A stretch of 64,000 nucleotides of DNA from NCBI GenBank assembly GCA_903918755.1, contig CAIXFN010000073.1, forward strand, positions 1 through 64,000. Direction: 5' to 3'. This document shows positions 1 to 64,000 of this stretch, in pieces. Every line of letters starts with the position of its first letter. Position 1 is the stretch's first letter. This DNA is from an uncultured Pedosphaera sp. (GTDB lineage Bacteria > Verrucomicrobiota > Verrucomicrobiia > Limisphaerales > Pedosphaeraceae). A program made the translations under genes and the position numbers. Under the pieces are notes generated by a model. That model did not search any database. It was not told the origin of the DNA and was given only the letters and a program-made list of their open reading frames with translations.

Positions 1-108
1 CTCCGTTTGATTAGCGCCCTCCTCGCCGAAATCAGCGACGAATGGCTCAGCGAGAAAATTTACCTCAACATGGATAACCAATACCCAGCTCTCAGTTCAA
101 AATGCTAA
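1..108 (+). pseudogene. IS256-family (mutator-type) transposase, C-terminal end only
   Basis: The first 35 codons of the window read in frame 1 to a TAA at 106-108. The residues LRLISALLAEISDEW followed by SEKIYLNM match the conserved C-terminus of mutator/IS256-type transposases, which cut and paste insertion sequences with a DDE active site. The catalytic part lies left of the window, so I cannot tell whether the copy is intact. The sequence just after the stop (about 111-131, an AT-rich ACAG-A7-CTTG stretch) resembles the right terminal repeat of such elements. This is a partial gene at the contig edge. Confidence 0.72.
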
Positions 109-459
109 AACATTTTACAGAAAAAAACTTGCGCGGCCGATTCCCTTGGTTCCCCCACATGGTTTTTGGATGACTGTGCGGCAACGGTCCATCCCGAACG
201 CCGCCTGCTGCTCACGAACTACGATCTTGGTGAGCCCCTCGGGGGCAGCAGTGTCCAGTCTGGTTTGAATTTTGGGGATTCCATCCCGGAACTCTTCGCC
301 GGCCAGGAAATGGGTGAGGACGCCATCTGGGTCCTCCACGAGAGTTTGGAAATCCGCGCCCGCATCCTCGCCGACCTCGCCACCGAACTCCCAAACGTCC
401 GCGCCGCCACCAAGTGGGCCGCACAGCTCGGCAAACAATCCGCCCATCGAAAACCCTGA
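109..459 (+). pseudogene. hypothetical protein, probably 5'-truncated by the IS element
   Basis: The frame is open from directly behind the transposase stop to a TGA at 457-459. The only start is a TTG at 166, giving 97 residues ending LGKQSAHRKP. The sequence from about residue 12 onward has normal protein composition, with alternating hydrophobic and acidic stretches, and reads better than the antisense frame. With no ATG, no ribosome site and an IS end immediately upstream, the simplest reading is a gene whose 5' part was removed by insertion. It lies in the same frame as the next gene and is separated from it by nine bases. Family not recognised. Confidence 0.4.
111..131. mobile_element. 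possible right end of the IS256-type element
   Basis: The stretch right after the transposase stop has the look of IS256-family terminal repeats (TTTACAG, a run of A, then CTTG). Only one end is in the window, so neither the inverted repeat nor a target duplication can be verified. Inference only. Confidence 0.3.
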
Positions 460-468
460 ACGATCAAT

Positions 469-909
469 ATGGATGCGCCGGAACGCCCCAAAGACATCAT
501 TGACGCGGTCGAAGAATTGGCGGCTGCCAGTGGCAACTTTCAGAACGTCGGCCCCGAGTATTACGAATCCTTTCTCAGCCTCACCCCGGCGGATGTTTGC
601 CGGCTTGTCGTCTTCATCATGGTGGATCAAGAGCGGGAAGTCCGCCGACTGGCTGGCGGTCAGACCGACTCGGCAGCGGTCGCGCAAATCAGCAAGTTCG
701 TCCGGAACAACTTTACGGGAATCAGCATCGGCATCGCCCGGTTCGACCCCTTTGGTCGCTTCGGATTCGTCGCCCGGATTGGTCCGGAGCCCACCCCCGA
801 AATGCACGACGCCATGCAAGAAAGAATGGAATTGATCGCACCCGTGGTCACCAACACCGTCCGCCAAACCTTGCCCTGGCTCTTATCCCGGGATGACAGC
901 CAAACATAA
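469..909 (+). CDS. hypothetical protein (146 aa)
   Basis: The ATG at 469 begins a protein of 146 residues with an acidic helical N-terminal half (about 1-75) and a beta-rich segment, ISIGIARFDPFGRFGF, around residues 85-105, then a helical tail. There is no signal peptide or membrane segment, so it is probably cytoplasmic. It starts nine bases after the preceding frame, suggesting coupling, and its end overlaps the long-ORF start of the next gene, although that gene probably begins at 947. The codon-aligned antisense frame (115-867, minus) is a GC-rich shadow. I do not recognise the family. Confidence 0.55.
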   Translation: MDAPERPKDIIDAVEELAAASGNFQNVGPEYYESFLSLTPADVCRLVVFIMVDQEREVRRLAGGQTDSAAVAQISKFVRNNFTGISIGIARFDPFGRFGFVARIGPEPTPEMHDAMQERMELIAPVVTNTVRQTLPWLLSRDDSQT

Positions 910-946
910 TTGCCGCAAGCAGTCATCAAGCCCAAATTTGCAAAGA

Positions 947-1948
947 ATGGACCTTTTCGCCTTAACGGTTGCCGAGTCGGACTTGCACCCCAATTTCCGG
1001 CGTCTGATCGACAGGCATTCTGAAGCCGACCGCCAAGTAATTGCGCAATGGGCCGAAGGCTTTGTTGATAGGGATGGGAAATTCGTTCGCGAATTTCAAA
1101 CGACGTTTAATTCCGGCTTTTGGGAGCTTTACCTTTTTGCCTGTTGCAAACAATTGCAATTCAGCGTGAATTTCGGTTTTCCTTCTCCGGACTTTGTCAT
1201 CGAGAATTTTCATCAAGAATTTTGCATCGAAGCTGTCACCGCCAGCAATGCCAGGGGGGAGGAACCGGAATGGGAGCGTGATTTGAGTAAGCGGCTGCCG
1301 GACGTTGAAGCTGTGCTCGACACTGCGGTAATTCGACTATCTAACGCCATTAGCAGCAAGTACCGTAAGTATTTGGATCATTATCAAATTATGCGACATG
1401 TGCGAAGCCGCCCGTTTGTATTGGCGGTTGCACCGTTTGAGCAGCCGTATTTTTGGATAACCAACGACCATGCCATCAGGCAAGTTTTATATGGCTATGA
1501 CCGTGTAAGCCCCAACGGTGGCTATAACTTCAGGAAAAGCATATGTAAACCTACTGGTGCCGGTATTGAGTTGGGCTTATTTGCCTCTGCTAGAATGCCT
1601 GAGATTAGTGCAATTTTATATAGCAATACAGCCACAATGAGCAAAGTCCACGCCCTGAATACGAATGATTACGGCGAGATGATGTGGTTCTCTGCCCTTC
1701 GGTTTAATCATTATGGAAAAGAAGCTTTCCTTCAAAATGCGACGAAGTCTAATTACCATGAGAGTCTGCTCGATGGTTTGTACCTATTCCACAATCCACA
1801 CGCAACATATCCTATACCGCCAAACTACTTCGGAGACCAAGACATCACCCAGGCGACTCTAGTCGAAAATGATCCGGTTCCCAAGTATAGATGTAAACAC
1901 GGGCACTTGATCCAGAGGACATCGCTTCAAGGGAGGCCCAGGGATTAA
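947..1948 (+). CDS. hypothetical protein, possible PD-(D/E)XK nuclease-like fold
   Basis: The open frame starts at 893, but I prefer the ATG at 947 (MDLFALTVAESDLHP) because related hypothetical proteins begin near there. This gives 333 residues. The stretch WELYLFACCKQL, then PSPDFVIE, then FCIEAVTAS resembles a widespread family of unknown function with W-E-L-Y-L, P-D-F and I-E-A motifs. The spacing of P-D and the E-A-V strand is reminiscent of a PD-(D/E)XK nuclease core, but the usual lysine is absent, so activity is uncertain. Base composition is clearly more AT-rich than the housekeeping genes, consistent with acquisition. It converges with the toxin-like gene at 2131. Confidence 0.65.
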   Translation: MDLFALTVAESDLHPNFRRLIDRHSEADRQVIAQWAEGFVDRDGKFVREFQTTFNSGFWELYLFACCKQLQFSVNFGFPSPDFVIENFHQEFCIEAVTASNARGEEPEWERDLSKRLPDVEAVLDTAVIRLSNAISSKYRKYLDHYQIMRHVRSRPFVLAVAPFEQPYFWITNDHAIRQVLYGYDRVSPNGGYNFRKSICKPTGAGIELGLFASARMPEISAILYSNTATMSKVHALNTNDYGEMMWFSALRFNHYGKEAFLQNATKSNYHESLLDGLYLFHNPHATYPIPPNYFGDQDITQATLVENDPVPKYRCKHGHLIQRTSLQGRPRD

Positions 1949-2130
1949 ATCAGTTCATAGAGTTTTTGACGGTCGGAGTGCGCCTCGTTTCGAAGTCATA
2001 TGAATGACGCGTTTTCTTTAACACTTTGAGGCTTGGCTATTGTATTGGTGCTATAGAAACAGCCATGGATTTCCCTTGGAAAACCCGTTTTGCAAACTTA
2101 AAGGAATTCCCTTTGATTATTATTGGGTCC

Positions 2131-2517
2131 TTAAGACTCTATTTTTCCACTCACAGATACTGTAAACGAATCGCCGCGCCTTGCATGTTTTGCAATCTTG
2201 ATAATGTCGGGGAAGCACTTTGTGAATTTGGTAAGTTGCACCCAAAATGCGCAATCCGTCCAGCCAGGTTTCAAAAAGAAGATGGTGTGCCCTGCCTCCT
2301 TCCAAGCCTTTACTTCATGCGGGTTGCGGCTGATACGCACGTCGGCCGTAATAATGACCCAGCAATCGTCTTGCGCCAGCGCCCTCATCCAGATTTCATC
2401 CGCTACATTCGCTGGAAATTTTTGCTTGAGATGCACGACCTGATGGTCCGGATTAGCAAATATGTTCAGACCTTCGGCCAATTTCGGCGAGAGATTGTTA
2501 TCAAAGAAAAACTTCAC
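2131..2517 (-). CDS. PIN-like toxin candidate (DUF5615/VapC45 type)
   Basis: This 128-residue protein starts MKFFFDNNLSPKLAEGL, the hallmark N-terminus of the DUF5615/VapC45 PIN-like group, and carries a second acidic strand IITADVRISR near residues 55-65. PIN-like proteins are Mg-dependent ribonucleases acting as toxins. The first acidic position is D-N-N rather than the commoner D-E-N, so catalysis may be altered. Its ATG overlaps the stop of the upstream gene by four bases (2514-2517), indicating translational coupling in the order antitoxin then toxin. The C-terminal 30 residues are basic and less conserved in appearance. Confidence 0.75.
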   Translation of the reverse strand: MKFFFDNNLSPKLAEGLNIFANPDHQVVHLKQKFPANVADEIWMRALAQDDCWVIITADVRISRNPHEVKAWKEAGHTIFFLKPGWTDCAFWVQLTKFTKCFPDIIKIAKHARRGDSFTVSVSGKIES

Positions 2518-3197
2518 GCAGCAAGCTGCCGTTCGTACGCCACGGCCTCCTCAACCGAATGAACGCTGATCGCAAACCATTGGGCAACATCCGCAACTGA
2601 CCCGTTGGCTTGGACGCTTCTGGCAAGGACGCGGGTCGGGACCCCAACGTCGAAGATGGTTGGTTGGCCGAAATTTCTCCGGGGATCAATAGCCACAGCA
2701 TGCTCTTTCCCCATGGGCCACCATCTTTCTGCTACTTCCCCGCTTGCGAATTCTAGGTTTTTTAAGAACGGAAGTGTGATTTCATCAAAGACTCGCTGGA
2801 AGTTTGCGACATCGTAAATGCCGCCTTCGGCAGTCAGTTCCCGTGCTTGGAGAAAAATCGCCCGGCCATCGGTTCCAAAGCGATTTGTGCAGAAAGGGCG
2901 CTTCTGGTTGAGAATTTCTTGCGCCTTTGAGTGAGCCTGCCTCAAAGTGTTCCAAGAGACACCGGCTTCAAGAAAGGCGTTGACGAATCGAACTTCGATC
3001 AGATCGAGAAAGCCAAGAACCACGCTGCGTCCAAGCGGATCAATCTGGCCTTGCCAAATTGGTGGTGACCGGTGTCGTCCGTGCTTGGTCTTGAATTCGT
3101 ATCCTCGCAACCACCGTCGAATTCGCCATTGGGATACCCCAGTCAAAAGCGCGGCTTCAGAAATCGTGTAAATTCCAATATCAAGTAAGCTCGCCAT
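2514..3197 (-). CDS. antitoxin candidate, winged-HTH plus DUF433 (VapB45-like)
   Basis: I take the ATG at 3195-3197 (MASLLDIGIYTISEAALLTG), giving 227 residues; an upstream in-frame ATG at 3269 adds a weak 24-residue leader. The N-terminal 60 residues form a MerR/winged-HTH-like domain (ISEAALLTGVSQWRIRRWLR). The C-terminal 60 residues are a DUF433 domain (FGQPTIFDVGVPTRVL, then DVAQWFAISVHSVEEAV). This two-domain layout followed by a PIN-like gene matches VapBC45-type toxin-antitoxin pairs, in which the first gene binds DNA and neutralises the nuclease. It probably represses its own promoter in the region upstream of 3197. Confidence 0.75.
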   Translation of the reverse strand: MASLLDIGIYTISEAALLTGVSQWRIRRWLRGYEFKTKHGRHRSPPIWQGQIDPLGRSVVLGFLDLIEVRFVNAFLEAGVSWNTLRQAHSKAQEILNQKRPFCTNRFGTDGRAIFLQARELTAEGGIYDVANFQRVFDEITLPFLKNLEFASGEVAERWWPMGKEHAVAIDPRRNFGQPTIFDVGVPTRVLARSVQANGSVADVAQWFAISVHSVEEAVAYERQLAA

Positions 3198-3598
3198 GAT
3201 TTTCGTTTTGAATCCGATGTAAGGTAAGCCATTTTTCAGTTTTCTGGCAAATGGAAAAGAGTTCTGCAATCATGCAGATTTCAACCTCGTGCTGATTCGC
3301 CATGCTGGTGGTGGCAATTCCAGATCCTCAAAACATAGAAGTTTCGTGAGGGTTCACGCCAATTGCAACCCACCCCCAAAAAGGGTGCCTGCCCTTCGAT
3401 TCTGCGCCGTCACCCCAAAAAAAGAGAGTCCTCATTTGCTGGCCAAAACTTTGGCAAAATTGCCTTTGGTGCAAGAGGGGTTTTACGCGCAACCCGTCGC
3501 CGATTCGCCCCCCGGGTGCCGGTAGGGTGGGGACGGTCCCCCGAAAAAAAGTCACCCCCCACCCGGCCCCCCCGCCTGCCACCGGTCGCCGGCCGGCA
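3198..3598. other. gene-free stretch upstream of the VapB45-like gene
   Basis: No convincing gene is seen on either strand. It should contain the promoter of the antitoxin gene at its left end. A perfect six-base inverted repeat with a two-base gap (GCCAAA-ac-TTTGGC, 3442-3455) could be an operator but is far from the antitoxin start. The right half is rich in C and A runs. No repeats with the other island genes were found by eye. Confidence 0.4.
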
Positions 3599-3769
3599 TC
3601 ACGGTGGCGGCGCGGCTTTCTTGCGCGGCTTGCCCTTTGGCCATCCGCCTTTTTTCGCATTCGCTTTGCTCGCTGCCACCTTTGCCGCGCTGGTGGATTG
3701 CCCGCCCTTCCGCCCCAGTTTCGCCAGGTAATCCCGGACCGCTGCCGGCGTGTCGCTCTCCGTGCTCAT
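3599..3769 (-). CDS. small lysine/alanine-rich basic protein (56 aa)
   Basis: Translating the minus strand from the ATG at 3767-3769 gives 56 residues: an acidic start (MSTESDTPAAV), a helix DYLAKLGRKGGQ, then repeated A/K/G segments (SAAKVAASKANAKKGG) ending KPRKKAAPPP. The LGRKGG-x-K/A-rich pattern resembles short basic proteins commonly found on plasmids and integrative elements, probably nucleic-acid binding. It lies 84 bases downstream of the DUF6573-like gene on the same strand. Function is not known; the composition and sensible ORF make it more likely real than chance. Confidence 0.6.
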   Translation of the reverse strand: MSTESDTPAAVRDYLAKLGRKGGQSTSAAKVAASKANAKKGGWPKGKPRKKAAPPP

Positions 3770-3853
3770 TGTCGTTTCGTGTTGTCTGATTCCATTGGCG
3801 GGAGCACCCGCACCACCCCCGAGGATGGCGCGAGCCCCCCGCCCGCCTTCCGT

Positions 3854-4327
3854 CTAATCCTCGCCTTGCAGGAGGATGGTAATGACCGGCTCCCCGTTAT
3901 CCCCCGGACCGCACAAGGACCAAAGCGCAATGTCATTGTGCCGGTTGCCATCCCAGACCCGGACCTTGAAGGACACCCGGTCGGAACTTGTGCGCCGGCT
4001 GGTCACCGCCTGCGCGAGCACCCAAAGGACATCCCACAGCCGCCCGTCAATGTCCTGCCCTTCCGGCAATTCCTGCCCGATGCCGCAAACCGTCGCCGCG
4101 AATGCGCCCACCGTCATGGCCACCGGATATTTGAACCCGGCCTCCCGCACCGCCCGGACCGTTTCCGCCTGCATCAAGTCCACCAGAACCCCGTCCGCGA
4201 TGGCTTGCTTTCGCGTATAAACCGCGATAGGAGCGCCAAAGAAATCCGGCGGGAGCATTTGCCCTTCCGCCGTGCTGCGCTCCGTGGCGGCCTGCCCGGG
4301 CTCGCCGGCCAACCCGTTGCCCGTCAT
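3854..4327 (-). CDS. DUF6573-like accessory protein
   Basis: The recognisable part starts at PPDFFGAPIAVYTRKQAIA and runs to the stop as PGDNGEPVITILLQGED. Features are a conserved YTRKQAIADG opening, REAGFKYPVAMT, GRLWDVLWVLAQAV and a final PGD-GEP-ITI motif, which I associate with the DUF6573 family found on plasmids and integrative elements. I choose the ATG at 4327 (157 residues); an ATG at 4258 (134 residues) is equally possible, and the longer frame extending to 4741 runs through the SymE-like gene and is artefactual upstream. It is downstream of SymE on the same strand. Its biochemical role is unknown. Confidence 0.65.
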   Translation of the reverse strand: MTGNGLAGEPGQAATERSTAEGQMLPPDFFGAPIAVYTRKQAIADGVLVDLMQAETVRAVREAGFKYPVAMTVGAFAATVCGIGQELPEGQDIDGRLWDVLWVLAQAVTSRRTSSDRVSFKVRVWDGNRHNDIALWSLCGPGDNGEPVITILLQGED

Positions 4328-4404
4328 GCCTGATTCCGATTCCCGATTGCCACCCAAACCCAACACCGGGAAATCCGCCTGCCCGGCAAACCGCCGCCGG
4401 GAAT

Positions 4405-4587
4405 TCAAGAGGCACCCCCTTCCGCCCGCAAGGTGATTTCCCCCGACGGACCCGGAACCACCACCACCCGACCGCCGGCGGGGAATCCGAGTTTCGCCAG
4501 CCATTGCCCTTGCAGGCGGATTTTGGGACAAGTTTTGCGCCGGAAAAAGTCTCCGGTCATTTCGATCTTTAAGGAACGGACCTTCAT
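4405..4587 (-). CDS. SymE-like toxin/AbrB-fold protein (60 aa)
   Basis: Sixty residues starting MKVRSLKIEMTGDFF. The core PKIRLQGQWLAKLGFPAGGR, followed by VVVVPGPSGEITL, matches the SymE family, an AbrB-related fold known in E. coli as a type I toxin that condenses nucleic acid and is regulated by LexA and the antisense RNA SymR. Length is close to the family core, and E. coli SymE is longer at the N-terminus. The region upstream of 4587 contains a repeated 9-mer and a 10-base inverted repeat that could be regulatory. No antisense RNA promoter is recognised with confidence. It is adjacent to DUF6573 and a basic protein, an accessory-element context. Confidence 0.72.
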   Translation of the reverse strand: MKVRSLKIEMTGDFFRRKTCPKIRLQGQWLAKLGFPAGGRVVVVPGPSGEITLRAEGGAS

Positions 4588-4589
4588 AT

Positions 4590-4670
4590 GTTACCCTCAT
4601 TTTGGCCGTGCCGTCTGTTCTAGCAGATTGCCTGTGGATAGTTACCCTCTCCAAAGGCTTGGCACGGCCA
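4590..4670. promoter_or_regulatory. inverted repeat and duplicated 9-mer upstream of SymE-like gene
   Basis: A 10-base perfect inverted repeat (TGGCCGTGCC at 4603-4612 and its complement at 4661-4670) brackets the presumed SymE promoter region. The 9-mer GTTACCCTC occurs twice, at 4590-4598 (directly next to the start codon) and 4641-4649. This may be an operator or a duplicated promoter/antisense region. What binds it is unknown. Confidence 0.4.
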
Positions 4671-4971
4671 TTTGTTTTTTTGGAGAAGGATTGATACATT
4701 GCGCTGCCAATATAGCCAAGCTGCTTGGGTATAGCAAGCACTATTTGAAAAATATTTTCGGCTCCGTCCTGCCCGCAAAAGATTTTTCGCGCTCCGTTGT
4801 CCGATCACGCCCCGCCAGTCCAAACCACCCCCCGAGCACCGCCGGACAGTTCCAGAACCTAAAAAGACGGACAGAAACCGGACAGTGAAGTTTTTTTGAA
4901 GAAAAATTGAGCCCGAATTTGTGCTCTTTGGAAGTGGCTTAAACCCTTGATACTGTGGATCTTAGAAGAAG
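4671..4971. other. gene-free junction between the island genes and tRNA-Phe
   Basis: No credible coding frame. It contains a short inverted repeat (TGCTTG 4722-4727 with CAAGCA 4735-4740) and three direct copies of CGGACAG (4843, 4868, 4879). It separates the SymE promoter region from the 3' end of tRNA-Phe, so it is where an integrase gene or an att-proximal sequence would be expected; no integrase frame is present. Confidence 0.4.
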
Positions 4972-5047
<76 letters not shown>

Positions 5048-5180
5048 ATCACGCCCATCACCGGGTTTCGGGGACGGACTTTGAAACTGTGCCATAGCCG
5101 GTGGAGGGGTTGCAAGCCCGGAAAGGGAAAAACATTGAGGCTTAATCCGCGGGGTCAAAACGACCGTTTTCGCCCGGGTT

Positions 5181-5981
5181 TTAGGGCCAGGTTTCGGGAT
5201 GGGGCTCGTGGTCATTGTTCCAATCGCGGAGATATTTGGTGCTCGGTTGGTAGAATTCCTGCCGGTCGAGGCCGGCGGCGTGGCCATCGCAGAAGACAAT
5301 GTTGTATGGTTTGCCGTGGAGGTAGGCGAATTGCGGGAGGGTGTCGTCGGCCGCGTAATACAACCAATCGTACCCGGCCCAACCGGTGGCGCCGAATTTC
5401 TGGAAATCGCCATGCGGGGAATCGGTGATGGCGAACATTTCACTCGGCACGAGCACTTGACTGTCCCGGATGGCGGGGGCGGGCGGGGCATTGGGCGCGG
5501 AGACCGCGGCACTGCCGAGACCGCGCAAGGAGGGGGACCCGCCGGATTCGCCATACGGGTTGGGGGTGGTGCCCATGGCGTTGTACGAATAACTGCCCAG
5601 AAAACCCATGCCGCTATAGGTGACGGCCCCCTTGTAGCCGGGGCAATGGGAACTGGTGTTGGTCCAGGCCAGTTTAGAGTACGGCTGGAGGGCTTCCTCC
5701 CAGGTGTAGTAATGGTATTGCTGGCCGGGAGTGGCGGAGGGGTAAAGGTAGTAGGGGTATTTGCGAAAATCCTGCACGTACATCCCGAGCGCGAGTCCCA
5801 ATTGCCGCAGGTTGCTTTTGCATTTGATGCCGTTGGCCTTGGCGCGGGCGCTGGCCAGGGCGGGGAGCAGCATGCCCGCCAAAATGGCAATAATGGCAAT
5901 GACTACCAGGAGCTCAATCAACGTGAAACCGCGCCGGTTTGCACCGGCTTCGAGGGGCAGGCCATGGGCTGTGGCGGGCAT
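5181..5981 (-). CDS. type II-secretion-like prepilin with H-X9-DG C-terminus
   Basis: A 266-residue pseudopilin. A short basic leader ends NRRG, followed by the class III prepilin hydrophobic segment [18 protein letters not shown]; cleavage is expected after G18 by a prepilin peptidase. The C-terminal part has the F-CDGHA motif ([13 protein letters not shown]) typical of the expanded DUF1559-like pseudopilins of Planctomycetes and Verrucomicrobia. These are envelope-anchored proteins with poorly known roles in secretion or surface fibres. It lies 95 bases downstream of the GH50-like gene on the same strand, so the two may be cotranscribed. Glycine, proline and tyrosine are enriched in the middle. 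Confidence 0.9.
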
Positions 5982-6076
5982 GGATTCGGGTCCAAACGAC
6001 GGGTGAATTCCCGGTCAGCTTCTCCCAAGCCCGCAAGCGTGACAAGTAGAATCGCGGTTGTGCTGGTGGTTGGAAA

Positions 6077-8179
6077 CTAATCGTACAGGTGGTAGCCGAT
6101 GGCCCGGGCAGCCGCGATGGTTTCAACGTACGGAGTGTCGGCCACGTCCACGAAACCGATCTGGTAGTTCTCCTCGTCGTAAACCCGGCCGAGGATCGGC
6201 TCGTCGCGGTACTGGAACCAATGGCAGCCAACGAATTGCGGGTGGCGCAAAACGCTGGTGACATAGTCCCGGTAAGCCTGGGCCCGGGCGGCCTGGTTGG
6301 GCAGTTTCACCAACCCCGGGTGGAACAGACCGCGATCCCGGGCGCCGAAATGAAATTCGCCGATCAACAACGGGACATCCGCGCCGCCGTTGAACTGGAA
6401 GTTAACCACATCCCGCTGGTAAATATTGTAGCTGACGACGTCGCAATACTTCGCGGCGGCGGCGGCGGCCAGTGCGTTCACCCAGGCAAAGCGACAGCCC
6501 AGATAGAGCTGATGGGGCGCGGCGGTGCGGACGGTGGCGCGCACCGTGCGAAAATATCCCTCGGCGGCTTTGGTGTAAAAAGCCGTCAGATCCATGCGGG
6601 CTTTCTGCGCGTCGGGTGTTACGGGGGTTTGCAGCAGGGATTCCCAGGAAGTGAAATTGGTTCCCCAAGCGGCGTTGAGCCGGGCAATGTCCCCATATTT
6701 AGCCCGCAAATCAGCGATGAACACCTGCTTGGCAGGTTGATTGGAGCCGGATTTCAATGCGCCCAGGGCGATGGAAGTGTCTTCTCCCCAGGACATCTCA
6801 TTATCGCTAAAGTAGCCGATGCACCAGGGGTCGCCGGCAGATCTTCCGGCGGCATAACTCATGGAGTGTTGCAACCCACGAGCAAAGGAAGGATCGAAAA
6901 CATCCGGAAACTTGCCCCAATAGCCCTGACTGCCGGCGATCATGCGGGCGTCGCCCGAACCGAGGGTGTCGGTGTAAGGGGTTTGGTGGAGTGCCGTGAT
7001 GCGGCGATCCGACCAGTTGCCGATGGTGTTCATTCCCCAACTGCGCAAGCGTTGCGGGGCGAGTTGGCTGGCGATGGTCGGCCACTCCGGCCCGTACTTG
7101 CGGAACAGGTTGGCATCGCCAAAGGAAAAGCACTCCGGCGATTGGCCGGCGTAATGGCCCATGAGGGCGTGGCCCTGGCTGAGGAAACGGGTGAATTCGG
7201 GCTGCCGACCAGGGAAATTTTGAAACCAGGTCGTGCGTCCGGTGATCGGGGTTTTTTCCCCGTAGCCGACACAATCGATGCCATGGGAGAAGAAGAGGCG
7301 CCCGTCCGGATCCACCAGCCACCATTTGCCCCGCACTTTCTCTGTCCGGAAGAAACCGGTGGCGGACAATTGCGGGCCATGGCCGGAACCGCCGTAGGCA
7401 TCCCAATCCGGCGGCGCCGGATGGGCAACAAGGTCGGCCATTTCGGCGGTGCGTTTGGTGGTCAGATCCGCGAGGGAAGTCGTCTTGCCTGGCCAATCCT
7501 TGTGGCGGTATTGACCAAAGGTATCAACGAATGGGAAGAAAGGGGTGGCATCCGAATTCCAGGCGGTGGGCGGGGTATCGGTGCCGCCGGCCCGGGGTTC
7601 GCTTATTTCGAAGCCATGGTTTTCCTGGGGTTGGCTGACGAAGAACAACAGTTGGGTGATGTTGGCCGGGTCCACGGTGCCCGGGCCTCCGCGGGTGACG
7701 GGATAGCCGCGCAGGCCGAAAAGTTGGCCCCCCATTTTATCATCGGCCAGCCGCAGCATTTCCACGTGCAGGATGCCGGATTGACCGGGCCCGAGTTTGA
7801 GGTTGCCGGTGACGCAGTGGTCCTTGCCGTCCGCACCCGGGTTATCCACGCGGCAGTAAACGGTGACGGCGTTGGACGCCACATTGCGAACTGCCACGCT
7901 GACTTCGCGATAGGGGGAGAGATCCCAGTGCCCGTTGGGCGCGGCGAGGGTGATGCCCGGCCATTGGGATTTATGGCCGGTCGTGACGTGCAAGATGGAG
8001 CGTCCGTTGGTCACCGACGCCGCGACGGTGGCGTCGGTGGTGGTGACATTGGTAAGGCTGAGTGCGGCCGGGGGAGCAAAGAGATCGAGTTGGGGTTCCT
8101 CGACCGCGAAGCAGGGTATGGCCAGGTTCAAAGTTAAAATTAGAAAAATAGCGAATGAGATGAGATCGCGTCGCGGCAT
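6077..8179 (-). CDS. secreted GH50-like (beta-agarase family) glycoside hydrolase
   Basis: A 700-residue protein with a signal peptide (about 1-25, ending PCFAVEE), an N-terminal beta-rich carbohydrate-binding-like domain (about 30-220) and a TIM-barrel domain beginning near residue 280 (KWWLVDPDGRLFFSHGIDCV). Candidate catalytic acids are E461 in GYFSDNEMSWG and E608 in LLIGEFHFG, motifs I associate with GH50 beta-agarases and relatives. GH50 enzymes cleave beta-1,4-galactosidic bonds of agarose; homologues in terrestrial PVC bacteria may act on other galactans. It faces the GH36-like gene across a 100-base divergent region. Substrate is inferred, not shown. Confidence 0.8.
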   Translation of the reverse strand: MPRRDLISFAIFLILTLNLAIPCFAVEEPQLDLFAPPAALSLTNVTTTDATVAASVTNGRSILHVTTGHKSQWPGITLAAPNGHWDLSPYREVSVAVRNVASNAVTVYCRVDNPGADGKDHCVTGNLKLGPGQSGILHVEMLRLADDKMGGQLFGLRGYPVTRGGPGTVDPANITQLLFFVSQPQENHGFEISEPRAGGTDTPPTAWNSDATPFFPFVDTFGQYRHKDWPGKTTSLADLTTKRTAEMADLVAHPAPPDWDAYGGSGHGPQLSATGFFRTEKVRGKWWLVDPDGRLFFSHGIDCVGYGEKTPITGRTTWFQNFPGRQPEFTRFLSQGHALMGHYAGQSPECFSFGDANLFRKYGPEWPTIASQLAPQRLRSWGMNTIGNWSDRRITALHQTPYTDTLGSGDARMIAGSQGYWGKFPDVFDPSFARGLQHSMSYAAGRSAGDPWCIGYFSDNEMSWGEDTSIALGALKSGSNQPAKQVFIADLRAKYGDIARLNAAWGTNFTSWESLLQTPVTPDAQKARMDLTAFYTKAAEGYFRTVRATVRTAAPHQLYLGCRFAWVNALAAAAAAKYCDVVSYNIYQRDVVNFQFNGGADVPLLIGEFHFGARDRGLFHPGLVKLPNQAARAQAYRDYVTSVLRHPQFVGCHWFQYRDEPILGRVYDEENYQIGFVDVADTPYVETIAAARAIGYHLYD

Positions 8180-8185
8180 AAGGGG

Positions 8186-8213
8186 AGCTTAAGCTGTGGG
8201 AGATGATTGTCAA
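8186..8213 (-). promoter_or_regulatory. candidate promoter of the GH50-like gene, possibly leaderless
   Basis: On the minus strand a perfect -35 TTGACA (8208-8213) is followed after 16 bases by TAAGCT (8186-8191, three of six consensus matches). A transcription start about seven bases downstream would fall on the ATG at 8179, giving a leaderless message. The -10 is weak. Confidence 0.35.
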
Positions 8214-8279
8214 CGCGCCTGAATTGGGGCATGGAAAGGGGCGTCAAAGCCAGCACCGAACCGCAGTAGTAGAAAAATC

Positions 8280-10601
8280 ATGAAAAATCGACTTTTTGGT
8301 TTTGTGGTCACCCTGATGGTCATCGCCGGGCAACGCGGTCCGGTCCGGGCGGCGGAGACACTGACCGACGAGCGATATCAGGTGGAAATCGCGGCCCGCG
8401 AGGGGGCCTTCAAGGTGACGGAAAAAGCCGGCGGGCGGGTGATTCTGGCGGGGGGGAGATTGAGCGGCACCAATGGGGTGGCGCGGTCGGTGGCGCTCAC
8501 GGACAAACAACTCGGGGCGGGACGGGGAGTGGAGATCACCTATCCGGATGGGAATCGGGAAATGCTGGGTCTTTATGCGCGACTCCCGTTGGTCACTTTC
8601 CGTTCCACCTTCCACAATGGCGGTACCGCGCCTGTCATTTTGAATCATGTTGCCGGGGTATCGGCGGCCGTGGAGTTGGGAACGCCCCGCGAGGAACTGC
8701 TGACTTTGGGGACCGGCGGATTGCTGGCGCCCGGGAAGAATCCGGGGAGCTATGCCTTTCTAGCCGTGGCGGATCCCAAGTCGCGCAGCGGGGTGGTGGC
8801 GGGATGGTTGTCCCATGACCGGGGCAGCGGGTTGGTCTTCTCGCCGGTAACGGACGGGGAAGTGCGGGTGCGGGCCCAGATGGATTATGGCCGGCTCCGT
8901 ATTCTGCCGGGTCGGGAGGCGGAAGGGGAGCTGTTCGGGCTGGGGTATTTTGCGGACGCCCGGTTCGGTTTGGAGGCTTATGCGGAAGCCATCGCGCGGA
9001 TTTATTCCATCCAACTGCCACCGCAGCATCCCGGCTATTGCACTTGGTACATGGAAAAGCATGGCGGGGCTTCCGATGCGGCGCATCTGGCGGAGCTATC
9101 GGCGTACGCAGCGCAAAATTTGCAACAGTTTGGGTTTGATTTCATCCAGATCGATGACGGCTGGCAGGCGGGCATCGCCACTAACGGACCCAAGAAGAAC
9201 TTCACCACCCACGCGGCGAAGGGGCCTTATCCGGAAGGAATGGAGGCAACTGCGAAGATGATTTCCGGCTTGGGATTGACGCCGGGCATCTGGTTCATGC
9301 CCTTCGCGGGAACCTGGAATGACCCCCATTTCCAAGAGCATCCGGAATGGTTCGCCAAAGGGCCGGACGGGCGTCCGTTTGACACCGCCTGGGGCGGCAC
9401 CTGCCTGGATATGACCCAGCCGGGAGCCCGGGAGCACACCCGGAGTGTGGTCGAGCGCATTGCTCACGAGTGGGGCTATCGGTTGTTCAAAATGGATGGG
9501 TTTTGGACCGGCACAGCCACCCGGCAGATTTATGTGAATGACGGCTACCACGAGGACAATATCGGCGAAACCGAGTTTTTCAATCCGGACAAGACCAACA
9601 TCGAGGCGCTGCGCGATGGCGTGAAACTGGTGCGCACTGCGGCCGGTCCCGGGGTGTTTCTCTTGGGGTGTTGCGTGTCGCAGAACATGCGTTCATTCGG
9701 GGGATCCTTTGGTCTGCTGGACGCCATGCGGGTCGGGCCGGACACGGGCTCTGACGCCATCGGAGCGCCGCATGCGTCGCGTCTATGGTTCCTGAACGGT
9801 CGGGTATGGTGGAACGATCCGGATTGCGTTTCCGTGCGGGCGGGCACGGCCCTGGAGCAAGCCCGGCTGAACGCGTCGTTCACCACCATCGCGGGGGATT
9901 TGTTTTACAATAGCGACTGGATGCCCGATTTTCCGGCGGAGCGTCTGGACATCCTGCGGCGCTGCCTGCCGCCGCACGGGCTAAGCGCGCGGCCCGTTGA
10001 TGTGTTTGAAGCCGAACCGGCGCGGATCTGGCACCTGGAGGATACGCGGGAGACCCGGCGGCGGGATATTGTGGCGCTCTATAATTGGGGCAAGGAAGCT
10101 ATTACCGTGGCGTGTCCCGTGGAACGGATCGGTTTGCCCAAAGCCACCCAATACGTGGCCTTCGATTTCTGGGCGAAGAAGTTCCTGCCGCCGTTTCAAA
10201 ACGAAATCCGGTTGCCGCTGCCCGCGGGCGGATCCTGCCGGATCCTGGCGGTGCAACCGGTGGCCGACCATCCCCAGTTATTGAGCACTTCGCGGCATGT
10301 CACCCAGGGCATGGTGGATGTGCAGGGCGAACGGTGGGAGGCGGAGGCCGACCGGTTGGGCGCCACCAGCCAGGTAGTGGCCAACGACCCTTATGAATTG
10401 CGGATTGTGGTGCCGGTGGGCGAACGATCCTGGCAGGCCACGAAGGTAATCGTGGTCGGGGGCGATCCGGCCGACGGGGTGACCACGGAATTCAAGCAGG
10501 ATGGCTCATGGTTGCGGGTCACGCTGACCAGTCCATTGAGCCGGGCGGTGCGGTGGCAGGTGCAGTTTGCCCGGGGCTCCGTGGCAGCGGGCGGAGAGTG
10601 A
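8280..10601 (+). CDS. secreted clan-D glycoside hydrolase, GH36/GH27-like (alpha-galactosidase type)
   Basis: A 773-residue protein with a signal peptide (about 1-25, ending PVRAAE), an N-terminal beta-supersandwich (about 28-240), a TIM barrel (about 250-560) and a C-terminal beta domain. Clan GH-D motifs are visible: FIQIDDGWQ near 288-296, LFKMDGFW with candidate nucleophile D406, and RVGPDTG with candidate acid/base D488. The family usually removes alpha-galactosyl groups; related members act on other alpha-glycosides. It is divergent from the GH50-like gene, so the two could work together on a galactan. A 265-base region and the rpsA promoter follow. No good ribosome site precedes the ATG at 8280. 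Confidence 0.85.
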   Translation: MKNRLFGFVVTLMVIAGQRGPVRAAETLTDERYQVEIAAREGAFKVTEKAGGRVILAGGRLSGTNGVARSVALTDKQLGAGRGVEITYPDGNREMLGLYARLPLVTFRSTFHNGGTAPVILNHVAGVSAAVELGTPREELLTLGTGGLLAPGKNPGSYAFLAVADPKSRSGVVAGWLSHDRGSGLVFSPVTDGEVRVRAQMDYGRLRILPGREAEGELFGLGYFADARFGLEAYAEAIARIYSIQLPPQHPGYCTWYMEKHGGASDAAHLAELSAYAAQNLQQFGFDFIQIDDGWQAGIATNGPKKNFTTHAAKGPYPEGMEATAKMISGLGLTPGIWFMPFAGTWNDPHFQEHPEWFAKGPDGRPFDTAWGGTCLDMTQPGAREHTRSVVERIAHEWGYRLFKMDGFWTGTATRQIYVNDGYHEDNIGETEFFNPDKTNIEALRDGVKLVRTAAGPGVFLLGCCVSQNMRSFGGSFGLLDAMRVGPDTGSDAIGAPHASRLWFLNGRVWWNDPDCVSVRAGTALEQARLNASFTTIAGDLFYNSDWMPDFPAERLDILRRCLPPHGLSARPVDVFEAEPARIWHLEDTRETRRRDIVALYNWGKEAITVACPVERIGLPKATQYVAFDFWAKKFLPPFQNEIRLPLPAGGSCRILAVQPVADHPQLLSTSRHVTQGMVDVQGERWEAEADRLGATSQVVANDPYELRIVVPVGERSWQATKVIVVGGDPADGVTTEFKQDGSWLRVTLTSPLSRAVRWQVQFARGSVAAGGE

Positions 10602-10646
10602 GGCTGAGCGGCCGCGGCCGATGATGAAATTCCTGGCAAATCCCGC

Positions 10647-10675
10647 TTGCTGCTGGTGGGCTGGGGTGTTATATT
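10647..10675 (+). promoter_or_regulatory. sigma-70-type promoter of rpsA
   Basis: TTGCTG (10647-10652), a 17-base spacer and TATATT (10670-10675) form a good housekeeping promoter. It would give an rpsA leader of about 185 bases. Confidence 0.6.
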
Positions 10676-10866
10676 AATGGCTGCCCGAACGCCGCTTGTG
10701 CGGAAGTTCAAAAAATGGGCTGAGAAATGAAAGTTAACCAGTAACCTAACCCTCAACCTCCGTTGCCCCGCAACGTCTGGTCCGTTAGGCAATGGAGACT
10801 TCGGTAGCGTCATCACGCCCGCCAAGCCTCCCCTGATTAGTCCGTTCAGTCGGTCACTGTAATATT
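10676..10866 (+). promoter_or_regulatory. rpsA leader: long rpsA 5' leader with small hairpins
   Basis: Between the promoter and the ATG lie a hairpin GAAC-g-CCGC-ttgt-GCGG-aa-GTTC (10687-10709) and a 6-base stem CGTTGC/GCAACG (10761-10775). S1 represses its own translation through its leader in enterobacteria. Whether this leader is autoregulatory is inference. Confidence 0.4.
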
Positions 10867-12531
10867 ATGCTCACAATGGAAGAAGCCATGAAGCAAAGCT
10901 CAATGCGCTTTGCGGCTGGCGAAATTGTCAAAGGCACGGTCATTGAAGTCCGTCCCAAGGAAGTCCTCGTCGATATCGGTTACAAGAGCGAAGGCGTCGT
11001 TCCCGCGAATGAATTTGACGACATCAAGACCGTCAAGCTCGGCGACGTGGTGGACGTCCTGATCGAGAAGTTGGAAGACAAGGATGGCATGGTCATCCTG
11101 TCCAAGGAAAAGGCCGAGTTCAAACAGAACTGGGACAAGATCCTTACCATTTGCAACGAAGGCGGCACGATTGCCGGCAAGGTCAAAGCCGTGGTCAAAG
11201 GCGGCCTGCTCGTCAATATCGGCGTGGAAGCCTTTCTGCCTGCCTCCCAGATCGACGTCACCACCAGCAAGAACCTGGCGGGCTACGTCGGCAACACCTA
11301 TGATTTCAAGGTCGTCAAGATCAACCAGGAGCGCCAGAACATCGTTCTGTCCCGCCGCGAATTGATCGAACAGGAACGCACCGAACGCCGCGCCAAGCTG
11401 CTGGCGGACATGACCCCGGGCGACATCCGCAAGGGCACGGTCAAGAATATCACCGATTTCGGTGCGTTCATCGACCTGAACGGCATCGACGGATTGCTCC
11501 ACATCACCGACATGAGCTGGGGCCGCGTGAACCATCCCTCGGACATCCTCAAGGTGGGCCAGGACCTCGACGTCGTGGTCCTCGACATCAACAAGGAAAA
11601 AGAACGCGTCAGCCTGGGCCTCAAGCAGAAGCTCGCGAATCCCTGGGACAATATCGAAGCCAAGTATCCCATCGGTGCGAAGGTCAAGGGCAAGGTCGTC
11701 AATCTCGTGCCCTACGGCGCGTTTGTGGAGCTGGAACCCGGCGTGGAAGGTTTGGTGCATGTCACCGAACTGTCCTGGACCAAGCGGATCGCCAAACCGG
11801 CCGACATCCTCAAGGTGGATCAGGAAGTGGAAGCGGTCGTGCTCGGCATCAACCGCGACGAGCAGAAAATCTCCCTGGGCGTGCGCCAACTCGAGACCAA
11901 TCCGTGGGACAAGGCCATGGAGAAGTATCCCACCGGCACCCACGTCAAGGGCAAGATCCGCAACCTCACCAGCTACGGTGCCTTCATCGAACTGGAAGAG
12001 GGCCTGGACGGTATGATCCACGTCTCGGATATCTCCTGGACCCGCAAGATCAATCATCCCTCGGAAGTGCTCAAGAAGGGCGACGAAGTGGAAGCCGTGG
12101 TGCTCGAAATCGACAAGGCCAATCAACGCATCGCCGTCGGTATCAAGCAGTTGGGCGTGGATCCCTGGAGCGCGATTGACCAGTATTACAAAGTCGGCGA
12201 CCTCGTCACCGGGGCCGTCACGAAGCTCGCGAGCTTCGGCGCGTTCATCGGGCTGCGGCACGAGATCGATGGTCTCGTCCACATCTCGCAAGTCAGCGAA
12301 GAACGCGTGGAAAAGATCAAGAACGTGCTCAAGGTGGGCCAGGAAGTCACCGCGCGCGTCATCAAGATCGACAAGTCGGATCGCCGGATCGGTCTGTCGA
12401 TCAAGGCGGCGAGCTACTCGAATGAGCAACTCAAGGCCGAGCAGGCCATCCTCGATTCGCTCAAGCCGGGCGAAGACCTGGTGGCGTTGCAACACGCCTT
12501 CGATGCTGCGGACGAGATGAAGCTCGACTGA
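10867..12531 (+). CDS. rpsA: 30S ribosomal protein S1
   Basis: 554 residues with six S1 (OB-fold) repeats starting near residues 18, 98, 183, 270, 356 and 443. The third to sixth carry clear copies of the G-x-V-x-x-(F/Y)-GAF-(I/V) and DGL-(I/L)H signature, while the first two are divergent ribosome-binding repeats, as usual for S1. The protein brings mRNA to the 30S subunit and is especially important where Shine-Dalgarno sequences are weak, as they are in this window. Length is close to the Gram-negative norm (about 557). The gene has its own promoter and a strong terminator, so it is probably monocistronic. The minus-strand frame 10900-13251 is its shadow. Confidence 0.98.
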   Translation: MLTMEEAMKQSSMRFAAGEIVKGTVIEVRPKEVLVDIGYKSEGVVPANEFDDIKTVKLGDVVDVLIEKLEDKDGMVILSKEKAEFKQNWDKILTICNEGGTIAGKVKAVVKGGLLVNIGVEAFLPASQIDVTTSKNLAGYVGNTYDFKVVKINQERQNIVLSRRELIEQERTERRAKLLADMTPGDIRKGTVKNITDFGAFIDLNGIDGLLHITDMSWGRVNHPSDILKVGQDLDVVVLDINKEKERVSLGLKQKLANPWDNIEAKYPIGAKVKGKVVNLVPYGAFVELEPGVEGLVHVTELSWTKRIAKPADILKVDQEVEAVVLGINRDEQKISLGVRQLETNPWDKAMEKYPTGTHVKGKIRNLTSYGAFIELEEGLDGMIHVSDISWTRKINHPSEVLKKGDEVEAVVLEIDKANQRIAVGIKQLGVDPWSAIDQYYKVGDLVTGAVTKLASFGAFIGLRHEIDGLVHISQVSEERVEKIKNVLKVGQEVTARVIKIDKSDRRIGLSIKAASYSNEQLKAEQAILDSLKPGEDLVALQHAFDAADEMKLD

Positions 12532-12563
12532 GCTGGCTCCTAAAGCCTTCGGAAATTCAAATC

Positions 12564-12600
12564 GCGGGCGGATCGGCAACGATCCGCCCGCTTTATTTTT
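12564..12600 (+). terminator. rho-independent terminator of rpsA
   Basis: A 12-base perfect stem (12564-12575 with 12580-12591), GCAA loop and a TTTATTTTT tail, 33 bases after the rpsA stop. Confidence 0.93.
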
Positions 12601-12707
12601 GCCCACGGGGTTCGGGCATGCTTGGGGAGGGGAAGAAATGTGGTGTTGGGGAGGGCCTGAGCGGTGAAACTTCCGGTCCGGGATGAAAAAATCCGGGGTT
12701 CCATCGC

Positions 12708-12735
12708 TTGACACTCGGAATTTCGCTGATATCCT
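12708..12735 (+). promoter_or_regulatory. sigma-70-type promoter of the rpmH operon
   Basis: TTGACA (12708-12713), a 16-base spacer and TATCCT (12730-12735), about 75 bases before rpmH. The perfect -35 suits a ribosomal-protein promoter. Confidence 0.6.
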
Positions 12736-12810
12736 CTCGCGTTCCGAGAATACGGAACTGCAGCCATGGTACCGCTGGTGTGGATTGGGGCGCAGAAAAC
12801 GAACTGAATT

Positions 12811-12948
12811 ATGAAACGTCAATATCAACCGTCGAAGATTCGCCGCAAGCGGCAGCATGGGTTTTTGAATCGCAACTCCACCAAGAGCGGCCGGGCCACC
12901 CTGGCCAACCGCCGGCGGGTGGGCCGGAAACGCCTGACCCCGGTATAA
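12811..12948 (+). CDS. rpmH: 50S ribosomal protein L34
   Basis: A 45-residue protein translated from the ATG at 12811: [18 protein letters not shown], then [17 protein letters not shown] and [10 protein letters not shown]. This is the full-length, strongly conserved L34 pattern of the large ribosomal subunit. It starts the conserved rpmH-rnpA-yidD-yidC-jag order; rnpA begins 15 bases after its stop. A sigma-70-type promoter lies upstream. dnaA and DnaA boxes, often beside rpmH in other phyla, are not seen here. Confidence 0.98.
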
Positions 12949-12963
12949 AAGGGATCGGCCGCC

Positions 12964-13338
12964 ATGACCGAATCCGCGCCTTTGCGGTTCACGTTTGGGC
13001 GTGAGCAACGTCTCAAGCAGGCCCGGGATTTTTCCCGGACCCGTCAGGAGGGGCGGCGGCTGGTTTGCGGCTGCCTGATCGCCAACTGGCGGGTTTTGCC
13101 GCCGGAGGCGACGGCGCGGCTGGGTATTATCACCACCAAGAAATTGGGCAACGCCGTGGTGCGGGCACGGGCTCGGCGTTTGCTGCGGGAGGCATTCCGG
13201 CGGCATCAGCATGATTTCAACCAACCGGTGGATTTGGTGCTCGTGGCGCAAAGGGGAATTCTCGAAAAGGGATTCGCCACGGTGGAACGTGATTTTATGA
13301 CCGCCCTACGCCGGGCTGGTCTGACCAAGGCCGTGTGA
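12964..13338 (+). CDS. rnpA: ribonuclease P protein component
   Basis: 124 residues. The family core is clear: a basic N-terminus ([20 protein letters not shown]), a central strand and the signature [20 protein letters not shown]. RnpA binds the RNase P RNA and helps it cut the 5' leader from pre-tRNAs. The usual conserved R-N-R in the signature reads R-A-R here, a conservative loss of the asparagine. The stop overlaps the GTG start of yidD by four bases, indicating coupling. Confidence 0.96.
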
Positions 13339-13655
13339 ATCCCGCCCAGCACAGTTTGATTTTCGGCGTCCGGGTTTACCGTTGGGTGCTCTCACCGGCC
13401 AAAACAGTATTGTTTGGACCGGCGGGGCATTGTCGTTTTGAGCCTACCTGCTCACAGTACGCGCTGGAAGCGGTGCGGGAACATGGGGCTGCGCGGGGCA
13501 GCTGGCTGGCGCTGAGGCGGATTGCGCGTTGTCATCCCTGGGGTGGGTGCGGTCCCGACCCGGTTCCCCCGCGCCGGGCCAGCGGCGAAACAGGGACGGG
13601 AGATTCGGCGAAAGTGCAGGCAAAAATTCGGTGGAGCGGCGGGATTGCTCACTAG
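13335..13655 (+). CDS. yidD: membrane protein insertion efficiency factor YidD
   Basis: 106 residues beginning at GTG 13335, overlapping the rnpA stop. The family pattern is present: [20 protein letters not shown], then [13 protein letters not shown] and [13 protein letters not shown]. YidD is a small amphipathic inner-membrane-associated protein that assists YidC. The C-terminal 30 residues are a non-conserved polar extension, common in this family. It ends 10 bases before yidC. Confidence 0.95.
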
Positions 13656-13665
13656 AGATAAGTTC

Positions 13666-15504
13666 ATGGATCGAAAATCAATTTTCTTTTTAGTCGCATG
13701 CTTTGCCGTGCTGTTGATCTTGCAGCCCGTGCTGAATCATTTTTTTCCGCCCATCCCCAAGGCGCCGGCGCCGGTGACCGCCCCCAGCGTGGCCGGGCAG
13801 AAACCGGCCGCGGGAACGCCAGCGCCCACCGCACTGGCGGCGCCCGCCGCTGGAGTTGCGAATTGGACCCCAGCGAGTAGCATCCCGTCGTTGGTGGCCA
13901 GCACGAACGTGCCGGAAGAAGTGCGGGTCGTGACCCACGCGAACGCGCGTTACACCTTCACTTCGCGAGGCGGCGGATTGAAGGGGGTGGAACTGCTTAA
14001 GTATCCGGAGACCGTGAGTTCGCGCCGGCAACGCCAGGTTGAAACTAATCAATTTGCCCCCCTGAACACGCCGGTGGCACCGCCGGTGCTCGCGCTCCTG
14101 GGCGGGGAATCTTTGCAGGGGGATGGCGTCTTCAAATTGACCCCGGTGCCCAACGGCATGCGGGCGGAGAAGACGCTCGGTAATGGCCTGAGTATCGTCA
14201 AGGATTTCCAATTCAGCAGCAATTATCTGGTTGTCGCCACGGTAAGGCTGGCCAATACCTCAACCCAGGCGCTGACGCTGCCGCCCCAGGAATATGTGGT
14301 GGGCGCTGCGACCCCCATGGGGCCGCAAGACAACGGGACGGCCGTGAATGTCTCTTGGTATAACGGGACCAAGGTCGAACCGGTCGGTCTGCCCTACTTC
14401 AATACCAACACGTCGAGTTTCATTTTCTTTTCCCGTACGCCGCTGACGGAATATCGCGGGGGGCACGGCGATGTGGTCTGGGTGGCGGCCCAGAACCAGT
14501 TCTTCACCCTGGCGGTGATGCCCACGAATGCCGCCGCCGGATTGGTGGTGCGGATGATCGATTTGCCGCCGCCCACTGAGGAAGAAATGCGCGCTGCGCC
14601 CCACATCGTGGCGGCACCCCACGGTTTGTATAGCGCGCTGGCGATGGCCGCTCAGACTTTGGCTCCCGGCCAGGCCGTGACCCAGCAATTCAACCTGTTT
14701 GCCGGGCCCAAGGAATACCACCTCCTGGCGGATCTGGGGGAACGGCTGAATAACAGCATCGACCTGGTCATGGGTTTTAACGGTTTTTTTGGCACGTTTG
14801 CGCGGCTGTTGCTTTTTTGGATGAACTGGTTCCACAGCACCGTCAATCTTCCATTTGGGTGGTCGATTGTGCTGATCACCGTCCTGTTGAAAGTCCTGTT
14901 CTGGCCGCTGACGGCTTACAGCACGAAGTCGATGAAACGAATGGCGGCCCTGCAGCCCCAGATGAAGGCGATGCAGGAGAAATACAAGGATGATCCGACC
15001 AAGCTCAGCCAGAAGCAGATGGAATTCTGGAAGGAACACAAAGTGAATCCGCTGAGCGGGTGCCTGCCCATGCTGTTGCAGATGCCGGTACTGCTGGGTT
15101 TTTACCGGATGTTGCAGAGCGCCATCGAGTTGCGTGGGTCACCGTTTTTGTGGATCGGGGACCTCTCCCGCCCGGACACGATTTATACGATCTTTCTGCC
15201 GGCTTCCCTGCCATTGATCGGCAGTACCCTGCCCATCAACCCGATGCCGCTGATCATGGGGGCGACGATGCTGTGGCAGGCGCAACTCGCACCGCCCTCG
15301 CCGGGAATGGATCCGGGACAGCAGAAGGTGATGCGCTACATGCCGTTGATCATGCTCGTTATTTTGTACAATTTTTCGTCCGGATTGGCGCTTTACTGGA
15401 CCGTACAAAATTTGTTAACCATCCTGCAGACCAAATTGACCGCGACCGCCCCGGTGGCGGCCGCCAAAACCACCGTGTCGGTGGCCCCGCGAAAGAAGAA
15501 TTGA
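13666..15504 (+). CDS. yidC: membrane protein insertase YidC
   Basis: 612 residues from the ATG at 13666 (MDRKSIFFLVACFAVLLILQ); the longer frame from 13522 overlaps yidD and is not used. Order: transmembrane segment 1 (about 5-23), an Ala/Pro-rich linker (about 27-75), the large Gram-negative periplasmic domain (about 80-355) and the 60KD-IMP core from about 375 with conserved PLT, LQPQMKAMQEKYKDD, NPLSGCLPMLLQMP and a final LALYWTVQNLL helix. It inserts membrane proteins alone and with Sec. The groove arginine of E. coli (R366 in IVRGIMYPL) is replaced by lysine (K409 in LLKVLFWPL). Confidence 0.97.
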   Translation: MDRKSIFFLVACFAVLLILQPVLNHFFPPIPKAPAPVTAPSVAGQKPAAGTPAPTALAAPAAGVANWTPASSIPSLVASTNVPEEVRVVTHANARYTFTSRGGGLKGVELLKYPETVSSRRQRQVETNQFAPLNTPVAPPVLALLGGESLQGDGVFKLTPVPNGMRAEKTLGNGLSIVKDFQFSSNYLVVATVRLANTSTQALTLPPQEYVVGAATPMGPQDNGTAVNVSWYNGTKVEPVGLPYFNTNTSSFIFFSRTPLTEYRGGHGDVVWVAAQNQFFTLAVMPTNAAAGLVVRMIDLPPPTEEEMRAAPHIVAAPHGLYSALAMAAQTLAPGQAVTQQFNLFAGPKEYHLLADLGERLNNSIDLVMGFNGFFGTFARLLLFWMNWFHSTVNLPFGWSIVLITVLLKVLFWPLTAYSTKSMKRMAALQPQMKAMQEKYKDDPTKLSQKQMEFWKEHKVNPLSGCLPMLLQMPVLLGFYRMLQSAIELRGSPFLWIGDLSRPDTIYTIFLPASLPLIGSTLPINPMPLIMGATMLWQAQLAPPSPGMDPGQQKVMRYMPLIMLVILYNFSSGLALYWTVQNLLTILQTKLTATAPVAAAKTTVSVAPRKKN

Positions 15505-15541
15505 CCGCGGGGTTTGCGTTCAGCCATCCCTTTTATCGCTT

Positions 15542-15994
15542 ATGTCAGCCACTCCCAAAGCCACACTGGAAGAATTGTTGAAACGGCTTGGATTTGCAGC
15601 CGCCGTTACCGAACACGAACAGGAGGATGGCCTGCTGTTGGATGTGAAAACGGAGGATTCCGGCCGGTTGATCGGGCGTCAGGGGCAGACGCTGGCCGAC
15701 CTCCAATACATCACCAACCGGCTGCTGTTCCAGCAGGATCCCAGTTGTCCCAAGGTGACGGTGGATGTGGGTGGCTACCGCTCCGAGGCGCGGGAGGCCC
15801 TGGTCAAAAAGGCGAAGGAAGCCGCGGAAAAGGTGCGCCGCTGGGGGGATGTTGTGGAATTCGAGCCGCTGGGGGCGTTTGACCGGCGGATTGTGCATCA
15901 TGCGATCAAGGACGATCCGGATATCGAGACGCACAGCGTCGAAGTGGAGGGGACCGAAAAAAAGGTCATCCTGTTCCGGCCGCGGCGGAGTTGA
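15542..15994 (+). CDS. jag: Jag/KhpB-type RNA-binding protein (KH plus R3H)
   Basis: 150 residues. A KH-like half contains LLLDVKTEDSGRLIGRQGQT and a C-terminal R3H domain contains LGAFDRRIVHHAIKDD followed by VEVEGTEKKVILFRP. The usual N-terminal Jag domain is missing, giving the short form common outside Firmicutes. Jag/KhpB proteins bind RNA and are linked genetically to envelope growth; the gene's place directly after yidC (37 bases) is conserved across bacteria. The region after its stop has only a weak hairpin and a T6 run (about 16039-16063). Confidence 0.93.
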   Translation: MSATPKATLEELLKRLGFAAAVTEHEQEDGLLLDVKTEDSGRLIGRQGQTLADLQYITNRLLFQQDPSCPKVTVDVGGYRSEAREALVKKAKEAAEKVRRWGDVVEFEPLGAFDRRIVHHAIKDDPDIETHSVEVEGTEKKVILFRPRRS

Positions 15995-16070
15995 GTGCGG
16001 GGGGATCCCGACGGATGGCGGCATTCCGGTTGCGGATCTTAACCGGTGGGATTAAGCTTTTTTCCAGAAT

Positions 16071-17441
16071 ATGACCTTAACTGAAAAGATAATGGCACGC
16101 GCTGCGGGCAAGAGCCGTGTGGAGGCGGGAGATAATGTCTGGGTATCGGCGGATGTGCTGATGACGCATGATGTGTGCGGGCCTGGGACGATTGGCGTGT
16201 TCAAGCGCGAATTTGGTCAAAACGCGAAAGTGTGGGACCGCCAGAAGGTGGTCATCATTCCCGACCATTACATTTTTACCGCGGATTCGAAATCGAACCG
16301 CAACGTGGACATTCTGCGTGATTTCGTCAAAGAGCAGGGCATTCCTTATTTTTACGATGTGATCGACGATCCGTCCGGTCATTGGGTGTTTGATCCGGCC
16401 AAAGGGCTGACCAACCGGCAATATGGCTCGAACTACGCCGGGGTTTGTCACACCGCGCTGCCGCAAAAGGGGCATACCCGCCCGGGCGAGATTCTTTTTG
16501 GCACGGATTCCCATACCTGCATGGCGGGGGCGTTCAATCAATTTGCCACGGGGATCGGCAATACGGACGCGGGATTCGTGATGGGCACGGGCAAGCTGTT
16601 GCTGAAAGTGCCCGAGACCATGCACTTCCGGCTCGAAGGGGCGCTGCAACCGGGCGTGATGGCAAAGGATGTCATCCTGCATTGCATCGGGGAAATCGGA
16701 TTTGATGGGGCGACCTACCGGGCTTTGCAATTTGATGGACCGGGAGTGGCGAACCTGACGATGGATGACCGCATGACCATTGCCAACATGGCGATCGAAG
16801 CGGGAGGAAAGAACGCGATGTTCGAGTTCGACGCGCAAACGAAGGCATTCGTGGATTACCGCTGCAAGTTGAATGGCACCAAGGCTACCTACGAACCGGT
16901 GGAGCGGGATGCCACCGAGAAATTTGTCTACGAACACGTGGTGGATTTGTCCAAGTTGGAGCCGACTGTGGCCTGCCATCCCGACCCCGGCCAACGCAAA
17001 CGCGCGAAGGACTTGGGCGAGGTCAAGCTGGACCGGGCGTACATCGGATCGTGCACCGGAGGCAAAACCAGTGATTTTCTGGAGTTCGCGCGGGTGCTGC
17101 GGGGCAAGCAGGTGGTCATTACCACGTTTGGAGTGCCGGCGACGCCCGAGATCGTGCATGATTTGCAAACCGCGCGCTGGGGTGACCAGACGGTCTGGCA
17201 AATCCTGGTGGCGGCAGGCGTGCAAATGACCGAGAACGCTGGGTGTGCCGCCTGTCTGGGCGGTCCGGTGGATACCTTCGGCCGGATGAACTCGCCGATG
17301 AAATGCATCAGCGCTACGAACCGCAATTTTCCCGGCCGGATGGGCCACAAGGAATCGCAGGTGTTTCTGGCCTCGCCAGCCACCGTGGCGGCCAGCGCCT
17401 TGACGGGCCGGATCACCGACCCGCGGGACTATTGGAATTAA
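16071..17441 (+). CDS. leuC: 3-isopropylmalate dehydratase large subunit (aconitase superfamily)
   Basis: 456 residues. [4Fe-4S] cysteines are C328 in IGSCTGGK and C392/C395 in AGCAACLGG; FGTDSHTCMAGAFNQFATG and NRNFPGRMG are further family motifs. The enzyme isomerises 2- and 3-isopropylmalate in leucine synthesis together with a separate small subunit (LeuD), which is not in this window. The G-S-C-T-G-G-K form and length also fit the homoaconitase-like branch, so substrate is not certain. It takes the place where mnmE often follows jag. Its last 29 bases overlap the convergent SGNH gene. Confidence 0.9.
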   Translation: MTLTEKIMARAAGKSRVEAGDNVWVSADVLMTHDVCGPGTIGVFKREFGQNAKVWDRQKVVIIPDHYIFTADSKSNRNVDILRDFVKEQGIPYFYDVIDDPSGHWVFDPAKGLTNRQYGSNYAGVCHTALPQKGHTRPGEILFGTDSHTCMAGAFNQFATGIGNTDAGFVMGTGKLLLKVPETMHFRLEGALQPGVMAKDVILHCIGEIGFDGATYRALQFDGPGVANLTMDDRMTIANMAIEAGGKNAMFEFDAQTKAFVDYRCKLNGTKATYEPVERDATEKFVYEHVVDLSKLEPTVACHPDPGQRKRAKDLGEVKLDRAYIGSCTGGKTSDFLEFARVLRGKQVVITTFGVPATPEIVHDLQTARWGDQTVWQILVAAGVQMTENAGCAACLGGPVDTFGRMNSPMKCISATNRNFPGRMGHKESQVFLASPATVAASALTGRITDPRDYWN

Positions 17442-18234
17442 GCGGGTCCATTCGGCGGGTTCCGAGCACCTTGTCCAGCAGGGGCAGGAGGGCGGCCTGC
17501 AAATTCGTGTAGGCGGCCGGCCGCAGGTGCAGGGTGTCCTCGTAATATTCCTGCTGCGGGCTGCCCTCAGGGGGCGGCGACAGCAAGTTGACCGTGTCCA
17601 GAATCACCACCCCTGATTTCGAAGCAAACTGGCGGGATAGTTCATTATTGATTTCCTGCACCGCGGTCGCAATCCGAGGGCTCCAAAACAGGCGTCGCTG
17701 CCAATCAACGGGTCCGGGTGGAAAAATCAAGGTGACCACCACGCCAGCCCCCTGGTCCTGGCACTCGCGAACCATGGCAACCAGGTTGGAGAGGCACTGA
17801 GTCTGAATCGTCGGAGCGGACCGGGGGAGCACCCCGATGGCCTTGAGGTCGTTGATGCCCGCCTGGATAACCACCACGGCGGGATGTTCCTCCGTCAAGA
17901 GGCGGCGGGTGCGGAGCAGCACCTGGGCGGTGGTTTCTCCTCCGACCCCCGCGTTGATGGTCTGGAAACGGTCAGCCAGTAAAGCTGGCCACTGTTCCGC
18001 CCGGGAATCACCAAGGAAAAGCACCCGCATGCCGCCGGGATTTCCCGTATGTCGCGCCGGACTCCAAGTGTTCAACTGCAAACGAACGGCCAGTTCGCGT
18101 CCGTAAAAGTAGCGCGCGGTCAGGATCAGCAGGGCAGCAACGACCACGCCAAAACCAATCGCCGCGAGGAGCGTCAAGGCCAGGTTGCGACCGCGACCGC
18201 GACCGCGAAGGGCGGATGGCGGCGGTGGCTTCAT
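17413..18234 (-). CDS. membrane-anchored SGNH/GDSL hydrolase
   Basis: 273 residues: a basic N-terminus, a signal-anchor helix (about 17-40, LALTLLAAIGFGVVVAALLI) and an SGNH domain with FLGDSRAEQW (S77), INAGVGGETT, QAGINDLKAIG and a C-terminal DTLHLRP carrying the catalytic Asp and His. Such enzymes remove or transfer O-acyl groups on cell-surface glycans. Its start overlaps the acyltransferase-3 stop by four bases (18231-18234), so it is the second gene of a coupled pair, equivalent to the two halves of fused OatA-like AT3-SGNH proteins. Its 3' end overlaps leuC. Confidence 0.88.
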   Translation of the reverse strand: MKPPPPSALRGRGRGRNLALTLLAAIGFGVVVAALLILTARYFYGRELAVRLQLNTWSPARHTGNPGGMRVLFLGDSRAEQWPALLADRFQTINAGVGGETTAQVLLRTRRLLTEEHPAVVVIQAGINDLKAIGVLPRSAPTIQTQCLSNLVAMVRECQDQGAGVVVTLIFPPGPVDWQRRLFWSPRIATAVQEINNELSRQFASKSGVVILDTVNLLSPPPEGSPQQEYYEDTLHLRPAAYTNLQAALLPLLDKVLGTRRMDPLNSNSPAGR

Positions 18235-19331
18235 CCGACTTTTGCGGTCGGTTTTTGGTATTTGGACATGAACGGCTGTTCCAGAAAGCGAAAACTAAGG
18301 GCCCCGAAGGGGATGGCCAGCAGGCTGCCGAACGGATGCCAGAAGGTCGGCAGGAAGCCGCCGATGGTCAGGGGTTGTTGCCAGAGGTAAATCGAATACG
18401 TGCGGTTCCCCAGAAAATGCAGGGCGTCCCCGATGCGGTTCCGAGGGGCCAATCCCCGGATATAACAACCCAGGCAACCGGCCACGAGGAGGGTTCCGGC
18501 GAGAATCACCGGAGTCTTGCGCGCGAGCAGCATGGCCGGTCCCAAGGCCAGAAATGACAACGCCCCCGCCCAGACCAGGCCCGGGGCCAGGGCGGCGGCG
18601 CGGCGCGGAAAAAGCTCCCGCAGGAATTCCGCGAAAAATCCCGCCATCATCGGCCAGACGGCGACTTGAAAAGTGTAGGCGTTGTAGGTGTCGGTGGATT
18701 TGTTGATCACGGAAATTCCGCCGGACAGCAGGACGAGGAGAATCCCGCCCCAGACGGCGGCCCGCCGGAGAGGGGAGCGTCCGCCGGCGAAGAAAATGAG
18801 GGGGGCGAGGAGATAGAATTGCATTTCACAGGCCAGGCTCCAGAGGTGGCCGGTGAGGTTTTCGCCCGAGCCTTCGTCGCTCACCAGGAAATAGTTGTGA
18901 TAATACAGCAGGGAACTCGGCAGATTACGAAAGAGGGAATGCTGGAAAACCGGCGGAGCGATGAGCAGGACGAGCAGGACCATGGCCGCCAGGTAAAAAT
19001 ATTTGGCGGGGATCAGCCGTTTGATGCGGCGAAACCAGAAATACCGCGATCCGGCCAACCAACCCGTCGGACCGCGGGTCAGGGAGCGATACACAAGAAT
19101 GCCGGAAATAAAAAAAAACAGATTCACTCCGGCGCGGCCAATTCCGGGGACGCGGCCGGTAAAGAAGAACCCATGGGACGCGAGCACCAGCAACAAGGCC
19201 AGGCCGCGCCACTGGTCCAGGGCGCGGTCACCCGGGGATTGGCCGACCGAGAACACCCGGGGAGCAGCCTGCGGGAGGGCGGCGGGGGCAATGGCAGGCG
19301 GTCGCGCGTTCGGGCTGGCCATTTCAGTCAT
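18231..19331 (-). CDS. acyltransferase 3 (AT3) family membrane protein
   Basis: I choose the ATG at 19329-19331 (366 residues); a start at 19367 adds 12 residues. About ten transmembrane helices follow a cytoplasmic tail of about 40 residues. Family marks are RGLALLLVLASHGFFF with the conserved histidine, FFFISGILVYRSL, YFWFRRIKRLIPAKYF with the R-R-x-x-R-L-x-P motif, and LWSLACEMQFYLLAP. AT3 proteins carry acetyl or acyl groups across the inner membrane onto glycans or lipids. Coupled to the SGNH gene downstream, it probably modifies a surface polysaccharide, which fits the O-antigen-ligase-like gene diverging from it. Confidence 0.88.
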   Translation of the reverse strand: MTEMASPNARPPAIAPAALPQAAPRVFSVGQSPGDRALDQWRGLALLLVLASHGFFFTGRVPGIGRAGVNLFFFISGILVYRSLTRGPTGWLAGSRYFWFRRIKRLIPAKYFYLAAMVLLVLLIAPPVFQHSLFRNLPSSLLYYHNYFLVSDEGSGENLTGHLWSLACEMQFYLLAPLIFFAGGRSPLRRAAVWGGILLVLLSGGISVINKSTDTYNAYTFQVAVWPMMAGFFAEFLRELFPRRAAALAPGLVWAGALSFLALGPAMLLARKTPVILAGTLLVAGCLGCYIRGLAPRNRIGDALHFLGNRTYSIYLWQQPLTIGGFLPTFWHPFGSLLAIPFGALSFRFLEQPFMSKYQKPTAKVG

Positions 19332-19492
19332 GGGGGTTGAAATTATCGGCGATGCGAAGGGAGTCAATGAGTTTTACCCGGATCTGATCAAACCAGCGGC
19401 CGGGTTGGCCAATACGGCTTTACTTGGGGCGGGTAGTGCAGCAATTTAGACGCCACGATCGGCTTTGGCGGACGGGCCGGGTGAGCGACTCA

Positions 19493-21406
19493 ATGGATCG
19501 AGAAAAATTGGATGGCTGGTGTGAAAAAGGGATTCTGGGCCTGGTGCTCGCGATCCTGACGGCGGCGCCATTGTTGTTTGGCGGCACGGGCGAGCCGGTG
19601 GTCTTTGGCGGGGCAACCGGAGCCTGGCATTTTCTGCCGCTGCAGGCCTTGACCCTCGGCGTGATCATTTTGTGGGGCGCCCGGATCTGGCTGGCGCCGC
19701 GGGCGAAATTCCTTTGGCCGCCCATCTGCTGGGTGGTGCTCGCATTTGTAATTTACGCCGGAATTCGCTATGCGCAGGCGGAGGTGGAATACCCAGCGCG
19801 GCTGGAACTCATCCAGATTACGGTCTACGCGCTCCTGTTCCTGGCCATTTTGAACAATTTGCACGGTCAGTGGGCCACGCAAATCATTTCCCTCACCTTG
19901 GTGGCCACCGCCATGGTCATTGCCTTTTATGCGATTTATCAATGCGTGATGAAGTATCCCCGGGTTTGGAATGTGGCCAGTCCGTATCCGGGACGCGGCA
20001 GCGGCACGTTCATCAATCCCAATAATCTGGCGGCCTACCTCGAATTGATACTGCCGGCGACGATCTGTTTTTTGCTGGCCGGACGGTTGGGGCAGATAAC
20101 CAAAGTGGCGCTGGGATACGCCGCCTTGGTTATCCTGGGGGGGATTGGCGTTTCGGCCTCGCGTGGCGGGTGTCTGAGCACCGCCCTTATGTTAATCGTG
20201 CTTTGCGGCGTCCTGCTCAGTCAGCGTAATTATCGCCTGCAGGCGGGATTGCTCCTGCTGGTGTTGGGAGGAATCGGGTGGCTGGTCTGGCCCCGGATGA
20301 GCATGCTCCAGGCGCGCTTGACGGGAGCCAGCGCCGGGAACTACGCCGGGGATACGCGGTGGTATATTTGGCGGGCGGCCTTCGACATCTGGCGGGACCA
20401 TCCGGTGTGGGGGGTGGGTCCGGCGCAATTTGATGCCTGGTTTCCGGCGTACCGTCCGGTGGAGGTGCAGATGCGCCCGTTGCTGGCCCATAACGACTAC
20501 CTGAATACCCTGGCAGACTACGGCTTGGTGGGGGCGGTGTTGGTGGCGGCGGCCGTGGTCCTGCTCGGCGCCGGCGTGGTCGGGACATGGCGGCACGTCC
20601 GGGGGGCGCGGGATGATTTCGCCCGCAAGCAAAGTAGCAAGTTTGCCTTCACCTTGGGGGCGTTGGGGGGATTGCTGGCAATTTTGATCCACGCTTTTCT
20701 GGATTATAATCTGCATGTTCCCGCGGTGGCCTTGGTGGCGGTGACCTGGATGGCGCTGCTCAGCAGTCAGTGGCGGTTTGCTACCGAAAGATTCTGGTAC
20801 ACGGCCGGGATTCCCCTCCGGTTGGTGGCGACGCTGGTTTTGCTGGCCAGTCTGGCCGGTCTGGCGAAAGCGGGTTGGCGCGGGGCGCAGGAAAGCGCCG
20901 CGCTGGACCTGGCAGGCCAACAGCCAGCCTTTTCCCATGCGCAAATTGCCGCCTTCCAAAAGGCGGCGGCGGTGGAGCCGGCAAATCCGGAGACCGCCTT
21001 TTATTTGGGCGAGTGTTATCGCCGGAAAAGCTTCGAAGGCAGCGATGAATACCCCCAGTTGGCCCGACAAGCCATGGATTGGTACCGGCGGGGGATGGTG
21101 CTCAATCCGCAAGGCGGCAACAACTGGCTGGGTTACGGCCAATGCGTGGATTGGGTGGCGCCTCAGGCAGGGGCGCGCGGGGAGGATTCCCTGCCTTATT
21201 TCCAGCGGGCGCTCGAACTTGATCCGAATGGCCAGTTCACCAGCTTCATTCTGGGCTGGCACTATGTGAATGCCGGGGATTATGCCGCAGCGCGCACCTG
21301 TTTTGAGCGGGCAAGGTCCCTGACTTGGAATACCAATGAGGAAGCCCGGGAATATCTGGGGGTCGTTGATCGACGGATGCGGGAAGCCGCCGGCAGCGAA
21401 AAATAG
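19493..21406 (+). CDS. O-antigen ligase/polymerase-like membrane protein with C-terminal TPRs
   Basis: 637 residues from the ATG at 19493 (MDREKLDGWCEKGILG); the frame is open from 19424. About 12 transmembrane segments cover residues 15-470. The Wzy/WaaL-type signature is visible as GTFINPNNLAAYLELILP, SASRGGCLS and the periplasmic loop FDIWRDHPVWGVGPAQFDAWFP with HNDYLNTLADYG. The last 150 residues are a soluble TPR region (AAVEPANPETAFYLGECYRR, ALELDPNGQFTSFILGWHYV). It would polymerise or ligate surface glycan repeats in the periplasm. The bitopic TPR tail suggests a scaffold role. It diverges from the AT3/SGNH pair. Confidence 0.87.
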   Translation: MDREKLDGWCEKGILGLVLAILTAAPLLFGGTGEPVVFGGATGAWHFLPLQALTLGVIILWGARIWLAPRAKFLWPPICWVVLAFVIYAGIRYAQAEVEYPARLELIQITVYALLFLAILNNLHGQWATQIISLTLVATAMVIAFYAIYQCVMKYPRVWNVASPYPGRGSGTFINPNNLAAYLELILPATICFLLAGRLGQITKVALGYAALVILGGIGVSASRGGCLSTALMLIVLCGVLLSQRNYRLQAGLLLLVLGGIGWLVWPRMSMLQARLTGASAGNYAGDTRWYIWRAAFDIWRDHPVWGVGPAQFDAWFPAYRPVEVQMRPLLAHNDYLNTLADYGLVGAVLVAAAVVLLGAGVVGTWRHVRGARDDFARKQSSKFAFTLGALGGLLAILIHAFLDYNLHVPAVALVAVTWMALLSSQWRFATERFWYTAGIPLRLVATLVLLASLAGLAKAGWRGAQESAALDLAGQQPAFSHAQIAAFQKAAAVEPANPETAFYLGECYRRKSFEGSDEYPQLARQAMDWYRRGMVLNPQGGNNWLGYGQCVDWVAPQAGARGEDSLPYFQRALELDPNGQFTSFILGWHYVNAGDYAAARTCFERARSLTWNTNEEAREYLGVVDRRMREAAGSEK

Positions 21407-21462
21407 TCTGAGCGGACAGGCGGGTTTGCGGTGTTGCGGGACAATATTTGCAGATAATTCCG

Positions 21463-21491
21463 TTGACAGTCGGGGGTGAGAGAGGTTAAAT
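21463..21491 (+). promoter_or_regulatory. strong sigma-70-type promoter of the FecR-domain gene
   Basis: TTGACA (21463-21468), a 17-base spacer and TTAAAT (21486-21491). It lies about 47 bases before the ATG at 21538. Confidence 0.7.
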
Positions 21492-21537
21492 GAAAGGAGT
21501 TAGAAAATAATAAAAGAAATCACACGTTAAATTTCCT

Positions 21538-22470
21538 ATGAATACGCCACTTCGAACCATTACCAGCTTGTTCGCCGTCGCCCTGGCGATGGTTGCCGCC
21601 GCGCTACCGGTTAAAGCGGCGGATGAGAATGTTCGCGTCGCCCGGGTCATCAAGGTCAAACAGGCACAATATAAGTCGATCGGCCAAACCCAATGGCGGA
21701 CGCTTTCAGTGGGAGATAAGATTTCCCCAGGCGGTTGGATTCGGACCAGCGCGGATGGGTCAGTGGATTTGCGTTTGGGTGAGTCCCCGGTTACCGCGCC
21801 CACCCGGTTGGGGGTCTCGAGCCCGGCATCCGCCACTCTTTATAGTGCGCAGGAAAACTCGGACAATCTGGTGCATGTGTTCGGTAGCACCTTGGTGGGA
21901 ATTGAAAAACTGGTGGAGATGAACACCGGAATTGACCGGGTGACTGAGACCGAGCTAAACCTTAAGCAGGGGAAAATCCTTGGGAATGTCAAGAAGCTCT
22001 CCGCCGCCTCCAAATATGAAGTGAAACTTCCGACCGGTGTCGCCGGTATCCGCGGCAGCACCTATGTCATGAGTTCTGACGGCACGATCACCATGATCAC
22101 GGGTTCCGCAGTGGTCACCATGCTCATCCCGGTGCCGGGTGGCAATGGTGCCACGGTTACCCAGACCTTTACGATTAACGCCGGTGAGACTTTCAATCCG
22201 AACGTGGTGGTTCTGGCTGTGCAAAACGCGGCCGCCGCCGCCGCCGCCGCTGGGAATACCCCGGATCAAATCGTTGCCGCCGCGCAAGACGCTTTGACTC
22301 GATTGGCTGCCTTGCCGAAGGATGCCGTGGGTTCGCCGGAAACTACGACCCCCCCTGACCAAGAATTGATTGCCGAGCAGCAGGCTCTGGATTTGAGTCG
22401 AGACGCGTCCGCGCCCTCCACCACGGTTCTGGCTCCCAATCAGACGGTCGTTTACGTTTCGCCGAAGTAA
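21538..22470 (+). CDS. secreted FecR-domain protein
   Basis: 310 residues with a signal peptide (about 1-27, ending PVKAAD). A beta-rich region with SVGDKISPGGWIRTSADGSV and LNLKQGKILGNVKKL followed by PTGVAGIRGSTYV is the FecR fold used by periplasmic FecR and by secreted relatives in PVC bacteria and cyanobacteria. No anti-sigma membrane helix is present, so it is not a classical sigma regulator. A run of seven GCC codons near 22231 encodes an Ala tract before a Pro/Thr-rich tail. The gene has its own promoter and terminator, and the CHASE2 cyclase follows; FecR and CHASE2-cyclase pairs recur in several phyla. Confidence 0.88.
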   Translation: MNTPLRTITSLFAVALAMVAAALPVKAADENVRVARVIKVKQAQYKSIGQTQWRTLSVGDKISPGGWIRTSADGSVDLRLGESPVTAPTRLGVSSPASATLYSAQENSDNLVHVFGSTLVGIEKLVEMNTGIDRVTETELNLKQGKILGNVKKLSAASKYEVKLPTGVAGIRGSTYVMSSDGTITMITGSAVVTMLIPVPGGNGATVTQTFTINAGETFNPNVVVLAVQNAAAAAAAAGNTPDQIVAAAQDALTRLAALPKDAVGSPETTTPPDQELIAEQQALDLSRDASAPSTTVLAPNQTVVYVSPK

Positions 22471-22514
22471 ACCAGGAAGACCCGGCTTGGGCCGGTTTTC
22501 CATTGCTTTCCAGA

Positions 22515-22546
22515 CAGAGCAGCCTTGTGCTGCTCTGTTTTTTTTT
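22515..22546 (+). terminator. rho-independent terminator between fecR-like and cyclase genes
   Basis: Nine-base perfect stem CAGAGCAGC/GCTGCTCTG with a five-base loop and nine T residues. It ends 14 bases before the cyclase start, so the cyclase needs read-through or a promoter inside this short gap. Confidence 0.92.
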
Positions 22547-22559
22547 ATAGGTTGGACGT

Positions 22560-24887
22560 GTGAACCCGACGAAAGTTTTCCAACACAAGCCCGTTTGGAT
22601 TGCGGCGGTTTTTCTCGCGCTGGTTTGCGCAGTGCACTTATCCCACCGGGAGTTCTTGGAGCGGCTGGAGTTGGTCACCTACGATTTTCGGTTCCAGACG
22701 GCCATCAAATTTCCTTCGCTGGTAGCCACCAACTTTGGGTTTGTGGATATTGGGGAGCAGGACATCAAGGATGTCGGGGAAGGGAAATACGGCTATAAAT
22801 TTGGGCTATATTGGCCGCGACAAGTCTATGGTCGCGCCGCGCGGGAATTGGATGTGCAAGGAGCGAAAGTCGTGGCCTTCGATGTGCTTTTTGCCGGGCT
22901 TCGCCAGGATCATGAGCAGATCATCACGAATGATGACCAACCGTCGATCACTTCGGATCAATATTTTGCCGACATCATCAGCCGGGCCGGAAACGTGATC
23001 GTTGCCGCTGAAGCGCGCACTTTGCCGGCACCCCTGTTTCGGGAGAATGCGCTGGCGGTGGGTGATATTTCGGCGGATGTGGATGTGGACGGGGTGTTGC
23101 GGCGGGCGCGGGCCTTTCAAATGTATCGAATTTGGAATCCGCGATTGCAGAAGCAACTGGCGGAAGATCCGGCGATCCGCGCCAAACTCGATGAGGCGGA
23201 GATCGGTCGAACCAATCTGCATTTTCCCCGGCCGGATGGCGCGGACCCAATCGATCTCCCGTTGGATGCCCAAGGACGCTTTGACCTGGAAGACATCACC
23301 AACAGCATTCCTCCGGGGGAATCGCGATTCCAAAAGCCATTTACGGATGAACGGGTCTGGCACATGGGGGTGGCGATTGCCTCCCGGGAATTGGGCTTGG
23401 ATTTGGGTAAGGCCGTAATCGAATTGGAACGGGGAAGGATCACCTTGCCCGGTAGCAATGGTGTGACGCGGGTTATTCCCGTGGACCAAAACGGCTATTT
23501 TTTCATCAATTGGATGCTGCCCGTGAATCATCCCCAGCTTTTTGACCAGTCTTTTGGCCGCTTATTGCAGAATGATTATGACCGTGCCAAGGCCCGGAGG
23601 GAAGGGAAGGAAATCCTAGTTGAACCGGTTTGGAAAAATCGCCTGGCGGTAGTGGGATCTTCCGCCACGGGAAACGACTTGAATGATACGGGGCCCACTC
23701 CCTTGCGCAAAAAGGATTCCCTCGTGAGCAAGCATTGGAATGTGGCCAATTCCATCATTACCAATCAATTTGTGGGCCGATCCCCGGGTTGGCTGGAGTT
23801 GCTCCTCATTTGCCTGCTGGGGGCGGGATCGGCGCTCATCACAATCAAATGCCGGCCGCGCAACGCCGCATTGGGGGTCGTCGCTTTGCTGGTGGCCTAC
23901 GTTTTCCTTTGTTTTGCGGTTTTTGTGAAGAGCCATTTCTGGCTCCCCTTGATCATGCCCGCTTTCGGGGGAGGATTTGGTTGCTTTGTGGTGGAGACGG
24001 TTTACCTGGTGATCTTTGAGCAGCAAGACAAGAAGCGGGTGAAGGGGGTTTTCGGCAAGATTGTCTCGCCGCATGTCGTGGATGAGCTGTTGACGATGGA
24101 AAATCTGGCCCTGGCGGGCACGCGGCGGGAATTAACGGTGATGTTTTCCGATATCCGGGGTTTTACCGAACTGACGGATGTGAATCGCGATAACACCGAG
24201 GCTTTCATCAAGGAGCACAATTTGACCGGGGCGGAGGCCGACGCCGCGCGGGAAGAGTCGGCCAGTGAAACCCTGAAAACCGTCAATCGATACCTTTCCG
24301 TAGTCGCGGAACAGGTCATCGCCAACGAGGGATTGGTGGATAAATTCATCGGCGATTGCGTCATGGCTTTCTGGGGCGCTCCGGTCACCAATCCCCGGCA
24401 TGCTTTATGCGCGGTGAAAGCCGCCTTGGGGGCCCAGCGGGCGGTGGCGGATCTGAATCGCGAACGGGAGGAGGACAACGTCCGGATTGACGCGGAAAAT
24501 CTGGAACGGGTGGCGGCGGGGCAGCCCAAGCTACCGCGCAAGCCGACCCTTTCCGTCGGAACCGGACTGAACACCGGGACCGTGACGGTGGGTTTAATGG
24601 GCTGGGAAAACCATCTGGTGAATTACACCGTCTTCGGACGGGAGGTCAACATTGCCAGCCGTTTGGAAGGCGTGTCCGGACGCGGCCGGGTGATTATCAG
24701 CCGGGCTACTTTGGACCAGATCATGGCCGCGGATCCGGAGTTGGGGGCCAGTTGCGTGCGGCTGGACCCGGTCCACGTAAAAGGGATCCGCGATGATGTT
24801 GAGATTTTCGAGGTGCCCTGGCGGACCGGCAAATACGCGCCCCCCCCGATCCCCGCGCCACCGGTGGTGCCCTCGGCGCCGTCGTGA
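22560..24887 (+). CDS. CHASE2-domain class III adenylate/guanylate cyclase
   Basis: 775 residues from GTG 22560. A single N-terminal membrane helix (about 12-28) is followed by an extracytoplasmic CHASE2 domain (about 35-395), two or three helices (about 405-480) and a cytoplasmic class III cyclase. Metal-binding aspartates are D531 in VMFSDIRGF and D599 in KFIGDCVM; NYTVFGREVNIASRLEG supplies the transition-state Asn/Arg. The enzyme should make cAMP or cGMP in response to an envelope signal. The two aspartates are 68 residues apart, about 24 more than usual, because of an acidic insertion (ADAAREESASETL). A Pro-rich tail ends the protein. Confidence 0.92.
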   Translation: MNPTKVFQHKPVWIAAVFLALVCAVHLSHREFLERLELVTYDFRFQTAIKFPSLVATNFGFVDIGEQDIKDVGEGKYGYKFGLYWPRQVYGRAARELDVQGAKVVAFDVLFAGLRQDHEQIITNDDQPSITSDQYFADIISRAGNVIVAAEARTLPAPLFRENALAVGDISADVDVDGVLRRARAFQMYRIWNPRLQKQLAEDPAIRAKLDEAEIGRTNLHFPRPDGADPIDLPLDAQGRFDLEDITNSIPPGESRFQKPFTDERVWHMGVAIASRELGLDLGKAVIELERGRITLPGSNGVTRVIPVDQNGYFFINWMLPVNHPQLFDQSFGRLLQNDYDRAKARREGKEILVEPVWKNRLAVVGSSATGNDLNDTGPTPLRKKDSLVSKHWNVANSIITNQFVGRSPGWLELLLICLLGAGSALITIKCRPRNAALGVVALLVAYVFLCFAVFVKSHFWLPLIMPAFGGGFGCFVVETVYLVIFEQQDKKRVKGVFGKIVSPHVVDELLTMENLALAGTRRELTVMFSDIRGFTELTDVNRDNTEAFIKEHNLTGAEADAAREESASETLKTVNRYLSVVAEQVIANEGLVDKFIGDCVMAFWGAPVTNPRHALCAVKAALGAQRAVADLNREREEDNVRIDAENLERVAAGQPKLPRKPTLSVGTGLNTGTVTVGLMGWENHLVNYTVFGREVNIASRLEGVSGRGRVIISRATLDQIMAADPELGASCVRLDPVHVKGIRDDVEIFEVPWRTGKYAPPPIPAPPVVPSAPS

Positions 24888-24909
24888 CCTGCCATCCTGC
24901 CTCCCGGGG

Positions 24910-26190
24910 TCAACGGACCACGAGGACCACGTAATTGCGCTTGCCCTTGCGCAGCAGCAGATAGCGGCCAAAGAGCAGATCCGACGACGTGACACCGCGT
25001 TGGAAATTGGTTTCCCGGACATTATTCAGATACGCTCCACCGCCTTCAATGTCCTTCCGGGCCTGGCCTTTGGAAGGGCAGAGACCGGCCAGCACCAGCA
25101 ACTCCACGAATGGGGTTCCGGCATCCGCCAGCAGGGAGATTTCAATTTCCTTGGAAGGGGCTTCTCCGATGAGGTCGCCAAAGGTTGACTCCGAAACCCC
25201 CTCCAAACCGCCACCGAACAGGATATCGCTGGCCCGGATAGCCTCCAAGGTCGCCGCCGGCCCGTGGATGAGGTCGGTGACCTCCTTGGCAAGGGCTTTG
25301 TGGGCCTCCCGGGCGCCGGGGTTTTGCTCATGACTGGCGGCCAGTTCGGCAATCCGGTCCTCGGGGAGAAAAGTGAAATATTGGAGGTAGCGGATGACGT
25401 CGCGGTCGTCGGTGCGAACCCAGAATTGGTAAAAGCGATAGACGCTGGTGCGTTTGACATCCAGCCAGACTGCGCCGGCAACCGTTTTGCCGAATTTGGT
25501 TCCGTCGGCATTGGTGATCAACGGGAGGGTGAGGCCGAAAACCTGAGCCCCCAGCTTCTTGCGGCACAGGTCGCTTCCAGCGGTGATGTTGCCCCATTGA
25601 TCGCTGCCGCCGATCTGCAGTTCGCAGTGGAATTCCTTGCGGAGGTGATAGAAGTCAAAGGCCTGGAGCAGCATGTAGCTGAATTCCGTGTAACTGATGC
25701 CGGTTTCCCGGTCTTCCATGCGGGCGCGCACACTTTCCTTCTGCACCATCATGTTGACCGAAAAGTGCTTGCCGATATCGCGGAGGAAATCCAGAAAGCT
25801 GACGGGGGCGGTCCAACTGGCGTTGTCCAGCAAACGGGCCGGATTGACCGGGGTATCGAAATCGAGCAGGCGACGCAGTTGCTCTTTGACGCTGGCGATA
25901 TTGGCGGCCAGGACCTCGCGGGTCAGCAATTGGCGTTCGGCACTCTTGCCGCTGGGATCCCCGATGGAGCCGGTGGCGCCGCCGGCCAGGGCAATGGGAT
26001 GGTGGCCGAGCAATTGGAACCGGCGCAAGGCCAGCAAAGGCACGAGATTGCCCACATGCAGGCTGTCCGCGGTGGGATCAAAGCCGCAGTACAACGTCAC
26101 TGGCGCGGTCGACAGCCGTTTCCGCAGTTCCTCCGCGTCGGTGCAATCCGCGACCAGGCCGCGTCCTTCCAGTTCTTCGTAAATGTTCAT
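24910..26190 (-). CDS. tyrS: tyrosyl-tRNA synthetase
   Basis: 426 residues from the ATG at 26188-26190 (MNIYEELEGRGLVADCT); the frame extends further upstream without conservation. Class I signature motifs are HVGN (residues 45-48, the HIGH box) and KFGKT (about 230-234, the KMSKS box). The tyrosine/ATP site shows LYCGFDPTADSLH and GGATGSIGDPSGK, and a C-terminal S4-like RNA-binding domain (about 360-426) is present. It charges tRNA-Tyr. The gene converges with the cyclase gene with only 22 bases between stops and no visible terminator. Confidence 0.97.
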   Translation of the reverse strand: MNIYEELEGRGLVADCTDAEELRKRLSTAPVTLYCGFDPTADSLHVGNLVPLLALRRFQLLGHHPIALAGGATGSIGDPSGKSAERQLLTREVLAANIASVKEQLRRLLDFDTPVNPARLLDNASWTAPVSFLDFLRDIGKHFSVNMMVQKESVRARMEDRETGISYTEFSYMLLQAFDFYHLRKEFHCELQIGGSDQWGNITAGSDLCRKKLGAQVFGLTLPLITNADGTKFGKTVAGAVWLDVKRTSVYRFYQFWVRTDDRDVIRYLQYFTFLPEDRIAELAASHEQNPGAREAHKALAKEVTDLIHGPAATLEAIRASDILFGGGLEGVSESTFGDLIGEAPSKEIEISLLADAGTPFVELLVLAGLCPSKGQARKDIEGGGAYLNNVRETNFQRGVTSSDLLFGRYLLLRKGKRNYVVLVVR

Positions 26191-26254
26191 CGCGCTGCAA
26201 AACCTAAGGGAACGGAGCGGGAAATTGAAATCAAAAAGCGGGCCGTGGTCGGGG

Positions 26255-27280
26255 TCAGCGTCGCTGCTCCCAGAGTCGGACCTTTTCCGCGACTTGCAGG
26301 GCTTCGGGGTCGCCATGGGTTTGACTAAAATAAACCAAAGCCAGAGCGACTTCGTGGTAATTGACTTTCTTAATGCCGCCGTCAAAGCCCTTTTCCTGTC
26401 CCAGACCAGTGCGGGTGTTACCGGCAACGAGGACCTCACCGGTGGGAAGAATACGGCTACGCTCCCAGAGCATGGCACGATCCAGCGCAGCGGAGAGTTT
26501 CGGATTCGGTTGATGGAGGGCGAGCACTTGGGCCATGAGGAGGGAGACGGCATTGTAACTGGAGTCCTTGCCCCCGTTCTCGATGAAAACCCCGTCCGCG
26601 TCCCGCAATCCGAGAGCCACCTCGACCAGTCGCGCCGAAGTGGCGATATAATCGTTACGATTCAGGACCTTACCACAAAGCCCGAAGGCCTTGGCCGCGA
26701 TGAAGATGCGGTTGGCGGCCTTGCTGCTGCGCCGGATGATGCCGGCATAACCGGTTTGGACGAAGGCGCAAGCGCGGTCAATCCCGGGTTCCAACGCGGC
26801 GATACGATCATGGAAGCGCGGTTCCAGCGGGGAGGCCCGAACCACAAGAATGGCGTGACCCAGCTCCTGGAGGTAAAAGAAGGCGGTTTCGACCCGTTCG
26901 TCAAAGGATTGCACATGGTTGCGGGAGGGGTTGGGATTCGAAAGAAATCCCCCGTCCTCAAGTTGGTGGGCAAAAGTGGTGGCCACCGACTTCCAGGCGA
27001 CTTCCGCGCGCGGCGCATCATTCGCGACCGCCGCGCCGATGAGATACCAGCAGCCGCCGCGCTGCATGCCGGACTCGTACCAAGTGTGGTGCTGCTTTTG
27101 CAGGCCGACCAATCCTTGATCATCGGGTTCGCCCCCGGCCACGAGAGCCGTCAGAGTACCGGCGGGCAAGGCGCGGAGGAGTTCATATTCGGAGGTGAAA
27201 TTGGCCGCAGGCAGGCCGGAGACGGTGCCCAGGAGGCAAAGCAGAAGCCAGGGGTGGAGGAGGAGGGGTTTACAGGGCAT
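26255..27280 (-). CDS. secreted protein of unknown function, alpha-toroid-like
   Basis: 341 residues with a signal peptide (about 1-26: LLLHPWLLLCLLGTVSGLPA). The mature protein is a string of paired helices with aromatic/glycine turns (HHTWYESGMQRGGCWYLIGA, HQLEDGGFLSNPNPSRNH, ETAFFYLQELGHAILV), suggestive of an (alpha/alpha) toroid as in six-hairpin glycosidases or polysaccharide lyases. No catalytic signature is recognised. It lies 64 bases upstream of tyrS on the same strand, but a functional link is unlikely. The plus-strand frame 26183-27364 is its shadow. Confidence 0.6.
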   Translation of the reverse strand: MPCKPLLLHPWLLLCLLGTVSGLPAANFTSEYELLRALPAGTLTALVAGGEPDDQGLVGLQKQHHTWYESGMQRGGCWYLIGAAVANDAPRAEVAWKSVATTFAHQLEDGGFLSNPNPSRNHVQSFDERVETAFFYLQELGHAILVVRASPLEPRFHDRIAALEPGIDRACAFVQTGYAGIIRRSSKAANRIFIAAKAFGLCGKVLNRNDYIATSARLVEVALGLRDADGVFIENGGKDSSYNAVSLLMAQVLALHQPNPKLSAALDRAMLWERSRILPTGEVLVAGNTRTGLGQEKGFDGGIKKVNYHEVALALVYFSQTHGDPEALQVAEKVRLWEQRR

Positions 27281-27487
27281 GGGGAGCAGCTGATGCAGGA
27301 ATGGATAGAAAGGGAAATTGGGCGAGAGGCGAGGCGCTTTACCGGGCGGGGGCTGTCATGGTGAACTACCAGCGGATGTCTGGAACCGAATCGCCGGCAT
27401 CGGAAAAGTAATTGGCGCACAAGTTGGTTCTCCTGGCTGAAAGGTTCATGGCAGGAAGGGGCGCAAAACTGAACTCACCAGCAAAAG

Positions 27488-27517
27488 GCGGGAAGCGCCG
27501 GTTTCGGCGCTTCCCGC
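27488..27517 (-). terminator. hairpin terminator of the beta-strand-repeat gene
   Basis: A 13-base perfect stem (27488-27500 with 27505-27517, loop GTTT) followed on the minus strand by CTTTTGC. A second, 12-base GC-rich stem (27524-27535 with 27543-27554) lies between it and the gene's stop. Together they make a tandem 3' structure. Confidence 0.65.
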
Positions 27518-27567
27518 TGCGAGCTCCCCGGCCGGTGGAGGGCCGGCCGGGGAGGGGGAAACTAAAC

Positions 27568-30500
27568 TTAAGGCTGGGGCGCAAGGCGGAAGAAGACGCC
27601 CTGCTTGGTGCGATCCACCGAAATGGTGGTGGGGCTGACATTGCCGCCCGGATAATCAAACCAGGCCGAGCTCAGGGAGTTCGTCTGGGCCTGGAGCTTG
27701 AACGATCCCGTCCAGCTGAAGGTCAAGCTGCTGACCCCGCCGGAGTTGCCGGTCGTGAAGTTCAGCATGGGGCGGACCAGGGCGCCGGTGACCTGGATGG
27801 CGCCGGTGCCGGTAATGGGGGCCGTGCTGGAGTTGTAAACACCGTTGGGCTTCTCCACTCCGTCGATAACCAGGCGACTCACGTTGGCCGTGCCGGTGTA
27901 GTTCAACGCCAGCGTGCCATGCGTGGCGGACAGGCGGAAGGTGCTGTTGGGACTGATCGAACCCACCTGGTCGAAGCGCAGGATCCCGCTGGAGACGACC
28001 GTGTCACCATGGTAGGTGTTGTTCGCGCCGTTGATCGCCTGGATGGCGTTGGCGGCGCCTCCCGCCATGGTCAAGCCGATCAAACCGGTCGTGCCGGGCG
28101 TGTCCTGGATGTTGCAGAGAATGCCGCCTTGCGAGGGCACCGTGCTGTTCGTGGCGTTGTAGCACAGGGTGAGGATGGAGGTGGTGCCCGCGGCCGAGTT
28201 GATGATCGAAGCCCCGCTGCCGGCATAGTAAACACCGGTCTTCTGGCTCGTGCCATTCAGGTCGATGGTGCCGTTGTTCTGGATGATCTGGCGGGTCGGG
28301 CAGTTGATCGGGGCGGGATAGCCGAGGGTGCCGGCGCCCTTGAGTTTGACCGTTCCGCTGTTGCCGATCCGCAGGAACCCGGTGAATGAATTGGAGCCCG
28401 AGAGAATCAGGGTGCCACCGGTGCCGGCTTGGGAATCCACATTGTTTTGATAGCCGGGGCCGTTGTTGGACTTCGCCACGGTGATGCCGCCATCCTTGAT
28501 CTGACCGGAGAATTCCGTCGTTTGACCATAGGAGACGAATTTGCAGATGCCGCGGGCATCGGGCGAGGAATTGATGATGGTGCCGAAACCGGAGGGTTGC
28601 GGGCATTGATTGTTGTTGTCGTCCGCGTAGGTGTCGAAGGTGCCGCCGGTGAGGTTCAGATGATGGACGGTCACCACGGATCCTCCGGTGCTGATCTGGC
28701 CGTTTACCGCTTTGGAATCACTGGTGGAGGTATCCAAACCGTCTTCAATTGAGCCATAACGGACGGTGGCGCCGGGGTCAATCGCCTCGATGCTGTCCAC
28801 GGCATAGCTGAGCCCACCGGAGCTGGCCTGTTGATTACGGAGGATGAGCGTCCCGCCGCGCACGTAGGTGCCGCCGGTGTAATGATTCCCGTCGGTGCCG
28901 TCACCCTGGAGGGAAAGGACCGCCGTGCCCTTGACGGTCAAGCCATCGGTGCCGAGTAGGGTGGCCGCATTCGTCGCATTGGCATTCACGATGAAGCCAG
29001 CGCCGGGTTCGGTCAAGGTGATGGCGTTGGCGTTGCCGTTGATGGTGTAACCGGCGGTGTTGAAGGTCATGTTGAAAACCGCGATGGGCTCCGAGAGATT
29101 GATGGTGCCGACTACGCCCGCGGGACCGGCAAAGACAGCTTCCCGTCCGGCGAGCCAGGTAGCGGGCGAGGTCCAATCGGCGCTGGAATAATTCCAAGTG
29201 AAGTCGGACGCCCCGTTATTCCAGGTGTTGGGTGCCACGGTGATGGTGCCGGTGCCCGTGATCGGGCCGGTGCCGGCCCCGTAGGTGCCGTCCGGGAGGC
29301 GGACGCCGTCGAGGTAGATGCTGCGAACCTGCACATCGCCGGTGTAGTTCAGGGCCAGGGTGCCGCCGCCCGTGGTCAATTTGAAACTGGTGTTGGGGCT
29401 CACCGCGGTCGCGTTTTGCATGGTCAGGGTGCCACTGGTCACCGTGGTGTCACCGCTGTAGGTGTTGACCCCGCTAAGGGTCTGGTTGCCGGTGCCGATT
29501 TTGTTCAGGGCGAGGATGCCGCCAGGATTGACGCCATCGTTATCCTTGAATTGGCTCGGACAGGTGCTGGTGTTCGGACCATACCCGAAATTGAGCGTCG
29601 AGATTGTGCCGACCGCGGTGTTGTAGATCTTCCCGTTGGCATCGCCCGCTCCCATGATCCCAATCGTCTGGCTGGTGCCATTGAGGTCCAGGTGATTAGG
29701 GCCGTAAACGCGCAGCGGACCCGTGACACCAGCGATCGCCGAAGGGAGCCCCAGCGTGCCGGCGCCGCTCAGCTTGATGCTGCCGTTGCCCAGGCGGGTG
29801 GACCCGGAATACGTATTGGAACCCGAAAGGGTCCATTCGTAATTGCCGATGCCGTAATGCAGGTCGATGATTCCGATTTGATAGCCCTTGTCGTTGTTAT
29901 AGGCGGCATTCAGGAAAACCGCCCCGCCATCATTAATCGAACCGGAAAACTCGTGGGGCTGACCGTCGCCATGGATTACCATGGCGGATTGCACGTTCGA
30001 GGAGTTGTTGATGATCAAGCCGGTGCCATCCGGGCAGGGCATCCGGGTGTTGCCGTTGTTACGACTCCAGCCATTGAGATCGAGGGTCCCGCCGGTGAGG
30101 TGGAGGTGACTCGGAGTCGCGGCGCTGGTGAACAGGCCGATCTGGCCCTTGGGCATGTCCGTGACCAGACCCGGGCCGTTGTCGATGACGCCGATTTTCA
30201 GGGTGGCACCCGCGTCCAATTGTTCGAGACTGTCCATCCCGTAATTGGGGCCGGTTTCGGTGGAATTCAGGGCTTGCAGGACCAGCGTGCCGCTGCGGAT
30301 GAAAGTGCCGCCGGTGTAACCGTTGGCGATTCCCGCACCAGGATCGCCAAGCAGCTTGGTGGTGCCGGTGCCGGTCAGCAGGATGCCGCCGGTGCCCTGG
30401 AGGCTGGCACCGAGGGAGGCGGTGGTATTGTCGGTGATGCCGGAAAGATTGGCGCCATTGTCGAGCGTCAGGGTGTTGCCGTTGCCCACGATGGTGTAGC

Positions 30501-30759
30501 TGGTGGCATCGCTGTTGAAGGTCAGATTCGCAGCCGTGATCGCCGCGCCCAAGTTGACGGTACCAGCCCCGGTGGCGCCAAAGATCGCATTGTCACCTTC
30601 CAACCATTTCACGGGAGAGAGCCAGTTGGAACTGGTTTCATCCCAGATAAAATTGTGCGAGGAATTCTGCCAGAGATTATCTCCGGCCTGGGTGCTGGCC
30701 GCGAAAGCCAGACTGGCCAGGCAAGCCGCCTGGCAAAGATTTTTTCGAGTATGGTACAT
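27568..30759 (-). CDS. autotransporter-associated beta-strand-repeat surface protein, internally duplicated
   Basis: I choose the ATG at 30757-30759 (1063 residues) because it starts a signal peptide (ACLASLAFAASTQAG). A longer frame begins at 30840. The protein is built of beta-helix-like repeats of the autotransporter-associated type (GGTFIRSGTLVLQ, LSGSNTYSGSTRLGNGSIKLSG, GTGTITV). Two halves of about 500 residues align: the first opens WLEGDNAIFGATGAGTVNL and the second WLAGREAVFAGPAGVVGTIN, each ending with a YTG-VQVRSIYLDG or YTG-ANVSRLVIDG segment. The last 60 residues are a different beta domain (FSWTGSFKLQAQTNSLSSA). No autotransporter barrel is present. Likely a secreted or surface adhesin-like protein. 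Confidence 0.85.
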   Translation of the reverse strand: MYHTRKNLCQAACLASLAFAASTQAGDNLWQNSSHNFIWDETSSNWLSPVKWLEGDNAIFGATGAGTVNLGAAITAANLTFNSDATSYTIVGNGNTLTLDNGANLSGITDNTTASLGASLQGTGGILLTGTGTTKLLGDPGAGIANGYTGGTFIRSGTLVLQALNSTETGPNYGMDSLEQLDAGATLKIGVIDNGPGLVTDMPKGQIGLFTSAATPSHLHLTGGTLDLNGWSRNNGNTRMPCPDGTGLIINNSSNVQSAMVIHGDGQPHEFSGSINDGGAVFLNAAYNNDKGYQIGIIDLHYGIGNYEWTLSGSNTYSGSTRLGNGSIKLSGAGTLGLPSAIAGVTGPLRVYGPNHLDLNGTSQTIGIMGAGDANGKIYNTAVGTISTLNFGYGPNTSTCPSQFKDNDGVNPGGILALNKIGTGNQTLSGVNTYSGDTTVTSGTLTMQNATAVSPNTSFKLTTGGGTLALNYTGDVQVRSIYLDGVRLPDGTYGAGTGPITGTGTITVAPNTWNNGASDFTWNYSSADWTSPATWLAGREAVFAGPAGVVGTINLSEPIAVFNMTFNTAGYTINGNANAITLTEPGAGFIVNANATNAATLLGTDGLTVKGTAVLSLQGDGTDGNHYTGGTYVRGGTLILRNQQASSGGLSYAVDSIEAIDPGATVRYGSIEDGLDTSTSDSKAVNGQISTGGSVVTVHHLNLTGGTFDTYADDNNNQCPQPSGFGTIINSSPDARGICKFVSYGQTTEFSGQIKDGGITVAKSNNGPGYQNNVDSQAGTGGTLILSGSNSFTGFLRIGNSGTVKLKGAGTLGYPAPINCPTRQIIQNNGTIDLNGTSQKTGVYYAGSGASIINSAAGTTSILTLCYNATNSTVPSQGGILCNIQDTPGTTGLIGLTMAGGAANAIQAINGANNTYHGDTVVSSGILRFDQVGSISPNSTFRLSATHGTLALNYTGTANVSRLVIDGVEKPNGVYNSSTAPITGTGAIQVTGALVRPMLNFTTGNSGGVSSLTFSWTGSFKLQAQTNSLSSAWFDYPGGNVSPTTISVDRTKQGVFFRLAPQP

Positions 30760-30849
30760 AAATAGCGATGTTCGTTGCCAATTGTTCGGGCTGATTTCCA
30801 GAACCTTAACAGGCGGCGGGCGGGAGTTCAAATAACTCAATTGAGGTAT

Positions 30850-31731
30850 TCAGACCCGGGCAGCGGGCGGATCGGTAATCGGCTGCTCGGAACGCTGCCA
30901 GCAATACAGTTGGGCGAGCGAAGCGGCGGTGAGCAAATGCCAGAAGGCGTGCCCTTGCCACCAGTCATCCGGCCCGCTGAATCTGCCGGCGACGTCCAGC
31001 AACCAGCAAATCCGCGCGAGGGCGAGCGTGAGGGTGGCCAAACCCAGCCACCGCCACTGCCACTGGCCGCGACGGAAAAGGAGGTCGGGGAGTGTCAGTG
31101 CGGCCGTCGCGAAGATCAGATTGGGAAGGACAACACCCGAACGCATCGACCACTTGTAACGAAAGAGCAAATAGCCCGCGAGGATCGCGAGGCCGGCGAA
31201 GAGGGGCCAGGTGGGACGGCGTCCCTTCAGGCGGGGCCACCGGCGTCCGGTTCCCAGGGCGATGATGGCAAGCAGGGGCGCGTACATGGCGGCCACGTCC
31301 CACCGCTGACCGGAGCGGGTGAGGGACGCATGAAAGTAAGCACTCGCCAAACCCAGATAAATGCACGCGATGCCAAACAGGAAACTGAAAGCCGGGGTGC
31401 GCACCAGATATCCGCTGGTGGACGGCCGCGGTCGGCGCCGATCCCAGAAGCCAAATCCGAGCGCGTAAAGGCCGACCCACACGTAGGCGAGGTTTGACCA
31501 TGTATTAGCGCGCGTGCGAAAGAGGTCGCCGGGAAAAACCCTCTCCGCATACGCCGGGTGGCGCAATTCCGGACTGGGCGTCCAATCCTGCCAGAAATCC
31601 CGTCCCGCATAGCATCGGCCAAGCAGGAACAAGAGCACGACCAGGCCGGCCAGGTTTCCCCCGACGAAAAGGTGAATCCAAACCGGAGTCCGTTCCACTG
31701 ACTGCGAGTTCGATTGAGGCGGTGGGTGCAA
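30850..31731 (-). CDS. ceramidase-like (CREST superfamily) membrane protein
   Basis: 293 residues with about seven transmembrane helices. The CREST superfamily metal ligands appear in order: S and H in LASAYFHASLT, D in WDVAAMYAPL and the pair in GHAFWHLLTA. NTWSNLAYVWVGLYAL is typical of bacterial alkaline-ceramidase-like proteins. The superfamily hydrolyses amide bonds of ceramides and related lipids at the membrane; the substrate here is unknown. It lies between two genes for secreted proteins on the same strand, 90 bases from the beta-strand-repeat gene. Confidence 0.8.
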   Translation of the reverse strand: MHPPPQSNSQSVERTPVWIHLFVGGNLAGLVVLLFLLGRCYAGRDFWQDWTPSPELRHPAYAERVFPGDLFRTRANTWSNLAYVWVGLYALGFGFWDRRRPRPSTSGYLVRTPAFSFLFGIACIYLGLASAYFHASLTRSGQRWDVAAMYAPLLAIIALGTGRRWPRLKGRRPTWPLFAGLAILAGYLLFRYKWSMRSGVVLPNLIFATAALTLPDLLFRRGQWQWRWLGLATLTLALARICWLLDVAGRFSGPDDWWQGHAFWHLLTAASLAQLYCWQRSEQPITDPPAARV

Positions 31732-31800
31732 TGAATGGTCAGTCCCGCTAGAACGGACGTTGCACGGCAGGCAATTGTTGTTCGGCCTCGGGATGCCCGC

Positions 31801-33678
31801 TCATTTCGGTGGCGTGGCTGGCCGGGCGCCAACCAGTTCAATGAATTGCGTTTGGCCAGGGCCGATTTCAAGCCGGAGATCGGGTGCTGCTGGAAGGGTG
31901 CGCTGGGAGCGCAATTCCCGGACCGTCACCGGTTGGAAAGCTGCCGTAATGGTCACCCGGGCGATGGCGGCGACATCCGTGATGGCGGGTTGGTTGGGTC
32001 GCTTGGCGACACCGCCGTGGTTGCTCAGTTCCACCAACCAACCGGTGGCGGTCCGGTTGACGGCGAATCCGACCGGGTCACCCGCCACTTGGATCGGCAG
32101 GACTTCATGGGCCAACTGCTGGAGGCGGGAAGCGGAGATGGCGGCGGGACGACCCGTCGCGGGATTGACCCAAGCCTCGAGCACCTCGACCCCGGGATGC
32201 CGGGCCAGGGAGGCGAAGCGGTCTCCCAGCGCCGCGCGGTGGGCGGGTGAGAGCAATAATTTGGAGCCCGATTCCAAGGCGAGGGCGAGTTTGGCCAGAA
32301 ACTCGGGACTGAAGTCGATATCCCCCGCCAGCAACAGCACGGGATAGCTGGCCAGCATTTCCGCGGAGGCGCTGGACAATTGCACATCAAAAATCTCGCC
32401 ATATGGCGTGGGCCGCAGGTAGCCGGCTTCGGGATTCTCCGGAGATGGTTTGGCGTGGATATGATCAGCTCCCGGGAATAACTGGGAGTCGAACAGATCC
32501 CGGGTTGCGCGGTCGCCGGGGGTGGGTTCCAGAATTCCCCAGGGCCGGTCCATATAGCCGTTGTAGCCGGCCAGGTGGTCGAGAACCACGGCCACTGGTG
32601 TGTAGGGTACCCCGCGATCGTGGGAGGACATGAACTGGAATACTTCAGCGGCTTTGCGACCGTGCGATGTCAGAGTCCAGGGGGCAACAGGTTGTTCAAA
32701 AAAAATGGCCAAGCTGTTTTCGGGCGTCACCATGGCCGCCCCGGCGAACCAGGCGTGCAGCCACATGCGTTCGTAAAAACTGAGCGAGTGACCGGCATCC
32801 AGGCCCCGGGCGCCCCCGGCTTCCGGCCGCAAAGGTCCGCTCGTGGTGCAGGCCCCGGCAAACCACGGACTGACTTGCACGGACCAGGGGCGCTGCCATT
32901 GCCGCGCGGCTCCGCGGGCGAAGGCGAGCTTGGATTGCGTGAAGGCAATGTTTTCGCCCACTTCGAGCCCGATGCATTTGGCCCCCCACTCGCCGGCGTA
33001 GGCTTCGTAATGCGAATGGCCGGTGACGCTGATGACCCGGCCGAGCAAGGCCTGGTTGCGGTTGGTAAAGTAGGCGCCCACCAAATTGAAACATTCCTGG
33101 CGGCTGGCCGGGCGGTGTTGGTAGCCGGCCAGTCCGGCCGGTTTGATGAGCTGTTTGAATTGGTCAAAATCCGCGCCGTAAACATCCCGCCACCACGATT
33201 CACGCGGGGCAAGGTTGTGGAAGTAGTAGCCCCATTCGCCGAGTTGAATCGCGGTGAAAACCCCCGCCTGATCCATCGCTGCCAGGACCCCCGCATGGGT
33301 GGGGCCTAAAACACAACGGCCGCCGTCGATCTGCATATCGGCGCAGCCGGGATAGACCATGACCGGCCAGTTGATCCCTGCCAGAAAATCAAACAGCGGT
33401 CGGGCGGCCGGTTGCAGGCCGGGGCCAGGATCAAAGCCGTTGCCGAGGTGGTGTTCCCGTAAGACGCCGACGAGTTCGCGCAATTCCTTCAGTTCCCCCG
33501 GGGCGCCATATAAAGAGAAAACAAAATCGGGGTGTCCGGGCAGTGCTTGATTGTGGAACTTTGCCGGCAAAGGAGCCGCCAAATCGACTGGTCCGGCCGT
33601 TGCCGCAGGAACGGAAAAAAGCCCGCTGGCGGGTAACAACAACAGCCAGGCGGCACAAAATGGACGCGAGAGCCTCAT
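31801..33678 (-). CDS. large secreted hydrolase-like protein, probable TIM-barrel enzyme
   Basis: 625 residues from the ATG at 33676-33678; a start at 33714 would overlap the upstream gene by 29 bases. Signal peptide about 1-28 (CAAWLLLLPASGLFSVPA). The middle (about 90-400) has the feel of a glycoside-hydrolase barrel (VFTAIQLGEWGYYFH, GHSHYEAYAGEWGAKCIGLE, SLSFYERMWLHAWFAGAAM). A following Rossmann-like part (YPVLLLAGDIDFSPEFLAKL) resembles the beta-galactosidase trimerisation/GATase domain, and a beta domain closes the protein. Candidate acids are the E of LGEWG and AGEWG. The family is not identified. It starts seven bases after the SGNH gene, so the two are probably cotranscribed. Confidence 0.6.
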   Translation of the reverse strand: MRLSRPFCAAWLLLLPASGLFSVPAATAGPVDLAAPLPAKFHNQALPGHPDFVFSLYGAPGELKELRELVGVLREHHLGNGFDPGPGLQPAARPLFDFLAGINWPVMVYPGCADMQIDGGRCVLGPTHAGVLAAMDQAGVFTAIQLGEWGYYFHNLAPRESWWRDVYGADFDQFKQLIKPAGLAGYQHRPASRQECFNLVGAYFTNRNQALLGRVISVTGHSHYEAYAGEWGAKCIGLEVGENIAFTQSKLAFARGAARQWQRPWSVQVSPWFAGACTTSGPLRPEAGGARGLDAGHSLSFYERMWLHAWFAGAAMVTPENSLAIFFEQPVAPWTLTSHGRKAAEVFQFMSSHDRGVPYTPVAVVLDHLAGYNGYMDRPWGILEPTPGDRATRDLFDSQLFPGADHIHAKPSPENPEAGYLRPTPYGEIFDVQLSSASAEMLASYPVLLLAGDIDFSPEFLAKLALALESGSKLLLSPAHRAALGDRFASLARHPGVEVLEAWVNPATGRPAAISASRLQQLAHEVLPIQVAGDPVGFAVNRTATGWLVELSNHGGVAKRPNQPAITDVAAIARVTITAAFQPVTVRELRSQRTLPAAPDLRLEIGPGQTQFIELVGARPATPPK

Positions 33679-33685
33679 GTGGGTT

Positions 33686-34435
33686 TCAGGGCTGGGGAGG
33701 GATGGGTTGATCACCCAGCAAGGCGGCTACTTTCGGTTCAATCGCCTCGGCCCAAAGCCGGTGGCCCGAAGGACTGGGATGTTCAAAATCCGGCATGAGG
33801 GTTCGGGAAATGGTGCCATCCGGCCTTACAAACACGGAATTGATGTCCAGATAGAAAATAGTGCGATCGTCCGCGAGACGGGCGGCGATCTCGTTCGCCC
33901 GGGCGAGCACGGCGCGTTCCGGTGTGGGTTTTTCGCGCCGCTGGAAGATGCCGAGCAGGAGGATTTTGGTGGCCGGGAGGCGCGTGCGTAATTTTTCCAC
34001 GATGGCAGTGACCCCGGCGCCGATTTCCTCGCCGGTATTACGTCCGCCATTGTTCTGGCCGATCATGACGATGGCCAGTTTGGGGGCAAGCCCGTCGATA
34101 TTACCATGATCAAGGCGCCACAGGACGTGTTCGGTGCGGTCGCCGCTGATCCCGAGGTTCAAGGCTTTGCGCGGCGCATAATACCGGGCCCAAACCTCAC
34201 GGCCTTGATTGTCATAGTGTTCCACGATGGAGTCACCCACGTAGAGGAGATCAATGTTTCCCAAGCGCGCCTTTTGGTTGATGGCCTCATGCTTCTGAAT
34301 CCAACTGGCGTTGGTTCGCGCGACGGGGACGACGGCGGTGTTTTCCGTGTGGCCCAACTGGGTGCTGAGTTGGGTCAGGGCAACGATCAAAAAATAATAG
34401 ACGCGGCTGCGGGGACGAGCGGGTGAGTGCTTCAT
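33686..34435 (-). CDS. secreted SGNH/GDSL hydrolase, PAF-acetylhydrolase-like
   Basis: 249 residues with a signal segment (about 12-29). The SGNH blocks are complete: LLYVGDSIVEHY (S69), LNLGISGDRTEHVLW, IGQNNGGRNT and the C-terminal DFEHPSPSGHRLW with catalytic Asp/His. Strong resemblance to the acetylhydrolase-like enzymes that remove acetyl groups from carbohydrates. The neighbouring large hydrolase-like gene downstream suggests deacetylation of the same glycan. It is unrelated in sequence to the anchored SGNH protein at 17413. Confidence 0.87.
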   Translation of the reverse strand: MKHSPARPRSRVYYFLIVALTQLSTQLGHTENTAVVPVARTNASWIQKHEAINQKARLGNIDLLYVGDSIVEHYDNQGREVWARYYAPRKALNLGISGDRTEHVLWRLDHGNIDGLAPKLAIVMIGQNNGGRNTGEEIGAGVTAIVEKLRTRLPATKILLLGIFQRREKPTPERAVLARANEIAARLADDRTIFYLDINSVFVRPDGTISRTLMPDFEHPSPSGHRLWAEAIEPKVAALLGDQPIPPQP

Positions 34436-34520
34436 AAGGGGGGCGGATTAAGGGTGCTTGGGCAAGCGACGGGCGATTTCACCGGACCGGAAAATGGCGC
34501 CATGGAGGGGAACGCGCCCA

Positions 34521-35297
34521 TCACCGGGGCGGCGCCCCGCCACCTTTGTCCGCCATGAACCGCACCATGGCCTCGGAACGCGAACGAACGTGGAGCTTTT
34601 CATAAATGTGCTTCAGATGGACGCGGACGGTATGGTAGCTGATGGCCAATGATTCGGCAATTTCCTTGCTGACTTTGCCGCGGGAGAGCAATTCCAGGAT
34701 TTCCAATTCGCGGGTGGTGAGATGGGCCGTCTCCGTGGCGTCCGCCGGCGGGGATTGGAAGGTCATGACAATCTTGCGGGCGATTTCGCTGGTCATGGGG
34801 GCGCCGCCGTTGTTTACGGTGGTGATGGCGTCCAGGATTTCGGCGGGCAGGGCGCGCTTCAGGAGGTAACCGCAGGCCCCCGCCTTCAGGGCGTTGAAAA
34901 TGTTCGTCGTGTCCTCATACACCGTGAGCATGATGACCTGCATGGCGGGCAGGAGTTGCTTGAGCCGGGCGGTGCATTCGATCCCCGAAAGACCGGGCAG
35001 GTTGATATCCATCAGCACTACGTCCGGCCGGGTGCGGGGAAGCTGTTCCAAAGCTTCTTCTGCCGAGGCGCAAACGCTGACGCAGCGCAGGCCCGGCGCG
35101 CGGCGCAACAGGCGTTCCAGATTCCGGCGCATCATGGCGCTGTCCTCCACCAGGGCCACGGTGGTGAGCGGGTCGGCCGGGGGCGGGCCGCCCGCGCCGC
35201 CCACGGGGGGCGCCGGCGTGGTCACCGGGGAGGGAATCTCATTTCGGGTAGTCAAAGGGTTTCGCCGATGACGCTGCATGGACCGTGTTGATTCCAC
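34521..35297 (-). CDS. NarL/LuxR-family response regulator
   Basis: 258 residues (an ATG at 35279 would give 252). A Pro/Gly-rich leader of about 43 residues precedes the receiver: acidic pocket ALVEDS, phosphoacceptor D97 in VVLMDINLPG and lysine in YLLKRAL. The LuxR-type HTH is at about 188-250 (LTTRELEILELLSRGKVSKE, ISYHTVRVHLKHIYEKL). It should bind DNA once phosphorylated. It follows the propeller kinase by 15 bases on the same strand, so they form a two-component system. Possible targets are the secreted hydrolase genes just downstream, but no operator could be identified. Confidence 0.93.
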   Translation of the reverse strand: MESTRSMQRHRRNPLTTRNEIPSPVTTPAPPVGGAGGPPPADPLTTVALVEDSAMMRRNLERLLRRAPGLRCVSVCASAEEALEQLPRTRPDVVLMDINLPGLSGIECTARLKQLLPAMQVIMLTVYEDTTNIFNALKAGACGYLLKRALPAEILDAITTVNNGGAPMTSEIARKIVMTFQSPPADATETAHLTTRELEILELLSRGKVSKEIAESLAISYHTVRVHLKHIYEKLHVRSRSEAMVRFMADKGGGAPPR

Positions 35298-35312
35298 AAT
35301 ACCTCAATTGGG

Positions 35313-38300
35313 TTATCCGCCCGTCGCCGGGGTTGCGGCCAATTCCAGCGGCACGGTGAAAGTAACGGTCAAGCCCTGGCCGGGGGCGCTCTGGATGGCG
35401 CAATGCCCACCCAGGTGGGCCAGACGCCGCCGCATGTTGTCCAGACCGTCGGCGCCAGCCCGCGTCCGAGGCGCCTGCAAGTCGGTTCCGCAACCGTCGT
35501 CCGTGAGGGTGATGGTGAGTTGGCCCGCCGCGGCGCCAATGGTGAGGCGAACCGCATTGGCTCGGGAATGCTGGACGAGATTGCACAGGGCTTCCTTGAA
35601 AGCCAGGAACAGGCTGTGGCGCTTTTCCGCATCCAAGGGCGAAGGGGGCAGATCCCGGGCGACCTCCAACTGGCAGCGAATGGGGGTGGCCGCGAGAAAA
35701 TGCTGGGCGAATTGACAAAAATACGTCGCCAGGGAGGAGACCGTGTCGTGCTTGGGATTCACCGCCCAAACGATTTCATCCAGCGCAGTGACCATCTGCC
35801 GGGCCCGGGCGGCAATTTCCCGGGTTTGCTCGCGGAGTTCTTCCGGCGTGAGCGAGGGGTCCCCGGCGAGTTCGCTCCCCAGGTTGATTTCCACGAGCCC
35901 GGCCCCCAGATCATCGTGCAAGTCCTGGGCGATGCGGGTGCGCTCGCGCTCCAGGGCCTGCCGTTGCTCCAGCTTTTCGATTCTGAGCTGGTAGCGTCGG
36001 CGCACCAGCAGGACGACCAAACCCGCGACCGCGCCGGCCGTGGCCGCAGCCGAAATCAGCCGAAACCAGGTTCTTTCCCAAAGGTGGGAGTTGATGGTGA
36101 AGTCAAGCACATCGCCCCGGGGGTTCCAAACCCCATCATGGCCGCAAGCAGTGACATGGAAACGGAAATGTCCGGGCGCAAGGCTGGCGTAATGGGCGGA
36201 GCGAGCCGCGCCCGCTTCCACCCAGCCGCGATCCACCCCTTCCAGTTGGTAGCGGAAAACCACATTCTCGGGCGAGGCCAGGCTCAGGGCGGTGAACTCG
36301 ATATCCAATTGATTGACGCCGGGGGGCACAACCAAAGCGGAGGCTTTTTCCTGGAGATTGATGGGTAACGGTCCCTCTCCGGGGCGATCCATGGCCGGGA
36401 GGCCGTAAGCCGCCTGCGTGCGGCCGTTGACGCGGAAGGTTTCAATTTTCACCGGCGGCGGCGGGGCGTGCTTACCCAGTAAGCCGGGTTGAATGACCGC
36501 AATCCCGGTTTGCATGGGGAGCAGGAGCCGGCCATCCCGACAGTGGACGCTATTGGGCCAGATCCCGAAGGTGGCTTCGAGATTGGGAAGGCCGTCCTCG
36601 CGGCCCAGGACCACGGAGCGTAACCGCGCCACTTCCCCCCGGGCGACCGCGTCCAGTTCGCTCAGGGCGACCTGGTAGATGCCTCGATTGCCGCCAATCC
36701 ACAGGCGGTGATAATCATCGGCGACAATCTGCGAAATGTAATCATCGCCGAGACCCAGCGCGCGATTGAATCCAAAATAGCGCCCATTCTTAAGCAAACC
36801 CAAGCCGCGACCGGAGTAGCCGATCCACAGGCTGCCGTCCTCCGTGAAATGCAGGCAGCGGATGCCCGCGTGCGCGGTGTTGCCAATGGTCGCGGAGACA
36901 TCCGTCAAATTGGTGCCAACGATTTGTAAAAATTTTCCATCCGAAGTTCCAGCCCAGAGGTCCGCCCGCGGCCCCATGACCATGGTGCGGACATTTTTGG
37001 AGCCGCCGGGCAGGTCGAACACATGAAATTGTCCGGCGCGATGGCGCACGAGGATGCTCCCGGCATCGGGCCCAATCCACAGGTCACCATTCGTAGCCAC
37101 CAGCAGGGAGCGGAGGAAGGAATTCCCCAGCGCCCGAGGGAGGGGGACCGGGCGGAAACGTCCCTGCGCTTCGCGAAATAAACCAGCCTCCCGGGTGCCT
37201 AGCAAGACGCCGCCCCCGGGCTCGGCCGCCAGGCAGGTGACGGAACCTCCCGGCCAGCCTTGCGCCTCCGAGACGAGCTGCCACTGGTCCCCGGTGCGCC
37301 GGACCAAGGCCCCGTTCTGGCCGGCCAGCCAGAGGGTTCCGTCCGCGGCTTCGGCGGCCGATTGCACCGCGACGAAGGGTAGCCCGGCATTGACCCCGAT
37401 CAACTCCGCCGCACGGGGGCGGAGGCGGTTCAGCCCGGCGCCACGGGCGCCCACCCAAAGGTCGCCCTCCCGATCCTCGGTGATCGCGGTAATGGACGGC
37501 AGTCCGGAATCAATGGTTTGCACCCGGCCGGAATCAAACCGCAGCAAGCCGCCCGAACCGGTGCCAATCCACAAACCGCCGGCGGTGTCCTCGTAAAGCA
37601 CGGTGACTTCCACTTCGGTGCGACCGGCTTCCAATTTTAGCGGGGCGACGGCCTCCAATTCCGCGCCCTCCGTGTAGCGGTAGAGGTTGGAACCGGAACA
37701 GATCCAGATGCCGCCCGCGCGGGCACCAACCAGCCGGTCAGCGGGCTGGCCCAAGGACAACAAGGTGACGAAGGCACCCTGACGAAAGATTCCCACGCGG
37801 CCGGCTTGCGCGAACCAGAGTCGCCCTTGCCGGTCTGTGGTCAGCCGGCAGGGGCTGTTTGTCAAAGCGGGGTTGGGTGTGAAGGGGGTCGCCTGGCCAT
37901 CCTGGAGGCGGTAGACGCGGGGACCGTTGTCGCTGGCCCAGAGGGCGCCTTCTCCATCCATGACCAGGGTGCGCGGTTGCTCGTGGGGGAGGTCCACCGG
38001 CAGTTGCAGTTCCCGGACCAACACCCCGTCCCGGAGGCAGAGGATGGCTCCGCCATCCCGCGCGATCCAGAGTTGTCCCCGCGCATCCTGCAGCAGGACC
38101 CGGAACTGCGCTCCCGGGGAATTCGCCGGGCCAGCGGGGATGAATTCCTGAAACCGGACGCCATCAAAGCGGAATAAACCCTCGTGCGTGGCCACCCACA
38201 AATAACCATCGGGAGCTTGGCTCAAGCCCACAATGGTGTGTTCCGGCAGGCCATCCCCGGTCTGCCAGGCGCGGAAGAACCACGCTGGATTGGTCACCCC

Positions 38301-38369
38301 GCGGCTGGGGAGCGGGAGCAAGAGCAACCAGAAGCCAAGGGACAGAAATTGCAACAGCCGCGGCACCAT
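35313..38369 (-). CDS. propeller-sensor histidine kinase (Reg_prop, Y_Y_Y, HisKA_3)
   Basis: 1018 residues from the ATG at 38367-38369 (MVPRLLQFLSLGFWLLLLPL, a signal peptide). About 620 residues of two-bladed periplasmic propeller repeats (GYLWVATHEGLFRFDG, GLWIGTGSGGLLRFDSG, SLWIGYSGRGLGLLKNG) are followed by a Y_Y_Y domain (about 690-750) and a membrane helix near 770-790. The cytoplasmic kinase has its phosphorylated H818 in QDLHDDLGAGL and an HATPase_c domain (KEALCNLVQHSRANAV, DDGCGTD, GLDNMRRRL). No receiver or AraC domain is fused, unlike Bacteroides hybrid systems; the partner regulator is separate downstream. The sensor type commonly detects glycans. Confidence 0.92.
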   Translation of the reverse strand: MVPRLLQFLSLGFWLLLLPLPSRGVTNPAWFFRAWQTGDGLPEHTIVGLSQAPDGYLWVATHEGLFRFDGVRFQEFIPAGPANSPGAQFRVLLQDARGQLWIARDGGAILCLRDGVLVRELQLPVDLPHEQPRTLVMDGEGALWASDNGPRVYRLQDGQATPFTPNPALTNSPCRLTTDRQGRLWFAQAGRVGIFRQGAFVTLLSLGQPADRLVGARAGGIWICSGSNLYRYTEGAELEAVAPLKLEAGRTEVEVTVLYEDTAGGLWIGTGSGGLLRFDSGRVQTIDSGLPSITAITEDREGDLWVGARGAGLNRLRPRAAELIGVNAGLPFVAVQSAAEAADGTLWLAGQNGALVRRTGDQWQLVSEAQGWPGGSVTCLAAEPGGGVLLGTREAGLFREAQGRFRPVPLPRALGNSFLRSLLVATNGDLWIGPDAGSILVRHRAGQFHVFDLPGGSKNVRTMVMGPRADLWAGTSDGKFLQIVGTNLTDVSATIGNTAHAGIRCLHFTEDGSLWIGYSGRGLGLLKNGRYFGFNRALGLGDDYISQIVADDYHRLWIGGNRGIYQVALSELDAVARGEVARLRSVVLGREDGLPNLEATFGIWPNSVHCRDGRLLLPMQTGIAVIQPGLLGKHAPPPPVKIETFRVNGRTQAAYGLPAMDRPGEGPLPINLQEKASALVVPPGVNQLDIEFTALSLASPENVVFRYQLEGVDRGWVEAGAARSAHYASLAPGHFRFHVTACGHDGVWNPRGDVLDFTINSHLWERTWFRLISAAATAGAVAGLVVLLVRRRYQLRIEKLEQRQALERERTRIAQDLHDDLGAGLVEINLGSELAGDPSLTPEELREQTREIAARARQMVTALDEIVWAVNPKHDTVSSLATYFCQFAQHFLAATPIRCQLEVARDLPPSPLDAEKRHSLFLAFKEALCNLVQHSRANAVRLTIGAAAGQLTITLTDDGCGTDLQAPRTRAGADGLDNMRRRLAHLGGHCAIQSAPGQGLTVTFTVPLELAATPATGG

Positions 38370-38460
38370 GGGATTGAATGCCGGCAACCCTAGCGCATGC
38401 TTGCGCCCCCGCAAGTTGAAAATGCGGTCGGGCGGCCAACTTGCCGTGATCCCGGAAAAG

Positions 38461-38492
38461 CGAACCGTTTCCCGGCGGCGGGAAACGGTTCG
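38461..38492 (-). terminator. terminator of the respiratory operon
   Basis: A 14-base perfect stem (38461-38474 with 38479-38492, loop GCGG), then CTTTTCC on the minus strand, about 50 bases after the NapC-like stop. Confidence 0.75.
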
Positions 38493-38540
38493 ATGAAACT
38501 TGGCCCCGGGTTCCGACCCTACGGCCGGAAGGGAGTCCGG

Positions 38541-40016
38541 TTACTTGGTGAAGGCGCCGGTGTGACAGCCGTTGCAGGAAAAGTCGTTCATTTCGCCATC
38601 CAGATGGAAGAAATTGTATCCTTTCGGATTCAACTTTTCCAATTGCTCGCCGTTGCCTTGGGCGACAATGACGTGGCAGGCGTTGCAGTTCGACGCCTCA
38701 ATCTTCTTTTTCCCGTCCGCGGTCTGGTGCTGGCCGTCATGACACCGGAAGCAACCCGCCCAGTTCTTGTGGCCGATGTTGTTGGGATACGCGCTCCAGG
38801 CGACCTTCATCTCGGGGAAGAAATTGTGCTTGTAGATGTCCTGCGCGGCGGCGACCAGCGAATCAATCTTCTCGTACTTCGGATACACCTTGCGCAGGGT
38901 GGTGGAGATTTTGCCCACGGCTTCATCCTCCGTGCTGTACGGGGCGATCAAAGAGGCGACGACGTTGGATTTGGCCCAGGGCAATTTGGAATCGATGTTG
39001 CCGAGGGTCATTGCGAGATCCACCGCGTCGTTCGGGGAGCGATAATCATGGGCCGGGCGATTGTGGCAATCCATGCAATCCATCCGGCGGATCGTGTGCT
39101 TGGCGAGATCGTCTTTGAACTTGGGATCCTTGTACTCCGTCACGACGCCTTCCTTGGAGGTGGTGCGCACCCAGGGGATGATCTGATGCTGGTCGTCCGT
39201 GGTGATGTACTCCACCTTGTTGGCCACGTTCATGTGCCAGTGGATGCCCCCCGCCGGGCCGTGGGCGGGATCGGCGCCACCCACCTTCAGCAGTAGTCGA
39301 ACCGTGAACGGGGTGTTGGTTTCATCCGCAAGAAAATGCGAGAACGTGCGGTCGAGGTTGCCGATGAATTTCTGGGGCCAATGGCATTGTTCGCAGGTTT
39401 CCTGCGCGGGTCGGAGGTTCTTGACCGGCGTTTTGATGGGGCGCTGGAAAGTGTCGGTGGCGGTGCAATAAAGCTGATGCACGCCGTTGATCTTGGATTT
39501 GACGTACCAGGTCGCCCCCGGGCCGACATGGCACTCCGCGCAAGCCACCCGCGCATGGGATGAATTGAGGTACGCCGTGTATTCCGGATTCATGGGCGTA
39601 TGGCAGGTCTGACCGCAGAAGTTGACGGATTCCGTGTAATGGTACGTATTGTAGCTGCCAAAAGCGGTGACCAGCAAAAAGGTGAGCGCCCCGGCGACGA
39701 AGGCCACCAGGGTCTTGCGATCGCGGGCCCGGGAAAGATCGATTTGGAAGGTGGTGGCCGCCTGGCCTTTCCGCAATTGGCGGCGGTGCAGCCAGCCGCC
39801 GAGATAAATCAGCACGAACCCCAGGCCCAGGAAGAAGGGGGAGACGATATACGCGAGAATGCCCATGTAGGGGTTCCCATGGTGCGCGATAATGTCGATG
39901 ACAAACAGGAACAGAAAGGCAAAGAAACTGGCGGTGGCCACCACCAAGCCGGAAAGACTGATCCAGTTGCGGTACTGCTGGGTGCGGAACAGATTAAAAA
40001 GACCTTTGGGGTTCAT
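38541..40016 (-). CDS. seven-haem NapC/NirT-type inner-membrane cytochrome c (ImcH-like)
   Basis: 491 residues: three transmembrane helices (about 18-43, 50-76, 102-122), then a periplasmic domain with six CXXCH sites (C159, C208, C314, C422, C444, C481 as first cysteines) and one CXXXCH site (C134-G-Q-T-C138-H139) right after the last helix. N-terminal order and haem count match heptahaem NapC-like proteins such as Geobacter ImcH, which oxidise menaquinol and pass electrons to the periplasm during extracellular respiration; typical NapC/NrfH has four or five haems and one helix. Last gene of the operon, followed by a terminator. Assignment as quinol dehydrogenase is by family; ImcH likeness is inferred from layout. 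Confidence 0.87.
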   Translation of the reverse strand: MNPKGLFNLFRTQQYRNWISLSGLVVATASFFAFLFLFVIDIIAHHGNPYMGILAYIVSPFFLGLGFVLIYLGGWLHRRQLRKGQAATTFQIDLSRARDRKTLVAFVAGALTFLLVTAFGSYNTYHYTESVNFCGQTCHTPMNPEYTAYLNSSHARVACAECHVGPGATWYVKSKINGVHQLYCTATDTFQRPIKTPVKNLRPAQETCEQCHWPQKFIGNLDRTFSHFLADETNTPFTVRLLLKVGGADPAHGPAGGIHWHMNVANKVEYITTDDQHQIIPWVRTTSKEGVVTEYKDPKFKDDLAKHTIRRMDCMDCHNRPAHDYRSPNDAVDLAMTLGNIDSKLPWAKSNVVASLIAPYSTEDEAVGKISTTLRKVYPKYEKIDSLVAAAQDIYKHNFFPEMKVAWSAYPNNIGHKNWAGCFRCHDGQHQTADGKKKIEASNCNACHVIVAQGNGEQLEKLNPKGYNFFHLDGEMNDFSCNGCHTGAFTK

Positions 40017-40070
40017 AGCTCAGGCGGACTCGGACGGAATTCAAGGGCGCGGACAATATGACATCGGGAG

Positions 40071-40115
40071 GGGAGGCTGGGGGGAGCGCTGGCGGCCATT
40101 CGCCACCAGCCTCCC
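40071..40115 (-). other. intra-operon GC-rich hairpin
   Basis: GGGAGGCTGG (40071-40080) pairs with its complement (40106-40115), and an inner GGCG/CGCC pair extends it. It lies between the small cytochrome c gene and the NapC-like gene and has no U-tract. It could stabilise an upstream mRNA segment rather than end transcription. Confidence 0.45.
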
Positions 40116-40165
40116 GCTCCATCAACGCAAACAAACAGACCAAACAGACCAATACCGAAAACCCG

Positions 40166-40498
40166 TTATTTCTTGAAGGCGCGGACGTAGGCCACCAAGG
40201 CCTTGATTTGATCATCCTTGTACGTCTCGGCATAACCCTTCATGCGCTCCTTGCCGGCCTTGTCCTTGACGCCTTCCTTGATGGCCTTGATCATTTCCTC
40301 ATCCTTCATTTCGGCCTGGACCTTGGCGTCGGTGTAATCCCGGACTTCCACTTTTTTGCCCATTTTGGTGTCGCCCTTGCCATCCGGGCCGTGGCATTTC
40401 CGGCAGTTTGCCTCCCAAGCATCCTTGGTGGCATCAGCGTGGGCCATTGTCAGGCCAACGAGCAGCATGCCGGCGGCGAGTAATATTGATTTTTTCAT
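40166..40498 (-). CDS. small periplasmic monohaem cytochrome c (copy 2)
   Basis: 110 residues with a signal peptide (about 1-21, ending AHAD). One haem site C32-R-K-C35-H36, a lysine-rich surface (DGKGDTKMGKKVEVRDYT) and a likely axial methionine in KERMKGYAE. It is a class I c-type cytochrome, a soluble electron carrier. It is a close paralogue of the cytochrome at 44319 in the same operon; both share a MKK-ILL start and the DGKG-TK-GKK-EV-D-TDAKVQA core. It precedes the NapC-like gene and likely shuttles electrons from the inner-membrane complex toward outer-membrane cytochromes. Confidence 0.93.
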   Translation of the reverse strand: MKKSILLAAGMLLVGLTMAHADATKDAWEANCRKCHGPDGKGDTKMGKKVEVRDYTDAKVQAEMKDEEMIKAIKEGVKDKAGKERMKGYAETYKDDQIKALVAYVRAFKK

Positions 40499-40816
40499 GA
40501 TATGCCTTCTTGTCCACAGCGATTCGATTTTGCGGTTTGGTTCGATGATCGGTCTTGGGTGCGGGCTGTGGACGCCCCGCGGGAAGGGGGACTGGTTCCC
40601 GTTGCCCCCGGATTAATGTTTGACCCAATGCGATTCATAAACTCTGGTTGAAGTTTCGTTTACAGCGTGCAAAAGGGCTACACGGGTATTGCCAAAACTC
40701 ACACCCTTTTTGTCACCCGGAAAGCAAAATCGGCGGACGTGACCAAATAAAAGGGTCGTAAACCCTGGAATTCAGGGATCGTTTGCGAAGGGGGAGATCC
40801 GGCGAGGCCGGCGCCG
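40499..40816. other. 318-base gap inside the respiratory cluster
   Basis: No coding frame. A short stem CCCTG/CAGGG (40763-40777) followed on the minus strand by CTTTTATTT, 40 bases after the 150-residue gene's stop, may be a weak terminator. The cytochrome at 40166 could therefore have its own promoter here, but I find none with good -35 and -10 boxes. Confidence 0.4.
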
Positions 40817-41269
40817 CTAGGGGCAAGGGGCGGCGGCGGTGAGGCGGTCGGCCAGCGCGCAAACGCGCTGGTAGTAATCATCCTTTGACAACCCCAGCGC
40901 GGCAGCTCCGAAGGTTTCCGCATCCTCGGCGGAGGCGAATTCCCCGTAGTTCACGAGGACCAACTGATACAGCACGAGTGCGGTGGCGCCGGCCAGATCG
41001 CCGGCGAAGGTGGGATGCACGACGATCGTGAAGCCATCTTCGGGTCGTTCGCCCTTGGCGACCGGATGGGCAACCTCGCCTTCCAGGAGCGGTTCCGAGC
41101 CGAACCGGATTTCGCAGGGGTAGCGGACGCACGTCCGGTCCTGCAGGATGCGCTGCAGCTCTTCCCACCCGATGGCAGGACCGAAAAGTTCGCGGATCTC
41201 CGTGCCCTTGACCGCCACATGGGCGGTGAGGGATTGGCGGGCGTCATCCGCGGTGAGTTGTCGGGCCAT
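40817..41269 (-). CDS. protein of unknown function in the respiratory operon (150 aa)
   Basis: 150 residues, no signal peptide and no membrane helix. An N-terminal mixed region (KGTEIRELFGPAIGWEELQR, then DRTCVRYPCEIRFG with two cysteines) is followed by a beta segment (FTIVVHPTFAG) and a helical tail (ATALVLYQLVLVNYGEF). It lies 27 bases after the NrfD-like gene on the same strand, so it belongs to the operon. Location and size would suit an assembly or maturation factor for the Fe-S/NrfD complex, but this is a guess. I do not recognise the family. Confidence 0.7.
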   Translation of the reverse strand: MARQLTADDARQSLTAHVAVKGTEIRELFGPAIGWEELQRILQDRTCVRYPCEIRFGSEPLLEGEVAHPVAKGERPEDGFTIVVHPTFAGDLAGATALVLYQLVLVNYGEFASAEDAETFGAAALGLSKDDYYQRVCALADRLTAAAPCP

Positions 41270-41296
41270 GGGGGGTAAGGGATTGTCCGAACGGGT

Positions 41297-42550
41297 TCAG
41301 TGATGAGGCGCGGGGTTCAGCGTGCCGGCCGGGAAGCGGGATAAGGTGCCTTGCAGGATGGGAATCGCCATCCGGAGCATGATGGTGTAGCAGAGCAGGC
41401 CGAACGCCCAGATGCCGAGGCAGACCAGGGTCTCGTTCAGCGAGGGCGAATATTCGACGATTTCGCCGAGGGGTGAGGGAATGAAGCCGGGGACGACCAG
41501 GCCCATCCCTTTCTCGATCCAGATGCCGACGATGGCCAGCACGCAGGCGAGGTTGAGGTACTTCAAGCTCTTGCTCACCGGCAGCACGAGCACGACCATG
41601 GCAATCAAGTTGAAGGCGATGGCCGTCCAGATCCACGGGACCAGCGCGTGGAAGCCATGGAGACCGAAATAGAGGTATTCGGAGGAGGCCACATGGGCCG
41701 TGCGGGCATAGAATTCCTTGAAGATTTCGTTGGCCAGCAAGAAGACGTTGATCAGCATGGAGACCTGCACAATGTTGCGCAAAGTGAGGAGCGCGCGATC
41801 ACTGATCCGGTAGTCGGTGACGCGCCGGATCACCTGGAGTGCGAGGATGATCAGGGCGGGACCGGCCGTAAACGCGGAAGCGATGAACCGCGGCCCGACG
41901 ATGGAGGAATTCCAGTAGGGGCGGCCGCCCAGGCCAACATAAAGAAACGCCGTCACCGTATGGATGGAGATCGCCCAGAAGATGGCGATGAACACGAACG
42001 GAATGTAAAACCATTTGCCCGGTACCACGCCGCAATAGCGGCAATACAGGAGGTAACCGCAGATGTGAACGTTGAGGAGCAGGTAACCGTTGAGGACGAT
42101 GACGTCCCAACTGAGCATCGAGCCGGGAAAATTAAATTTGCCGATGCCGGGAATCAAATGCCAGAACCGGTCAGGCCGGCCCAGATCGACGGTGACGAAG
42201 GCCAGGCACATAAAGATGGCCGCCACGGCGAGCAATTCGCCGAAGATGACCAGATCGTGCAGTTCCTTGTTGTCATAAATGTAAACCGGGATCACCAACA
42301 TGGCCGCGGCCGCCGCGACCCCGACCATGAAGGTGAAGTTGGAGATGTACACGCCCCACGACACCTGGTCGCTCATGCCGGTCACGCGCAGGCCATTGAC
42401 GAACTGCTTGGCGTAGGCATTGAGGCCCAGCAGGCAGATCATGGTGAGGAGACCCATCCAGAGGTAGTAGCGCCAATCGCCATCGAATGCGATGCGGCCG
42501 CAGCGCCAGAGAAAGGTGAGGTAATTTTGGGTTTTGCGGGTCAGGCTCAT
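41297..42550 (-). CDS. NrfD/PsrC-family quinol-interacting membrane subunit
   Basis: 417 residues and about ten transmembrane helices (for example YYLWMGLLTMICLLGLNAYA, FMVGVAAAAAMLVIPVYIY, IPFVFIAIFWAISIHTVTAF). FTFMVGVAAAAAML, followed by ELLAVAAIFMCLAFVTVDLG and RPDRFWHL, resembles the quinone-site region of the long NrfD group (DsrP, HybB, ActC) rather than the eight-helix PsrC. It exchanges electrons between menaquinone and a Fe-S partner. Its start overlaps the Fe-S gene stop by four bases, so the two are coupled. No catalytic molybdopterin subunit is nearby. Confidence 0.92.
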   Translation of the reverse strand: MSLTRKTQNYLTFLWRCGRIAFDGDWRYYLWMGLLTMICLLGLNAYAKQFVNGLRVTGMSDQVSWGVYISNFTFMVGVAAAAAMLVIPVYIYDNKELHDLVIFGELLAVAAIFMCLAFVTVDLGRPDRFWHLIPGIGKFNFPGSMLSWDVIVLNGYLLLNVHICGYLLYCRYCGVVPGKWFYIPFVFIAIFWAISIHTVTAFLYVGLGGRPYWNSSIVGPRFIASAFTAGPALIILALQVIRRVTDYRISDRALLTLRNIVQVSMLINVFLLANEIFKEFYARTAHVASSEYLYFGLHGFHALVPWIWTAIAFNLIAMVVLVLPVSKSLKYLNLACVLAIVGIWIEKGMGLVVPGFIPSPLGEIVEYSPSLNETLVCLGIWAFGLLCYTIMLRMAIPILQGTLSRFPAGTLNPAPHH

Positions 42551-43494
42551 ACGTCAAAATAATAAAAGAAGCGGGGAGAGGTGCCGAATTCCTCTTTCAG
42601 TTGAATGAAGACACGTTTGGTGCGGAGGATGTAGGCGACTTCACTGTCGGGATCCAGAACGTTGCCAAATTTGCGGGCGCCCGCCGGGCAGACTTCCAGG
42701 CAGGCCGGATACCGGCCGGCGCGGGTGCGCTGAATGCAGAAATGGCATTTTTCCATCACGCCCTGGCGGCGCGGACGGTTGCCCAGGTAGGACATGTTCA
42801 AATTAATGCGGTCCTTGGGCAGGGAAGGCTTGGTCCAGTTGAAGCGGCGGGCGAAATAGGGGCAGGCGGCCTCGCAGTAACGGCAGCCGATGCACCAATC
42901 ATAATCAATCACGGTGATGCCGTCCGGTTCCTGCCACGTGGCCTTGACCGGGCAAACCTTCACGCAAGCCGGATTCTTGCATTGCTGGCATTGCACCGGC
43001 ATGTAGAAAAAGCCCTTTTCCGGCACCTTGTCGGTGGCGTAATTGTGGTCGCCCTTTTCCATGTCCAGCGAACCATGGGGCATTTTCAGCACCCGGATAT
43101 ATTGAATCTCGGGGTCGCGAGACTGGTTATTCTCGGCGACGCAGGCATGGACGCACTTGCGGCAACCGATGCAACGGGTCAGGTTGAGGCAGTAAACAAA
43201 CTCCACGCCGTCCATGGGCTTGTAGTCGGCCACGTGGGGGCGGACCTGGTATTGCCGTTCCACATCCCGGGTGATGCGGTCGAGCACTTTGGCCATTTCC
43301 GCTTTGTCCAGTTCCTTATAATGCTTTTGCAGGAACTGCTCCATGGTGGTGGCGTCGGTCAGTTCACGCAATGGGGCGAGGCTGGCCGCGAGGGCGGCGA
43401 TTCCGGCGGTCAGCACGGCGGAACTGCGCAGAAAACTGCGGCGGTTAACTTCCGGGGTGGGCGGGCATTTGCAATTGGATGGGTCGCAAGACAT
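42547..43494 (-). CDS. Tat-exported four-cluster ferredoxin-like Fe-S subunit
   Basis: 315 residues. A twin-arginine signal (NRRSFLRSS, R18-R19) sends it folded across the membrane. Four cysteine quartets for [4Fe-4S] clusters are visible: C108/111/114/118, C169/172/177/181, C201/204/207/211 and C250/253/265/269. The layout is that of NrfC/PsrB/HybA/DsrO subunits that sit on NrfD proteins on the periplasmic face. It should relay electrons between the NrfD-like protein and the anchored tetrahaem cytochrome encoded just upstream (15 bases). The N-terminus also has three cysteines (3, 8, 10) of unknown use. Confidence 0.93.
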   Translation of the reverse strand: MSCDPSNCKCPPTPEVNRRSFLRSSAVLTAGIAALAASLAPLRELTDATTMEQFLQKHYKELDKAEMAKVLDRITRDVERQYQVRPHVADYKPMDGVEFVYCLNLTRCIGCRKCVHACVAENNQSRDPEIQYIRVLKMPHGSLDMEKGDHNYATDKVPEKGFFYMPVQCQQCKNPACVKVCPVKATWQEPDGITVIDYDWCIGCRYCEAACPYFARRFNWTKPSLPKDRINLNMSYLGNRPRRQGVMEKCHFCIQRTRAGRYPACLEVCPAGARKFGNVLDPDSEVAYILRTKRVFIQLKEEFGTSPRFFYYFDV

Positions 43495-43509
43495 TCAGTG
43501 ATTCCTTTC

Positions 43510-44139
43510 CTATTCGTGAGTGGTGACCGGGGCGGTGACGGGGTGCAGGGCGTGCGGGCCGGGTGCCGGCTGGCGGCCGGGGAACGGGGGCGAGTGCGGA
43601 TTATGGCAACTGGCGCAACCTTTGCGGTCGATGGGGCCCATATCGCGCTTCCAATACCCGCTGGTGCGGCCATGCACGCCCGCTTCCCAATCGCGATAGG
43701 TGGGGCCATGGCAGCTGCCGCAGAGTTGGGTGCTTTCGGAGATTTTGACCTGCCGGCCGTCCCGCGTCTGGAGCAATTCCAGGTTGGTTTCGTCGTGACA
43801 ATTAAAGCAGTTGTTGTTGCGCTTGTGACTGCCATGACCCATGACGATATCCTCGTGTTCTTTGGGCAGGATCACATTGTTTTCGGCGTCAAATTTCAGT
43901 TTGATGGCCACTTTTTTGTCATGGCAGGCGTAGCATTCCAGCCCGGAAGTGTCACCCCCGGTGCGAATCAAGTCAGACGCCGACATCCGGGCGGTGTTGG
44001 TTTCGGTAAACTTGAGGTCCACCAGTGGAATCGGCTCATTCTTGGCCGGATGGCCCCACAAATTAAAAATAAAGCCCAGTGCCAGGCTCAAAAACGCCAG
44101 CACTAGCAAATTCATCGCCCATGTAGTTCTTGTATTCAT
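43510..44139 (-). CDS. membrane-anchored tetrahaem cytochrome c
   Basis: 209 residues with an uncleaved N-terminal anchor (about 7-28, WAMNLLVLAFLSLALGFIFN) and four CXXCH sites (C69, C111, C140, C175 as first cysteines). Extra histidines (HEDIVMGHGSHK, GVHGR) are candidate distal ligands, so bis-His haems are likely. The domain resembles NrfB/cytochrome c3-like electron-transfer proteins. Directly followed by the Fe-S and NrfD genes, it is the probable electron exit or entry partner of that membrane complex. Confidence 0.92.
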   Translation of the reverse strand: MNTRTTWAMNLLVLAFLSLALGFIFNLWGHPAKNEPIPLVDLKFTETNTARMSASDLIRTGGDTSGLECYACHDKKVAIKLKFDAENNVILPKEHEDIVMGHGSHKRNNNCFNCHDETNLELLQTRDGRQVKISESTQLCGSCHGPTYRDWEAGVHGRTSGYWKRDMGPIDRKGCASCHNPHSPPFPGRQPAPGPHALHPVTAPVTTHE

Positions 44140-44275
44140 GATCCTATCACCGGCCGGGTACGAAACTTGGTGGCCTGTCAGCTAACCGCGCACCGGATGC
44201 CAATTTCCAAATACCCCGGCCACTCGGGGGCATCTTCCGGCGCCATCCCCTCCGCCCATCCGGGCGGGGGAACCC

Positions 44276-44303
44276 CTCCCGCGAAGCGCGGGCTTCGCGG
44301 GAG
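44276..44303 (-). other. hairpin between monohaem and tetrahaem cytochrome genes
   Basis: A 12-base perfect stem (44276-44287 with 44292-44303, loop GCGG), 15 bases after the cytochrome stop at 44319. There is no U-tract, so it looks more like an mRNA-stabilising or partial-termination element that would let the first gene be made in excess. Confidence 0.5.
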
Positions 44304-44318
44304 AGTCACCCCGGGGGG

Positions 44319-44648
44319 TTATTTCTTGAATTCGCGGACTTTTTTGATCAGGTCCTTGATTTGTTCGTCGGTCACGCCCTCCGCCGGTTTCATGCGGATT
44401 TTCTCGCCATCCTTCAGACCTTCTTTGACTGCCTTGAAGGCCTGGTCGTCCGTGAAGGCCGCCTGCACCTTGGCGTCGGTGAAATCCTTGACCTCGGCCT
44501 TTTTGCCGATTTTGGTTTCACCCTTGCCATCTTTGCCGTGGCACTTGGCGCACGACTTGTCCCAGACTTCCGTGACATCTCCCGCACGGACGCTCAGGGT
44601 GAGCCCGTTAGCCGCGATGAGGAGGGATAATAGAATCGTCTTTTTCAT
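44319..44648 (-). CDS. small periplasmic monohaem cytochrome c (copy 1)
   Basis: 109 residues with a signal peptide (about 1-22, ending SVRAG), one haem site C33-A-K-C36-H37 and a likely axial methionine in KIRMKPAEG. Lysine-rich (GKGETKIGKKAEVKDFT). It is the first gene of the respiratory run and a paralogue of the cytochrome at 40166. As a soluble class I cytochrome it would connect inner-membrane and outer-membrane complexes. The 412-base region upstream should hold the operon promoter. Confidence 0.93.
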   Translation of the reverse strand: MKKTILLSLLIAANGLTLSVRAGDVTEVWDKSCAKCHGKDGKGETKIGKKAEVKDFTDAKVQAAFTDDQAFKAVKEGLKDGEKIRMKPAEGVTDEQIKDLIKKVREFKK

Positions 44649-45060
44649 GATTTTAACTGGCTAGCTTAACTGCGCTTTGATGTTTTGCTGTGATTTCCCG
44701 GTTTGACTGCCGCCGACCGAAGCTGATTTTTGATTGCCCTTCTGGGGCTGGTTTTGTGGCATACTGCTTTGTTTCAAACCGCTTCATCTTATGACTACAC
44801 TTTGCTTGCAATGGGGCCACCGGGCTACACGCGAATTGTTCATTGCCACGCATCTATTGTTGCGGGGTGAGCAAAGGAAACGAACCCGCCCGCGGTTGGG
44901 TAGTTCCCGGGGAGGAGGGTTTGCGCGAGGATTCGTCGGGCACGGGCAAGGGCGGTGGCTGCCCAAGGATGGGCGTGAGCCCAGGGAATATGGACCGGCT
45001 GGCAAGGATGCCACCGCTGGAAACTGAAAGATCCGGGCGGCCCCCGGGCAGGCAAACCAA
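44649..45060. other. 412-base region upstream of the respiratory operon
   Basis: No credible gene on either strand. It separates the MtrB-like stop from the first cytochrome gene and must contain the operon promoter. On the minus strand TTGAAA (about 44780) is the best -35-like word but lacks a matching -10. The right half has GC-rich self-complementary pieces (around 44960-44990). I compared it by memory with cobalamin and c-di-GMP riboswitch cores and saw no match. Confidence 0.4.
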
Positions 45061-47193
45061 TCAGAAGCGATATTGCAGGCTGGTATAAACCAGTTGCCCC
45101 GTGTAGTTGGCATAGCCGCCATACAGGGCGTCACGACCTTCAAAAAAGCCGTACTTTAGGGAAACACGGATGTTCTTGTTGATCCGCCGGACGAGGGTCG
45201 CGGTGACACTTTGTTCCTCACCCCCGGCGCCGTATGAAACCCCGGCGCTGGAATTATCGGTATAATCCGCTGCCCGGTAGTAGAAATAGGTCAATTTCAA
45301 ATCGGTGCGGTCATCAACCACGAAACTGGGGGAAAAGGTGGCGGTCCAATAATTGTTGCGCGCGTTCAGGATAGCCTGGGTCACTTCCGAGGCCGGCGTT
45401 TTGGTCACACTCTGGACATAATTTACCCCGAGTTGCAGGGATAACCGGGACCAGGGAGACCAACTGGCGTCCTGCCCCACGATGTGACTGGTCATGGTGG
45501 AGGCTTGCACCGAAGGCAGGCCGGAAATCTGATCCGGCTTGGTGTCAATGTCGGACAATTGGTATTCGTAGCGGCTCACCAAGGTCACGCTGGACCAGGG
45601 GTGAAGGGTCAGGCGGACGTTGCCGTCATAGGTCTGGAGGCTCTGCATGACCAGGTAACCGGGATACCGGGTGACGCTGTTGTTCGGAGTGCTGTCGACG
45701 TTGTGGTCGTAGTCGTATTCGTTCCGCTTGTAATAACCGCCAAAATCAAGGCTGGCGCCGCGCAGGGGATACCAGCGGGTGCCGGCGCTGTACTTCTGGA
45801 AAAGACGATGGTCGTCGGTCTGTTGCTGGATGGGGGCAACGCCGATGCCCGACATGGGGATGAGGCCGCCGCTGGCGGTGAGATCGCCGTTGCCCTGATC
45901 CCATTCGCCCCGGGCGTAAAAGACCCAGTTCGTGACGCCGTTATAGGTGGCGTCCAGCCGCTCGCGCACATCGAGATCGCCCCGATTGCTGCTGGCGCTG
46001 AAGGGGGCAGGGGAGAATGAACCGAGGGTTTCGGAGCCGAGGGCATTGGCGTCCGTGTTTTCCTTCTGAATGCGAATGGAAGGGACGATACTAAAATGTG
46101 GCGTGGGCTTGTAAAAGAGATTTAAGTCCGTCACGTATTCATTCAGGTGCGTCGAGCCGTTCAGGGAATTGTAACCATAGCCCGACAGTGCTCCGGGCGC
46201 ATAACCCACATCGAAGCCACTGCCGTAAATCCGACTGCCGGTGAATTCGCTGCGCAGATCGGAAAAGGCCAGGCCGGTCGAAAACATCAGGTTCTTCTTC
46301 AACCAGGTCTCGGTAAAGGCATGCGCGTTCAGGAGGTCGTACGAGGTGTCCTGGCGGTCGGTGACGTTTTGGGAGATGATTTCTCCCGGGTATTGGCTGA
46401 TTTTCAGGGCGTCGTTCAGCCGCCCCGTTTCATAAGTGAAACCGGCGCCGAAGTCGGTCGTCTTGATGGTATGGGTGACGTCGATCTGAAAGTTGTCACT
46501 GTGCTCATGGAGATCGTAAAACGACGGGCTGAGTGCCTGGTTTACCCCGAGGGCGGGGTGGGCTGATCCCCAAATAGTGGAACTGTCCTCCCCGGAGCGA
46601 AAGTTGTGGGTATACTTGAAGGTGACGGCCGGTTTGTTTTCGAGGGTCAATCCGCCTTCAAAGACCAGCTTGCCGCGATCCAACCCCAAGGCGTCATGAC
46701 CCGCCAGCGCGTAGTAATTGCCGGAGGCGGGGTCAAAACCGCCATTCCCATTGCTCCAATCACGGAACTGGGTGTATGATACCCGCAGGTAGCCGAATTT
46801 TTCCTTCTCGATCCCCAATTTGATTTTGTAATCGTGCTCATCGAACAGCGCCCGTCCGTCCATCGTCAAGGTTGTGGTCTTGTTCAGCGCATTCTGGTAA
46901 TGAAAATCCTCGATCCCGCCAAAGCCGGAGCTGCGGGTCTGGCGGGCCTTTTGCAGTTGCGCCTGGCTCCCGGTGCCGAAGAGTCCGCCGGCCGAAACTT
47001 CGACCCAATTATTCGGGGCCTCCGCCCCGCCCTCAAACATCTCCGGCGCCGACATTGGTTTCTCGGGGGCCGGGGCGGCGGGTGGCGCGTTGGTTTCGGC
47101 CGCCCAGAGTGAGGAGGCCGTCAGGCAGACGCCGGGCACCGACGCCCACCGCAACAGACCCCGGATTTTTTTCAACTGTCTGGTTCGTTTCAT
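45061..47193 (-). CDS. MtrB/PioB-like outer-membrane beta-barrel porin
   Basis: 710 residues from the ATG at 47191-47193 (MKRTRQLKKIRGLLRW); the frame is open further upstream without conservation. Signal peptide about 1-31 (ending SSLWAAE). A Pro/Ala-rich segment precedes about 650 residues of alternating strands with aromatic girdles, ending in a C-terminal Phe (LVYTSLQYRF), the BAM recognition signal. SGFGGIEDFHYQNALNKTTT and KEKFGYLRVSYTQFRDWSNG fit the MtrB/PioB family, the barrel that holds a multihaem cytochrome across the outer membrane. It is 20 bases downstream of the MtrA-like gene. The CXXC of Shewanella MtrB is absent. Confidence 0.88.
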   Translation of the reverse strand: MKRTRQLKKIRGLLRWASVPGVCLTASSLWAAETNAPPAAPAPEKPMSAPEMFEGGAEAPNNWVEVSAGGLFGTGSQAQLQKARQTRSSGFGGIEDFHYQNALNKTTTLTMDGRALFDEHDYKIKLGIEKEKFGYLRVSYTQFRDWSNGNGGFDPASGNYYALAGHDALGLDRGKLVFEGGLTLENKPAVTFKYTHNFRSGEDSSTIWGSAHPALGVNQALSPSFYDLHEHSDNFQIDVTHTIKTTDFGAGFTYETGRLNDALKISQYPGEIISQNVTDRQDTSYDLLNAHAFTETWLKKNLMFSTGLAFSDLRSEFTGSRIYGSGFDVGYAPGALSGYGYNSLNGSTHLNEYVTDLNLFYKPTPHFSIVPSIRIQKENTDANALGSETLGSFSPAPFSASSNRGDLDVRERLDATYNGVTNWVFYARGEWDQGNGDLTASGGLIPMSGIGVAPIQQQTDDHRLFQKYSAGTRWYPLRGASLDFGGYYKRNEYDYDHNVDSTPNNSVTRYPGYLVMQSLQTYDGNVRLTLHPWSSVTLVSRYEYQLSDIDTKPDQISGLPSVQASTMTSHIVGQDASWSPWSRLSLQLGVNYVQSVTKTPASEVTQAILNARNNYWTATFSPSFVVDDRTDLKLTYFYYRAADYTDNSSAGVSYGAGGEEQSVTATLVRRINKNIRVSLKYGFFEGRDALYGGYANYTGQLVYTSLQYRF

Positions 47194-47213
47194 CGGTGTT
47201 GGACGTGGGGGGG

Positions 47214-48071
47214 TTAGAAGCGGAGGGCGGAGCTGACGCGGGATCCATGGACGGCCGAATGGCAACCGGCGGACCAGCAGGTACCCTGTTGGACGCGCAG
47301 CGTGTGATCGGAGCCGCCGATCAGCAGCGTGCCGCCACTGACCTGTTGGAAATGACATTTCAGGCAAAGATTGGCGTCCCGGGCGGTGAGCAACTTGGCA
47401 TTGACCGAGCCATGGGGGGTGTGACAGATCGTGCAGCCTTCGTGGAGGGCGGCATGTTCGAAAACGAACGGGCCCTTTTGCTGGGAATGGCAGCGGATGC
47501 AGGCGTCGTTCTGGGAAAGCATCGCCGTGCCGCCGCCCGCGTGGATGGAGCCGGAATGCGGGGAATGGCAGGCGGTGCAGGTGATGCTGCCCTTGGTGAC
47601 CGGATGGTGGTTGGGCAGGTTAAATTGGCCCCGGACGTCGGTATGGCATTGGAAACAAAGCGTCTCCGTGGTCCGGGCGGGCGTCGTGGCGACTTGCGCC
47701 GCAAAACTGTTGGCCGGCGGACGCCCGGCGGAGAAGCTGAACGGGGGTTTGGTCTCGCCGCCGGATTCGGAATGCAGACTGGCGGGGCCATGGCAGGATT
47801 CGCAGCCGGCGTTGAGCGCGTTGGGCCCCTCGGTGATCAGCCGGGAATGGTCGGCGGTTACAAACTCGCGATAAATGGTTTGATGGCACTGCTCGCATTC
47901 GCGGGAGCCGATGTACTTGGCTCCGGGTACTTCCGGCAGCTGCACGACGGTGCGGTTGACGGTCCGGCAGGCGATGGCTCCCCCCAGCAGGAGCAGGACC
48001 GCGCCGGTCAAAACCAGGACGCGCCGCCATTGGGAGGCCGATTTGAGGAAAGGGCGGAAGTCGGAGTTCAT
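47214..48071 (-). CDS. MtrA/DmsE-like octahaem periplasmic cytochrome c
   Basis: 285 residues with an N-terminal hydrophobic segment (about 17-35). Seven CXXCH sites (first cysteines C59, C90, C139, C165, C191, C213, C236) and one CX4CH site (C265-W-S-A-G-C270-H271) give eight predicted haems. The EC-QCH-x-H and CHSPHSG spacing and the partner barrel gene place it in the DmsE/MtrA/PioA group, whose members form an electron wire inside MtrB-type porins; classical MtrA has ten haems and about 333 residues, so this one is shorter. C35 after AIA could be a lipid-attachment site, but the lipobox is weak. It starts six bases after the nonahaem gene. Confidence 0.88.
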   Translation of the reverse strand: MNSDFRPFLKSASQWRRVLVLTGAVLLLLGGAIACRTVNRTVVQLPEVPGAKYIGSRECEQCHQTIYREFVTADHSRLITEGPNALNAGCESCHGPASLHSESGGETKPPFSFSAGRPPANSFAAQVATTPARTTETLCFQCHTDVRGQFNLPNHHPVTKGSITCTACHSPHSGSIHAGGGTAMLSQNDACIRCHSQQKGPFVFEHAALHEGCTICHTPHGSVNAKLLTARDANLCLKCHFQQVSGGTLLIGGSDHTLRVQQGTCWSAGCHSAVHGSRVSSALRF

Positions 48072-48077
48072 GTTACT

Positions 48078-49865
48078 TTACTTGTGCAATTCCTGCTGCA
48101 CCAGGGCATTGGCATAATTCAATAAGTCCAGGCAATAGAGCGGATTGTGGACGCCATGGCTGCCGTCGTTGACTACAAGGTATAAATTGTGGCGGGCCTG
48201 TTTGATGGCGAGCGGCACCGCCGGGGCGGTCTGCTCGGCAGCGGTGGGTCCCGGACCGCCCGGGGAGAGGCTGCCGGGAGTGGAATATTCCCAGGCCCGG
48301 GTGCCATACTTTGTGCGGAGGGCGACCGGCGCTTTCGTCAGGGCCCAACTATTCAAGGAGGCGTTGACGGTTTGCACCTGCATGTTGATGTCAAATTCCA
48401 GGAAACTGGCGAGATTCATGGCCGTGACGGCGGACCCATGACACGTGGCGCAGACATTGAAGGAGGCCATCTCGAACGAGTGTCCGGAAACCGCCGGTTG
48501 GGAGGGGCTGACGTAAGCGGAAGTCTGCATGTGACAGGCGGCGCATTGCTTTTCCAGAAACGCATGGGTCGCGGGCTGATTGGTGGGCTCGCCGGGCGGA
48601 ATCACGCCCACGGCCCCCAAAAGCAAATTGTATTGGCCGGATGGATGGGGCGGGAAATCGGTGTCCGCCGGCGAAGCACCCCGATCATTGTGGCACTGGG
48701 CGCAGAGATTGATCTCCGGGTTGTAATTGGTCGCAAAGGCGCCGGTGGTATGATAGGGCTGAAACGAGGCGAAGGGACTCGGGATCTGATTGGTATAAAT
48801 CCGGCCCAAAACGCTGTTGGTAAAGGTAAAGTTGGCCAGCACATTGGTCACCACGCCCGCCAGCACGTTGGTATGCGTATACAGGGAATGGGCGTCATGG
48901 CAGGTGGCGCAAGCGATGCCAACGGCGGCGGCTTCCGCGGCTCCGGGCAGAGGCTGGTCCTCTGTAAGCGCTTCCCGGACCGTGCCGGAATGGCAAGCCC
49001 CGCAGGTCTGGATTGAGGCGGAATTGGTGGCAAATTTCGCTGCGACAACGGCATCCACGGCGCGATGCTCCGAGGTATTCCACTCTTCATAGCGGGGCGG
49101 ATGATAAGCCGCCACCGAACTGGGAACAAAGGCGGCATTGTGGCAACCACCACACAGGGCGGCCGCCAGCTCAACCCGGGGGACCATGGTAGGATCCTCG
49201 GGATTGGCGGCGTGGACCGCGGCGGGACCGTGACAGTTTTCGCATTGCACCCCGGCAAGTTTAGGCGTTTTGGATAAATTTACGAAACCGGTGGGAACGC
49301 CTGCCCCCACGGTGTGACAAGGCAGGCAGGAACTGTTGGTTTGGCCGCCCAGAGAAATAAACCTGGATCCGGTGAAGGCTGCCGCATGGGGCGTCAGCAC
49401 CTGGGGATCATGGATGGGGGCGTGACATTCCGTGCAGGTCTGGGAGCCGGTGTATTTGGGGGAGGCGCAGGCCACCCGGAAAAAGGCATTGCTGCGAAGG
49501 CCGGTGAGAGTGGCCCGGTTGGAAAAGTTTAAGCCGCCCACCGTTTGCCAGGCGGCATTGCCCAGACCCAATTTCTGGTAGAGTTGATAATAGCCCGCCG
49601 GACCGTACCAAGTCAGGCTCACCCCGTTACTGGTCCGCTCGATTCCGGTCATGACCGGAAGGCCGGGCACGCCGCCGGGCTGCGGGATGGTCAGGTGCGT
49701 CGGCACTTGGGCCATTACGGTCGCTCCCAGGATCGCGAGGGCGCCCGTCAACAGGGCCAAAAGCAAGGCTGGGCGCGGCTGCCGCAACCACCCGGATTTG
49801 CCGGGCAAATTCGGAATTGAATGGGCGGGAGGAAAGTGATTTGGCAATTGGACTGGTGGTCCCAT
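48078..49865 (-). CDS. secreted nonahaem cytochrome c (copy 1)
   Basis: 595 residues. A long N-terminus with signal helix (about 32-52: ALLLALLTGALAILGATVMA), a fibronectin/verrucomicrobial beta domain (about 70-130, GVSLTWYGPAGYYQLYQK), then nine CXXCH sites from residue 144 (CTECH) through CLPCH, CENCH, CGGCH, CGACH, CATCH, CAQCH, CAACH and CATCH. The pattern CENCHGP and CATCHDAH matches cytochrome c554/multihaem families. It heads the run nonahaem-MtrA-MtrB, so it is the best candidate for the outer-face terminal cytochrome (MtrC/OmcA role), though a periplasmic role is possible. No lipobox is seen. Confidence 0.87.
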   Translation of the reverse strand: MGPPVQLPNHFPPAHSIPNLPGKSGWLRQPRPALLLALLTGALAILGATVMAQVPTHLTIPQPGGVPGLPVMTGIERTSNGVSLTWYGPAGYYQLYQKLGLGNAAWQTVGGLNFSNRATLTGLRSNAFFRVACASPKYTGSQTCTECHAPIHDPQVLTPHAAAFTGSRFISLGGQTNSSCLPCHTVGAGVPTGFVNLSKTPKLAGVQCENCHGPAAVHAANPEDPTMVPRVELAAALCGGCHNAAFVPSSVAAYHPPRYEEWNTSEHRAVDAVVAAKFATNSASIQTCGACHSGTVREALTEDQPLPGAAEAAAVGIACATCHDAHSLYTHTNVLAGVVTNVLANFTFTNSVLGRIYTNQIPSPFASFQPYHTTGAFATNYNPEINLCAQCHNDRGASPADTDFPPHPSGQYNLLLGAVGVIPPGEPTNQPATHAFLEKQCAACHMQTSAYVSPSQPAVSGHSFEMASFNVCATCHGSAVTAMNLASFLEFDINMQVQTVNASLNSWALTKAPVALRTKYGTRAWEYSTPGSLSPGGPGPTAAEQTAPAVPLAIKQARHNLYLVVNDGSHGVHNPLYCLDLLNYANALVQQELHK

Positions 49866-50046
49866 AAACGTAAATGAATTTTAGTGCGTGTCAGGTCCAT
49901 CCGCTACGCAAGGATTGCCCTTTGCTGGCCATTCGTTGGCAAGGCCCGAACAGATAAATGCCAGCCGCAAGTATTCGCTCGACCGCCCGGGGCAATTTTG
50001 ATAACTCATGCGTGGAAATACTTTAGATTCGCAACCCGCAAAAGCA

Positions 50047-50661
50047 ATGAGTAAAGCACCAAGCCATCCGCCGGTTCGCCCCTTAAGACTGTCCCCGACC
50101 GAAGCAGGAGGGATTCGCACGCCTTTATTGGCGACTGTTTGTTTCGCGCTTGGGGTGGGGGCGACGTCGCTCTGGTTTCAGCGTCCGGTCACGCCCGTGG
50201 CCGGAGTGGCCGGGAGTCCCGCGAATGCCGCGGCGGATGTCACGGGGCAACCGGTTCCCGAACCCGTGCCTGCGGTTGATGCCCCGAGCGTTGGACCCAA
50301 GCCGGACTGGCGGAAGCGGGTTGTTCCCGCTTCCACCGAACCCACCCCTGCCGATGTGATCGCGGAAGTGAGGCGGCTGGTTCCCAATCTGGAGACAGTC
50401 AGCCTGGAAGAGGCGAAGAAGCAGTTGCGGGTGGCCGCCATCACTGATTTTGCCAGTGCGACGGAGGAGATGGAGAAGCAGGTCAGGGCCGCCGAGGAGC
50501 GGTTGGCCAAAGCGCGGAACGGCGGCTCGGAAAGCGAACAGCAGGCGGCCGTGAAGCAACTTCAGCAAGCTCAGGCCGGTCAGGCGGAAAAACTGCAGAC
50601 CATTGCCGCCCGGAGCAAGGCGCAGTTGGACGCGCTGGAGCTAATCAAGGCGGGGCATTAA
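50047..50661 (+). CDS. single-span membrane protein with C-terminal coiled coil
   Basis: 204 residues from the ATG at 50047; an upstream ATG at 50008 would add 13. A membrane helix at about 25-45 (TPLLATVCFALGVGATSLW) is followed by a Pro/Val-rich linker and a helical, coiled-coil-like region (about 105-200: SLEEAKKQLRVAAI, EEMEKQVRAAEERLAKA, QAAVKQLQQAQ). It diverges from the nonahaem gene at 49865 and faces the second nonahaem gene tail to tail, so it lies inside the cytochrome locus. Function unknown; an envelope spacer or scaffold is conceivable. Confidence 0.65.
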   Translation: MSKAPSHPPVRPLRLSPTEAGGIRTPLLATVCFALGVGATSLWFQRPVTPVAGVAGSPANAAADVTGQPVPEPVPAVDAPSVGPKPDWRKRVVPASTEPTPADVIAEVRRLVPNLETVSLEEAKKQLRVAAITDFASATEEMEKQVRAAEERLAKARNGGSESEQQAAVKQLQQAQAGQAEKLQTIAARSKAQLDALELIKAGH

Positions 50662-50820
50662 GCCCGGCCCATCGACAGTCGGTTGACCCCGTCGGAAAGG
50701 CCCTGAGTTGACGGGGAAAGCCCCGCCGTCTTCCCGTCCTGCCGCCCATCCCCCTCGTCCATTTCGTCGGCTTGTCCACCGCTTTCGCCGCTGGAATCCG
50801 CCGGCGGACGACGACAAAGA

Positions 50821-50850
50821 AAACCCCCTCCGCCGATTGGCGGAGGGGGT
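50821..50850 (-). terminator. rho-independent terminator of the second nonahaem gene
   Basis: A 13-base perfect stem (50821-50833 with 50838-50850, loop GATT) followed on the minus strand by TTTCTTT, 45 bases after the stop at 50896. It may also serve the plus-strand coiled-coil gene. Confidence 0.9.
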
Positions 50851-50895
50851 TGAAGGGGCTGAACCGTGGTTCAGCCAGCTAACGGGAACATACCC

Positions 50896-53151
50896 TTACG
50901 GCGTGTGCACCACGCGGTAGAACTGATAGACTCCCTTCCGGGTGGAAGTGAGGTAATTGATCGAATTGCCGGTGCCGGCGATCGGGGTGCCGATATTCTG
51001 CCAGACCCCACCAAGGCTGGAGATGCCTTGAATTTGGTAGGTTGAGCCCACCACCGTGTCGAAGGCGACTTCCGCCGCGTTGTAAATGTGCACGGTATTG
51101 GGGGTGCCGCCGATCGCGGTAACATCCGCCAGAACCACACCATTCGTCACCGAGAGGCCCGGAATCAAGGGATTCAGACCCAGGGCGAATTTGAGCCAGT
51201 TCGGGATGCCGTCACCCGCCGGGGAGGCGTTGAGCGCGGCGTTCGCGGCACTGGTGGAGCCGAAGTACTGTACCTGCCAGGCGGCGAGCGCCGCATTGTT
51301 GGCGGAGGCGCCGGAGAGGTCGGCGATGGAGGCGCGGAGGATACCCACGGCGTACGGAACGTTGTGAACCCCCATGCTGCCGTCGTTGTTGATGTATTGC
51401 CAGTTATAGGCCGCGTTCAATTGCGCCTTGGTCCAGGTCTTCTTGACGGAGAGGCTGGCCTTGACTGTGCCATCCACCACACCGGCCGCATTGGGCAGGT
51501 AGGTGCTCAGGTTGTTCAGCAAGCCCTTCACTTCTTCCTGAACGCCTTCGATCACGCCGTTGCCGTCGTAATCTTCGCGGACCAGGTCGAAGGAGTCGAT
51601 CTTGCCATGACATTGCGCGCAGGCGGCGGTCAATTGGATCTCGGCCCCGAGCTTGTTGGTGGCACTCATTCCGAACGTATGGCCGCCGGCGATCAGGAAT
51701 CCGGGATCCGTTATGGCGGTTGGCTGCATATGGCACGTCACGCACAGATTGGTGACCGCGCTGCGATGGGCGGAACTGGGGATATCCTTGCCGTAAGTGA
51801 TGGCATTGACGCCCAAGACCAAATCGCCCTGCGGTCCGTCGTGCGGGCCGAAGCTGGAGCCGCCGAGCCAGGTGGGCAGACCGGCGATGTAATTGACCAC
51901 GTTGGTCACAGCGGAACCGTTCCGGCTGTGATGGCATTGCAGGCACAGGAGGCCCTCACCCGCGGAACTGATGACCGTGCCATCACCCATCGTGACCGGA
52001 GTCATCGCCCGGATCAGGTGCGGATTGTTCGTTGGGGCGGTTTGGCCATGCGGCTCATGACAGGTGAGACAGGCGATCGCCGAGAACGTGGTGTTGGTTG
52101 GTGCCGTGGAGCCGTTGATCCGGGCGATGAAGCCGTCCGTGGCATGGCAGGCGACGCAGGTTTCGCGACCGGGGCCTGTGGGCGTGCGGGTTGTGACGGC
52201 GTGCCGGGAAGCATACCATTCCGTGCCCTTGACGTGATGCGTGGGGGCGTCATGGCATTGATTGCAATCGCCGGAATTCACGGTGATGCTGATAAAGTTG
52301 GTGTTGCCCAGCGAATAGGCATGTTCGCTGCCGGGACCGTGGCAGTTTTCGCACTGGATGTTCGCCAGGTTGGTCAAGGCGCGGGGCATGCTGGCGAAGT
52401 TGGTGCTGGCCAGCACGGTGGGGAAGATCCAGCCCACTTGGGCGGCCACATCGTCGAAGCCGCCGTTCACGGCGTTGGTGCTGAGATTATAGCCGACCGT
52501 ATGGCACGGCAGGCAGGACTTGCTGTACGAACCCAAGTCGCCGTCAATGCCATGGCTGAAAATGGTCGCATGCGCCGTGGTGCTCCAGGGCTGCACTTTT
52601 TCGGGGGCCAGCAGACCGCCGCTGTGACACAACGTACAGGTCTGGACACCCATATAGGTACCCGCCGTGAAGACCTTGGTGAGGTTGGTGGTGCCACTCT
52701 TGGTGACCACGGTCCCGATGACCGTGTATTGGCCACGCACATCCGGCTTGAAAAAACTGCGGCTCGCCACTTTATAAACCAGTCGGTCCGCCGGCTCATA
52801 CACCGGGACATTGCTCCCGAGAGGGCTGTCGGACAGGGTGGCCGTGGAAAGGCTCGGCACATTGGTCAAGGCCCAACTGACGCTGAGGATGTTGGTGCTG
52901 GGGAAAGTGTTGGTCACTTCCATTTCCAGGTAAACGGAGGTACCAACGCCGACCGTGGTTAAACCACCGGAAACGTCCATGGTGGAGGGGAGCCCATAAA
53001 CGGTCTTATCGCCCGGGGTCAGGGGGCGGGGAACAATTTTGGGTTGCAGCGGCGGATCAGCGGCGAACGCGGTGCCCGCCGCGCCCCAGGCGATCAATAC
53101 CGCCGCCAGCAGGCAGGCGGATGATCTGGTGGAGGGATGTTTCATTTTCAT
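50896..53151 (-). CDS. secreted nonahaem cytochrome c (copy 2) with verrucomicrobial C-terminal domain
   Basis: 751 residues from the ATG at 53149-53151, starting a signal peptide (ACLLAAVLIAWGAAGTAFAAD). A beta domain (about 40-165) precedes nine CXXCH sites: CTLCH, CLPCH, CENCH, CNQCH, CVACH, CLTCH, CLQCH, CVTCH and CAQCH. The C-terminal 140 residues are a non-haem module: AALAAWQVQYFGSTSAANAA then GDGIPNWLKFALGLNP, a short segment often found in verrucomicrobial surface proteins, and a beta domain (STRKGVYQFYRVV). Haem order parallels the 48078 gene, so they are paralogues. Its own terminator follows. Likely extracellular or outer-surface electron transfer. Confidence 0.87.
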   Translation of the reverse strand: MKMKHPSTRSSACLLAAVLIAWGAAGTAFAADPPLQPKIVPRPLTPGDKTVYGLPSTMDVSGGLTTVGVGTSVYLEMEVTNTFPSTNILSVSWALTNVPSLSTATLSDSPLGSNVPVYEPADRLVYKVASRSFFKPDVRGQYTVIGTVVTKSGTTNLTKVFTAGTYMGVQTCTLCHSGGLLAPEKVQPWSTTAHATIFSHGIDGDLGSYSKSCLPCHTVGYNLSTNAVNGGFDDVAAQVGWIFPTVLASTNFASMPRALTNLANIQCENCHGPGSEHAYSLGNTNFISITVNSGDCNQCHDAPTHHVKGTEWYASRHAVTTRTPTGPGRETCVACHATDGFIARINGSTAPTNTTFSAIACLTCHEPHGQTAPTNNPHLIRAMTPVTMGDGTVISSAGEGLLCLQCHHSRNGSAVTNVVNYIAGLPTWLGGSSFGPHDGPQGDLVLGVNAITYGKDIPSSAHRSAVTNLCVTCHMQPTAITDPGFLIAGGHTFGMSATNKLGAEIQLTAACAQCHGKIDSFDLVREDYDGNGVIEGVQEEVKGLLNNLSTYLPNAAGVVDGTVKASLSVKKTWTKAQLNAAYNWQYINNDGSMGVHNVPYAVGILRASIADLSGASANNAALAAWQVQYFGSTSAANAALNASPAGDGIPNWLKFALGLNPLIPGLSVTNGVVLADVTAIGGTPNTVHIYNAAEVAFDTVVGSTYQIQGISSLGGVWQNIGTPIAGTGNSINYLTSTRKGVYQFYRVVHTP

Positions 53152-53314
53152 AGTTTGTTCATGTATGTTCCGAGTGTTCTGCTTAGGTTCCTTCGTGCGC
53201 GGTGATTGCATGCGCCGTGCTTCCAGCGAACGAAGGGACCCGCCGCGAACCCGCAGTCGAATCATTGTCCGCCGAAATCGTTTTGAGTTGACTGTTCATA
53301 CCCATGGAATTGGC

Positions 53315-54406
53315 TCAGGCCGTTGCCCAAGCGCCGGTGGGATAATTTGCCCACACCGGTTGCGGGCGGGCCGCCGGCACGAACGCGGCCTCCCGGCGGG
53401 GAGCAAACTTCGCCATGACCGCCGCCACCTGCTCCTCGACAATCGTCCGGCAATGGGCCAGCTCCTGCTCGCGTTGCCGTACGGTTTCGCGAACCAGGGA
53501 TTCCAAATCGTCAATATCGTAAAGGTAAACGCCGGGCACTGCCTGCACCTCCGGGTCGATGTCCCGCGGCACCGCAATGTCGATGAGGACCAGGCGGCGA
53601 TTCCGGCGGCTTTTCATCACGGTTTCCAGATCCGACCGATTCAGAATGGTTTCCGGACAACCGGTGGAACTCACGACGATGTCCGCTTCCACCATGGCCG
53701 GGAGGCACTCGTCCAGAGTCAACGCGCGACCACCGAATTCCGCCGCCAGGGTTTGGGCGCGCTCCAAGGAGCGATTGGAAACGAGGACGGTGCGGTTGCC
53801 CTTTTTGGCCAGGTGGCGCACGCAGGCTTCACCCATTTTGCCCGCCCCGATGATCATGATGGTCTGTTTGGACAAATCGGCGCCAAAGATGCGCTCCGCC
53901 ATTTCCACCGCGGCACTGCCCACCGAGATGGCGCCGCGGCCAATCTGGGTCTGGGTGCGGATTTCTTTGCCGGTCTGCAAGGCGGTTTGGAACAGGCGGT
54001 TCAAAACCTTGCCGGTCAGCTTGGCGGCCTGGGCATTTTGGTAGGCCTGCTTGACCTGGCCGGTGATCTCCGTTTCGCCGAGCATCATGGATTCGAGACC
54101 GCTGGCGACGGAAAACAGGTGGCGGGCGGCGGCGGCGCCTTCGTGGAGGAAAAGGTGGGGACTCAAGTCCGTTCCCCGCGGATTAAGCCAGCGGAAGATG
54201 GCCTGGGCGCCGCCGGTGGTGCTGTCCGTGACGCCGTAAATCTCCACCCGGTTACAAGTGGAGAGGAGGACGACCTCGGAAAGGCCGGCACCGATCTGGA
54301 GCCGGCAGCCATAGCAGCGCATGCGGGAAGCCGCAACGGCCAATTGTTCGCGCACCTCGACCGGGGCGGTTTTGTAGCTCAATCCTGCGACGAATAGTTT
54401 GTTCAT
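53315..54406 (-). CDS. hemA: glutamyl-tRNA reductase
   Basis: 363 residues. The catalytic cysteine is C51 in LLSTCNRVEIY. GLESMMLGETEITGQVKQAY, ISVGSAAVEMAERIFG and the NADPH-binding IIGAGKMGEACVRHL are family marks. It reduces glutamyl-tRNA to glutamate-1-semialdehyde, the first committed step of C5-pathway tetrapyrrole synthesis. It is shorter than the E. coli enzyme (418) because the C-terminal dimerisation domain is cut to a short helix plus a Pro/Ala-rich tail. It lies downstream of the other hem genes on the same strand but 317 bases apart, so it may have its own promoter. Confidence 0.95.
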   Translation of the reverse strand: MNKLFVAGLSYKTAPVEVREQLAVAASRMRCYGCRLQIGAGLSEVVLLSTCNRVEIYGVTDSTTGGAQAIFRWLNPRGTDLSPHLFLHEGAAAARHLFSVASGLESMMLGETEITGQVKQAYQNAQAAKLTGKVLNRLFQTALQTGKEIRTQTQIGRGAISVGSAAVEMAERIFGADLSKQTIMIIGAGKMGEACVRHLAKKGNRTVLVSNRSLERAQTLAAEFGGRALTLDECLPAMVEADIVVSSTGCPETILNRSDLETVMKSRRNRRLVLIDIAVPRDIDPEVQAVPGVYLYDIDDLESLVRETVRQREQELAHCRTIVEEQVAAVMAKFAPRREAAFVPAARPQPVWANYPTGAWATA

Positions 54407-54723
54407 GTTCTTGCGGTGGCGGCGGTTTTTTTCAGGGCTGCGAACCGGGCGCCAATTTCTTGTTTACACACTAAAGGAAGGGAAATTTCGTGCTGCCCGC
54501 AATTTGCCCATCGTTTTGCATTTTTTGTTAAGCCTGTCCCGGCGCGGGAAAGCGGTGGCGCAAAAGGGGGGAGCCAAAACCGGCGGAACGCAACGCGGGG
54601 CGGGGGCGGGGGGACGGGGCGGCTGGAAGTGGCGGAAAGGCTTGTAAACATACTCCCGACGCCGTTTGTCGGGGTGCCGGGCGGAAGTGCGGCTGGTGGG
54701 CATGCGGGGCCAGCCCGGCCCCG
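54407..54723. other. 317-base gap upstream of hemA
   Basis: No coding frame. A six-base stem CCCGAC/GTCGGG (54655-54673), 50 bases after the cNMP-fold gene's stop, could be a weak terminator without a good U-tract. The AT-rich patch at about 54470-54540 is a plausible place for a hemA promoter, but I see no pair of strong boxes. Confidence 0.4.
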
Positions 54724-55281
54724 TCAGCCGCGCAAATCCGGGGTTTCGGAAAGTTTGCGGCGCATGAGCTCAACCCGTTTCACCACCACTTCCCCGACGC
54801 GCTTGAGCAATTCGTAGCCGAGTTCGTGGTCCGCCTCACAATGCTGCCGCAGGCGGGTCCCGTAAAAGAACAGCACCCGCACACGGGTGAGTGCCCGGGC
54901 GCTGAAATGCAGATAATAGGGGCGAAAGAGCCAGGACCATCCGAGGTCCTCGCCCGGACCAAGGGTTTGCAGCGGGGTCTGGCTATGCTCCTCCCCCTCG
55001 GCCTCCAGGACCACCTGGCCCTCGAGAATCAGGTAAAAACGGTTGGCGGGCTCCCCTTCGTTCAGGATCTGCTGGCCGATTTCATATTGCATCACCAACG
55101 CCTCCCCGGCCAGTCGCTCGAGCAGGCGGGGGGGCAGTCCGGCAAAAAAGGGCTGCCGGGCGATGAGCGTGGTCATTTCCTCCGGCGCCGTTCCGGTCTG
55201 GATGATGGGCGCGACCTTTTCCCGTTCCGGTGGGCTTTCCGGTTCCGCCCCAGACGGCGGGTCAGACATGGATTCCGACAT
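54724..55281 (-). CDS. cyclic-nucleotide-binding-fold protein without HTH
   Basis: 185 residues. A Pro/Glu-rich leader of about 30 residues precedes a single CRP-type beta-roll (about 40-160: ARQPFFAGLPPRLLERLA, GQQILNEGEPANRFYLILEG, LGPGEDLGWSWLF) and a terminal helix. The phosphate-binding cassette does not show the canonical G-E-x-A-L-x-x-x-x-R, so nucleotide binding is uncertain. There is no DNA-binding domain, so it is not a Crp/Fnr regulator by itself. It sits 18 bases after hemH in the haem run; a cNMP link with the CHASE2 cyclase in this window is possible but unproven. Confidence 0.85.
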   Translation of the reverse strand: MSESMSDPPSGAEPESPPEREKVAPIIQTGTAPEEMTTLIARQPFFAGLPPRLLERLAGEALVMQYEIGQQILNEGEPANRFYLILEGQVVLEAEGEEHSQTPLQTLGPGEDLGWSWLFRPYYLHFSARALTRVRVLFFYGTRLRQHCEADHELGYELLKRVGEVVVKRVELMRRKLSETPDLRG

Positions 55282-55299
55282 AGCGGGTGGGGTGGAGGA

Positions 55300-56349
55300 T
55301 TAGCGCTTGGCCGCCGCTGGTGCCGGCGCCGGTTGGCGGTTGAAAGCAACCACCAGTTTTTCCAAAAAGGCGAGCCAGAGCGGTTGGGTATTGAGGCAGG
55401 GAATCAGTTCGAATTCCCGGCCGCCCGCGGCGAGAAACTCCTCGCGCCCGCGCATGCCGATTTCTTCCAGCGTTTCCAGGCAATCCGTCACAAAGGCGGG
55501 GCACATGACCAGCATCCGTTTCACCCCTTCCCCGGCCAGGCGGGGAAGTTCGAAATCGGTGTAGGGTTTCAGCCAGGGGTCCCGGCCGAGGCGGGACTGG
55601 AAGGCCACCGACCACTTGCCGGCGGGGATGCCCGCGCGCGCGACAAAGGCTTTGGTGGTCTGTAAACATTGAGCCTTGTAACAAGTGTCATGCGCCGGGC
55701 TGGGGACCTCGCAGCAATTGGCCACCTGGAGGCAGTGGCGGCCGGTGGTGTCGGATTTGCGCAGGTGCCGCTCGGGGAGACCGTGGTAACTGAAGAGCAG
55801 ATGATCGTAACCGCGCGCCAGATGATCCGCGGCGCTGGCGACCAGGGCGCCGATGTAATCGGGTTCCTTGTAATAGGGGGGCGTGACGGTGATCGTCATG
55901 CCGGGGGCCAGCTTGCCCGCCAGTTCCTGCACGCGCACGACCGCGGTTTCATGGCTGGACATGGCGTAATGCGGGAACATCGAGATCAACAGCAGGTCTT
56001 CCACCCCCTGGGCGATCAGGCTTTTCAGGGCGCTCTCGATCGAGGGATTTTGGTAACGCATCGCCAGTTCGACCGGCACCTTCACCCGGCCCTGCAGTTC
56101 GCGGTGGACCAGTCGGCTCGTGACGATGAGCGGGGAACCTTCGGGCAGCCAGACTTTGTGATAAGCTTCCGCGGATTGCTTGGGGCGGAAAGGGAGAATG
56201 GCGCCATGGACGACGGCGAAGCGAATGGGGTAGGGCGCATCCAGCACGCGCGCGTCCATCAGGAATTCCCGCAGGTAGCGGCGCACATCCGAAGTTTTCG
56301 GGGAATCGGGTGAGCCGAGATTGATGAGTAAAACGCCTTTTTTCTTCAT
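55300..56349 (-). CDS. hemH: ferrochelatase
   Basis: 349 residues. The catalytic histidine is H189 in LFSYHGLPERH, and the acidic partner region is PAFVTDCLETLEEI. It inserts Fe2+ into protoporphyrin IX at the inner face of the membrane. A cysteine-rich stretch at 206-228 (C206, C212, C213, C223, C228) with CYKAQC, plus C283 and C290, is more than most ferrochelatases carry and may hold a metal or Fe-S cluster. Its ATG overlaps the hemY stop by four bases. A Pro/Ala-rich tail ends the protein. Confidence 0.95.
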   Translation of the reverse strand: MKKKGVLLINLGSPDSPKTSDVRRYLREFLMDARVLDAPYPIRFAVVHGAILPFRPKQSAEAYHKVWLPEGSPLIVTSRLVHRELQGRVKVPVELAMRYQNPSIESALKSLIAQGVEDLLLISMFPHYAMSSHETAVVRVQELAGKLAPGMTITVTPPYYKEPDYIGALVASAADHLARGYDHLLFSYHGLPERHLRKSDTTGRHCLQVANCCEVPSPAHDTCYKAQCLQTTKAFVARAGIPAGKWSVAFQSRLGRDPWLKPYTDFELPRLAGEGVKRMLVMCPAFVTDCLETLEEIGMRGREEFLAAGGREFELIPCLNTQPLWLAFLEKLVVAFNRQPAPAPAAAKR

Positions 56350-57770
56350 GCGGTGGTGGTCAAAACCGGGACGGACTCGGGGTTGTGGGTCGCGGGGGTG
56401 CTCAGGAATTTTTGCACCCGGGCGGCATTGTCCTGGCCGGAGACGATGGAATCGCCCAGGGAAATGCCGTCGCGATAATGGCCCGCGAGAAAGAGCCCGG
56501 GGCAGTGCGCTTCGGCCGTGGCCATCCGTTCCTTGTAAACACCATAGCCGATTTCATATTGGGGAATGGCCTTGGGATAGACAAAATGGTGCGCAAAGGT
56601 CGGGGCGCCGGTGACCCCCAGCAACCGGCGGAGGTCGGACAAGGCCAGGCCGGTGAGCGTTTCGGTGTCTTTGAGCGCCAGTTCCGGGCTGCGCGCGCCG
56701 CCCAGATAACAGGTCAGGAGCACGTGGCCCGCCGGGGCGCGGTTGGGGAAGAGGGACGAGGAAAATAAAGCGCCCAGCGTCTGGCATTTTTCGACCTGGG
56801 GAATCAGCATGCCAAAACCGTCCAGGGGATGGGCCACCTCACTGCGCCGGAAACCCAGCACCACGCTCGCCACCGGCGGGTAGTAAATATCCTTCAGGGC
56901 CTCCAAATCGGGGGCCCCGTCCGCGAGGATGCGCAACTTGGCCAAACCGTGGGCCGTGCCGGCGTAAAGCACGGCATCATAGGGGGCGGAGCCCTGGCCC
57001 GCGCCGGTGCCAAAGTTGACAAACCAGCCGCGGGGACTCTTGCAAATGGAACTCACCGTGGAGTTGAGCACCAACCCGGGACCGAGTCGGGACCCCAAGG
57101 CATCCGTGAGCACCTGCAGCCCCTCGTCGAACGACACTTTGGCGGCGTTTTGTTTGGAAACTTCCGCGCGCTTCTTCCGCTCGCGCGCGCCCAGGATCTG
57201 CCCCCGGATGAGGGAGCCGTACTTCTGCTCCAGCGCGTGCAGTTTGGGAAAAGCCTGTTTGACGGAGAGACGGCGGGGATCCCCGGCGTAAACGCCACCG
57301 ACCATGGGATTGATCGCGTAGTCCAGAAATTCCTGGCCCAGGCGGCGCACTACGAAATCGGCCACGGATTCCTCCTGGTTGGGGGCGGAACGGCCGATGA
57401 ACGGTTCTGCGAGCAGGCGCAATTTGGCACCGACGGAAAAGAGCGGGGTGCGGAGGAAGGGGACCAAGCCGCCCGGGAGGCAGACGGGCTTTCCACCCCG
57501 CACCAGGTAGCGCTTTTCGGCCGCCGGATCGGAATACATCCGGCGGTGTTCCAGCCCCAGGTCTTTGATCAGGGCGGAAATTTTAGGCGAGGTTTCCAGG
57601 ATGGTGTTGGGGCCGCATTCGGCCAGGTAGCCTTCCTTCCGGACACTTTGAATCACCCCGCCAACGCGCGGACCCGCCTCATACAGCGTCACCGCCAGCC
57701 CGGCATCCTGCAGGCGGAAGGCCGCGGTCAGACCCGTGATGCCGCCGCCAATGATCGCCACTGATTTCAT
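56346..57770 (-). CDS. hemY: protoporphyrinogen oxidase, FAD-dependent (HemY type)
   Basis: 474 residues from the ATG at 57768-57770 (MKSVAIIGGGITGLTAAFRL), the dinucleotide-binding GxGxxG at the very start; the frame is open further upstream without conservation. LYEAGPRVGGVIQSV and CGPNTILETSP follow the family. It oxidises protoporphyrinogen IX (or coproporphyrinogen III in the alternative branch) using O2 and FAD. It overlaps hemN by four bases upstream and hemH by four downstream, a tightly coupled order. No HemQ is in the window, so the protoporphyrin route is more likely. Confidence 0.94.
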   Translation of the reverse strand: MKSVAIIGGGITGLTAAFRLQDAGLAVTLYEAGPRVGGVIQSVRKEGYLAECGPNTILETSPKISALIKDLGLEHRRMYSDPAAEKRYLVRGGKPVCLPGGLVPFLRTPLFSVGAKLRLLAEPFIGRSAPNQEESVADFVVRRLGQEFLDYAINPMVGGVYAGDPRRLSVKQAFPKLHALEQKYGSLIRGQILGARERKKRAEVSKQNAAKVSFDEGLQVLTDALGSRLGPGLVLNSTVSSICKSPRGWFVNFGTGAGQGSAPYDAVLYAGTAHGLAKLRILADGAPDLEALKDIYYPPVASVVLGFRRSEVAHPLDGFGMLIPQVEKCQTLGALFSSSLFPNRAPAGHVLLTCYLGGARSPELALKDTETLTGLALSDLRRLLGVTGAPTFAHHFVYPKAIPQYEIGYGVYKERMATAEAHCPGLFLAGHYRDGISLGDSIVSGQDNAARVQKFLSTPATHNPESVPVLTTTA

Positions 57771-59140
57771 ATCGTGCGGGAAAATTTCCCTTCGGTGCGC
57801 GTTTTCTGGTAGGCGTCGAAACGCATTGCGATGTTCCGAATGAGCAATCTTCCCAAATCCGTTACGGCGAATCCGCCGGGTAACCGTTCGATCAGGCCGT
57901 CCGCGACCAGATCCTCGAGCGAGGCCAATTCGGCGGCGAAATGGGCCGCGAAGTCGAGCCCCAGGAGTTTCGACATCGTCGCATAGTCCAGGCCCATGTC
58001 GCACATCAGGCGCATGATGGTCTGGCGCCGAAGTTTGTCCTCTTCCGTCAAAATGTAGCCCTTGGCCAGGGGCAGTTGGCCCTGATCCAGCGAGGCGTAA
58101 TAGGCGGGCAATTCCTTGATATTCTGCCAGTAGATGCCGTCCGCTTGGGAGATGGAGGACATGCCGAAGGAGTAAATATCCGCTCCGCCGTGCGTGCTGT
58201 AGCCCTGGAAATTCCGTTGCAGCGTGCGTTGCCGCTGGGCCACCGCCAATTCGTCATCCGCGCGGGCGAAATGGTCCATCCCAATGTAAACAAACCCGGC
58301 CGCGGTGAGCTTTTCGATGGTGAGCTTGAGCAGTTGCATTTTCACTTCGGCCGAGGGCAGCGCCTCCTCGGTGAAAATCTTCTGCGCGGGCTTGATCCAG
58401 GGCACATGAGCGTAGCTGAACACGGCGAAGCGGTCGGGATTCAATTCCAGAACTTCGTCAATGGTGCGCTCGAAGGATGCCACGCTCTGGTGCGGCAGTC
58501 CGTAGATCAGATCAATATTGAGGGAAGTGAAGCCCGTATCGCGGATCCAGTCCACCACCTGCTTGGTTTGCGCGTAGGGCTGGATGCGATGCACCGCGGC
58601 CTGCACCTTCTCGTCGTGATCCTGCACCCCCAACGAAGCCCGGGTGAAACCGGTTTCGCGCAGCGCGGCGATGTGATCGCGGACGATGCGGCGGGGATCG
58701 ATTTCCACCCCCGCCTCGACGTCGGGCGCAATGTCAAAATGATCATGGATCATCTTGCCCAGGGTGCGTAACTCTGTCGGGGTGAGAAACGTCGGGGTGC
58801 CCCCGCCGTAGTGCAGTTGCACGGCTTGGCGCTTGGGGTTCAGGAGCTTGCCCATCAAGTCCATCTCCTTTTGCAAATAATCCAGGTAAACGGCGCTCTT
58901 GCCCTGTTGGGTGGTGATGACCGTGGTGCAGCCGCAATACCAGCAGAGGGTCTGGCAGAAAGGGAGGTGGAAGTACAGCGAGAGATCCCGTTCGGCCTCG
59001 TTGTTGGCCAGGATGCGCTCGCGCAAGCCTTCAAAGGAAACCTCGTCGGTAAAATGGGTGGCGGGCGGATAGGAGGTATACCGCGGTCCGGGCACGTTGT
59101 ATTTCTTGACCAGATCCAGATCAACATGGAGCGTACTCAT
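57767..59140 (-). CDS. hemN: oxygen-independent coproporphyrinogen III oxidase (radical SAM)
   Basis: 457 residues from the ATG at 59138-59140 (MSTLHVDLDLVKKYNVPGPR). The radical-SAM motif is C62-x3-C66-x2-C69 followed by G-C (FCQTLCWYCGC), with GPRYTSYPPA and LHYGGGTPTFL typical of true HemN rather than HemW. It decarboxylates coproporphyrinogen III without oxygen. It overlaps hemE (59137-59140) and hemY (57767-57770) by four bases each. Together with O2-using HemY this suggests haem synthesis across changing oxygen levels. Confidence 0.96.
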   Translation of the reverse strand: MSTLHVDLDLVKKYNVPGPRYTSYPPATHFTDEVSFEGLRERILANNEAERDLSLYFHLPFCQTLCWYCGCTTVITTQQGKSAVYLDYLQKEMDLMGKLLNPKRQAVQLHYGGGTPTFLTPTELRTLGKMIHDHFDIAPDVEAGVEIDPRRIVRDHIAALRETGFTRASLGVQDHDEKVQAAVHRIQPYAQTKQVVDWIRDTGFTSLNIDLIYGLPHQSVASFERTIDEVLELNPDRFAVFSYAHVPWIKPAQKIFTEEALPSAEVKMQLLKLTIEKLTAAGFVYIGMDHFARADDELAVAQRQRTLQRNFQGYSTHGGADIYSFGMSSISQADGIYWQNIKELPAYYASLDQGQLPLAKGYILTEEDKLRRQTIMRLMCDMGLDYATMSKLLGLDFAAHFAAELASLEDLVADGLIERLPGGFAVTDLGRLLIRNIAMRFDAYQKTRTEGKFSRTI

Positions 59141-60252
59141 TGATAATTCCTTACGGTCGTGACCAGGCTTTCGATGTTTTCGAGTTTGGCATGCGGCGTC
59201 ACGCCGTGCCCCAGGTTGAAGATGTGCCCCTTCGTGCCCCGCATTTCCGTCAACAGCCGGGTGGTTTCCGCGGCCACCACGGCGGGCGTCGTCGTCAGGA
59301 GGATGGGGTCCAGGTTGCCCTGAACCGCAACCTTCGCCGGCAACCCCGCCTTGACCCCCGCCAGCGACACCGTCCAATCAATCCCGAGGACCGCTGCTCC
59401 GGTTTGGAGCAGGGCCGGCCAATTGCTGTTCATCCCCTTGGCAAAGACCACCACCGGGACCTGGTTGCGGAGCCCGGCAATGATTTTCCCCATCCACTCC
59501 CCGGACGCGGCGGCGAAAGCGTCCGGCGCCAGCACCCCGCCCAACGTGTCAAAAATCTGCAGGGCATCGGCACCCGCATCGATCTGCATCTGCAAGTACT
59601 CGGTGGTGGTGGTGGTCAACTTCTCCATCAACGAGTTAAAGAGCGGCCGGTCGGTATAGAACAGCGCCTTGGCACGGGTGAATTCCCGGGAACTCCCGCC
59701 TTCGATCATGAAATTGGCCAGCGTCCACGGGGAGCCGCAAAAGCCGAGGAGTGCCGTGCGACCACCCAGGGCGGTTTTGATCAGGGGAAGCGCGCGAGCC
59801 ACGTAATCGAGCCGTTCGCGCACCGCGCCGGTCTCGAGGCGGGCGATGTCCGCCGCGGAATTAAGGACGAATTCCATTTCAATCCCACCCTGTTCGCGAA
59901 AATGGTAAGCCTGCCCCATGGCCTCGGCGATCACGAGGATGTCGCTGAAAAGCACCGCGGCATCAAAGCCAAAGCGGCGAATGGGTTGCAAGGTGACTTC
60001 CGTGGCGAGGTCCGGGGTCTGGACCAGTTGGAGAAAGGTATACTTTTCTTTGAGCGCGCGGTACTCGGGCAGGGCACGACCAGCCTGGCGCATGAGCCAG
60101 ACCGGGGGGCGATCGACCGCCCGGCAATGGCAGGCATCCAGGAAACGCTCCCGGTTGCCCGGCGATGACTTTACCGTTTCCGGTAGGCCGCCAGGGACGC
60201 TGGCTCCGGGTTCGTTGCGGGGCGCTTTGCCTTCAATAATGTTTGCGTTCAT
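59137..60252 (-). CDS. hemE: uroporphyrinogen decarboxylase
   Basis: 371 residues, with a 28-residue non-conserved leader. The family N-terminus PPVWLMRQAGRALPEYR carries the substrate-binding arginines; FSDILVIAEAMG and FCGSPWTLANFMIEGG follow, and FNLGHGVTPHAKLENI ends the barrel. It removes four acetate carboxyls from uroporphyrinogen III. First gene of the coupled hemE-hemN-hemY-hemH run; its promoter must lie in the 303-base divergent region. Confidence 0.96.
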   Translation of the reverse strand: MNANIIEGKAPRNEPGASVPGGLPETVKSSPGNRERFLDACHCRAVDRPPVWLMRQAGRALPEYRALKEKYTFLQLVQTPDLATEVTLQPIRRFGFDAAVLFSDILVIAEAMGQAYHFREQGGIEMEFVLNSAADIARLETGAVRERLDYVARALPLIKTALGGRTALLGFCGSPWTLANFMIEGGSSREFTRAKALFYTDRPLFNSLMEKLTTTTTEYLQMQIDAGADALQIFDTLGGVLAPDAFAAASGEWMGKIIAGLRNQVPVVVFAKGMNSNWPALLQTGAAVLGIDWTVSLAGVKAGLPAKVAVQGNLDPILLTTTPAVVAAETTRLLTEMRGTKGHIFNLGHGVTPHAKLENIESLVTTVRNYQ

Positions 60253-60555
60253 GTCTGGGCACCAATTTCGTGAAAAAACTTCGCAACATTACGCGGGAAG
60301 CTCTCCCCCATAATTGTTCAACGCTGCGCCAATTTTGTCCAGTCCGAGTTCAGCCCGGCGATCCCGCGGCGGCCGGACCATTAATTGTTGTTGTGAGAAT
60401 CGCAAAAGCGGGAGAGTCTGTCGAGCCGTGGTTTATTAGGGTGAGCGCGCAGTTGTTACCCCGGCACACCAGAAGGGGGCGGCGCCCCGGTGAGGTCCCG
60501 GGGCAGTTTGGCCCCGGCCCGTCTTACCCGCGGCGTGGCAACCACCTGACCGAAC
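60253..60555. other. 303-base divergent region between hemE and the CoA-transferase gene
   Basis: No coding frame. It must carry promoters for both directions. An AT-rich patch (TTAATTGTTGTTGT, about 60380-60395) is the likeliest core. I could not assign -35 and -10 boxes with confidence, and no Fnr- or Crp-type palindrome is evident. Confidence 0.4.
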
Positions 60556-62055
60556 ATGAAAACATCCTTTCCTGTGCTCCATCCGGCGGAAGCCGCCGCC
60601 CTGTTTCAACACTCCCAAACCGTCGCCTTCAGTGGGTTTACTCCGGCGGGTACCGCCAAGGTCGTGCCGACGGCCATCGCCGAACGCGCGCGGGAAATCC
60701 ATGCCAAGGGGCAACCCTTCGGCATCGGGGTGGTGACCGGGGCCTCGACCGGCAAATCCCTGGATGGGGCGTTGGCCGCGGCGGACGCCGTGCTCTTCCG
60801 CACCCCGTTCCAAAGTGACCCGATCTTGCGGCAGGGCATCAACGAGGGGCGGATCCGGTTTTTTGACATGCACCTTTCCATGCTCCCCCAAGCCGTGCGT
60901 TATGGCTTCCTGGGGCCGGTCGATTGGGCCGTCATTGAGGCCTGCGACGTGACGGATGCCGGGGAGATCACGTTGACTTCGGCCGTGGGAGCCGCCCCCA
61001 CCTTTTGCGCCAAAGCGGACAAGATCATTATTGAACTGAACCGGTTCCATCCCGAGGGACTGCGCGGGTTCCATGATCTTTATGAACCGCGGAACCCGCC
61101 CCACCGCGAGCCGTTGATGCTCCGGCATCCGGGCGATCGCATCGGCGCGCCAGTGATCCGGGTGGATCCGAAGAAAATTGTGGGCATCGTGGAAACCAAC
61201 GCGGCGGATGATATCGGCGCGTTCGCCCCGATCGGCGAGACCACCGCGCGCATTGGGCGGCACGTGGCCGAATTTCTCGCGGGGGAACTGCGGCGGGGGT
61301 TGATTCCGTCGGAATTCCTGCCCATCCAATCCGGCGTCGGGGATACCGCCAACGCGGTGCTCAAATGCATGGGCGAACATCCGGGGATTCCCGCCTTTGA
61401 CATGTATACGGAGGTGATCCAGGATGCGGTGCTGGACTTGCTAAAACTGGGCAAAGTGCGTTTTGCCAGCACTTGCTCCCTGACCATCTCGAATCCCGGT
61501 TTGCGGGATATTTATGGCAACCTGGAGTTTTTCCGCCCCCGCTTGCTGCTCCGTCCCCAGGAGATTACGAACAGTCCGGAGGTTATCCGACGGTTGGGCA
61601 TCATCGCCATCAATACCGCCATCGAGATTGATATCACCGGGAATGTGAACAGCACCCATGTATTGGGGCGAAACATGATGAACGGCATTGGTGGTTCCGG
61701 GGACTTCGCGCGGAATGCCTTTCTCTCCATTTTCACCTGCCCTTCCACCGCGAAGGGCGGCAAAATCAGCACTTTGGTGCCGATGGTCAGCCACTTGGAC
61801 AGCAGCGAGCACTCCGTCCAGATCGTGATCACCGAGCAAGGGGTCGCGGATTTGCGAGGCAAATGCCCCGCGGACCGGGCGAATCTCATCATCGAGCATT
61901 GCGCGCATCCGGAATACCGGCAAATTCTCCGGGATTACGTGGCGCTGGCCGGCCACACCCATTCGCCGCAGACGCTCAAGGCCGCTTTTGGCCTCCATCT
62001 GGCGTTTGCCGAGCAGGGCGATATGCGGTTGGTGGACTGGGCGAAATTCAAGTGA
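60556..62055 (+). CDS. succinyl-CoA:acetate CoA-transferase / acetyl-CoA hydrolase family
   Basis: 499 residues, the usual length of the AarC/Cat1-type enzymes. N-terminal AFSGFTPAGTAKVVP, central GAPVIRVDPKKIVGIVETN and the catalytic glutamate E286 in FDMYTEVIQDAVLDL, followed by SNPGLRDIYGNLEF and IGGSGDFARNAFLSIF. The enzyme moves CoA between succinyl-CoA and acetate (or hydrolyses acetyl-CoA), joining acetate handling with the TCA cycle and, in some anaerobes, making ATP through succinyl-CoA synthetase. Transferase and hydrolase members cannot be told apart by eye. It is divergent from hemE. Confidence 0.9.
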   Translation: MKTSFPVLHPAEAAALFQHSQTVAFSGFTPAGTAKVVPTAIAERAREIHAKGQPFGIGVVTGASTGKSLDGALAAADAVLFRTPFQSDPILRQGINEGRIRFFDMHLSMLPQAVRYGFLGPVDWAVIEACDVTDAGEITLTSAVGAAPTFCAKADKIIIELNRFHPEGLRGFHDLYEPRNPPHREPLMLRHPGDRIGAPVIRVDPKKIVGIVETNAADDIGAFAPIGETTARIGRHVAEFLAGELRRGLIPSEFLPIQSGVGDTANAVLKCMGEHPGIPAFDMYTEVIQDAVLDLLKLGKVRFASTCSLTISNPGLRDIYGNLEFFRPRLLLRPQEITNSPEVIRRLGIIAINTAIEIDITGNVNSTHVLGRNMMNGIGGSGDFARNAFLSIFTCPSTAKGGKISTLVPMVSHLDSSEHSVQIVITEQGVADLRGKCPADRANLIIEHCAHPEYRQILRDYVALAGHTHSPQTLKAAFGLHLAFAEQGDMRLVDWAKFK

Positions 62056-62151
62056 GGGGGCCAAAACGGAAGTAAATCGCCGGCTGGCCCGGTATCTCCT
62101 TTTCGCCCGCCCGCCAATGCGGCATGATCCGTGTGTTCAGGTCACCGGATC

Positions 62152-64000
62152 ATGCTCCATTGGAAACACAACGTCTGGTTGGCGGTGCTGGGAACGGTTC
62201 TCCTGCTGGTAGTGGCCGGCGGGGCCGTGGCCGCCCCTCCGCCTCCGACGGGTGCCGAATTCTTCGAAAACCGCATCCGGCCGGTGCTGGCGCAGGAATG
62301 CTACGAATGCCATCGCACCGGGGGCAAACAAAAGGGGGGATTGGCGTTGGATTCACGGGACGCTTTGCGGCGGGGCGGGGAATCCGGCCCGGCAATCGTT
62401 CCGGGTGATCCCGCCAGAAGTCTCCTGCTCCAGGCGATTCGCCATTCGTTGGCCGACCGCCACATGCCCAAGGGGCGCGCTCCGTTGGAACCCGCAGTGA
62501 TTGTCGATTTTGCCGAATGGGTGCGCCAGGGCGCCCCCGACCCTCGCGACGCCCCGCCGACCGAGGGCCAGCTGGCGGCGGACACCGATTGGAATGCGGT
62601 GATGAAACGGCGGAAAAGTTGGTGGAGTTTTCAACCGCTCCGGAAAACCGACCCCGCTACTCTGGCAACCAAGGCGAACCATCCCGTGGACCGCTTTTTA
62701 GCCGTCCGCCAGGCGGCTGCCGGATTGGCGCCGGCCGGGCCGGCCGATCGGGCCACGCTGATTCGCCGGCTGAGTTTTGCCCTCCGCGGTTTGCCCCCGA
62801 CTCCTACTGAAGTGGCGGCCTTCGTTCAGGATCCCGACGTCCATGCCTATCAAAAGCTGGTGGACGCCTTCCTGGCCTCGCCGCGGTTTGGCGAGCGCTG
62901 GGCCCGGCATTGGATGGATTGGGTGCGCTATGCCGATTCGCACGGCAGCGAGGGGGATCCCCTGATTCCCTACGCCTGGCGGTATCGTGACTATCTGATC
63001 CGCGCTTTGAATGCGGATGTGCCCTACGATCAGTTGGTGCGGGAACATCTGGCCGGGGATTTGTTGCCCCAACCACGTCTGAATGACGAATTGGGTTTGA
63101 ACGAGTCCGCCTTGGGGATTGGCCACTTGCGGATGGTTTTTCACGGGTTCGCCCCCACCGACGCTCTGGATGAGCAGGTGCGCTTTACCGATGATCAAAT
63201 CAGCACGGTCTCCAAGACTTTTCTGGGGCTGACCGTCGGCTGCGCCCGCTGTCACGACCACAAATTTGATCCCATCAGCCAGCGCGATTTTTATGCGTGG
63301 TATGGCATTTTTGTCTCCTGCCCCCCGGCGGCGATCGCCGTGGATGCTCCGAACGCCGCCGATGCCCATTATCATGCGGATTTGGCCCAACAGAAACAAC
63401 GTATCAAGGCATTGCTGGCCGACGCGTGGTCCCGGGATGCCGAGGGGTTGGCGGCGGCCTTGCGTCAACCGGATGAGAAACGGCTGGCAGCGCTGGAGGC
63501 GGCCAAGGACAAAGACTCACTCGGATATCCCTTCTACCTGCTGCGGCATCCCACCGGCCAAACCGAGCCCGCCGCATCCCTGGCGGCCTGGTGGGCAAGT
63601 CAGGTGAGCGGGGCGGAAACCAACCGGACGTATGTCCAGCGCTGGGATCTGACTGACCCCGCGGTTTACGCCAATTGGCGACATGATGGTCCCACCGTGG
63701 CCGGGATCTATCCGGCGGGAGAATTTGCCATTGCGCCGGAAGGCGAGCGCATCCTGACCGGCCTGTATCCGGCGGGGGTTTACTCCCACCTGGTTTCCAG
63801 CCGGGACCGGGGGGTGCTGTTTTCGCCGCGGTATCCGTTAAAAGAGCCCTGCGATCTCTGGTTGCGCATCGCGGGTGACGGCGGGGCAGTGGCGCGTTAC
63901 GTGGTCCAGAGCTATCCCCGGGATGGTACGGTTTTTCCGGTGAACCGTCTGGGAGGCGGACAATGGCGTTGGATGAAATTTGGTTTGGATTATTGGCAGG
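62152..64000 (+). CDS. planctomycete-type cytochrome c / DUF1549 protein, cut by window edge
   Basis: Open from the ATG at 62152 to the window end, 616 codons with no stop. Signal peptide about 1-27 (WLAVLGTVLLLVVAGGAVAA). PSCyt1 domain: haem site C50-Y-E-C53-H54 (LAQECYECHRTGGKQKGG) and HMPKGRAPLEP. PSCyt2/DUF1549: VDRFLAVRQAA, FALRGLPPTPTEVAAF, GERWARHWMDWVRYADSHG and a second CXXCH (GCARCHDHKFDPI, about residue 365). A C-terminal DUF1553/PSD1 domain should follow outside the window. These very numerous PVC secreted proteins are thought to take part in polysaccharide breakdown, but their reaction is unknown. Confidence 0.93.
   Translation, partial: MLHWKHNVWLAVLGTVLLLVVAGGAVAAPPPPTGAEFFENRIRPVLAQECYECHRTGGKQKGGLALDSRDALRRGGESGPAIVPGDPARSLLLQAIRHSLADRHMPKGRAPLEPAVIVDFAEWVRQGAPDPRDAPPTEGQLAADTDWNAVMKRRKSWWSFQPLRKTDPATLATKANHPVDRFLAVRQAAAGLAPAGPADRATLIRRLSFALRGLPPTPTEVAAFVQDPDVHAYQKLVDAFLASPRFGERWARHWMDWVRYADSHGSEGDPLIPYAWRYRDYLIRALNADVPYDQLVREHLAGDLLPQPRLNDELGLNESALGIGHLRMVFHGFAPTDALDEQVRFTDDQISTVSKTFLGLTVGCARCHDHKFDPISQRDFYAWYGIFVSCPPAAIAVDAPNAADAHYHADLAQQKQRIKALLADAWSRDAEGLAAALRQPDEKRLAALEAAKDKDSLGYPFYLLRHPTGQTEPAASLAAWWASQVSGAETNRTYVQRWDLTDPAVYANWRHDGPTVAGIYPAGEFAIAPEGERILTGLYPAGVYSHLVSSRDRGVLFSPRYPLKEPCDLWLRIAGDGGAVARYVVQSYPRDGTVFPVNRLGGGQWRWMKFGLDYWQ

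Follow-up and report, generated by a model that had tools for sequence, protein, structure and literature searches.

A three-way-junction motif with a loop copy of the ribosome-binding site upstream of SymE, RadC and ArdC genes: a candidate antisense RNA

What controls the SymE-like gene that opens a small cassette in the genome of an uncultured Pedosphaera sp. (Verrucomicrobiota, Limisphaerales)? SymE is usually discussed as a type I toxin. A reading made from the sequence alone had described the cassette as three small genes on one strand, preceded by a palindromic region and lacking an obvious equivalent of SymR, the antisense RNA of E. coli symE. We analyzed the cassette within the first 64,000 nucleotides of contig CAIXFN010000073.1, referred to below as the window. 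The gene layout was confirmed by an open reading frame check of the window, in which all three genes lie on the minus strand, at 4587–4405, 4327–3854 and 3769–3599. The first gene (4405–4587) encodes a SymE-like protein of 60 aa from an AbrB/MazE-type family, which matched PF08845 with 25.3 bits (E 1.7e-5), below the curated Pfam cut-off of 29. Its relatives in two other genomes (G392 and G473) are 73% identical to it, and the one in G392 scores above the cut-off with 32.0 bits. Against the NCBIfam SymE equivalog the window protein scored 20.3 bits, where the cut-off is 132. The second gene (3854–4327, minus strand) encodes a DUF6573 protein of 157 aa (PF20213, 78.4 bits, cut-off 27). DUF6573 is a plasmid protein: relatives were detected in 216 of 72,556 plasmid records, 138 of these being called conjugative, and in none of 50,697 phage records. 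Its structure model (mean pLDDT 78) had no PDB match at E ≤ 0.001. The third gene (3599–3769, minus strand), identified from its reading frame and its relatives, encodes a small basic, KGG-rich protein of 56 aa that has relatives at the same place in G392 (56%) and G473 (54%), no Pfam family above the cut-off and no NCBIfam match up to E 1.

All three genes occur in the same order in G392, which is a genome of another family. Furthermore, SymE and the small basic protein are found without a DUF6573 match in G473, SymE lies directly before DUF6573 in G118, and the order is reversed in G446, where DUF6573 precedes SymE. When the 27 genomes holding DUF6573 were considered (26 from the search plus G392), a SymE match at E ≤ 0.1 was located beside it in three, namely the window's own genome (G000), G392 and G118. 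The co-occurrence of the three genes expected by the sequence-only reading is thus upheld in so far as the cassette recurs, in full in G392 and as subsets elsewhere, but it is not obligate. The same reading had proposed a defence or element-maintenance unit. Here maintenance fits the neighboring tRNA-Phe gene with its duplicated 49-bp end, whereas defence found no support.

The tRNA-Phe gene (4972–5047, minus strand) was identified by a tRNA call and is taken as the attachment site. Its last 49 nt are duplicated with 100% identity on another contig of the same genome (G000:C58:18718–18766). The att region (4821–5020, minus strand) is 86% identical over 200 bp to C58 18718–18913 (L139), and CGGACAG-type repeats are present on both sides of the tRNA end, on both contigs. 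A tyrosine integrase (C58 17017–18294, PF00589, 35.3 bits) adjoins the copy on C58, so that a duplicated tRNA 3′ end and an integrase beside one end, the hallmarks of a tRNA-targeting integrative element, are both present. The left 4.97 kb of the window, whose start is the start of the contig, most likely represent one end of an element in tRNA-Phe of which the middle was not assembled here, and the two tRNA-end copies would then be the ends of one single element. The gene order in G392 is tRNA-Leu, integrase and SymE cassette, and a tRNA-Tyr gene lies approximately 0.55 kb before SymE in G473. At L035 7531–10986, the G392 element carrying the cassette encodes a 1151-residue SNF2-type helicase with a NOV C-terminal domain, possibly a defence gene. 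Beside the window cassette, on the minus strand, a PIN_10/DUF5615-like gene and a gene with helix-turn-helix and DUF433 domains overlap (2131–2517 and 2514–3269); judged from these domains the pair is likely a VapBC-like toxin-antitoxin.

Both repeats previously noted upstream of SymE are exact. The 10-base inverted repeat joins 4603–4612 with 4661–4670, and the doubled 9-mer GTTACCCTC is located at 4590–4598, two bases before the SymE start codon, and again at 4641–4649. Folding places them in one three-way junction (4604–4669, plus strand), in which the palindrome forms P1 (4604–4612/4661–4669), P3 follows (4614–4617/4624–4627) and the second 9-mer is the loop of P2 (4630–4637/4651–4658). 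The fold of the plus strand from 4590 to 4685 has an energy of −37.3 kcal/mol (z −5.4), which none of 200 shuffled sequences equalled. In the aligned upstream regions of SymE relatives, the same arrangement was found again at other loci with other letters. Across 29 distinct sequences, in an alignment that favors the structure as it was fitted to the covariance model, 95.5% of cells are paired and the covariation score is 0.416, compared with 0.182 for shuffled alignments (0/500) and at most 0.125 with slid partners.

We inspected 30 SymE loci by eye and found the motif directly before eight of them. A covariance model built from six of these eight loci was searched against 313 genomes of the order and resulted in 32 matches of at least 33 bits in 24 genomes; the next best match had 27.5 bits. 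Most of these strong matches (28/32) are followed by genes that were assigned by Pfam to RadC (10), ArdC (10), an anti-restriction protein family, or SymE (8, of which five are above the Pfam cut-off and three, the window's included, below it). The others comprise one RadC-like frame without a Pfam match (G186), two matches at contig ends and one that was unassigned. Wherever an assigned gene follows, the start codon is 16–23 nt from the modelled core. Covariation above both shuffles and slides, together with this constant gene context, identifies the motif as a new structured-RNA family. The window motif is the sole copy in its own genome (59.1 bits, next 16.5), and several copies per genome are present in G469 and G607. 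Beyond the order, the phylum and class genome searches gave weak matches only: two of 387 genomes in the phylum search, the window's own among them, have matches at E ≤ 1e-4, and of the 14 genomes out of 369 with matches at E ≤ 0.001 in the class search, the six with over 50 bits are all within the order. Three further, weaker matches (G463, G172 and G119) keep the fold, the gene spacing and the A′ stretch described below, or nearly so; the gene behind the motif in G463 belongs to no known family. Matches under about 30 bits without gene context (e.g. L103–L106, L108, L121, L122, L124–L128, L159 and L160) were rejected as chance. On viral contigs, one exact motif pattern had no match, an ArdC query returned no loci, and a RadC query returned 16 loci, two of them with only weak model matches (17.5 bits). 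With at most these weak matches, and with DUF6573 absent from the phage records, a known homologous phage or virus source was rejected.

The surroundings of the motif hold several recurring genes. In L129 (G488) and L130 (G606) a serine recombinase, two TrwB/TraD-like ATPases, a replication-relaxation protein and a DnaG-like primase are followed by the motif and RadC or ArdC, and by eye L131 and L133 have similar frames. These neighbors in G488 and G606 are typical of transferable elements, and together they make up an element that is conserved in the order. A small gene ending in LLPEDY or similar lies upstream of the motif in L085, L083, L090, L093, L095, L096, L109, L099 and L101; one copy was searched and had no Pfam family, and in several loci a hairpin with a T-run lies between the gene and the motif. 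An ArdC N-terminal domain, a zincin peptidase and a RadC domain are fused in one protein in L129 (7012–8403), L109, L098, L101 and L123. In G607 a RadC leader with an identical core is found at four contig ends (C21, C22, C47 and C67), where several near-identical element copies broke the assembly.

A further feature is the copy of the ribosome-binding site in the loop. In the window, the P2-loop copy GTTACCCTC (4641–4649, plus strand) is complementary to the SymE ribosome-binding site, which on the gene strand reads GAGGGTAAC (4590–4598, minus strand). The letters of loop and ribosome-binding site vary by locus (GAGGGTAAC, GAAAGGTTAG, AAGGCTAGC, GAAGGAGAAC, GAGAGTTAC and others) yet change together. 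Over 30 loci the mean run shared by a loop and its own ribosome-binding site is 8.3 nt, compared with 5.4 nt for shuffled partners (0/5000); the motif loci are related, so that these and the other counts and p-values are not independent. The match is also locus-specific within SymE (9 loci, 0/5000), RadC (10 loci, 0/5000) and ArdC (7 loci, 9/5000). Since the ribosome-binding site lies outside the model, the match is an independent test for the loci that the model found. Computed duplexes have −15.6 kcal/mol for cognate and −10.7 kcal/mol for non-cognate pairs (0/10000), and no other upstream or in-gene stretch pairs with the ribosome-binding site in a locus-specific manner. The shared run is only 5 nt in G479, G598 and G380 and 3 nt in G477:C364, four of the 30 loci that keep the fold without a clear loop copy, and it is 3, 5 and 5 nt in the weaker matches of G463, G172 and G119. 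Because two identical stretches of the same strand are unable to pair with each other, the straightforward interpretation is that an RNA from the opposite strand would pair with the ribosome-binding site through the complement in its loop.

We compared the two strands. Of 26 loci, 25 have the more stable fold on the opposite strand, with a mean difference of −6.4 kcal/mol, compared with 49% in 129 control stretches of downstream genes, and this holds in all eight loci that were found by SymE similarity and by eye. On the opposite strand, wobble changes amount to 42 G·T versus 6 A·C in the 29 distinct sequences, and to 7 versus 0 in the eight loci that were hand-aligned before any model; the bias comes mostly from three inner P2 pairs, without which the count is 11 versus 4, and the outer P1 pairs are strand-neutral (7 versus 5). 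The gene strand is also able to form the junction, with a P1 probability above 0.5 in 22 of 26 loci. In an unguided scan of 115 nt, the best sigma-70-like site of the opposite strand has its −10 end 8–11 nt before the core in 18 of 26 loci, and the promoter-like scores exceed those of 246 gene-body stretches with a p-value of 4e-7 (again from related loci). The −10 element of these sites (TACTCT, TACCCT, TATTCT etc.) is the complement of the ribosome-binding site. In the window, the complement of the SymE site thus holds the proposed −10, and the candidate antisense promoter (4568–4597, plus strand) consists of TTTAAG (4568–4573), 18 nt and TACCCT (4592–4597), with a score of 7.1 bits that is weak in absolute terms. 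When the −10 was fixed, a −35 of over 3 bits was present in 11–12 of 26 loci at spacings of 13–21 and in 7–8 of 26 at some shorter windows, a moderate and broad signal without a single prominent spacing. The tail after P1 has T at 10 of 12 positions in the window and 48% T on average (range 1–10 of 12). The junction and this U-rich tail make up the predicted antisense RNA (4604–4681, plus strand), which scores z −5.4 and 72.4 bits against model R1 and follows the promoter-like site; we infer both of its ends.

Taken at about even chances, the palindromic region encodes an antisense RNA that presents an anti-ribosome-binding-site loop and would confine the translation of establishment or anti-restriction genes to a short period following entry. 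This small RNA, of approximately 70–80 nt, would be transcribed from the strand opposite the SymE gene, starting at P1 from a promoter with its −35 in the first codons of the gene and its −10 in the complement of the ribosome-binding site, and transcription would end at the U-rich stretch after P1. Because such an RNA would begin downstream of its own −10, it would not carry the complement of the ribosome-binding site, and for this reason the second copy in the loop would be needed. The P2 loop would then pair in the cell with the ribosome-binding site of the SymE mRNA, or elsewhere that of RadC or ArdC, and block translation. A newly entered cell would contain no antisense RNA, so that translation of the genes would begin immediately and cease thereafter, which would result in transient establishment expression. 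A broader claim, which we make tentatively and hold somewhat short of an even chance, is that a whole family of cis-encoded antisense RNAs originated in this way, out of the sequence complementary to the ribosome-binding site, and by displaying the second copy in a loop provides the SymE, RadC and ArdC genes of integrative elements with an entry timer. The earlier statement that no SymR equivalent is apparent was probably wrong, as the palindromic region is itself a candidate antisense RNA gene, though not SymR by sequence or fold.

Could the motif instead act in the mRNA? In such a sense-strand leader switch, a stretch called A′ would have two alternative partners, the loop copy (A1) and the region of the ribosome-binding site (A2); which of them it pairs with would determine translation, and the repeat would be the usual anti-anti-Shine-Dalgarno copy. 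On the gene strand, A′ (CCTTCTCCAAA, 4679–4689, minus strand in the window) borders P1 on the 5′ side; its sequence complements the 5′ strand of P2 and the first half of the copy in the loop. Its complementarity to A1 is locus-specific, as the switch predicts (27 loci, 6.93 versus 5.12, 0/3000), and reaches 8–10 nt in G463, G172 and G119 as well. In 22 of 26 loci the junction also forms in the sense leader, where the ribosome-binding site is partly paired, and sense promoter-like sites upstream of the motif score above gene-body controls with a p-value of 0.017; the candidate SymE promoter in the window is TTGCTA-17-TATATT (4709–4737, minus strand, 10.8 bits), with similar sites in G392 and G473. 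However, A′ matches the A2 of its own locus no better than that of others (4.78 versus 4.82, p 0.62), a control stretch further upstream also shows a weak excess against A1 (p 0.033), and the A′:A1 pairing appears in the computed sense ensemble in just 3 of 26 loci, where the sense strand folds worse in 25. The A′:A1 pairs are strand-neutral (20 sense G·T, 15 A·C). Moreover, the A1–A2 repeat extends past the part covered by A′ in 19 of 26 loci (3.79 versus 3.21, 6/10000), and a simple sense switch therefore does not explain the whole repeat. Given the three weaker loci without a copy of the ribosome-binding site and some neutral strand tests, we rate the switch as unlikely rather than negligible. 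If the antisense RNA is made, A′ may, speculatively, hide the sense loop copy from it.

It is the gene's template strand that folds better, which would also suit a single-stranded-DNA element of the transferred strand whose folding upon entry would promote early transcription or priming. ArdC belongs to an anti-restriction family, and copies of the motif adjoin genes for coupling-protein-like ATPases, primase and recombinase. The Frpo single-stranded promoters likewise place secondary structure before anti-defence genes of this kind, but they carry −35 and −10 in the stem (both from partial text of PMC11541004), and this was not seen in the motif. The stems of the window motif are G+C-rich without −35/−10 hexamers, the other loci being inspected by eye. 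SymE promoter-like sites, where seen, are upstream of the motif and outside the stems, as is the site in the window, and a single-strand promoter has no need of the loop match to the ribosome-binding site. We consider this explanation improbable. We give similarly little credence to binding sites of an element-encoded protein, in which the loop 9-mer and the one by the start codon would be two RNA or DNA operator copies: operators would agree with the direct repeats, whose letters are specific to each locus, and with A′ as a third, inverted copy, but the covarying junction and the folding preference for one strand are left unexplained. A fold without regulatory role, carried along as a hitchhiking repeat of element ends, could account for the several copies in G469 and G607 but not for a spacing of 16–23 nt before three unrelated gene families, and is very improbable.

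The antisense reading was also compared with known systems. An Rfam covariance search of the window, the cassette and 20 matched loci returned nothing at the motif, and its identity with SymR, the radC motif, C4 or another known RNA was rejected on this ground. With E. coli symE/SymR the window locus shares a SymE-family gene, a candidate opposite-strand RNA at its 5′ end and anti-Shine-Dalgarno letters in a hairpin. SymR differs in that, by its annotation, it starts inside symE and covers the start codon and the ribosome-binding site, and in that it folds as two hairpins and does not match model R1. In addition, the motif, unlike symE/SymR, is also used by RadC and ArdC. The C4 antisense RNA of phages P1/P7 is a structured RNA upstream of its target that pairs with the ribosome-binding region, and is encoded on the same strand as the target; it had no Rfam match in the window, the cassette or the matched loci. 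The radC RNA motif RF01754, listed for Proteobacteria (Weinberg 2010), and STAXI resemble our motif as structured motifs linked to genes such as radC or antirestriction (both from partial text of PMC2864571), and both stayed below threshold in the window, the cassette and the 20 matched loci. The partial text of PMC8708921 describes EGeRS1 and EGeRS2 of pLS20-family plasmids, conserved sequences before ardC and other establishment genes, for which a need for rapid and transient expression is argued. According to the same partial text, EGeRS1 spans 400–600 bp with multiple inverted repeats and an unknown mechanism, compared with approximately 100 bp for the region of our motif, and EGeRS2 works through a repressor protein.

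A literature search that mostly stopped short of full texts (including PMC8708921, PMC11541004, PMC2864571 and PMC1891008) found no description of the three-way-junction motif. Brief expression of anti-restriction genes after entry is known for systems with a repressor or a single-strand promoter and is open for others, as far as the partial text of PMC8708921 indicates; a compact RNA motif with a constant place and gene context offers a testable third answer. If the entry timer is true, the genes would be translated on arrival and silent once the RNA has accumulated, and one site would serve as Shine-Dalgarno sequence on one strand and as −10 box on the other. SymE would then share its control with RadC and ArdC, and SymE-like proteins may accordingly take part in establishment.
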